From Chitinophagaceae bacterium (GTDB lineage Bacteria > Bacteroidota > Bacteroidia > Chitinophagales > Chitinophagaceae): DNA of 35,820 nucleotides. Positions 1 to 35,820 of the stretch are shown one piece after another; the stretch's first letter is position 1, and each line of letters begins with the position of its first letter. A program made the position numbers and the translations under genes. Below the pieces are notes generated by a model that was not told the origin of the DNA, ran no database searches, and worked only from the letters and a program-made list of their open reading frames with translations. The stretch is from NCBI GenBank assembly GCA_025451655.1, contig JANWKA010000032.1, positions 1-35,820 on the forward strand. Reading direction: 5' to 3'.

Positions 1-1191
1 GCCCATCCGGCCCAATACCAGGACTGGATCCGGACCAATACATTCGAACAAAAACAACCCGGATATTTCGGGGCCTACCTGAAAATCCGTACCGGGGACC
101 TTTCGTCTGACAAGGCCCGGATCCTGGCGGATTTTGTCCGGGCATTCGCTGCAGATGACCTGAGGGTTACCGTCAACCAGGGGCTGTTGCTGAAATACCT
201 CAAACCCGGAACCCTCCCCTATCTCTACAGCATCCTGGAGGAATTGGGATTTGCGGAACCCGGATTCGACAGCACGGCAGATATCACCACCTGCCCCGGT
301 ACAGACACCTGCAACCTGGGGATCTCCAACAGCACTGAAGTGGCCCGCCAGCTGGAAGGGCTGATTACCCGGGAATTTCCCCAGCTTATTTTCCGCAGGG
401 ACCTCCAGATCAAGATCAGCGGATGCATGAACTCCTGCGGCCAGCATGCCATGGCCGCCATCGGGTTTCACGGGTCCTCCCTCAAAGCCCCTTCCGGCAC
501 CATCCCCGCCCTGCAGGTCATGCTGGCCGGGGGGACCCTGGGTGGCGGAAAGGGAAGAATCGCGGAAAAAGTGATCAAGATTCCGAGCAAAAGGGCTCCC
601 GAAGCGGTGCGCCGGATCCTGGGGGATTATCTCGCCGGTGCCGACCCGAATGAAGATTTCCCCGCCTATTTCGACCGGCAGGGGAAGGATTATTTTTACC
701 GCCTCCTCAAGCCCCTATCCGACCTGACCACGCTGGAATCCTCCGATTACATCGACTGGGGCCGGGATGAAAAATATGCTTCGGCTATCGGGGTCGGAGA
801 ATGCGCTGGGGTCATGATCGACCTGGTTGCCACCCTGATGGATGAGGCCGAAGAAAAACTGGACTGGTCCTTCCGTTCTATCCAGGAAGGGGTTTTTGCC
901 GATGCGATCTACCATTCCTACACCGGGATGATCTGCACCGCCAAGGCCCTCCTGCTGGATCGGGAAATCTCCTGCAACACCCAGATCGGCATCCTGAAAG
1001 ATTTCGATACCCATTTCTCTTCCTCCCATTTCGGGATCGAGGGAGGCCTTAAGGATGCGGTGCTTTCGATCAACACCCGGCCCCCTGACCCGGAATTTGC
1101 AGCATCCTACCTGGATATGGCCAGGAGATTCGTGGAAGCTGCAAGGAACTGGCGGGCCAGGGAAAGGACCAGGAACCAGGTGCTGGCTTAA
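1..1191 (+). CDS. Nitrite/sulfite reductase hemoprotein with C-terminal HEPN-like extension; 5' end truncated by window edge
   Basis: Frame 1 is open from base 1 (AHPAQYQDWIRTNTFEQKQPGYFGAYLKI...). Siroheme/4Fe-4S cysteines in TCPGTDTCNLG and SGCMNSCGQH. C-terminal helical segment FADAIYHSYTGMICTAKALLLD. First gene of a cobA/cysHDN cluster. Confidence 0.88.
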   Translation, partial: AHPAQYQDWIRTNTFEQKQPGYFGAYLKIRTGDLSSDKARILADFVRAFAADDLRVTVNQGLLLKYLKPGTLPYLYSILEELGFAEPGFDSTADITTCPGTDTCNLGISNSTEVARQLEGLITREFPQLIFRRDLQIKISGCMNSCGQHAMAAIGFHGSSLKAPSGTIPALQVMLAGGTLGGGKGRIAEKVIKIPSKRAPEAVRRILGDYLAGADPNEDFPAYFDRQGKDYFYRLLKPLSDLTTLESSDYIDWGRDEKYASAIGVGECAGVMIDLVATLMDEAEEKLDWSFRSIQEGVFADAIYHSYTGMICTAKALLLDREISCNTQIGILKDFDTHFSSSHFGIEGGLKDAVLSINTRPPDPEFAASYLDMARRFVEAARNWRARERTRNQVLA

Positions 1192-1210
1192 AACGGAAAT
1201 GAGGTCACCG

Positions 1211-1978
1211 ATGAATCATGCTATGGAAAAGAAACTCATTCTGGTGGGGGCAGGTCCCGGAGATCCGGAGCTGATCACCCTGAGGGGAATAAGAGCCATC
1301 AGGGAAGCTCATGTGATCCTGTATGACGCCCTGGCCAATGCCCAGTTGCTGGATTATGCCCAGCCCGATGCGCTCAAGATCTTCGTGGGAAAAAGGAGGA
1401 AAAAAGCCGCTTACAGCCAGCAGGAGATCCACCGGCTCATCCTGCATTACACGGCCCATTTCGGGACGGTAGTCCGGTTGAAGGGAGGAGATCCCTTCGT
1501 TTTTGGAAGGGGGTATGAGGAAATGGATTTTGCCCGGAGCCAGGGCATCCCGGTTGAAATTGTCCCGGGTATTTCCAGCGCGATTGCCCTTCCAGCCCTG
1601 CAAAAGATTCCCCTGACGCTGCGGGGAATGGCGGAAAGTTTCTGGGTTGCCACCGCCACCGTGGCGGACGGCTCCCTTTCCGCTGACCTGATGCTCGCTG
1701 CACGTTCCACCGCCACGGTGATCATTCTGATGGGGCTCCATAAAATCCCCGAGATCACTTCTCTTTACAGGTTGCTGGGAAAGGGAAATCTTCCCGTCGG
1801 GGTTATAGAAAACGGATCCCTTCCCGGTGAAAGGTTGATCACTGGTACCATGGACACGATAGCAGACCAGATAGCGATTTCGGCCATCCAGCCCCCGGCC
1901 CTGATCATTGCCGGCCCTGTGGTGACCCTTCATGCTTCATGGAATGAGGTCAGGGAACCCCAAATCCAAACGGCTTAA
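1211..1978 (+). CDS. cobA: Uroporphyrinogen-III C-methyltransferase
   Basis: VGAGPGDPELITLRG, VVRLKGGDPFVFGRG and VPGISSAIA motifs. ATG at 1211 is preferred over the track start at 1055, which overlaps the upstream CDS. Confidence 0.93.
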   Translation: MNHAMEKKLILVGAGPGDPELITLRGIRAIREAHVILYDALANAQLLDYAQPDALKIFVGKRRKKAAYSQQEIHRLILHYTAHFGTVVRLKGGDPFVFGRGYEEMDFARSQGIPVEIVPGISSAIALPALQKIPLTLRGMAESFWVATATVADGSLSADLMLAARSTATVIILMGLHKIPEITSLYRLLGKGNLPVGVIENGSLPGERLITGTMDTIADQIAISAIQPPALIIAGPVVTLHASWNEVREPQIQTA

Positions 1979-1987
1979 CCAACCCAA

Positions 1988-3526
1988 ATGAACGAAGACC
2001 GGATCGCAAAGGAAGGTGCCATCCATGCCCCGGAGGAGGAGAAAACCCGGGGATCCAACCATTTGTTTCCGGTATTTCTGCGCCTCGACCGGCTTCGCGT
2101 GCTGGTGGTGGGAGGCGGGACGGTGGGCCTTGAAAAAGTCCGGTCCCTGCTGCGAAACTGCCCGGTGACCCGCATCACCCTGGTCGCTCCCGAAATAGAT
2201 CCTGCCCTCAGGGCTCTTGCTGCGTCCATTCCCAGCCTTTCCCTGGAGACCCGGGCTTTCTCCGGCCAGGACCTGGACGAAAAAGACCTGGTGCTGGCCG
2301 CTACCGGACAGCCGGTGCTCAATGAGATCATAAGGGACCAGGCAAAAAAGGCAAGGATCCTGGTGAACGTGGCCGACACTCCGGACTTGTGCGATTTTTA
2401 TCTCGGCTCCGTGGTGATCCGCGGGGAATTGAAGATCGGCATTTCCACCAATGGAAAATCTCCCACTGTCGCCAAAAGGATCCGGCAGGTTTTGGAAGAA
2501 TCCATACCCGACGAAATGGACCAGGTCCTGGACCGGATCCAGGGGATCAGGTCCTCCCTCAGGGGGGATTTTTCCGAAAAGGTCCGCAGGCTGAACCAGA
2601 TCACTTCCGTCCTGGTGGAAAAAACCGGGCCGGTGTCGCCCGAAAAGGCGGATCTGAAAAAGCTCATGCGTTTTCTGGGTTATGCTGGGCTCTGCCTGGC
2701 GGTGATGACAGCGGGATATTTTTTGATCGGGTGGGTCTTATCCCCGGAAGGAATGCATTTCTGGGGCCGGGCGGGTCGCGCCCTGGGCCCCGATATCTGG
2801 TATTTCATCGCCGGGGGTTTTGTAGCCAAGCTGGTTGACGGAACCCTGGGCCTGGGATACGGGTCCATCTCCACCGCTTACCTGCTTTCCTTCGGAATTC
2901 TCCCGGCCCAGGTCTCCAAAAGCGTCCACCTTTCTGAAATTTTCACCAGCGGCAGCTCGGGGTTCATGCATCTCAGGTACCGCAATGTGAACAGGAAGCT
3001 ATTTCGAAAAATGGTGATCCCGGGCGTCATTGGAGCCATCGCCGGAGCCTTCCTGATCATCTGGCTGGAAGGATCCGTAAAAATCATCCGCCCGGTAATC
3101 GCCCTCTACACGCTGGTCCTGGGCATCAATATCATCCTGAAAGGGCTCCGGGTGAAATCCAAACGCAACCCGGTCAAAAAAGTCGGCTTGCTTGCGGTGG
3201 TTGGCGGTTTTCTGGATGCGGTCGCCGGCGGGGGGTGGGGAACCCTGGTGACTTCTACCCTGATGGCGAGTGGAAGGGATCCGGTCTATGTGGTGGGATC
3301 CGTGAACCTGGCCCGCTTTTATGTGGCCCTTGCGGGATCCATCACCTTCATTACCCTGCTGGGAATATCCCACTGGCAGGTCGTGGTCGGGCTTTTGGCC
3401 GGAGGAGCCGTCGCTTCGCCCATTGCCGCGGTGTTGACCCGAAGGTTGAAAAGCAGGAGACTGCTGTTAATCGCCGGCCTCATCGTTGTGGTGCTGAGCC
3501 TGCGGGTCATCCTGAAAATAGTTTAA
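1988..3526 (+). CDS. Fusion: N-terminal precorrin-2 dehydrogenase (CysG-N/Met8-like) plus C-terminal TauE/SafE (TSUP) membrane transporter
   Basis: N-terminus FPVFLRLDRLRVLVVGGGTVGLEKVRSLL...NVADTPDLCDFYLGSVVIRGELKIGISTNGKSPTVAKRIR is siroheme synthase-like. Multi-TM C-terminus FVAKLVDGTLGLGYGSISTAYLL...GGFLDAVAGGGWGTLVTSTL is TSUP-like. Confidence 0.88.
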   Translation: MNEDRIAKEGAIHAPEEEKTRGSNHLFPVFLRLDRLRVLVVGGGTVGLEKVRSLLRNCPVTRITLVAPEIDPALRALAASIPSLSLETRAFSGQDLDEKDLVLAATGQPVLNEIIRDQAKKARILVNVADTPDLCDFYLGSVVIRGELKIGISTNGKSPTVAKRIRQVLEESIPDEMDQVLDRIQGIRSSLRGDFSEKVRRLNQITSVLVEKTGPVSPEKADLKKLMRFLGYAGLCLAVMTAGYFLIGWVLSPEGMHFWGRAGRALGPDIWYFIAGGFVAKLVDGTLGLGYGSISTAYLLSFGILPAQVSKSVHLSEIFTSGSSGFMHLRYRNVNRKLFRKMVIPGVIGAIAGAFLIIWLEGSVKIIRPVIALYTLVLGINIILKGLRVKSKRNPVKKVGLLAVVGGFLDAVAGGGWGTLVTSTLMASGRDPVYVVGSVNLARFYVALAGSITFITLLGISHWQVVVGLLAGGAVASPIAAVLTRRLKSRRLLLIAGLIVVVLSLRVILKIV

Positions 3527-3531
3527 AAGCC

Positions 3532-4287
3532 ATGGAAGATAATTCCCAAAAGCGGCTTGCTGAACTGGTTCAGCAAACCCGGAGTCTGGATCCCCGGGAG
3601 GCCCTGTCATGGCTTGCCACACGCTTTCCCGGAAAAACCGTTTTTTCCTCCAGCCTGGGAATGGAAGACCAGGCGATTACCCACCTGATCTGGGAAAACG
3701 ATATTCCGGTGGATATTTTCACCCTGGACACCGGAAGGCTATTCCAGGAAACCTACAGCCTGATGGAAAGGATGTTCGACCGGTATGGAAAAAGGATCCG
3801 GGTTTGTTTTCCGGATGCCGGACAGGTGCAGGAACTGGTGAATGAAAAGGGCCCGGATTGTTTTTATGAATCGGTTGAAAACAGGAAGGCCTGCTGTGGC
3901 ATCCGCAAGGTGGCTCCCCTGGGTCTGGCGCTGAAGGGCATGGATTGCTGGGTCACCGGGATCCGTGCAGGCCAGTCCGGCCTCCGCTCGGCAACACCCA
4001 GGGTGGAATGGGACTCCGCCCGGGGGCTGGTGAAATTTCATCCTTTGCTTAATTGGTCCCTGGAGGAGGTCCGGGCTTACCTGTCCGAAAACCAGATTCC
4101 CTATAATCCGCTCCACGACCGGGGATTTGTCAGCATCGGGTGCGCCCCCTGCACCCGGGCCCTGAAACCCGGGGAAGACGAGCGGGCGGGGCGATGGTGG
4201 TGGGAAAACAACGATTCCAAAGAATGCGGTCTGCATGTCCCTGCCTCCCGGGAGGGGCAGCCCGCCCTAACTGCAAACCATGAATAA
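3532..4287 (+). CDS. cysH: Phosphoadenylyl/adenylyl-sulfate reductase, assimilatory, [4Fe-4S] APS-reductase type
   Basis: SSSLGMEDQAITHLI, TLDTGRLFQETY, KACCGIRKVAPL, SIGCAPCTR and KECGLH. The CC...CxxC pattern is typical of APS reductases. ATG at 3532 follows the previous stop. Confidence 0.9.
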   Translation: MEDNSQKRLAELVQQTRSLDPREALSWLATRFPGKTVFSSSLGMEDQAITHLIWENDIPVDIFTLDTGRLFQETYSLMERMFDRYGKRIRVCFPDAGQVQELVNEKGPDCFYESVENRKACCGIRKVAPLGLALKGMDCWVTGIRAGQSGLRSATPRVEWDSARGLVKFHPLLNWSLEEVRAYLSENQIPYNPLHDRGFVSIGCAPCTRALKPGEDERAGRWWWENNDSKECGLHVPASREGQPALTANHE

Positions 4288-5188
4288 AAAGGATAACGAC
4301 TACCTGGACCAACTGGAATCCGAGTCGATCCACATCCTTCGGGAGGTGGCCGGCCAGTTTGAACGTCCTGCCTTGCTGTTTTCAGGGGGGAAGGATTCCA
4401 TCACGATGACGCGGATCGCCCAGAAAGCCTTCCGTCCCGGGAAATTTCCCTTCCCGCTGGTCCATATCGACACGGGTCATAATTTCCCGGAAGTGATCGC
4501 TTTCAGGGACCAGCTGGTCCAAAGCCTCGGGGAAAGGCTGGTGGTTCGCAGGGTAGAGGACACCATGCGGGAAAAGAACCTGAAACCACCGGTTGGAAAA
4601 CTGGGGAGCCGCAATGCCCTTCAAACCTATACCCTGCTGGACGCCATCGAGGAATTCCGGTTCGATGCCTGCATCGGGGGCGCCCGCAGGGATGAGGAAA
4701 AAGCCCGGGCCAAGGAAAGAATAGTCTCCGTCCGGGATGAATTCGGCCAATGGGAACCCAAACTCCAGAGGCCGGAACTCTGGAACCTTTATAATGGAAG
4801 GATCCATAAAGGGGAGAATGTCCGGGTTTTTCCGATCAGCAACTGGACCGAACTGGATATCTGGAATTATATCCGCAGGGAAAGGATCGACCTTCCCCGG
4901 ATTTATTTTGCCCACAGGCGCCGTTGCCTGGTTTACAAAGGGCAGCTGGTGGCCGCATCCGGACATATCATCAATGACCCCTCCGATGAATTTGTGGAGC
5001 GGTCGGTCCGGTTCCGCACCGTAGGGGACATGAACTGCACGGCCGCGGTGGAATCCACGGCCTCCACGGTGGAGGAGATCATCCGGGAAATCTCCCTTTC
5101 CCGGATCAGCGAAAGAGGAGAAACCCGGATCGATGACAGGACCTCCGAAGCCGCGATGGAAGACCGGAAAAAAGGAGGGTATTTTTAA
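4280..5188 (+). CDS. cysD: Sulfate adenylyltransferase subunit 2
   Basis: PP-loop LLFSGGKDSITM, HIDTGHNFPEVIAFRD, CIGGARRDEEKARAKERI. Eight-nt overlap with cysH. Confidence 0.95.
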   Translation: MNKKDNDYLDQLESESIHILREVAGQFERPALLFSGGKDSITMTRIAQKAFRPGKFPFPLVHIDTGHNFPEVIAFRDQLVQSLGERLVVRRVEDTMREKNLKPPVGKLGSRNALQTYTLLDAIEEFRFDACIGGARRDEEKARAKERIVSVRDEFGQWEPKLQRPELWNLYNGRIHKGENVRVFPISNWTELDIWNYIRRERIDLPRIYFAHRRRCLVYKGQLVAASGHIINDPSDEFVERSVRFRTVGDMNCTAAVESTASTVEEIIREISLSRISERGETRIDDRTSEAAMEDRKKGGYF

Positions 5189-5196
5189 ATCATCTT

Positions 5197-6438
5197 ATGG
5201 ACCTACTCAGATTCATTACGGCAGGAAGCGTCGATGACGGGAAAAGCACCCTGATCGGGAGGCTTTTATTCGACAGCAAATCCATTCTCAGCGATCAGCT
5301 TCAGGCGATCCGCCGCCAGTCCCGGAAGGACTCCGCTCTTGAAATCGACCTGGCCCTCCTGACAGATGGCCTGAGGGCAGAAAGAGAGCAGGGCATTACC
5401 ATCGATGTGGCTTATAAATACTTTTCCACCACCAAAAGGAAGTTCATTATCGCCGATGCCCCCGGTCATATCCAGTACACCCGAAATATGGTCACGGGGG
5501 CATCCACAGCCAATCTGGCGCTCATCCTGATCGATGCCCGCAACGGCATCGTGGAGCAAACCCGCCGGCATTCCATTCTCGCCTCCCTGCTGGGGATCCC
5601 CCATATTGTGGTATGCGTAAACAAGATGGATCTGGTGGATTTTTCGGAAGACCGCTTTTACGAAATTGTGAACCGTTACCAGGCCATCGCCGGGAAACTC
5701 GGCCTGAATGACGTCTATTATGTGCCGGTCAGCGCGAGGCTTGGAGACCATATAGTCGATAGGTCAGTCCACATGCCCTGGTTTACAGGCAAGCCCCTGC
5801 TCCCCTACCTGGAGGACCTTCCCCTTTCCAGCGATATCAATCTGGAAATCGCCCGGATGCCGGTCCAGTACGTGATCCGTCCCCAGTCCGGGGATTTGCA
5901 TGATTACCGGGGATATGCCGGCAAGATCATCAGTGGCTCCTTCCACCAAGGGGAGGCAGTCCGGATCTTTCCCGGAGGAGAGGAAACAACGATCAGCAGT
6001 ATCGAAACCTTTGACGGAGTCCTGGACCAGGCTTTCGCCCCCCAATCGGTCATCATGCACCTGACCGGTGACCTGGGGGTGGGCAGGGGGGATTTGATTG
6101 TTCCCCGCGACCAACCCGTTCATTTCGGTCAGGATATTCAGGCCACCCTCTGCTGGATGGACACTGCACCCCTGAAGGAGGGGGACCGCCTGCTTTTGCA
6201 GCATAACAGCAGCCGGATTCGCTGCTCCATCCGGGAAATCCCCTACCTGATTGATGTGGGTAGCCTGGAGCACCTGCCGGCAAAGGGCCCGATCGGTCTC
6301 AACGAAATCTTCTGCGCCACCCTGCATACCGCCCAACCCATGGCCTGGGACCGGTACCGGGACAACCGGGCCAATGGGGGATTTATCCTCATCGATGAGC
6401 ACTCCAACCTTACGGTTGGAGCCGGGATGATCCAGTGA
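5197..6438 (+). CDS. cysN: Sulfate adenylyltransferase subunit 1 (GTPase), no CysC kinase fusion
   Basis: FITAGSVDDGKSTLIGRLLFDSK, ADAPGHIQYTRNM, VNKMDLVDF. 413 aa, ending after the EF-Tu-like domains. Confidence 0.95.
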   Translation: MDLLRFITAGSVDDGKSTLIGRLLFDSKSILSDQLQAIRRQSRKDSALEIDLALLTDGLRAEREQGITIDVAYKYFSTTKRKFIIADAPGHIQYTRNMVTGASTANLALILIDARNGIVEQTRRHSILASLLGIPHIVVCVNKMDLVDFSEDRFYEIVNRYQAIAGKLGLNDVYYVPVSARLGDHIVDRSVHMPWFTGKPLLPYLEDLPLSSDINLEIARMPVQYVIRPQSGDLHDYRGYAGKIISGSFHQGEAVRIFPGGEETTISSIETFDGVLDQAFAPQSVIMHLTGDLGVGRGDLIVPRDQPVHFGQDIQATLCWMDTAPLKEGDRLLLQHNSSRIRCSIREIPYLIDVGSLEHLPAKGPIGLNEIFCATLHTAQPMAWDRYRDNRANGGFILIDEHSNLTVGAGMIQ

Positions 6439-6442
6439 ATTC

Positions 6443-8050
6443 CTAATGTAAACCGATCCGCACGCTGTCCGTAATAGCCCCCTGGGAGAAACGGACCTGG
6501 TAGTCCCCCGGGGGAATCCCGGTTCCGAATAATAGTTCCTGCCTTCCCCTCGGATATATCTGGCGGTCGACCAGGCTTCCGAATAATTTCCCCTTGCTGT
6601 ACAGGCTGATGGAAACGGGAATGATATCTTCGGCGAAAAAGTTCAGGATATATTGGTTCAGTGAAGGCGATTTGATCAGGTCCAGCCTCCCCGAGGCCCT
6701 GTCCTCCACTGCCAGGTAAAACCCGGGGCGGTACTGGGGGAAATCAATATCTGCCCTGGCCATGCCGACCAGGATCTCAGGAATGGACATGAACAGTTTC
6801 CAGGGTAACCCGGTGCGGTAATTTTCAATCATAACGGGGATTGGCCCCTCATCAATGGCCAGGTACTGCCGGGAGAACCAATGGTCTTTCAGGTCGTAGG
6901 CGTCGTAAAACCCACAGGGGCCCCAGAGCCGGGACCCCAGGGAATCGAACATGAACCGGAGGGCCTGCATGGAATAATAGGGCGTATAGGGAAATGCCGC
7001 CAGGGAGGCCGATGGGGTGATGGTGCCGTTATCATGATCCGGTGCATGGGCAGCATAGCCCTGCTGCTGGTCAGAGGCCGTGAGCCCCCAGTTACCCGGA
7101 CCATAACCATATCCTGCTGGAGCATGGTAGAGGCAGTAATCGTGGTTGATCAGGGTCTGGATGACGTTATGTTGCCAATAATTGATATAGGGATCCTGCA
7201 TCAGCCTCGGATCGAGTCCCAGAAAGGAATATTGGGTGAAGAACAGGGGCCCTCCGTAAGGGAAGCCCACTTTCAGGGAGTATCCCAGATATTTGTTGCC
7301 GTTGAGGAAATGATCACTTTTCACCCAGGTATTCTGGTAAACGGAAGAATCAATGGGATGGGTGGGAGAAGACAGGGCAAGGATATAGGTAATCAGGCAT
7401 TCATTGAAGCCCCGGATCGGGAAGTCCATGGCCCATCCCTTCCGGGGAGACCAGTGCCAGAACAGGGTGTCCGTGTGGCCCCGGGTGTACCAGGCCCAGT
7501 CCACTGAAAGCCAGAGCCGGTCGATTTGCCTGCGCAGCAGGGTTTCCCGATCCCCGGAACCGTCGAAGAATTGGCGGGCGATCAGCAGGCCGTTGACCAG
7601 GTAGGAGGTTTCAACGAGGTCTCCCCCATCATCATTCGGGCTGAAGGGGATTGTTTTTCCGGTGGTGCCGTTCATCCAGTGGGACCAGGCTCCGTGGTAC
7701 CGGTCGGCCATCTCCAGGAAACGGGTTATTTTCAGCAGGCGGGCAACGGCAGAATCCCGGTTGATCCATCCCCGGCTCACTCCCACCACAATGCAGCTGA
7801 TCCCGAAACCGCTTCCCCCTGTGGTCACCGTATTGGGTGTGGCCGTCCGTTCGGGGGCAAGCCCACTGACCGGATGGGCAGAATCCCAGAAATACCGGAT
7901 GGTCTGGTGCTGGATGGTATCCAGGAGCTGTTGATCGGTCCATACGGAATGGGGTTGGCTGGAGGCTTGGGATACCCCGTTGGGTTTGCAGGTAGCAAAA
8001 AGGAAAAGGCCGGAAAGGATCAGGCCGAACCACGCTGTATTCCGGATCAT
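6443..8050 (-). CDS. Glucoamylase-family (PF10091-like) glycoside hydrolase, GH144-like putative endo-beta-1,2-glucanase; probable lipoprotein
   Basis: QLLDTIQHQTIRYFWDSAHPVSGLAPER, GGSGFGISCIVVGVSRGWINR, SPRKGWAMDFPIRGFNECLITYILA. N-terminal hydrophobic segment followed by Cys (LFLFATC). Adjacent to a GH3. Confidence 0.8.
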   Translation of the reverse strand: MIRNTAWFGLILSGLFLFATCKPNGVSQASSQPHSVWTDQQLLDTIQHQTIRYFWDSAHPVSGLAPERTATPNTVTTGGSGFGISCIVVGVSRGWINRDSAVARLLKITRFLEMADRYHGAWSHWMNGTTGKTIPFSPNDDGGDLVETSYLVNGLLIARQFFDGSGDRETLLRRQIDRLWLSVDWAWYTRGHTDTLFWHWSPRKGWAMDFPIRGFNECLITYILALSSPTHPIDSSVYQNTWVKSDHFLNGNKYLGYSLKVGFPYGGPLFFTQYSFLGLDPRLMQDPYINYWQHNVIQTLINHDYCLYHAPAGYGYGPGNWGLTASDQQQGYAAHAPDHDNGTITPSASLAAFPYTPYYSMQALRFMFDSLGSRLWGPCGFYDAYDLKDHWFSRQYLAIDEGPIPVMIENYRTGLPWKLFMSIPEILVGMARADIDFPQYRPGFYLAVEDRASGRLDLIKSPSLNQYILNFFAEDIIPVSISLYSKGKLFGSLVDRQIYPRGRQELLFGTGIPPGDYQVRFSQGAITDSVRIGLH

Positions 8051-8201
8051 GATAAAATTGGAATGAAGATGAGGGGGAATTGAATTTTCGGAATCCCAGG
8101 AAGCAATCCGGGATCAGGGTCAGGTCAAAACCGGACTCCCTGAAAAAGAAATCGGGTTAAGGCCCGGGAAAGAACCTGCCGGTCCCGGTATTGGCCCCAT
8201 C

Positions 8202-8244
8202 CAACAGGCACATACATTCCTGGAAGGAACCGATGTACCTGTTG
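8202..8244 (-). repeat. 43-nt symmetric imperfect hairpin in the GH144 leader
   Basis: CAACAGGCACAT / ATGTACCTGTTG arms (11 of 12 paired), 3/3 internal loop, TTCC/GGAA inner stem, TGGAA loop. Confidence 0.8.
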
Positions 8245-8292
8245 TAACGGATGAGACCTTTTCCAACCACTAGGAAATTGAAGATTAGGACC

Positions 8293-8324
8293 AGAAATTA
8301 CAACAAGTTCCGGAATTGGACAAA
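8293..8324 (-). promoter_or_regulatory. Candidate GH144 promoter
   Basis: Minus strand TTTG (8324-8321), 20-nt spacer, TAATTTCT (8300-8293). The -7 element is only partly consensus. Confidence 0.3.
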
Positions 8325-8363
8325 AAAATGGGGAGATCAGGGCCGCAAGGGCTGAAAGAAGGT

Positions 8364-8391
8364 AAAAAGGGGCAGCCGGGGAAGCCCCTTT
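8364..8391 (-). terminator. Rho-independent terminator candidate for the GH3 gene
   Basis: Minus strand AAAGGGGC-ttccccggct-GCCCCTTTTT: 8-bp perfect stem followed by a T run, 13 nt past the GH3 stop. Confidence 0.65.
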
Positions 8392-8403
8392 GGGAAGCCG
8401 GGT

Positions 8404-10716
8404 TCAGTCGATCCTCCCGGAACCCAACCGTTGGGGATTGCCGGACCGGTAATAGCACATTATGGAAAGGGGCCCAACCTGGAACCGGTATTCAGCGGAT
8501 TCCGTGACGGGTTTATTATCCTGGCCGATGAAAGCAAGGTCTTTCGGGGTCAGGGTGAATACGATGGTTTGGGTCTGGCCGGGGTCCAATTCCACCTTGC
8601 GAAAGGCCCGCAGCCTTTTGACTTCCGGAGTGACTGAGCCATAAAGGGCCCCGCTGTAAAGTTCAACGACCTCCTTTCCTTTTCTTGAGCCGGAGTTGGT
8701 CAGATCCACAGATACCGTGAAGGATTGGTTGCCCCGCAGGGTATCAGAACTCAACCGGAGACCAGAATAGGTGAACCGTGTATAGCTCAGCCCGAATCCG
8801 AACTCAAACTGGGGATGATATCCATCGATAGATCCCTGGTCGTCATCCTCTGCATATTTACGGTAATAATGGAACAGGGCGTTGGCATGGCGGGGGTAGG
8901 TGACCGGAAGCTTTCCGCTCGGGTTGATATCCCCGAAAAGGACGGAAGCCAGGGCATCTCCCCCTTCATTGCCCAGATAATAGGCCATCAGGATACCGCT
9001 CATTTGATCGGCAAACTGGGAAATGATTCTGGGTCTGCCTTCCGTCAATACGAGAATAACCGGTTTACCCGTCCCGGCCATGGCCCTGGCCAGGTCGATC
9101 TGGGCCTGGGGTAGGTCCAGGTCATCGATGTTGCCCGGGGTTTCCGCGTAGGAGCTTTCCCCCAGGCACAGGACCACGGCATCCACACCAGCTGCTGCCT
9201 GAACCGCGGAATCCAGGTCCAGGACCCGGTCGAAGGTGGCCCCCTGAACATAACTTACCCGGCTTTCCCCGATGCGCTGGCGGATCGCGGCCAGGATGGT
9301 GTGGTGGCCGCTGGCGAACTGGTCGTCACGCTCTCCCTGCCAGGTATAGGACCACCCTCCGTCCAGGGACCTCATGGTATTGGCAGCGGGGCCGGTGACC
9401 AGAATTTTCGCGCCTGGGGAAAGCGGCAACACCTGGTTTTCATTCCGGAGCAGGGTGATGGCTTCCCCGGCCGCCTGGAAGGCCACTTTACGGTGCGCCT
9501 CACTCCCGAAATCAGGGTAATCGGAGGGGTTGCCCACCGGATGATCGAAAAGCCCCAGGTCGTATTTCAGCTGGAGGATGCGGCGGACCGATTCGTCGAT
9601 CCGGGATTCCGGAACCGCTCCTTTTTTCACCAGGTCCAGCAATTCATTATAGAAAGAAAAATCATAGGGAACCATGCTCATGTCGATCCCGGCCATTACG
9701 GCAATCCGGACCGCGTCTTCCTCCGTTGCTGCGACATGGTGGCGGTCATGGAGGTTTTTGATATCGGCCCAGTCGGTGACAACCAGCCCCTTGAAGCCCA
9801 GCTCCCCGCGCAACACATCGGTGAGCAGGTAGTGGCTGGCATGCACCGGGACGCCGTTGATTTCAGCCGAATTCACCATGACGGTCATGGCTCCGGCCTT
9901 AACCGCCGCAGCGAAATTGGGAAGGAAATACTGGCGCATGAACCGGTCCGGGATCCAGGCCGGGGTCCGGTCTTTTCCGGAAAGCGGATCACTGTATCCC
10001 AGGTAATGCTTCATGCATGCCGCCACATGGTATTTGTCCACCGGACCTGCCCCCTGATATCCCCGGATCAGGGCAACACCCATGGTGCTGCCCAGGAACG
10101 GATCCTCCCCAAGGGTTTCGTACATCCGGGGCCAGAGCGGGTTGACCCCGAGGTCCAGGACCGGTGAGAAGTTCCAGGGGATATAGGAAGCTCTGGTCTC
10201 ATAGGCGGTAACCTCCCCCATCTGATGGGCCAGATCCGGATTCCAGGTTGCTGCCAGCCCGATCTCCTGGGGAAACAGGATGCTCCCCATGGTATAGGTC
10301 ACCCCATGGATCGCGTCAATGCCATACAAAATGGGGATTTTGAGCCTCGTGTCCCGGGTTGCAACCTCCTGGATTTCCGAAATAATCTCATGCCAGTGGT
10401 CCCGGTCGAATCCATGGGCACCTACATTGAGGATGGAACCCACATGATACTGAAGAAGGGCTTGCCGAAGCATGGAAGTATCCAGTTGTTGCGGTTCCAG
10501 ATCCTGGCCATTACCCCCTTTCGCCGATACCACGTCGAGGGTGACCTGGGTCATCTGGCCCACCTTTTCCTCCAGGGTCATTTTTTTAAGGAGGGCTTCC
10601 ACAAACTGGCTTCCGGGGGAGGCCTTCCGGGAAACAGCCGGTTTTCCCAGGCGGGACAAGGGAATGGCGCTCAGGCATATCCCCGCGATCAGTAAAATGG
10701 AAAGGTTTTTTTTCAT
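8404..10716 (-). CDS. bglX: Glycoside hydrolase family 3 beta-glucosidase, secreted
   Basis: Signal peptide; MTLEEKVGQMTQV; KHYLGYSDP; GLVVTDWADI (catalytic Asp); LPVTYPRHANALFHYYRKY; C-terminal fibronectin III-like domain. Confidence 0.93.
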   Translation of the reverse strand: MKKNLSILLIAGICLSAIPLSRLGKPAVSRKASPGSQFVEALLKKMTLEEKVGQMTQVTLDVVSAKGGNGQDLEPQQLDTSMLRQALLQYHVGSILNVGAHGFDRDHWHEIISEIQEVATRDTRLKIPILYGIDAIHGVTYTMGSILFPQEIGLAATWNPDLAHQMGEVTAYETRASYIPWNFSPVLDLGVNPLWPRMYETLGEDPFLGSTMGVALIRGYQGAGPVDKYHVAACMKHYLGYSDPLSGKDRTPAWIPDRFMRQYFLPNFAAAVKAGAMTVMVNSAEINGVPVHASHYLLTDVLRGELGFKGLVVTDWADIKNLHDRHHVAATEEDAVRIAVMAGIDMSMVPYDFSFYNELLDLVKKGAVPESRIDESVRRILQLKYDLGLFDHPVGNPSDYPDFGSEAHRKVAFQAAGEAITLLRNENQVLPLSPGAKILVTGPAANTMRSLDGGWSYTWQGERDDQFASGHHTILAAIRQRIGESRVSYVQGATFDRVLDLDSAVQAAAGVDAVVLCLGESSYAETPGNIDDLDLPQAQIDLARAMAGTGKPVILVLTEGRPRIISQFADQMSGILMAYYLGNEGGDALASVLFGDINPSGKLPVTYPRHANALFHYYRKYAEDDDQGSIDGYHPQFEFGFGLSYTRFTYSGLRLSSDTLRGNQSFTVSVDLTNSGSRKGKEVVELYSGALYGSVTPEVKRLRAFRKVELDPGQTQTIVFTLTPKDLAFIGQDNKPVTESAEYRFQVGPLSIMCYYRSGNPQRLGSGRID

Positions 10717-10832
10717 GGTAATGGGGAATCAAAGGTTAAAACGGCAAAGGTCCCGGGTTTCGGACAGGCCGATGGACAAGATAAGGGATCGGGAATTAAA
10801 ATTTTTCTATTTGTTGATCCCCTGGCCCGGGA

Positions 10833-11168
10833 TCAGTTCCGGAAAAAAAACATGAAATACACCGACCCCATGATGCACGCGAAACTGGCCAGGTAATTCC
10901 AGCGGATCTGTTCTTTCAGGTACAACACGGCAAATACGGCAAATACCGTCAGGGTGATCCCTTCCTGGATCATTTTGAGCTGGAATCCGTTGAATCCTTC
11001 CATGAATCCGATCCGGTTGGCGGGCACCTGGAAGCAATATTCCAGCAGGGCAATCCCCCAGCTGATGAGGACCACTTTCCATAGGGCGACCTGGACAAAT
11101 TTGAGATGCCCGTACCAGGCGATGGTCATGAAGATGTTGGAGCAGAATAAGAGCAGTACCGTACGCAT
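10833..11168 (-). CDS. DMT-family / DUF486 small membrane protein
   Basis: Four-TM protein MRTVLLLFCSNIFMTIAWYGHLKF...PANRIGF...FQLKMIQEGITLTVFAVFAVLYLKE, typical of DUF486. Confidence 0.85.
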   Translation of the reverse strand: MRTVLLLFCSNIFMTIAWYGHLKFVQVALWKVVLISWGIALLEYCFQVPANRIGFMEGFNGFQLKMIQEGITLTVFAVFAVLYLKEQIRWNYLASFACIMGSVYFMFFFRN

Positions 11169-11240
11169 GTTGAAGGGATTGAATCATAAAATCACCCTCC
11201 ATGCCCAGGGATGGGATTCCGGATTTTCAAGGGCCCGGCG

Positions 11241-11269
11241 GAGGTAAAAAAAAAAACCCGGTCAGCTGG
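11241..11269 (-). terminator. Possible Rho-independent terminator after the S10 gene
   Basis: Minus strand CCCG-accagctgac-CGGG followed by about 11 T. Short stem, long T tract, downstream of the stop at 11308. Confidence 0.45.
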
Positions 11270-11307
11270 TCGGGGATGGGAATATCCCGGGATCCAAAGG
11301 ATGAGGG

Positions 11308-12837
11308 CTAGGGATGGAGGATCGAACCATAAAACTTCACCGCATCGCCATGAAGCTTTTCAATCGTTGATTTACTGATATAAACCATATGGCCCGCCTC
11401 ATAATAGGTGATCTGGAGGTGCTGGCGCTGTTCGGGTTTCAGCTGCATATGGCTCACCACATATTCCGCGTTGAAGAAAGGAGTGGCCAGATCGAAATAT
11501 CCGCAGACCACCCAGACATGGAGGTAGGGATTCTGGATCATGGCCTGGTGCATCGTTCCAGAAACGTCCAGGAACCGGTTTTCCACATTCTTGTAATCCC
11601 AGGGCCCCACGTCGGCCAGGGATTCATAATTGAGATCGGTTTTGAAGCCGAGCTCCCTGCGGACATAATCATTGAAAGTGGCCACGAAGACACCGCTGAG
11701 GTTGACGTCGCTGGGATCATAACGGGGATATTCTCCGACATCATCCAGGTCATTTCCGCTGAACCGGCTGTCGTATCTGCCGATCAGTTTGCCTTCTGAG
11801 CTCAGCAGCATCTTGAAGAACCGGTGGTCGGGCACCCTGAGGTTGGATTTGAGAATATAGTCCAGGGGAAGGCTGGTCAGGTCATGCATTCTTTGGGCGA
11901 TGGAAAGTTTATCACTGGAATCCAGGTTGCCTCCCTGCAGCAGGGCGGTGGCATAGGCGCCTCCTGCAAATTCCTCCGCTTGGCTGGCGACTTCCTGGAC
12001 CGTTTTGGCCTCCATTTCGGGACTGAGCTTCTTGTAGTACCAGGCGGTGGTCGCATAGGTCGGAAGGAAGAAGACATAGGGCCATTCATTTCCCTGGGTG
12101 AAATCAATCGTCTCGAAATTGAGGACGGATGAAACCAGGACGATGCCGTTCAGATACATGCTGTAACGGCTCTGCAGGAAGCCGGAAAGGCCTGCAGCCC
12201 GGGTTGTCCCGTAGCTTTCACCGAGGATGAACTTGGGGGAGCTCCAGCGGGCATATTTGGTGACCCAGAGCCGGATGAAATCTCCCACAGACTGAATATC
12301 CTCGTTATAGCCATGAAATTCGCTGGCGTTTTCCCCAGGGGCCGGCCGGCTGTAACCCGTGGATACCGGGTCGATGAACACCAGGTCTGTCTGGTCCAGC
12401 CAGGTATTCTGGTTCGTTACCAGGTGGTAAGGGGGTGCCGGAGCGATCCCCTTTTCATCCAGGGCAACCCGTTCAGGCCCTACGGCTCCCATATGGAGCC
12501 ATACGGAGCTGGAGCCCGGGCCTCCGTTGAAGGTGAAAGTGACTGGCCTTACAGAAGGATCTTCCCCATCCTGGGTATAGGCGATGAAAAAGATGCGTGA
12601 CTTGAGCTTTCCATCCTCATCCCGCATATAAAGGTAACCGGTGGTTGCGGTATAGGTGATGGTCTCACCGTGAACGGTGATGGTGTGATGGGTGATCACC
12701 GGAACCGAGGTGGAATCCAGGATTGCCTTTTGATGGCTTGCTGTGTCCGCCGGGTGGCTCATCCCCTGTTCCCTGCGCTGGGCGAAAAGGGAGATCGGGA
12801 GCACCATTAAGGCGGTAAGGAGTTGTCTTGGCTTCAT
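11308..12837 (-). CDS. Peptidase S10 family serine carboxypeptidase-like protein, secreted
   Basis: FNGGPGSSSVWLHMG, FILGESYGTTRAAGLS (catalytic Ser), YEAGHMVYIS (catalytic His), N-terminal signal peptide. Confidence 0.9.
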   Translation of the reverse strand: MKPRQLLTALMVLPISLFAQRREQGMSHPADTASHQKAILDSTSVPVITHHTITVHGETITYTATTGYLYMRDEDGKLKSRIFFIAYTQDGEDPSVRPVTFTFNGGPGSSSVWLHMGAVGPERVALDEKGIAPAPPYHLVTNQNTWLDQTDLVFIDPVSTGYSRPAPGENASEFHGYNEDIQSVGDFIRLWVTKYARWSSPKFILGESYGTTRAAGLSGFLQSRYSMYLNGIVLVSSVLNFETIDFTQGNEWPYVFFLPTYATTAWYYKKLSPEMEAKTVQEVASQAEEFAGGAYATALLQGGNLDSSDKLSIAQRMHDLTSLPLDYILKSNLRVPDHRFFKMLLSSEGKLIGRYDSRFSGNDLDDVGEYPRYDPSDVNLSGVFVATFNDYVRRELGFKTDLNYESLADVGPWDYKNVENRFLDVSGTMHQAMIQNPYLHVWVVCGYFDLATPFFNAEYVVSHMQLKPEQRQHLQITYYEAGHMVYISKSTIEKLHGDAVKFYGSILHP

Positions 12838-12843
12838 GAATGC

Positions 12844-12861
12844 AGATTTGGGCCTAAATCT
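12844..12861. repeat. 18-bp near-perfect palindrome at the S10 start region
   Basis: AGATTT-GGGCCT-AAATCT, 6 nt upstream of the S10 start codon. Confidence 0.7.
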
Positions 12862-12928
12862 ATTAAAAAAAAATTCCGGGAAGGGATTATATCCATGATC
12901 CGGCCCGGGGCAGGCCCAGGGATCGGAA

Positions 12929-15900
12929 TCAGTTTTTGCCGGGTTTGCTGGCGGGCAGGATGATATGGAAAGTGGAACCCTTTCCTATCTGGCTTTTGAC
13001 GAATATGCCCCCCCCGTGGTAGTTGACAATTTTTTGGCAGAGGGTCAGGCCGATTCCCGTTCCCGGGTATTCCGCCTGGCTATGGAGCCTCTGGAAGATG
13101 ACGAAAATCTGGTCAGAATATTTCTTATCCAGCCCAATGCCATTATCCTGGACCTGGATTTCATAATATTCCAGTTTGCGGTTCAGGGAGGGGTGGATCG
13201 AATAACTCTTGCTGGGGAGTTTCCGGGATCTGATCAAGATCCTGGGAGGGATCTTGCCTCTGGAGAATTTCAGGGCGTTGCCGATCAGGTTGGTGAAAAG
13301 CTGTTCCATCTGGTTGGGTATGGCCCAAAGGGATGGCAGGCCGGAGGAACTGATGCGGGCCTTATGGCTTGCAATTTCCTGGTCCAGATCCTGGATCACT
13401 TCCGCGAGAATCTCATTGAGATTGGTGACCACAAACCGTTCCCTGCTTTGGGTGATCCGGGAAAGATCCAGCAAATCATCGATCAGGCGGGTCATCCTCT
13501 GGGAAGAAAGGGTGATTTTGGTTAGGAAATCGTGGATCTGGCCCGGGATCCGCTCCCCGTGCCGTTCCAGAATGATGCTTGCAAAGGTTTGCATTTTCCG
13601 AAGAGGCTCCTTCAGATCGTGGCTGGCCACAAAAGCAAATTGTTCCAGGTCCTGGTTGGAACGTTCCAGATCCAGGTTTGCCAGCTTCAGCAACCGGGTC
13701 CTTTCCTCGACTTTTTGTTCCAGGTCCTGATGCTGGACCTTCTGCTCATGGATTTCCACGGCGTTGCCGATGAAACCCAGGAAAGCGGTGCCGTTGAACG
13801 AGGGCTTGCCCAGAAGATGAATCCAACGGTATGGCCCGTCTGCCCTTTTCATCCTGTACTCCAGATCCAGGTCCGTTTTCTTATCCAGGGCGGTCGTAAA
13901 ACTTTCCGCAACGCTGGCCTGATCGTCCGGATGGATCAGGTCTCTCCATCCCGATCCGGCTTCCTGTTCCGGTTTCCTGCCCGAGAAATCAAGCCAGGTT
14001 TTGTTGACAAAGGTGATGCCTCCATCCTTTCCCGCCACCCAGATCATCACCGGGGTGTTATCAGCCAGGTGGTGGAGCCAGGTTTGTCCTTCCAGTACCA
14101 GTTTCTCCCCCGCCCTCCGTTCGGTGATATCTTCCACTGCTACCAGGATCAATTGCTGGCTTGGGGACTTCCTGACCAGTTTACGGGCATTGAACAGGAG
14201 GATCTTCTGTCCGATCCCCGGGAAGCTGTGGGCGAACTCGAACCCCGAGAATTGTTTGTCATGGGCCTGAATCTCCATCAGCATGGCCCGCAGGACCGGA
14301 ATATCCCAATTTCCGTTGCCCAGTTCATAGATCAATCTTCCTTCTGCAGTATCTTCGCTGAGCTGGAACATCTGGTAGAAGGACTGGTTCGCAGTTTTGA
14401 GTCGCAGGTCCCTGTCCAGGACAATGACTCCCGTCCGGATGGTCGAAAAGATCGCCTCGGTATATTCCTGGGATTCCACCAGCTGTTCATTCCGGAGCTG
14501 AAGTTCTGCATTGATGGTCATCAACTCCTCATTGGTGGATTCCATTTCTTCCTTGGAAGTTTCCAATTCCTCATTGATGCTTTGGAGCTCTTCGTTGCTG
14601 GAAATGATTTCTTCGTTGGCAGATTGAAGTTCCTGGGTTGAATTTTCCTGTTCCTCCAGGATGGCCCGCAAATTTTCCCTTGCCGTGTTGAGCTCCTCCT
14701 GGAGCATTCGGATCCTGCGGTCCCGGGACTGTGCGGAACGGAGGTCCAGGTGAACGGTGGCGGGTTCTTCCCGGAAAACCACCAGGTAATGGTGATTTCC
14801 CCCGTCCGGGTGAAGGGGGATGATTTCCAGGGTGACCTGTTTTTCCCCTCCATTGATCTTCAGCCCATGAATGGTTTTTTTTACCGGCTTCCGGGTCGTG
14901 CCTGCCTGATGGATTCCGGTCCTCAGTTCAAAGGCAAGGGCAGGCTGGGCCATCTTCATCAGGTTCAGACTGGCTTTCCCGGGCGCAGGTTCCAGGAAAG
15001 TAGCGGTCGCACCGCGAAACTGCAGGATTTCCAGGTCCTGGTTCACCACAACCGAGGCGGGGATGAAGCGGGAAAGAAGCATCTGGTCCACTTCCAGATC
15101 AGGGTCCTGAATCCTGGCGGACCTTTTCATTCCGGAAAGCCCTGTTAAGGGAGGCCTGGATCGGGTAGCATCGGAAAGCCGGCGATGAAGTTCCAGGGTT
15201 TGCTTTGCAGGCTCATTTTTGTTTCGGGTATAGATCTTAAATTTTTTGCCCCACCGGGAGAAAAATGGATTGAAAGCCCCTACGTTCTCTGATTTTCCCA
15301 GAACCAGCACTCCCCCCGGATTGAGGGAGTAATGAAAAATCCCGATGACTTTTTTCTGCAGAGAAGGCTCCAGATAGATGAGCAGGTTGCAACAGCTGAC
15401 CAGGTCCAGCTTGGAGAATGGAGGGTCCTTAAACAGGTTGTGAGGTGCGAATATGCACATTTCCCGGACCGCCTTGACCACCCGGTAATGGTCTTTCTGG
15501 TGCGTAAAAAAACTCCGAAGCCGTTTCGGGCTGACTCCATGCAGGGCATTTGGTGAATAGATCCCGGTCCTTGCCCTGAGGATCGCCTGCTGGCTGAGGT
15601 CGGTGGCGAAAATCTGGATTTCATGGGGGAAGGCCTGATTTCCAAGCAGCTCGCTGCAGAGAATGGCCATTGAAAAGGCTTCCTCACCGGTGGAACAGGC
15701 CGGGATCCAAATCCGGATCGGTTCATTTCGCTTTTTGTTCCGGATGATTTGGGGAAGCACTTTCTTGTGAAGGAATTCTGACACTTCGGCATCCCTGAAG
15801 AAGGAGGTGACATAGATCAGCAGGTCCTGGCAAAGCTGGTCCAGTTCAGAATCCGTCTTGCGCAGGTAATCCAGGTACCTCGCAGAGGAATCGATCTGGT

Positions 15901-16669
15901 GCAGGAGCATCCGGCGCAAAATCCGGCGCCGGATGGTGGTCATTTTATACTGACTGAAATCCACCCCTCTTGCAGCATGAATTATTTTAAGGATTTCCTT
16001 TAATTCCCTTTCCGCCAGGGGCTCACCAGTTCCGGAATAGCTTACAACCCTGGAGAAGATATTTTTCTTACGGGAATACTTTTTCAATTCCCGGGTCATG
16101 GCCACCGGTGAAAGGATCCGGTCCACCACCCCCTCGGAAATTGCGGAATGGGGCATGCCGGAGAATTTGGCCGAATCATCCTGGGCCATGGTGATTCCTC
16201 CAGCCAATTTGATCGCTTTCAGACCCTGGGTCCCGTCATTGCCATTTCCTGAAAGGAGGATCCCGATGGAAAGGGGATGCTTTACCGCAAGGGAATTGAA
16301 AAACAGGTCCACCGGGTAATGGGGGTAGGGTTCGGTATCCCTCGGGTTTAATTTCAGAGTCCCGTCCGTTACGATCAGGTCCTTGCTGGGCGGGATGATA
16401 TAGATCTCATTGGGGCGGATCCTGGTCCTCTGGTAGATTTCCTGGACCTTCATCCGGGACACTTTGGAAAGGATCTCGGCAAGCATGCTTTTCCGGTTCG
16501 GGTCCAGGTGCTGGATATAAACGAAGGCAAATCCGGTATCCGGTTCCATATTTTTAAAGAATTCCGAAACCGCTTCCAGCCCGCCTGCCGAGGCTCCGAT
16601 CGCAACAAGGGTGAGGGGCCGGGTTTTTCCCGGAGACTTTGTTAGGGAAGGTCTGGATCTGGAAGGCAT
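12929..16669 (-). CDS. CheB methylesterase - CheR methyltransferase - PAS - histidine kinase hybrid, 1246 aa
   Basis: CheB: AIGASAGGLEAVSEFF, YIQHLDPN, LLSGNGNDGTQGLKAIK. CheR: VTSFFRD, WIPACSTGEEAFSMAIL. Coiled coil of repeated NEEL. PAS segments. Kinase: SHDLKEPLRKMQ, NLIGNALKFS, DNGIGLD, GTGIGLTLCQKIV. Confidence 0.94.
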   Translation of the reverse strand: MPSRSRPSLTKSPGKTRPLTLVAIGASAGGLEAVSEFFKNMEPDTGFAFVYIQHLDPNRKSMLAEILSKVSRMKVQEIYQRTRIRPNEIYIIPPSKDLIVTDGTLKLNPRDTEPYPHYPVDLFFNSLAVKHPLSIGILLSGNGNDGTQGLKAIKLAGGITMAQDDSAKFSGMPHSAISEGVVDRILSPVAMTRELKKYSRKKNIFSRVVSYSGTGEPLAERELKEILKIIHAARGVDFSQYKMTTIRRRILRRMLLHQIDSSARYLDYLRKTDSELDQLCQDLLIYVTSFFRDAEVSEFLHKKVLPQIIRNKKRNEPIRIWIPACSTGEEAFSMAILCSELLGNQAFPHEIQIFATDLSQQAILRARTGIYSPNALHGVSPKRLRSFFTHQKDHYRVVKAVREMCIFAPHNLFKDPPFSKLDLVSCCNLLIYLEPSLQKKVIGIFHYSLNPGGVLVLGKSENVGAFNPFFSRWGKKFKIYTRNKNEPAKQTLELHRRLSDATRSRPPLTGLSGMKRSARIQDPDLEVDQMLLSRFIPASVVVNQDLEILQFRGATATFLEPAPGKASLNLMKMAQPALAFELRTGIHQAGTTRKPVKKTIHGLKINGGEKQVTLEIIPLHPDGGNHHYLVVFREEPATVHLDLRSAQSRDRRIRMLQEELNTARENLRAILEEQENSTQELQSANEEIISSNEELQSINEELETSKEEMESTNEELMTINAELQLRNEQLVESQEYTEAIFSTIRTGVIVLDRDLRLKTANQSFYQMFQLSEDTAEGRLIYELGNGNWDIPVLRAMLMEIQAHDKQFSGFEFAHSFPGIGQKILLFNARKLVRKSPSQQLILVAVEDITERRAGEKLVLEGQTWLHHLADNTPVMIWVAGKDGGITFVNKTWLDFSGRKPEQEAGSGWRDLIHPDDQASVAESFTTALDKKTDLDLEYRMKRADGPYRWIHLLGKPSFNGTAFLGFIGNAVEIHEQKVQHQDLEQKVEERTRLLKLANLDLERSNQDLEQFAFVASHDLKEPLRKMQTFASIILERHGERIPGQIHDFLTKITLSSQRMTRLIDDLLDLSRITQSRERFVVTNLNEILAEVIQDLDQEIASHKARISSSGLPSLWAIPNQMEQLFTNLIGNALKFSRGKIPPRILIRSRKLPSKSYSIHPSLNRKLEYYEIQVQDNGIGLDKKYSDQIFVIFQRLHSQAEYPGTGIGLTLCQKIVNYHGGGIFVKSQIGKGSTFHIILPASKPGKN

Positions 16670-16935
16670 GGTGGCAAAGGGAAATGGGAAGTTACGATGT
16701 TTCAGGATGGGCTGGCCCCTAAGAGGCAGCCCGGTAATTGCCGGAGAAGATGGGGAAAATTTCGGGTTTTATCTGGGGAATTCCAAAGGACAGGAATCAT
16801 AAATTAATGATATACAGGAAGGTGTGACATTTGTTGGATAAAGCCAGACCGGCTGGGGGCTAAAACGGGCTGGAATTCAATTATGGCAAGGTTTTCAAAA
16901 AGCTCGTTCAGGGGAGCGAGGAATGATTTTTTCCC

Positions 16936-16966
16936 TTGCATTCGGCTCCGATTTGCTATAAATTTG
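16936..16966 (+). promoter_or_regulatory. Bacteroidota-type promoter upstream of the response regulator
   Basis: TTG (16936-16938), 20-nt spacer, TAAATTTG (16959-16966) matching TTTG-N19-21-TAnnTTTG. ATG is 26 nt downstream. Confidence 0.55.
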
Positions 16967-16991
16967 ATTCCCTGGTTAGATTCAACCTGAA

Positions 16992-17408
16992 ATGACGGAA
17001 CCGATGGATTCCTGTAAAAGCATCCTGATTGTTGATGATGATCCGGATGACATTGAACTTTTTACTGATGCTGTTAAATACATCGACCGGACCTTCCGTT
17101 GTTTCAGCGCATCTACCGGCATCAAAGCCCTCCAGGGTCTTCGTAAATCATCCCATACCAAACCTGATTTTATTTTCGTGGATATGAATATGCCGGGAAT
17201 GAATGGCCTCGAATTGCTTTCCGAACTTCGGAAGATGAAAAAACTTTCAGAAACCCCCATCGTCATCTATAGTACCACTTCCCGAAAAGAAGACCGGGAA
17301 AAAAGCCTCAAACTGGGCGCCGTTGGATTTTTCACCAAACCCATCCATTTCAGGGACATTTGCGACCAGATTCAGGAACTCCTCCAAAGCAATATCAGAG
17401 CAAGGTAA
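16992..17408 (+). CDS. Single-domain response regulator (Rcp1-like)
   Basis: ILIVDDDPDDIELF, FIFVDMNMPGMNGLELL, VIYSTTSRKED, GAVGFFTKPIHF. Confidence 0.92.
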   Translation: MTEPMDSCKSILIVDDDPDDIELFTDAVKYIDRTFRCFSASTGIKALQGLRKSSHTKPDFIFVDMNMPGMNGLELLSELRKMKKLSETPIVIYSTTSRKEDREKSLKLGAVGFFTKPIHFRDICDQIQELLQSNIRAR

Positions 17409-17504
17409 CAAGGTCATTCCGGCGGGGGATTTTCCCTTTTGCCGGGGGATACATTCAGCCCCGGGCTCGCCAGGTGGACCAGTGATAAGGGATGCATTCA
17501 GGAT

Positions 17505-19136
17505 TTACCTGGGTCTGGATCCGGTGGCCTGGAACTTCTGGTCCATCAAAATCCATTGGTCGGGGTCCAGTTTCACAGAATCCGGCTCCGCGGGGATAGA
17601 CCATCCCCTGCGGGTGGCCCTGGACCGGATATCGAGGCGACGGACGATGGTATCCTGATGGCCATAATACAGGATCAGGTCCGGGTCAATCCGGAAGACA
17701 GGCCCAGCCTGCATTTGGTGAATGGAAAGGTCGAAACGGTGACCTCCCTTCCCCGTCTTCCAGGTCCAGGACAGGACCGGGTATCCTGATACATGGACCC
17801 ATTGGCGGAAGAACCTTTTCAGGTTCTTATGGGATTCCTGTTCCATGCAGTGCCTGAAATCTTTGGTCCAGGCATTGCCATGCCGGTATTTCTCGTGATA
17901 CAGCCGGAGCCCATCCCAGAAATCCTTTTCTCCCAGCCGGTGTTCCAGCATGCGCAGTACCAGGGCCCCTTTCTGGTAGGAATTCACGTTCAGCAGGTCA
18001 TTGAGGCGGGTGATGGAGGGATCCACGAGGGGAGCATGCTCCTTGCGATCATAGGCAAAAACCATCTTTTTTTGGCGGGAAAGGATTTGGGCCAGACTGT
18101 CCTTTCCGAAAACAGATCCGGTATAAAAGTCCTCGAAAAATTCAGCAAAGCCTTCAGAAAGCCAGATCTGGGACCAATCCGCTTCAGAAACATCATCTCC
18201 GAACCATTGGTGGGCGATCTCATGGGCGATGGTGGCCTGGTTGGCCCTTTTGCCAGTCACCTCCTTTTCGGTATAAAAGATGCAGGAAGCGTTTTCCATC
18301 CCCCCGTACCGGGTGGTTGATTCCACATTGGCGCATTTTTCGAACGGAAAGGGCCCCAGGTATTTTTGGTAAAGGTTGAGGACTTTTCCTGCCACCGCAA
18401 AATCGTAATCCCCCTTCAGGCTGTCCCGGGGATATACCCAGGTTTCCACCGGTACCCCATAGGCATCCGGAAGATATTGTACCGAGAAGCGGGCCACACC
18501 GATCACCATGAGCTTGGTGGAAATGGGAACCGATTCTTTCCAACGGGTGATCGTTCTGCCCGAATCCCCCCGCAGGATGCTTTCCAGCCTTCCATTGGAT
18601 ACCACCCGATAGGTGGAGGGAGCCTCAACTTCAAAATCCACGGTGGCTTTCCGGGAAGGATGATCCAGAACCGGAAGCCAGTCATGGGCCCGGTCCGGCC
18701 AGTTGTCGCCGAAAAAAGTACGGTCCCCGAATTTATTGCGGGAGATGATCAGCCCGTCAGAGGGAATCCCGGAGTATGAAATTTCCACCCTGATGCTATC
18801 TCCCTTCGGGTGGAGCCGGTCCAGCCGGATGGTCAGCCTTTCCCTGGCCTGGAAAAAGGACAACTCCTTTTCCCCGAGGCGTACTGAATGAACCACCATG
18901 CCCTTTCCGGTCGCGGTATCCAGGCCATCCAGGTCCAGGGAGATCTCCCGGACTCCGCGGCCCAGGAGTTTGAAATCCACCCCGGCGATTGCCTGGATCC
19001 GGTTCGTGGAGTCTGAAAGGAGGATCCGGAAACGGTAATGGAACGGTTTCCATTCCCTGGGTCCTGGATCGGAATCGGCCCGGGCCAGGGCCGGAACCAG
19101 GAGGATCAGAAAAATCAGCTTCCTTGGTCTGGACAT
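17505..19136 (-). CDS. M1 family metallopeptidase, secreted
   Basis: RYGGMENASC and TIAHEIAHQWFGDDVSEADWSQIWLSEGFAEFF (HExxH...E). Start at MSRPRKLIFLILLVPALARA (19136) gives a signal peptide. The longer track ORF overlaps OsmC. Confidence 0.9.
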   Translation of the reverse strand: MSRPRKLIFLILLVPALARADSDPGPREWKPFHYRFRILLSDSTNRIQAIAGVDFKLLGRGVREISLDLDGLDTATGKGMVVHSVRLGEKELSFFQARERLTIRLDRLHPKGDSIRVEISYSGIPSDGLIISRNKFGDRTFFGDNWPDRAHDWLPVLDHPSRKATVDFEVEAPSTYRVVSNGRLESILRGDSGRTITRWKESVPISTKLMVIGVARFSVQYLPDAYGVPVETWVYPRDSLKGDYDFAVAGKVLNLYQKYLGPFPFEKCANVESTTRYGGMENASCIFYTEKEVTGKRANQATIAHEIAHQWFGDDVSEADWSQIWLSEGFAEFFEDFYTGSVFGKDSLAQILSRQKKMVFAYDRKEHAPLVDPSITRLNDLLNVNSYQKGALVLRMLEHRLGEKDFWDGLRLYHEKYRHGNAWTKDFRHCMEQESHKNLKRFFRQWVHVSGYPVLSWTWKTGKGGHRFDLSIHQMQAGPVFRIDPDLILYYGHQDTIVRRLDIRSRATRRGWSIPAEPDSVKLDPDQWILMDQKFQATGSRPR

Positions 19137-19182
19137 AAGATACTCCAGGGTTTGTAACGGGGATTCAGAGGCCGTGGTCCCT

Positions 19183-19668
19183 TCAGGATCCTTCCCCGGC
19201 CCGGCAAACCGGAAAATGGTGTACCGGGAAGTTACAGGAACGGGCGATGAAACAAAGGTCGTGGGCCTGGGCGTGCAGGGCAATGGCCTTTTTGATCGAG
19301 TCCGGGTCCCTGACCACCACTTCGGGATGCAGGATGACTTCAATGAACCTGCCGGACCCATCGGCCTCTTCCACCAGGGTCCCGGCCGGTTTGTCCAGGT
19401 ACTGGTCGACCACGATCCCCGCATTGGCGCAAAGATGCAGGTACCAAAGCATATGACAGCCGGAAAGCGATGCGACCAGGAGTTGTTCCGGATTATAGCG
19501 GGCAGCACTGCCCATGAAAACTGGGTCTGAAGAGCAGGGGATTTCCGGCCTCCCTTCTGCCCCGATCAAATGATCCCGGCTGTATCCGGAATAATTCAGG
19601 GTGCCTTTCCCCTGGTTTCCGGTCCATACCAGATGAACCTTGAAGGAATGCGCTTTTGCCATAGCCAA
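19183..19668 (-). CDS. OsmC family protein
   Basis: NYSGYSRDHLIGAEGRPEIPCSSDPVFMGSAARYNPEQLLVASLSGCHMLWYLHLC...HDLCFIARSCNFPV. Confidence 0.88.
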   Translation of the reverse strand: MAMAKAHSFKVHLVWTGNQGKGTLNYSGYSRDHLIGAEGRPEIPCSSDPVFMGSAARYNPEQLLVASLSGCHMLWYLHLCANAGIVVDQYLDKPAGTLVEEADGSGRFIEVILHPEVVVRDPDSIKKAIALHAQAHDLCFIARSCNFPVHHFPVCRAGEGS

Positions 19669-19671
19669 AGC

Positions 19672-22600
19672 TTAGGGATGGGGAACAACAGTTTTTATTG
19701 CAGTCAGTCCATCCTGGTTTAAAATAATATTCACCGCGGGGATTTCATAATCCCGGAATTGAAGCCACGAGACCCAGAGCTTTCTGAATTCCAGTTCCGT
19801 TGCGTGAACAGCATCACGGGCCTGGGTGGTGACTGGCTCGTCGGCCCCCTGGAGTTCACCGATCAATCTGCCCAGCCCGGCATCCATGCGGCCAAAACCG
19901 GGGTTCCCCTCCCCTGCTTGGGCGATGAAAAGACTGTCGGTGACTTCCAGGGATTTCAGGGAATCTGCTGCCGCTCCATGGGCTTTGGAGCCATCTGCCA
20001 TTAACTGCATGCCGATATCCTTCAATTGCCTGAGCGCCGAATCCGCCTTCCTGCGGCTTTGGTAGCATGCCTCTGAAAGGCGGTATTGGTCAGCCAGATC
20101 GGCCCTTGAAGTGGTCACCCTGGGATCCATTTTTATAGTCAGGGGCTTTTGATAGGCCCGGCCGTTCACCCTCAGGATGACCTTATAGGTTCCCGGAAGC
20201 ACCCAGGGAGCACCTGGATTAACCGGTGTATTATGGAAAATGGCCCCGATGGAATACCCGGTGAATTCACCGGGGGGCTGCTCATGAAGATCCCAGATAA
20301 AACGGTGGAAACCGGGACCGGAAGACAGTGTCTTTTGGGGCCGGATCCAGTAAAAGGGCACATTCACCCGGGGCCGGAACTGCGGGGTGTCGAGGCTGCT
20401 GTAAAGACGCATCAGCCTGCCAGAGGAATCCCTGATCTCCAGGGTGACCAGGCCGGCAAGGTGATGGGGGAGATAATAATCCAGGATGGCTCCGTCCGGG
20501 GGATTTTGGCCCGCCGGTTCATCCGGAGGCAGGGGCGTATCGGTATTCATATCCCAGCGCACCCGGACCGCGTCCTGAGGCCGGCATAGGACCACATCTT
20601 CCGGAAGGGATCCCCTGGGGTATTGCCTCAGGGGGGTGATGTCGTCCAGGATCCAGAATCCCCGGCCATGGGTGGCGGCTACCAGGTCATTCTGCTTGAT
20701 GAGCAGATCCCGGACCGAGGTTGCCGGCATGTTCAGCCTCAGGCTCTGCCAGTGGTCCCCGTCATCCACGCTCGTGTAGACAGCGGTTTCCGTTGCCGCG
20801 AAAAGCAAACCGGTCCGGACGGGGTCCTCTCGTACGGCATTGACCGGCTGATCGGGAAGACCGTTGACGATCTCCTTCCAGCTGGCTCCTCCATCACGGG
20901 TCCTGTAGATATGGGGATGCAGGTCATCGGTCCTGAGGTCATTCACGGCTGCAAATGCCTCCCCGGTGCTGAAATGGCTCGCTTCGAGCATCGAAATTTT
21001 ATTCCATGGCCCGATACCCGGAGGGGTGACATTTTTCCAGACCTTTCCTCCGTCCCGGGTGATCTGGATCAGCCCGTCATCCGTTCCTGCCCAGATCGTC
21101 CGGATATCCAGCGGAGATGGAGCCACGCTATAAATGACCCCCCTCCGGCCCAGGTGCACCCGGGCGGAGTCTGCAAAAATTCCCAGGTTCGGAGTCAGGC
21201 CGGGATCCGGGCGGGTGAGATCGGGGCTGATGACCGACCAGGAATGTCCTCCGTCCCGGGTCCTGAACAGGACATTTCCCGCGAAATACAGGGTGTGGGG
21301 ATCCACCGGGGAAAAAAGAAGCGGGGCGGTCCGGAGGAACCGGTAGGAACCGCCCCGGGAAGGGGCGGGTCCTACCTGCTGTACCTGGCCGGTGCGTTTA
21401 TCATAGCGGGAGACCTTCCCTCCGTAGACGATATCGGGGTCCAGCGGATCCGGAGCTACATAACCATATTCCTCCGCACCTACGGGATGCCATTCCCGGT
21501 CGGTGATCTGGCCGTCATTGCCCCTGCTTGCAATGCCCACGGAACCGCTTTCCTGCTGACCGCTATAAAGATTATAGGGAAAGGCGTTATCCGCTTCCAC
21601 ATGATAGAGCTGGGCGGTGGGCTGGTTATACCAGGAACTCCAGGTATGGCCCCCGTTAACGGTGACAATGGCTCCCTGGTCGGAAAGCAGGAGCATGATG
21701 TTGGTCTGGGTAGGATTGATCCAGATGTTTTGGTAATCGTCCCCTCCAGGAGCCCCCCGGATCCCGGTCCAGGTCCGGCCTCCATCCACCGACCTCCAGC
21801 AAACAATGGAATTGCTGTAAACCGTGTCGGGGTGGAGGGGATCCACCGCGAGCATCGGCAGATCACCGCCTCCAATCCGGTTGGCCGGAAGGGGATCCTT
21901 AGTCACCCGGTACCAGTGGGATCCAGCATCATCTGAGCGGAAAATCCCGACGGTATGGTCACTGGCCACGGCAGCAAAAAGGCGGTCCGGATTGCTCGCG
22001 GAAACTGCCAGATGAACCTGGATCAGGCTGTCCCCGTTGGCCGGCAATCCGGTTCCGATTTGTTTCCAGGTGCTGCCGCCGTCCCTGGATTTGAAAATTC
22101 CTCCATAACCTGCCCAGGACCCGTTTTCCCAGGGTCCCTCCCGGGCTTTCCAAAGGGTGGCGTAAACTATGGAAGGGTCCGATGGATCGAGGATCACCTG
22201 ATCTGCGCCTGTATTTTCATCCTGATACAAAACCTGGACGAAGGTTTTCCCCCCGTCCAGGGACCGGTACACGCCTCTTTCCCTATTGGGGCCGTAGGGG
22301 TGGCCCAGGACGGCCACGAAAAGCCGGTCCGGATTACCAGGGTCCAGGGCGATGGAAGGGATCTGCTGGCCTTCCCGGAGTCCCAGGTGAATCCAGGTCT
22401 TACCTCCATCGGTGGATTTATAAATGCCATCTCCGACGGAGAGGTCAGGACGGTGAAGTCCTTCTCCGCTGCCTACATAAAGGATATCCGGGTTGGAAGG
22501 GGATTCTGCGATGGCACCGATGGACCCCGTCGGTTCCTGGTCGAAAACTGGATTCCAGGTCCTGCCGTAATCATCAGTTTTCCAGACGCCCCCGTCCACA

Positions 22601-22797
22601 GCCCCGAAATAAAGGACGTTGGGGTGGGCAGCCGTACCTGTGGCGGCCCGGGACCGCCCACCCCGGTAAGGCCCGATGGATCTCCACTCCAGGGTGCCGA
22701 GCAGGGAGGAATCCATCCCCTGGGCTGCAGCGGAAGCGATTGCCAGCAGGATGGGTCCGGTTAAAATCCACTTGCGGAAGGGAATGCCGATGACCAT
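19672..22797 (-). CDS. Secreted BNR/sortilin-like (VPS10-type) beta-propeller protein
   Basis: Many Asp-box repeats: YKSTDGGKTW, YRSLDGGKTF, FKSRDGGSTW, WRSVDGGRTW, FRTRDGGHSW, YRTRDGGASW, YTSVDDGDHW. N-terminal signal peptide. Confidence 0.88.
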   Translation of the reverse strand: MVIGIPFRKWILTGPILLAIASAAAQGMDSSLLGTLEWRSIGPYRGGRSRAATGTAAHPNVLYFGAVDGGVWKTDDYGRTWNPVFDQEPTGSIGAIAESPSNPDILYVGSGEGLHRPDLSVGDGIYKSTDGGKTWIHLGLREGQQIPSIALDPGNPDRLFVAVLGHPYGPNRERGVYRSLDGGKTFVQVLYQDENTGADQVILDPSDPSIVYATLWKAREGPWENGSWAGYGGIFKSRDGGSTWKQIGTGLPANGDSLIQVHLAVSASNPDRLFAAVASDHTVGIFRSDDAGSHWYRVTKDPLPANRIGGGDLPMLAVDPLHPDTVYSNSIVCWRSVDGGRTWTGIRGAPGGDDYQNIWINPTQTNIMLLLSDQGAIVTVNGGHTWSSWYNQPTAQLYHVEADNAFPYNLYSGQQESGSVGIASRGNDGQITDREWHPVGAEEYGYVAPDPLDPDIVYGGKVSRYDKRTGQVQQVGPAPSRGGSYRFLRTAPLLFSPVDPHTLYFAGNVLFRTRDGGHSWSVISPDLTRPDPGLTPNLGIFADSARVHLGRRGVIYSVAPSPLDIRTIWAGTDDGLIQITRDGGKVWKNVTPPGIGPWNKISMLEASHFSTGEAFAAVNDLRTDDLHPHIYRTRDGGASWKEIVNGLPDQPVNAVREDPVRTGLLFAATETAVYTSVDDGDHWQSLRLNMPATSVRDLLIKQNDLVAATHGRGFWILDDITPLRQYPRGSLPEDVVLCRPQDAVRVRWDMNTDTPLPPDEPAGQNPPDGAILDYYLPHHLAGLVTLEIRDSSGRLMRLYSSLDTPQFRPRVNVPFYWIRPQKTLSSGPGFHRFIWDLHEQPPGEFTGYSIGAIFHNTPVNPGAPWVLPGTYKVILRVNGRAYQKPLTIKMDPRVTTSRADLADQYRLSEACYQSRRKADSALRQLKDIGMQLMADGSKAHGAAADSLKSLEVTDSLFIAQAGEGNPGFGRMDAGLGRLIGELQGADEPVTTQARDAVHATELEFRKLWVSWLQFRDYEIPAVNIILNQDGLTAIKTVVPHP

Positions 22798-22915
22798 AAT
22801 TCAAGGCGTTTGGTGAAGCGAACTTTACGCCCAAGATACCCAGAAGATCAATAAATTGTCCTGGTTCTTGCAGGAATTTGATTTCCTTTTATCCTTGAAT
22901 CAGAAATCCAGACCG

Positions 22916-23416
22916 ATGTCCCTTCCATCCCCGGTCCAGTCCGCCCTGGATCACCAGCATGAAATGCTGCCGGTATTTATCGCGGGCATTACCGACCCGG
23001 ACCTGCGCCGCAATCTCATTCCAGGAAAATGGAGCGCCCAGGAGCAGGTGGCCCACCTTTGCGCCTACCAGCCTGCGTTCCGGGAAAGGATCCGAAGGAT
23101 CCTGGAAGAACAGGACCCGGCATTCAACCCGTACCGGGCTGAGTCGGACCCGGAGTTCCCGGGAGTTGTCGCGCTGGACGCCATGGAGCTCTTGGGCAGG
23201 ATTCACTCCGACCGGGAAGCCATCCTCAGGGATTTATCGGGACTTTCCCAAAACCAGTGGCAAAGGCGGGGGACCCACAGGGATTTTGGAAGCCTGGGGC
23301 TGGCCACCTGGGTTTCATTTTTCCTCCTCCATGAAGCCCATCACCTTTTTGCCATCCTTAAAATTACCTGCATGATCCGAAGGGATATCGGGCTCCAGGG
23401 ACCAAAAGATCAGTAA
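22916..23416 (+). CDS. DinB family protein
   Basis: HEMLPVFIAGITDPDLRRNLIPGKWSAQEQVAHLCAYQPAFRERIRRIL...FFLLHEAHHLFAI. The track start at 22856 adds 20 aa; ATG at 22916 is preferred. Confidence 0.8.
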   Translation: MSLPSPVQSALDHQHEMLPVFIAGITDPDLRRNLIPGKWSAQEQVAHLCAYQPAFRERIRRILEEQDPAFNPYRAESDPEFPGVVALDAMELLGRIHSDREAILRDLSGLSQNQWQRRGTHRDFGSLGLATWVSFFLLHEAHHLFAILKITCMIRRDIGLQGPKDQ

Positions 23417-23964
23417 TTACGGGTAAAATAACCCACCTGTCTCAGGAAGGAAACCTGGTCGAAATAAGTCATCTCCGAAACGATTTTACCGTCCCGGATA
23501 TCCATGATCGTACAATTATCCAGCGTGTAGTGTTTGTCGATCATGTAGGAAGAAGCCGGATCCTCCACATGGCGGACGGTTCCGGAAGTCTGATATTCCA
23601 CCACCAGGGTTTTTCCGGCCACAATGCAGCGGATCAGGGAAAAATGAAGGTCCGGCGTGGTGGTGAAATACCGTCGGTAAACGATCTGGAATCCTTCCGG
23701 TCCGACCAGGGTGTCTGGATAACCGATAGACCGGATCTGGGCGGAATCGGAATAAAATTCCGACGCTCCTTCCACATCCTGGTGATTGAGCATATCGAAT
23801 TTCTTGTCCACCAAACGGACCATTTTAATACTGTCCCTGACCCGGTCCTGGTAACTGCTGTCGATGGTCTGGTCCTGGTAATTGCTATCCTGGGCCCGGG
23901 CCAATACCGGCACCAGGCCGGAAGCCAGCAAACCGGAAAAAACGAGGAATTTTCCAATATCCAT
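23410..23964 (-). CDS. SnoaL/NTF2-like polyketide cyclase-type secreted protein
   Basis: Signal peptide MDIGKFLVFSGLLASGLVPVLARAQ; NTF2-like fold pattern VRLVDKKFDMLNHQDVEGASEFYSDSAQ...DLHFSLIRCIVAGKTLVVEYQTSGT...DIRDGKIVSEMTYFDQVSFLRQVG. Confidence 0.78.
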   Translation of the reverse strand: MDIGKFLVFSGLLASGLVPVLARAQDSNYQDQTIDSSYQDRVRDSIKMVRLVDKKFDMLNHQDVEGASEFYSDSAQIRSIGYPDTLVGPEGFQIVYRRYFTTTPDLHFSLIRCIVAGKTLVVEYQTSGTVRHVEDPASSYMIDKHYTLDNCTIMDIRDGKIVSEMTYFDQVSFLRQVGYFTRNY

Positions 23965-23978
23965 AAGGAAAGTTTGGT

Positions 23979-24269
23979 TTATCGGTTTCCCGTAGGAATC
24001 GCTCTCATCTTTTCTACCCGGAGGGCGTGGGCTTCCAGATCCACAGGCCGGTATACCCGTTCCGTTGTTGGAGGGTATCGGTCCAGGGTACTGTGGTCCC
24101 GGGTGGGCCTGGGGCTGAGCCCTCCCCCGCAGTTGGGGCAAATGTTGGCCAGCAGGTTCTCTGCACATGCCCTGCAGAAAGTGCATTCGAAACTGCATAT
24201 CATCGCTTCCCTGCTGTTTGGCGGAAGGGGAATGCCACAGTTTTCACAGCAGCTGCGCATCTCAAGCAT
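23979..24269 (-). CDS. DUF1272 domain-containing zinc-ribbon-like protein
   Basis: MRSCCENCGIPLPPNSREAMICSFECTFCRACAENLLANICPNCGGGLSPRPTR is the characteristic DUF1272 Cys pattern. Confidence 0.88.
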   Translation of the reverse strand: MLEMRSCCENCGIPLPPNSREAMICSFECTFCRACAENLLANICPNCGGGLSPRPTRDHSTLDRYPPTTERVYRPVDLEAHALRVEKMRAIPTGNR

Positions 24270-24433
24270 GGGTCCGGGTATTGCCCTTTGGGCAGCTCCT
24301 TTTATTCATTTCGGAACCTGATCCCGGGCCAACTCCATTCAAGGGTTTCTCCAAAGAATGTTTTAATTTAACCAGGCAAACCCCGGGATGGGTCCTTTGA
24401 AAGTACATACAATTGGCAAAAAATAATAACCCG

Positions 24434-24736
24434 ATGAAAAAGCTCCTGATTTGCACCCTGCTTCTGGCCCCATTCCTGATCGTCCAGGGCCAGCAACCCG
24501 CCCATTCGAAAACCCGAACCACCCGGGTGGTTTATGTTTGCCCGAAATGCTTTGCTTCCTATACCCATCCGGGCCAATGTAAAAAGGATCAGGAGGACCT
24601 CGTGAAGATGGGGGATTATTTCTGTCCCCAATGCCTCATGGATGAGGGGAAAAACCCCGGCCATTGCAATATGGACGGAACGACCCTGGTGGAGATGACC
24701 TCCTCCTATATCAAGGCGCATCAATCCGGGTCTTAA
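24434..24736 (+). CDS. Secreted small Cys-rich protein with two tandem heavy-metal-binding-like motifs
   Basis: Signal peptide MKKLLICTLLLAPFLIVQGQ followed by duplicated CPxC-x(8-9)-PGxCxxDxxxLVxM-type motifs. Confidence 0.75.
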   Translation: MKKLLICTLLLAPFLIVQGQQPAHSKTRTTRVVYVCPKCFASYTHPGQCKKDQEDLVKMGDYFCPQCLMDEGKNPGHCNMDGTTLVEMTSSYIKAHQSGS

Positions 24737-24767
24737 AAAGGCCATCTGGAAGGATGGTAAAGTTTTG

Positions 24768-24775
24768 TAATTTTG
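24768..24775 (+). promoter_or_regulatory. Candidate -7 element of the dihydroorotase-like gene
   Basis: TAATTTTG matches TAnnTTTG, 35 nt before ATG 24811. No clear -33 TTTG. Confidence 0.35.
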
Positions 24776-24810
24776 CAGCCGCGTAAACCGTTACCAGCTT
24801 CCCAGGCCTC

Positions 24811-26073
24811 ATGCAAATTCTGATCCGGCAGGCTCACCTCATCGATCCCCAGGGCCCTTTTCATGGTAGCAGCAACGATATCCTGGTCACCGACGGGATC
24901 ATCGAGGGGATTGGAAATTTCCCCGGAATCAAGGCAGACCGGGTGATTGAAGAAGAAGGAATTTGCGTTTCCCCTGGCTGGATGGATGTTTTCGCCCATT
25001 TCTGCGATCCCGGCACCGAATACAAGGAAGATCTCGAAAGTGGCCAGGCCGCTGCCGCCCACGGCGGATTCACTGCGGTGATGATCCTTCCGGATACCCG
25101 GCCCCCGCTTCAATCCAAGGCCGAAATAGAATATATCCGGGGCAAAGCTGCCGGGGGAATCGTCGACATTTATCCCATCGGGGCGCTCAGCATGGGGCTG
25201 GAAGGGAACCTTCTTGCAGAAATGTATGACATGCGCAAAAGCGGGGCCATTGCTTTCTCCAATGGCCTGAACCCCATTCAATCCTCCGGTATCCTGCTCA
25301 AGGCCCTGCAATACGTGAAGGCTTTCGACGGGGTGATCATCCAGGTCCCGGAGGACCGGAGCGTCAGCAGGCATGGCCTCATGAATGAAGGGGTGGTCTC
25401 TACCCGGATCGGAATGCCCGGCAAGCCGGCCATTGCCGAGGAGCTCATGATCCGAAGGGATCTGGAAATTACCAGATATGCGGGTTCCAGGATTCATTTC
25501 ACCGGAGTTTCCACGGCGGGAGCCGTTGCCCTGATCCGCCAGGCCAAATCCGAAGGCATCCGGGTCACGGCTTCCGTCACTCCTTACCATCTTTGCCTCA
25601 CCGATGAATCCCTCTCCGGCTATGACACCCGTTTGAAGGTCAACCCGCCCCTCCGTACCGGCGCGGATGTGGATGCCCTCAGGGCAGGGCTCCTGGACGG
25701 CACCATCGATTGCATGGCCTCCCACCATATTCCCCAGGACGCGGACGCCAAGGAGGTTGAATTCGAGTTCGCCAGGGAAGGGATGATCGGGCTGGAGACC
25801 TGCTTTTCCCTGATGCATGAATCCCTGGACCGGATGGACCTGGAGGACCAGGTATCCCTGCTTTGCCAAAACCCGAGAAAGATCTTCGGATTGGAGCCGC
25901 TTCATATCCGGGAGCAAGAAATGGCAAATCTCACTATATTTAACCCCGGCAGGTCCTGGACCTTTCAAAAGGAGGATATCCGGTCCAGGTCTTCCAATAC
26001 CCCGTTTATTGGAAAATCCCTGAAGGGGAAAATCATCGGGGTCATGAACCAGGGTAAGTCCTCTCTTCACTGA
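24811..26073 (+). CDS. Dihydroorotase-like amidohydrolase, probably non-catalytic
   Basis: Overall DHOase architecture (VSPGWMDVFAHFCDPG, MNEGVVSTRIGMPGKPAIAEELMIRRDLEI, VTPYHLCLTDESL, KVNPPLRTGADVDALRAGLLDGTIDCMASHH), but metal ligands are substituted. Confidence 0.88.
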   Translation: MQILIRQAHLIDPQGPFHGSSNDILVTDGIIEGIGNFPGIKADRVIEEEGICVSPGWMDVFAHFCDPGTEYKEDLESGQAAAAHGGFTAVMILPDTRPPLQSKAEIEYIRGKAAGGIVDIYPIGALSMGLEGNLLAEMYDMRKSGAIAFSNGLNPIQSSGILLKALQYVKAFDGVIIQVPEDRSVSRHGLMNEGVVSTRIGMPGKPAIAEELMIRRDLEITRYAGSRIHFTGVSTAGAVALIRQAKSEGIRVTASVTPYHLCLTDESLSGYDTRLKVNPPLRTGADVDALRAGLLDGTIDCMASHHIPQDADAKEVEFEFAREGMIGLETCFSLMHESLDRMDLEDQVSLLCQNPRKIFGLEPLHIREQEMANLTIFNPGRSWTFQKEDIRSRSSNTPFIGKSLKGKIIGVMNQGKSSLH

Positions 26074-26095
26074 TCCAGCATACTTAAATCATTTT

Positions 26096-26614
26096 ATGGA
26101 AAATTCAATCCCGAACCAGATCCCCAAAACCCATATCAGTTATGGGGTGATCACTGGCATTGTCATGTTCGTCCTTTTCGTCATCGTTTATTCCTTCGGG
26201 CTTTATACCAACCCGGCCGTGGGCATCATCCAGCTCCTGGTTTATATTGCCCTGATCATCGCAGCCGTGGTCAGTCATTCCAAAGCCATGGGCGGAAATG
26301 TCAATTTTGGAGATCTTTTTGTATCCGGATTCAAGGCCGTGGCGATCGCCACCCTGATCATATTGTTTTGCGTGGTGCTGTTTGATTTGCTGGTACCTTC
26401 CTATAAGGCCAGTATGGTGGAAATGGCAAGGCAGAAAATGGTCCTCAAAAATACTCCTGCTGACCAGGTCGATGCCGGGGTGCAGGGATACAGCCGGTTC
26501 TTCTTTGTTATTATGGTCGGCGGCATTTTGCTCAGTGATCTGATCGTTGGCGCCATCGCAGCCCTGATCGGGGCAGCGGTCGCCAAAAAGAACCCGAACG
26601 CGAAAAGTATCTGA
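26096..26614 (+). CDS. DUF4199 family membrane protein
   Basis: ISYGVITGIVMFVLFVIVYSFGL...NFGDLFVSGFKAVAIATLII...LIVGAIAALIGAAVAKKNP, typical of the Bacteroidota DUF4199 family. Confidence 0.82.
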   Translation: MENSIPNQIPKTHISYGVITGIVMFVLFVIVYSFGLYTNPAVGIIQLLVYIALIIAAVVSHSKAMGGNVNFGDLFVSGFKAVAIATLIILFCVVLFDLLVPSYKASMVEMARQKMVLKNTPADQVDAGVQGYSRFFFVIMVGGILLSDLIVGAIAALIGAAVAKKNPNAKSI

Positions 26615-26630
26615 ATCCCCTCCTCATCCT

Positions 26631-27572
26631 ATGGATCTTTCCCTGGTCATTCCCCTCAAGAACGAGGCAGAATCCCTGCCCGAGCTTTGCCGGTGGATCG
26701 CAGGGGCGATCGGTAGATCAGGGCTCCGGTATGAGATCATCCTGGTAGACGACGGAAGCACGGACGGGTCCTGGGAGGTGATTTGCGGCCTGAGGAAAGA
26801 AAACAGTTCCATCAAGGGGCTGCGGTTTCAGCGCAACTACGGAAAATCAGCCGCTCTCAACGAGGGTTTCCGCGCCGCCACCGGCCAGGTGGTGATCACC
26901 ATGGATGCCGATCTCCAGGACAGCCCGGATGAGATCCTCCCCCTTTATAAAATGGTGGCCGGGGGTGGTTACGATCTGGTCAGCGGCTGGAAGAAAGTGC
27001 GCCATGACAACCGGATCACCAAAAACATTCCTTCCCGCGTTTATAACCGGATCACAGGCTGGATCTCCGGGATCCGGATCCATGATTTCAATTGCGGCCT
27101 GAAGGCATACCGCCTCAGCCTGGTCCAGTCCCTGGAGGTTTACGGGGAAATGCACCGCTATATCCCGGTCATCGCCAAAATGAACGGGTTCAGCCGGATC
27201 GGTGAAAAGGAGGTCCAGCACCGGCCCCGGAAATACGGAGTGACCAAATTTGGCTGGGAACGGTTTGTAAATGGGTTTCTGGACCTGATGTCCGTCCTGT
27301 TCATTGGCCGGTTCGGGAAAAAACCCATGCACCTGTTCGGCCTCCTGGGCACCCTGGCATTCCTGGCCGGTTTTATTATTTCCATCTACCTTGGAATTGC
27401 CAAATTTGTTTTCAGGGTCTACCAGATGACCGAAAGGCCCATCTTCTATATTGCCCTGGTGGCCATGATCATCGGGGTCCAGCTTTTTCTCGCCGGATTC
27501 CTGGCAGAACTCACGGTCCGCAACTCCCAGGAAAGGAACCATTACCTGGTGGAAGACCGGCTGGGGTTCTGA
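26631..27572 (+). CDS. Glycosyltransferase family 2 (polyprenyl-phosphate sugar transferase-like), C-terminal TM segments
   Basis: LSLVIPLKNEAESLPEL, EIILVDDGSTDGSWEVI, TMDADLQDSPDEI, two C-terminal TM helices. Confidence 0.92.
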   Translation: MDLSLVIPLKNEAESLPELCRWIAGAIGRSGLRYEIILVDDGSTDGSWEVICGLRKENSSIKGLRFQRNYGKSAALNEGFRAATGQVVITMDADLQDSPDEILPLYKMVAGGGYDLVSGWKKVRHDNRITKNIPSRVYNRITGWISGIRIHDFNCGLKAYRLSLVQSLEVYGEMHRYIPVIAKMNGFSRIGEKEVQHRPRKYGVTKFGWERFVNGFLDLMSVLFIGRFGKKPMHLFGLLGTLAFLAGFIISIYLGIAKFVFRVYQMTERPIFYIALVAMIIGVQLFLAGFLAELTVRNSQERNHYLVEDRLGF

Positions 27573-27608
27573 AGGCCGCCCGTTCGTCTTATCTTGGGAG
27601 GCAAACCC

Positions 27609-28772
27609 ATGAAATCCATCGTCATCATTGGTACAGCATATCCCCTGAGGGGGGGGCTCGCCGCCTATAACGAAAGGCTTGCCCGGGAAATGATCACCCT
27701 GGGTAACCGGGTGGTGATTTTCACCTTTTCACTCCAGTACCCTTCCTTTCTTTTTCCAGGCAAAAGCCAGTACAGCCAGGAGCCCCCACCCGAAGGGCTG
27801 GACATCCGGGTGCGGATCAATTCCATCAACCCCCTGAACTGGATTTCCTCCGGAAGGGAAATTCGGTCCCTGCGGCCCGACCTGGTCATTGTCAAATTCT
27901 GGATTCCTTTCATGGGCCCCTGTCTGGGCACCCTCCTCAGGATCACCAGGCGCAGAAGACCCACCCGGGTGGTGAGCATCCTGGATAATGTAATCCCCCA
28001 TGAAAAAAGACCCCTGGACCAGGCTTTCACAAAATATTTTTTGGGTTCCGTGGATGCCTTCGTGGCCATGAGCCGCAAGGTGATGGAGGATCTTTCCCGG
28101 TTCACCAACCGGCCGGTAAGCCTGGTTGCCCATCCCCTTTACGACAATTACGGTTCACCAATTTCCATGGTGGAGGCCCGCAGCCGGCTCGGGCTCCTCC
28201 TGGGAGCAAAGTATCTGCTGTTTTTTGGTTTCATCCGGGCCTATAAGGGCCTGGATCTTTTGCTGGAAGCCATGACCGATCCGCGGCTTTCGGGAATCCA
28301 CCTGATTGTGGCCGGGGAATGTTATGAGGACCGGGAAAAATACGAGGCGCTTTGGGCAGCGCCGTCCCTGAAAGGGAGGGTCTCCCTGTTCACGGATTTC
28401 ATACCTGCGGAGCAGGTCCGGTATTTTTTCTGCGCGGCAGACCTGGTCGTGCAACCCTACCGGGCTGCCACCCAAAGCGGCATTTCCCAGATTGCCCTGC
28501 AATATGAAAAACCCATGGTAGTTACCCGGGTGGGAGGCCTGCCTGAAATGGTTAAAGACCGGATCAATGGCCTGGTTTGCGAGCCGGAGCCGAAGTCCAT
28601 TGCCGATGCCATATGGGCTTATTTTGCCGAGAACCTGGAGGGGCCCTTGACCCAAAGCCTGAGGAGGGAAAAAGGCGGTTTTGGCTGGGACCTCATGGCC
28701 CGGGAGATCCTTCGACTCGGGGATGGCCCTCCAACCCCGAACCTGTTAAAATCTGGATTATGGAACCCATGA
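27609..28772 (+). CDS. Glycosyltransferase family 4 (GT-B fold)
   Basis: MKSIVIIGTAYPLRGGLAAYNERLAREM, FFGFIRAYKGLDLLLEAM, VVQPYRAATQSGISQIALQYEKPMVVTRVGGLPEMVKDRINGLV. Confidence 0.9.
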   Translation: MKSIVIIGTAYPLRGGLAAYNERLAREMITLGNRVVIFTFSLQYPSFLFPGKSQYSQEPPPEGLDIRVRINSINPLNWISSGREIRSLRPDLVIVKFWIPFMGPCLGTLLRITRRRRPTRVVSILDNVIPHEKRPLDQAFTKYFLGSVDAFVAMSRKVMEDLSRFTNRPVSLVAHPLYDNYGSPISMVEARSRLGLLLGAKYLLFFGFIRAYKGLDLLLEAMTDPRLSGIHLIVAGECYEDREKYEALWAAPSLKGRVSLFTDFIPAEQVRYFFCAADLVVQPYRAATQSGISQIALQYEKPMVVTRVGGLPEMVKDRINGLVCEPEPKSIADAIWAYFAENLEGPLTQSLRREKGGFGWDLMAREILRLGDGPPTPNLLKSGLWNP

Positions 28773-29278
28773 ACCCTCCCGGACAATCCGGTTTCTTTTG
28801 GAAATCCGGTATCATCACAGCCCTGGTAACCATGGGTCTGTTCCTGCTAATATACTATACGGGAGATGTCCTTTTGGTCTGGGTGCGACTCCCCCTGTCT
28901 TTGGTGTCAGTCGGACTGATCCTGACCGGGGTCATCATCCAGGGGAAAAAATGGGGAGGCCGGGGCAGTTTCGGGGGACTTTTCCTCGAGGGTTTGAAAG
29001 CTTCTGCGGTCTTCGCCGGAATTTTTACGGTGATGCATATCCTCTTCCTGATCCTGGTGCCGGGTTATGAGGCTGTCATCCTCGCTCATGTCAAGGCCCA
29101 GGAACAATATTCGGTCATGGTGAACGGGCCCAATCCGGGCTACGCCTTCTTCCGCAGGATTTTCCTTCCGATCCTGGTTTTTGGAAGATTGATTGGATCC
29201 TTTATGCTGGGCCTGTTCGGGTCCCTGATCGGAGCAGCTTGTGCACCCAAAACCCTACTGCCACCACAGGACTTTTAA
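28760..29278 (+). CDS. Second DUF4199-like membrane protein
   Basis: FGGLFLEGLKASAVFAGIF...LVPGYEAVILAHVKAQ...GLFGSLIGAACAPK aligns with the DUF4199 protein at 26096-26614. Overlaps the GT4 end by 13 nt. Start chosen at ATG 28760. Confidence 0.72.
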   Translation: MEPMNPPGQSGFFWKSGIITALVTMGLFLLIYYTGDVLLVWVRLPLSLVSVGLILTGVIIQGKKWGGRGSFGGLFLEGLKASAVFAGIFTVMHILFLILVPGYEAVILAHVKAQEQYSVMVNGPNPGYAFFRRIFLPILVFGRLIGSFMLGLFGSLIGAACAPKTLLPPQDF

Positions 29279-29322
29279 TGGAGCGGGGAAACCTGCATCC
29301 AAAAGAGTTCCACATTAACCTG

Positions 29323-29330
29323 TATTTTTG
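29323..29330 (+). promoter_or_regulatory. Candidate -7 element of the heptose operon
   Basis: TATTTTTG matches TAnnTTTG, 30 nt before ATG 29361. -33 not convincing. Confidence 0.35.
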
Positions 29331-29360
29331 CTCCGCCCCAAAAGAGGGTTACTTTATCGC

Positions 29361-30383
29361 ATGATTTACCGAAGTAAAGCGCCCTTACGCATCGGTCTTG
29401 CCGGAGGCGGGACCGATGTAAGCCCTTATACGGATCTCTACGGGGGCGCCATCCTCAATGCCACGATTTCCCTCTATGCTGCGGCCTCGGTGGAACCCCT
29501 GGACCAGGGAAGGATCATCCTGGAAGCGATGGACCGGGGGGAGCGGAAGGAACTTGCTTCTGCACCCCAGCTGGAACTGGACGGCACCCTGGATTTGTTC
29601 AAGGGAGTCTATAACCGCCTGGTCCGGGAATTTTCCACCGGCCCGCTCAGTTTCCGGCTCTGCACTTTTGTGGATGCTCCGGCGGGATCGGGCCTGGGAA
29701 CCTCCTCCACTTTGGTGGTGGCAGTCCTGGGGGCCTTCGCCGAATGGCTCAAGCTTCCCCTGGGAGAATATGATCTGGCCCGTCTTGCCTACGAAATCGA
29801 ACGGAAGGACCTGGGCATGGCCGGGGGCAGGCAGGATCAGTATGCAGCTACCTTCGGGGGGGTCAATTTCATGGAATTTTTTTCAGGGGACAAGGTGATT
29901 GTGAACCCTTTGCGCATTAAATCAAACTATTTAAATGAACTGGAGAACAACCTCCTGCTTTATTACACCGCTACCAGCAGGCAATCCAGCCTGATCATCG
30001 CGTCCCAGGTCCGCAATGTGACTGAAAAGAACCAGGCTTCCATTGAGGCCATGCATCAGCTGAAAATGCAGGCCGTTCACATGAAGGAAGCCCTGCTGAC
30101 CGGGAGGATACATGACATCGGGGAAATTCTGGATTTCGGATTCCGGCAAAAGAAAAAGATGACCGAGGGGATATCCAACCCGATGATCGAGGGAATCTAC
30201 CAGGCCGCCCGTTCGGCCGGAGCCACGGGCGGGAAGATCTCCGGCGCCGGTGGGGGCGGTTTCATGACCTTTTACTGTCCGTTTAACACCCGCTATGCCG
30301 TGATGCGGGCCCTGGAGCCTTATGGCGGCAATTTCATGAAATACCGTTTCACCCAGGAGGGATTGACCAGCTGGTCGATCTGA
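29361..30383 (+). CDS. hddA: D-glycero-alpha-D-manno-heptose-7-phosphate kinase (GHMP kinase)
   Basis: RSKAPLRIGLAGGGTDVSPYTDLYGGAILNATI, PAGSGLGTSSTLVVAVLGAF, GKISGAGGGGFMTFYC; cluster context. ATG 29361 preferred over 29328. Confidence 0.9.
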   Translation: MIYRSKAPLRIGLAGGGTDVSPYTDLYGGAILNATISLYAAASVEPLDQGRIILEAMDRGERKELASAPQLELDGTLDLFKGVYNRLVREFSTGPLSFRLCTFVDAPAGSGLGTSSTLVVAVLGAFAEWLKLPLGEYDLARLAYEIERKDLGMAGGRQDQYAATFGGVNFMEFFSGDKVIVNPLRIKSNYLNELENNLLLYYTATSRQSSLIIASQVRNVTEKNQASIEAMHQLKMQAVHMKEALLTGRIHDIGEILDFGFRQKKKMTEGISNPMIEGIYQAARSAGATGGKISGAGGGGFMTFYCPFNTRYAVMRALEPYGGNFMKYRFTQEGLTSWSI

Positions 30384-30395
30384 TAAATCCAGCCC

Positions 30396-30974
30396 ATGAC
30401 AGAAGACATCGCATCCATCATCCGGGAGTCCATACAGGTCAAGCAGGATTTGCTGGAAGACCCGGTCCTCCTGGCCCGGATCGGGGAAGCCACGACCCTC
30501 GTGGTGGTCGCCCTGAAAAGCGGCCACAAGGTGCTATTTTGCGGAAACGGTGGCAGCGCGGCCGACGCCCAGCACCTGGCGGCTGAGCTTTCCGGGAAAT
30601 TTTACCTGGACCGGGACCCTCTTCCTGCCGAAGCCCTGCACTGCAATAGCTCTTACCTGACCGCGGTGGGGAACGATTTTGGTTACGATCAGGTTTATTC
30701 CCGGATGATCCGGGGTTTTGGCCACCCGGGCGATGTCCTGATCGCCCTTTCCACCTCCGGGAATTCCAAAAATGTCATCAATGCCCTCCGGGAGGCCGAG
30801 CTTGCCGGGATGGTCCGGATTGGAATGACCGGGGCCACAGGCGGAGCTATGAAGGACCATTGCCAATGCCTGCTCAACATGCCCTCAACCGACACGCCCC
30901 GGATCCAGGAAGCCCATATCCTGGTCGGCCATATTCTCTGCCAGCTGGTGGAGTCCCAACTCTTCAGGCCATGA
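30396..30974 (+). CDS. gmhA: Sedoheptulose-7-phosphate isomerase
   Basis: VLFCGNGGSAADAQHLAAELSGKF, LIALSTSGNSKNVINAL (SIS domain). Confidence 0.93.
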   Translation: MTEDIASIIRESIQVKQDLLEDPVLLARIGEATTLVVVALKSGHKVLFCGNGGSAADAQHLAAELSGKFYLDRDPLPAEALHCNSSYLTAVGNDFGYDQVYSRMIRGFGHPGDVLIALSTSGNSKNVINALREAELAGMVRIGMTGATGGAMKDHCQCLLNMPSTDTPRIQEAHILVGHILCQLVESQLFRP

Positions 30975-31675
30975 GCCAGCCTCCGGCGGTGATCCTGGCC
31001 GGAGGGCTCGGTACCCGGCTCAGGGATTCCGTTTCCGGGCTGCCCAAAAGCATGGCCCCGGTCGCCGGCAAACCTTTCCTGCATTACCTGCTGGGATATC
31101 TGAGGAACAGCGGTATCGGAGAAGCCTGGCTCTGCCTGGGATACCGCCACCAGGATGTGGAGGATTGGTGCCGGGACCAGGTCCGGGGAATTTCCCTGCA
31201 TTTCCTGGTGGAGCCATTTCCCCTCGGGACCGGCGGGGCGCTAAAATCTGCGCTGGTCCGGATTCCCGAATCCCCGGTGCTGGTGGTGAACGGGGACACC
31301 TATTTTGAGGTGGACCTGGATGCCCTTTCCCGCCACCACAGGGACCGGGAAGCCGAAGTCACCCTGGCGCTGAAGCCCATGCAGGATTTTGACCGTTATG
31401 GCTCGGTGGAAACCGGGGAGGGAGGCAGGATCACGGCCTTCCGGGAGAAAATGTTCCGGGAGCATGGATTGGTGAACGGAGGGGTCTACCTGATCGAAAA
31501 CCGGATCCTGGAAGGGTTTCCGGAATCTTTTTCCCTGGAAAGGGATTTTTTGGAAAAGGAGGTTGGAAAACGGAAATTCTATGGCCTGATATCCGGAGGA
31601 TATTTTATCGATATCGGGATTCCCTCCGATTATCAGAAAGCGCAAACCGAAATTCCCCGCCATGCTTCAAATTGA
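30971..31675 (+). CDS. hddC: D-glycero-alpha-D-manno-heptose-1-phosphate guanylyltransferase
   Basis: AVILAGGLGTRLRDSVSGLPKSMAPVAGKPFLHYLL, PLGTGGALKSAL, VVNGDTYFEVDLD. ATGA overlap with the gmhA stop. Confidence 0.88.
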   Translation: MSQPPAVILAGGLGTRLRDSVSGLPKSMAPVAGKPFLHYLLGYLRNSGIGEAWLCLGYRHQDVEDWCRDQVRGISLHFLVEPFPLGTGGALKSALVRIPESPVLVVNGDTYFEVDLDALSRHHRDREAEVTLALKPMQDFDRYGSVETGEGGRITAFREKMFREHGLVNGGVYLIENRILEGFPESFSLERDFLEKEVGKRKFYGLISGGYFIDIGIPSDYQKAQTEIPRHASN

Positions 31676-32255
31676 CCAGAGCTGGACCCTGTTCCTGGAC
31701 CGGGACGGGGTGATCAACCGGGAAATTTCCGGTGGATATGTCCTTTCCTGGGGGGATTTTCATTTCCTGCCGGGTGTTCCGGCAGCGATAGCGCTGCTGG
31801 GGCGGGTTTTCGGTAAGCTGATCGTGGTCTCCAACCAGAAATGCGTGGGGAAAGGCCTGATTACGGCGAGCCAGCTGGGCGAGATCCATTCCCGGATGAC
31901 CCGGAGAATCGCTGCTGCAGGAGGAAGGATCGACCGGGTCTATTTTTGCCCGGACCTGGAGGAGGATAGTCCCTGCCGGAAACCCAATACAGGCATGGGA
32001 ATCCAGGCTTCCCGGGATTTTCCTGAAATCGCATTTTCCAAATCCCTGCTGATCGGCAACAAGCTCAGTGACATGGAATTCGGCAGAAGGATGGGCATGA
32101 CTAACTGTTTTGTCCGGACCACCGATCCCGGTTTTCATCTGCCCCACCCCTGGGTGGACCTGGTCGCTGAGGACCTTCCCGGTGCCATTAAAGCCCTTGG
32201 GCTGGAGGATAAACGCCGCAGCGGGAGCGGGAATGCCTCCGGCCCGGGACAATAA
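31662..32255 (+). CDS. gmhB: D-glycero-D-manno-heptose 1,7-bisphosphate phosphatase (HAD family)
   Basis: TLFLDRDGVINREISGGYVLSWGDFHFLPGVPAAI, VVSNQKCVGKG, CRKPNTGM, LLIGNKLSDMEFG; completes the heptose set. Confidence 0.85.
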   Translation: MLQIDQSWTLFLDRDGVINREISGGYVLSWGDFHFLPGVPAAIALLGRVFGKLIVVSNQKCVGKGLITASQLGEIHSRMTRRIAAAGGRIDRVYFCPDLEEDSPCRKPNTGMGIQASRDFPEIAFSKSLLIGNKLSDMEFGRRMGMTNCFVRTTDPGFHLPHPWVDLVAEDLPGAIKALGLEDKRRSGSGNASGPGQ

Positions 32256-32271
32256 ACTCGGCGAATGCCAG

Positions 32272-32304
32272 TTTAATTCAGGTCATCTCCTGTCGCTATC
32301 TTTG
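32272..32304 (+). promoter_or_regulatory. Candidate Bacteroidota promoter
   Basis: TTTA (32272-32275), 21-nt spacer, TATCTTTG (32297-32304), just before ATG 32321. Confidence 0.45.
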
Positions 32305-32320
32305 TGAACCTTCCGGACCC

Positions 32321-33271
32321 ATGTTGCACCTTCCCCTGCCCCGCTATTTCCGATGTATTCCCTGTTTCCCGGATGGGTCATTTCCTTTTTTCGGAATCCT
32401 GGCAGCGGCCCTACTGGCTGGGAGTGCCCCCGTTCCCGGGCAATCCCTGATCAGGCAAAACCGGGAAAATCTTCAGATGCACCAGGACAGCCTTTCGGTT
32501 CTCGCCTACCAGATGATCAATGCCCCGGATGAGCGAAACCGGATGGCGGCCTGCGATGCCTTTGTCCCGGGCCTGATCCGGGCCCTCAGGCTCCCGGGAT
32601 CCTTTTCCTTCCCTTTCGATTCCCTGAAGGAGATTTCCATCCTCTATCCCGCCGACAGCAGCTTCCGGATATTTACCTGGCAGCTGTCCTGGACCCAGGG
32701 GGAGGACGTTTATTTCGGAGCCATCCAGATGCATACGGAGGACGGGAGTCTGAAACTTTACCCCTTGCTGGATTATTCCCAGCTCACCGCCCATTTCGGG
32801 GATACGGTGACCAGCAACCTGCGCTGGATGGGAGCCCTTTATTATAATGTCGTGGAAACCGCTTATCACGGGAAAAAATATTACACCCTGTTTGGCTTCA
32901 ATGACAACACCCCCCTTTCGGACCGCAAGATCCTGGAACCGCTGACCTTCCAGGAAGGTCAGCCTGTTTTCGGTGCGCCCCTGTTTCATATCGGGTCGGC
33001 GGATGAAATCCGCTTTATCCTTCAATATAAAACCGATGGGAATGCCCGTTTGAATTATGATCCTTCAATGCACCAGATCGTGTACGACCACCTGATCTCC
33101 CTGACCGGGGAGCCCCAGAAGAAATTCACCCTGGTGCCGGATGGCACCTATGAAGCCTTCCGCTGGGAGAATGGCCGGTGGCAGCATATCTCCGAGGCTT
33201 TCGGCCCTGCCAAAAGGCTCAGCGTTCCCAGGCCCCTGGACCTGAAAAAAGATATTTCCGGTAAAAATTAG
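32321..33271 (+). CDS. Hypothetical secreted protein
   Basis: Signal-like N-terminus (FFGILAAALLAGSAPVPGQS), 316 aa uninterrupted with Bacteroidota-like composition, preceded by a promoter candidate. No family recognised with confidence. Confidence 0.7.
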   Translation: MLHLPLPRYFRCIPCFPDGSFPFFGILAAALLAGSAPVPGQSLIRQNRENLQMHQDSLSVLAYQMINAPDERNRMAACDAFVPGLIRALRLPGSFSFPFDSLKEISILYPADSSFRIFTWQLSWTQGEDVYFGAIQMHTEDGSLKLYPLLDYSQLTAHFGDTVTSNLRWMGALYYNVVETAYHGKKYYTLFGFNDNTPLSDRKILEPLTFQEGQPVFGAPLFHIGSADEIRFILQYKTDGNARLNYDPSMHQIVYDHLISLTGEPQKKFTLVPDGTYEAFRWENGRWQHISEAFGPAKRLSVPRPLDLKKDISGKN

Positions 33272-33299
33272 GGGATGGGGCGAGGACAGCAGCCCGGGA

Positions 33300-35090
33300 T
33301 CAATCCTCCAGGCGAAGTACGGCCAGGAAAGCCTCCTGGGGAATTTCCACGTTACCGATCTGGCGCATTCTTTTCTTTCCTTCCTTTTGTTTTTCCAACA
33401 GCTTGCGCTTCCGGGAAATGTCCCCACCATAGCATTTGGCGGTGACATCCTTGCGCAGGGCCGAAATCGTTTCCCGGGCGATGATCTTGGCGCCGACAGC
33501 CGCCTGGATGGCGATCTGAAATTGCTGGCGGGGCAGGAGTTCCTTGAGCTTGGAGCAGAGTTTCCTGCCGAAATCCTGGGACCTGCTTTTGTGGATCAGG
33601 GCAGAAAGGGCATCTACTTTCTCCCCGTTGAGCAGGATATCCATCCGGACGATTTCTGATTCCCGGTAATCCAGGGGATGGTAATCGAAGGAAGCATAGC
33701 CCCGGGTGATGGATTTGAGCCGGTCATAAAAGTCGAAAACGATTTCTGCGAGCGGCATTTCGAATAGGAGCTCGACCCGGGTCGTGGTCAGATAGCTTTG
33801 GTTGATCAATACGCCCCGGCGGTTGAGGCAAAGGGTCAGGATATTTCCGATATAATCAGGCATGCTGATCACCTGGGCCCGGATAAAGGGTTCCTCGATC
33901 CGGTCGATCCGGCCGGGGTCAGGCATCTGGGAAGGATTATATACCGTCATCTTTTCCCCCCTGGTGTTGAATACCGTATAGCTGACGTTGGGCACCGTGG
34001 TGATCACGGTCTGATCGAATTCCCGTTCCAGCCTTTCCTGGACAATTTCCATATGGAGCATTCCCAGGAACCCGCAGCGGAATCCGAAACCCAGCGCCTG
34101 GGAGGTCTCGGGTTCGAATACCAGGGAGGCATCATTGAGTTGCAGTTTCTCCATGCAATCCCGCAATTCCTCGAAATCATCCGTGTTGATCGGGAAGATC
34201 CCGGCAAATACCATGGGTTTGACTTCCTCGAACCCGTGGATGGATTCCTGACAGGGAGCAGATGCCAGGGTGATGGTATCCCCCACTTTCACTTCCTTCG
34301 CGTTCTTGATGCCCGTGATGATGTACCCCACATCGCCCGCTTCCACAACGGGCCTGGATTCCAGCCCCAGCTTCAGGATTCCCACCTCCGCGGTCTCGTA
34401 TTCCATCCCGGTGTTGAAAAATTTTACCCGGTCCCCCCTGGAGACCTTCCCGTTGAAGACCCGGTAATAGGCGATAATGCCCCGGAACGGGTTGAACACG
34501 CTGTCGAAGATCAGGGCCTGAAGCGGGGCGGAAGGATCTCCTTGCGGAGCCGGGATCCGGTCCACAATGGAGTTCAGGATTTCGGGGACTCCCATACCGG
34601 TCCGGGCCGATGCCAGCAGGATGTCCTGCTTGCTGCAGCCCGTCAGTTCGGTGATCTGGTCCTGGACTTCAGCGACCATGGCCCCATCCATATCGATCTT
34701 GTTGATCACGGAGATGATTTCCAGGTCGTTCTCCAAAGCCAGGTACAGGTTTGAAATGGTCTGGGCCTGGATGCCCTGGGTGGCATCCACCAGCAGCAGA
34801 GCCCCCTCGCAGGCCGCCAACGCCCGGGAAACCTCATAGGAAAAATCCACGTGGCCCGGGGTGTCGATCAGGTTCAGGATATAGGCCTGCTTCCCGCGGC
34901 TGAAATTCATTTGGATCGCATGGCTCTTGATGGTGATCCCTTTCTCCCGTTCCAGGTCCATATCGTCCAGGACCTGGGCCTGCATCTCCCGGTCTGAAAT
35001 GGTATGGGTCAGTTCCAGAAGCCGGTCGGCCAGGGTGCTTTTCCCGTGGTCAATATGAGCGATGATGCAGAAGTTCCGGATATTTTTCAT
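33300..35090 (-). CDS. lepA: Elongation factor 4 (LepA)
   Basis: [75 protein letters not shown]-terminal [25 protein letters not shown]. Confidence 0.98.
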
Positions 35091-35097
35091 CAGGCGG

Positions 35098-35105
35098 CAA
35101 AGTTA
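35098..35105 (-). promoter_or_regulatory. Candidate -7 element of lepA
   Basis: Minus strand TAACTTTG matches TAnnTTTG, 7 nt upstream of the start codon (near-leaderless). No clear -33. Confidence 0.4.
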
Positions 35106-35120
35106 GGCCATATCGGCCTA
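35104..35120. repeat. Inverted repeat overlapping the lepA -7 region
   Basis: TAGGCC-atatc-GGCCTA, 6-bp perfect arms. Confidence 0.7.
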
Positions 35121-35248
35121 CTTGCGGGGAGGAACATCAATCCGGCAGAAGGGTCCGGAAGGGTCCCCCAGGTCTCAAAAGATGAATTACATTTAGGGGG
35201 GGCCCGGAGCATTTTAAAACGGCCTGATTTTCCTGAAAAGAGGTTACC

Positions 35249-35820
35249 ATGGCGTTACGCCGCAATATCAACACCCGTTCGAAAGATACCGCGGATACCG
35301 GTTTCGGAACCAGTGCGACCACCCAGGGCGGGAGGTTCATCAACCGGGACGGGACCTTCAATATCCGGCGCACCGGGATCCCTTTCCTGGAACGGTTCAG
35401 TCTCTATACTTCCATGCTCACCATGCCCACCTGGAAATTCCTGGTCGTGGTCTTTCTATTCTATATCGGGGTCAACCTGGGATTCGCCCTGATCTATTGG
35501 CTTTCCGGCATCAACAACCTCATCGGGGTCCAATCCAGCGGATCCCAGGTCCATAATTTTATTGAAGCATTTTTCTTCAGTTCCCAGACCTTCACGACCG
35601 TAGGTTATGGCAGGGTGAGCCCAGGCGGGATGATGACCAACACCATCGCCTCCCTGGAATCCCTGATCGGGGTGCTGAGCCTGGCCATCGCCACCGGCAT
35701 GTTTTACGGACGTTTCACAAGGCCCAAAGCCAATATCCGGTTCAGCAATGTGGCCCTGATCGCCCCCTATCGGGAGGGGACTGCCCTCATGTTCCGGCTG
35801 GTGCCTTATAAGGACCACCA
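35249..35820 (+). CDS. Prokaryotic inward-rectifier K+ channel (KirBac-like), truncated at right edge
   Basis: Hand translation MALRRNINTRSKDTADTGFGTSATTQGGRFINRDGTFNIRRTGIPFLERFSLYTSMLTMPTWKFLVVVFLFYIGVNLGFALIYWL...FFFSSQTFTTVGYGRVSPGG (selectivity filter TVGYG). No stop before the window end, so absent from the ORF track. Confidence 0.9.
   Translation, partial: MALRRNINTRSKDTADTGFGTSATTQGGRFINRDGTFNIRRTGIPFLERFSLYTSMLTMPTWKFLVVVFLFYIGVNLGFALIYWLSGINNLIGVQSSGSQVHNFIEAFFFSSQTFTTVGYGRVSPGGMMTNTIASLESLIGVLSLAIATGMFYGRFTRPKANIRFSNVALIAPYREGTALMFRLVPYKDH

Follow-up and report, generated by a model that had tools for sequence, protein, structure and literature searches.

The locus analysed here raises the question of what a dihydroorotase homologue is kept for once its metal site is gone. 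The window, i.e. the whole stretch of DNA under analysis (35,820 nucleotides of contig JANWKA010000032.1 from the Chitinophagaceae bacterium assembly GCA_025451655.1), contains an ORF that an earlier note had delimited correctly (Table 1) and that encodes a full-length homologue of type I dihydroorotase (DHOase), here named PyrC'. The protein scores 341.8 bits against TIGR00857 (cut-off 279.05) and belongs to that family by score, and automatic pipelines relying on this score alone would label it dihydroorotase. The fold motifs PGWMD, MNEG, KVNPPLR and DGTID, listed in the earlier note as kept, are all intact. The AlphaFold monomer model (pLDDT 87.5, pTM 0.90) has as its top match in the PDB 3d6n_A (TM 0.90, 33% identity), the Aquifex DHO taken from the ATC-bound complex, and the Aquifex DHO chains are also the closest solved relatives in sequence comparison. 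Among named genomes, the nearest relatives come from Chitinophagaceae or Bacteroidota MAGs, which makes it almost certain that the host belongs to that family.

The metal ligands of Aquifex DHO are H61, H63, D153, H180, H232 and D305 (PMC3880350), and the ligand positions of all loci were scored by mapping onto this protein. PyrC' has F61, H63, G152, V179, G232 and H305 at these positions and keeps one ligand of six (H63). The claim that essentially all metal ligands had been lost is borne out for five of them, the substrate Arg65 is replaced by Cys, and the altered motifs described at the time (FAH, HFCDPG, AFSNGL, VPED, HFTGVST, and ASHHIPQ) are all found. The change from AFSDDG to AFSNGL is indeed a loss, but the ligand itself is the second Asp of TDDG (D153), which is now Gly, and the Asn stands at the neighbouring D152. 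Judged by its residues, PyrC' is not a catalytic DHOase despite its TIGR00857 score.

Table 1. Coordinates of PyrC', its former metal site, its conserved loops and its neighbours in the window, and of related genes at other loci
Feature	Position	Strand	Remark
PyrC', type I DHOase homologue without metal site, 420 aa	24811..26073	+	family score, alignment, AlphaFold model
F61-A62-H63 (HxH motif)	24991..24999	+	first His to Phe (TTC), second His kept (CAT)
C65 (TGC)	25003..25005	+	replaces substrate-binding Arg65 of HxRxPG
N151-G152	25261..25266	+	replace D152-D153; ligand D153 to Gly
V179	25345..25347	+	replaces ligand His180
Loop around MNEGVVSTRIGMPG, ~residues 189-202	25375..25416	+	conserved, low monomer-model confidence; candidate partner-binding loop
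G232	25504..25506	+	replaces ligand His232
KVNPPLR region, ~residues 274-284	25630..25662	+	candidate PyrB contact
H305	25723..25725	+	replaces ligand Asp305
DUF4199 protein	26096..26614	+	PF13858, 56.9 bits; not placed in mechanism
Family-2 glycosyltransferase (GT2)	26631..27572	+	not placed in mechanism
Group-1 glycosyltransferase	27594..28772	+	not placed in mechanism
Hymenobacter plasmid pyrB-pyrC pairs	L286:1923-4275; L287:1868-4221
~350-aa proteins of family f94	L275:254-1294; L276:932-1981; L277:923-1981	-; -; +
Azospirillum/Sinorhizobium ligand-poor DHOase beside pyrB	L285:1519-3784; L288:1519-3778

A survey of these substitutions, as the earlier note had suggested, found the ligand loss to be class-wide. 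None of 123 in-class orthologues (43 in-class loci and 80 Chitinophagaceae loci) has the full ligand set, whereas all 27 sister-class orthologues have six of six ligands as well as the substrate Arg. Among the 43 in-class loci, 12 keep no ligand, 20 keep one, three keep two, seven keep three and one keeps four; the 80 Chitinophagaceae loci keep none (27) or one (53). This consistent pattern, a dN/dS of 0.03-0.08 between close Chitinophagaceae pairs and the lack of in-frame stops among the orthologue matches listed show that PyrC' is neither a chance nor a decaying gene. The lost catalytic site would fit a remnant without function that is carried along in a conserved operon, but we give this reading hardly any credence given the low dN/dS, an ORF that is intact in about 240 of the 295 genomes of the host's class and its persistence in varied genomic locations. 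Phe61, Gly152 and His305 are fixed in 80 of 80 Chitinophagaceae loci (L035-L114), although these proteins share just 50-58% identity with the PyrC' of the window, and they perhaps form a repacked core. The old site is therefore locally constrained, as would be expected if PyrC' were still catalytic, either metal-free or with re-evolved ligands. This is highly improbable, as the former ligand positions vary across the class without any shared replacement ligand set, and the site region is further eroded in the relics of families f87 and f94 (see below).

We consider it quite likely, by analogy with Pseudomonas, that PyrC' is a class A2-type pseudo-DHOase that supports PyrB assembly, with a gene unlinked from pyrB. 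In P. aeruginosa, the ATCase without pDHO is monomeric and inactive, and pDHO is thought to bridge PyrB trimers (PMC7053772). PyrC' dimers would similarly link PyrB trimers, in the manner of DHO in the Aquifex 6:6 complex, and PyrB would be assembled or stabilised through this bridging, while the third step, dihydroorotate formation, would be carried out by an unlinked DHOase of the 2gwn type. If PyrC' scaffolds PyrB and the 2gwn-type DHOase does the chemistry, selection would retain the PyrB-facing loops (MNEGxxSTxLG, KxxPPLR, and DxKxxEF) and let the metal site drift. Near-complete ligand loss across the class at such a low dN/dS argues for this role, as does a best structural match to the DHO of an ATC complex.

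Loop A of Aquifex DHO, together with two further loops, lacks order in the free protein and becomes ordered on ATC binding (PMC3880350). The blocks of low model confidence in PyrC' (181-200, 271-280, and 311-320) hold several of its invariant residues, which include E193 in the MNEG loop, K276, P279, P280, R282, K314, and E317. Loops that are conserved but modelled with low confidence in a dead enzyme suggest that they bind a partner, and they may be contacts with PyrB. The KVNPPLR region is preserved better than any other segment, eroded relics included, and KxxPP survives in those of f94.

PyrC' descends from a type I DHOase whose gene is often adjacent to pyrB in sister lineages. In a tree built without any Pseudomonas sequence, the ligand-less proteins fall into one clade (SH-aLRT 100; bootstrap 100/100) nested within the ligand-complete DHOases of the phylum, and the metal site need have been lost no more than once, in the ancestor of the host's class, to account for this topology. 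The ligand-complete orthologue directly follows pyrB at nine of 27 sister-class loci (L018, L020, L024, L206, L208, L209, L212, L213, and L220), usually in the order pyrR-pyrB-pyrC, which is the class A1 ATCase arrangement. PyrB of genomes with PyrC' groups with PyrB of these pyrB-pyrC loci. The nesting of one PyrC' clade in ligand-complete, often pyrB-linked orthologues is a further argument for a PyrB scaffold. In the host's class, pyrR and pyrB mostly stay joined and pyrC' lies elsewhere. This is also the case in the host genome, where pyrC' is on contig C32 and pyrR-pyrB is on C31 (L003), and this lack of adjacency speaks against a scaffold. The papers searched contain no description of this protein in Bacteroidota, though one may exist elsewhere.

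If PyrC' does not make dihydroorotate, another protein should. Following another suggestion of the earlier note, we searched the host genome for a second DHOase and found one of the 2gwn type, with most ligands kept (L002, contig C26); by that note's own criterion, its absence would have refuted the pseudo-enzyme reading. Of 47 in-class genomes, 46 have such a protein scoring more than 270 bits, and none of 33 genomes from other classes has one; the best match in the latter is, as a rule, their class I DHOase. No type II PyrC scores above the cut-off in 38 genomes with PyrC'. From its distribution we infer that the 2gwn-type protein is the working DHOase, and its class-wide presence without a type II PyrC over the cut-off counts in favour of a scaffolding PyrC'. 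In 18 of the 21 sequences aligned (L002:1399-2790, which has QxH, and L225-L244), the HxH motif of this presumed working DHOase starts with Gln instead of His (DQVHFREPG); the Lys, Asp and remaining His ligands are retained. The two proteins co-occur in nearly all PyrC' genomes tested, which might mean that PyrC' binds the 2gwn-type DHOase, instead of or besides PyrB, and acts as its allosteric partner or as a hub of the pathway. We regard this as very unlikely, as this DHOase is still present in genomes with PyrI and in those of family f4, which lack PyrC', and therefore does not need it. Also encoded in the host genome (2.29 Mb) are the large chain of carbamoyl-phosphate synthase and, beside pyrR, an intact PyrB of the ancestral type (315 bits); no PyrI was found in this 86% complete assembly.

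The distribution of PyrC' follows the PyrB lineage. PyrI is found in 11 of the 295 genomes of the class, none of which has PyrC', and PyrC' is present in approximately 240-260 of the 284 genomes without PyrI. This mutual exclusion has a P of about 1e-9 to 1e-11 if genomes are independent, a value that ignores shared ancestry and overstates independence because the families with PyrI may be one lineage. PyrB of the genomes with PyrI forms a separate lineage in the tree, as does PyrB of f4, where PyrC' is absent from six of six genomes searched. PyrC' is likewise absent from f9, which also has a PyrB of a different lineage, and neither protein was found in f84, G166, and G537. A foreign, ligand-complete, adjacent pyrB-pyrC pair occurs in f9 (G072; L245) and on two Hymenobacter plasmids. 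The G072 pair had been a candidate for a ligand-less pyrB-pyrC' pair and was dropped when it proved foreign and ligand-complete; E-values of the class-wide scan alone are thus no proof of ligand loss.

Where the ancestral-type PyrB is retained, PyrC' or an eroded relic is almost always retained as well. Diverged PyrC' proteins of f75 and f87 that the first scan missed were recovered by profile search. Three genomes of f94 encode a protein of ~350 aa with weak similarity to PyrC' (E ~1e-9) that keeps a KQLPPY segment and is probably an extremely eroded relic. We take the absence of PyrC' from all genomes with PyrI, the coincidence of its loss with PyrB replacement (PyrI clade and f4), the foreign pair of f9 and Hymenobacter, and what is kept in the apparent exceptions f75, f87 and f94 as arguments for a PyrB scaffold. 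The idea that PyrB evolves faster where PyrC' seemed lost (f87, f94, and f75) was abandoned because of these diverged proteins and the likely f94 relic, and because the second DHOase of f87 and f94 is also unusually diverged.

Other observations count against a scaffold. No PyrC' was found in the draft genomes G525 and G529, which have an ancestral-type PyrB, and G312 shows the reverse, with a PyrC'-like gene (L251) and no PyrB found. G379 was left out, as it has a PyrI-type PyrB and a fragmented assembly. The mirror-tree correlation of PyrC' with PyrB (r=0.68) is not separated from that with the control PyrR (r=0.64). In addition, the top PDB matches of the host PyrB include the ATCase of B. 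subtilis, a trimer that needs no partner.

The earlier note had also observed that PyrC' is flanked by DUF4199 and glycosyltransferase genes instead of pyr genes, as we confirm, and had offered a new role as an alternative. PyrC' might be tied to the DUF4199 membrane protein and the glycosyltransferases, for instance in envelope polysaccharide synthesis. At the 80 Chitinophagaceae loci PyrC' neighbours GT2, in most cases with a DUF4199 detected in between and GT4 next, and this neighbourhood also occurs at L032, L189, L195, L201, L203, and on a 12.5 kb plasmid of Rufibacter tibetensis (L284, NZ_CP012645.1; PyrC'-DUF4199-DUF4199-GT2-GT4). The pyrC'-DUF4199-GT2 synteny is thus conserved in Chitinophagaceae but not in the majority of other families with PyrC': 16 of 20 of their loci have no GT2 or DUF4199 match within ~5 kb, and the presence of PyrC' tracks the PyrB lineage and not these neighbours. 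We therefore keep these genes out of the mechanism and consider the new role very unlikely. Further downstream lies a heptose/glycan cluster (28577-30974 of the window) with a second DUF4199-like protein (below cut-off), an HddA-like heptose-7-phosphate kinase gene and a GmhA-like gene. On the other side, positions 24413-24736 encode a small protein that is rich in Cys and probably exported; it repeats CPxC/HPGxC-like motifs, has no match in Pfam or NCBIfam and looks like a metal-binding protein.

Returning to PyrC' as a support of PyrB, a bolder and doubtful version is that this class-wide ATCase scaffold, once a DHOase, is becoming a purely structural or regulatory subunit in the part of PyrI, possibly with an effector site of its own in the emptied pocket. 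Under such remodelling, f87 and f94 would be cases in which the barrel has shrunk or diverged and only the putative PyrB-facing segments are left. If PyrC' supports PyrB, a class A2-like ATCase whose dead DHOase subunit is encoded at a distance from pyrB is in use across most of a very large bacterial class, numerous proteins annotated as dihydroorotase are misnamed, and the 2gwn type is the real DHOase. The series from active subunit to dead scaffold, eroded relic and PyrI replacement would also lend itself to testing how an enzyme changes into a structural subunit.

Among known systems, PyrC' most resembles the Pseudomonas PyrC' (pDHO) of class A2 ATCase, an inactive type I DHOase homologue that also lacks the zinc ligands (PMC7053772). 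In both, the catalytic DHOase is encoded elsewhere, there is no PyrI and the ancestry is linked to PyrB, and by this analogy membership among class A2 pseudo-DHOases is probable. The analogy to Pseudomonas, already drawn in the earlier note, fits best given the second DHOase, the pyrB-linked ancestry and the absence of PyrC' with PyrI or a foreign PyrB. Unlike in Pseudomonas, the gene in the window is unlinked from pyrB, the ligands were lost inside the Bacteroidota DHOase clade and the complex is putative. The best sequence and structure match is the DHO of Aquifex aeolicus, part of the class A1 DHO-ATC dodecamer (3d6n, 4bjh), which, unlike PyrC', has retained the ligands and shows activity within the complex. 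Azospirillum and Sinorhizobium encode a ligand-poor DHOase (RLGHHD and RFGEES at the six positions) that shares the kept scaffold motifs but lies directly beside pyrB. It forms a separate clade from PyrC' on the best tree, although the AU test does not reject a clade uniting the two (p=0.28), and it is a likely further pseudo-DHOase lineage. Finally, the fungal CAD-like pseudo-DHO (ura2 type, cited in PMC7053772) is likewise an ATCase-associated DHOase fold without zinc ligands, but is a domain of a fusion protein, whereas the PyrC' of the window would be a free subunit.
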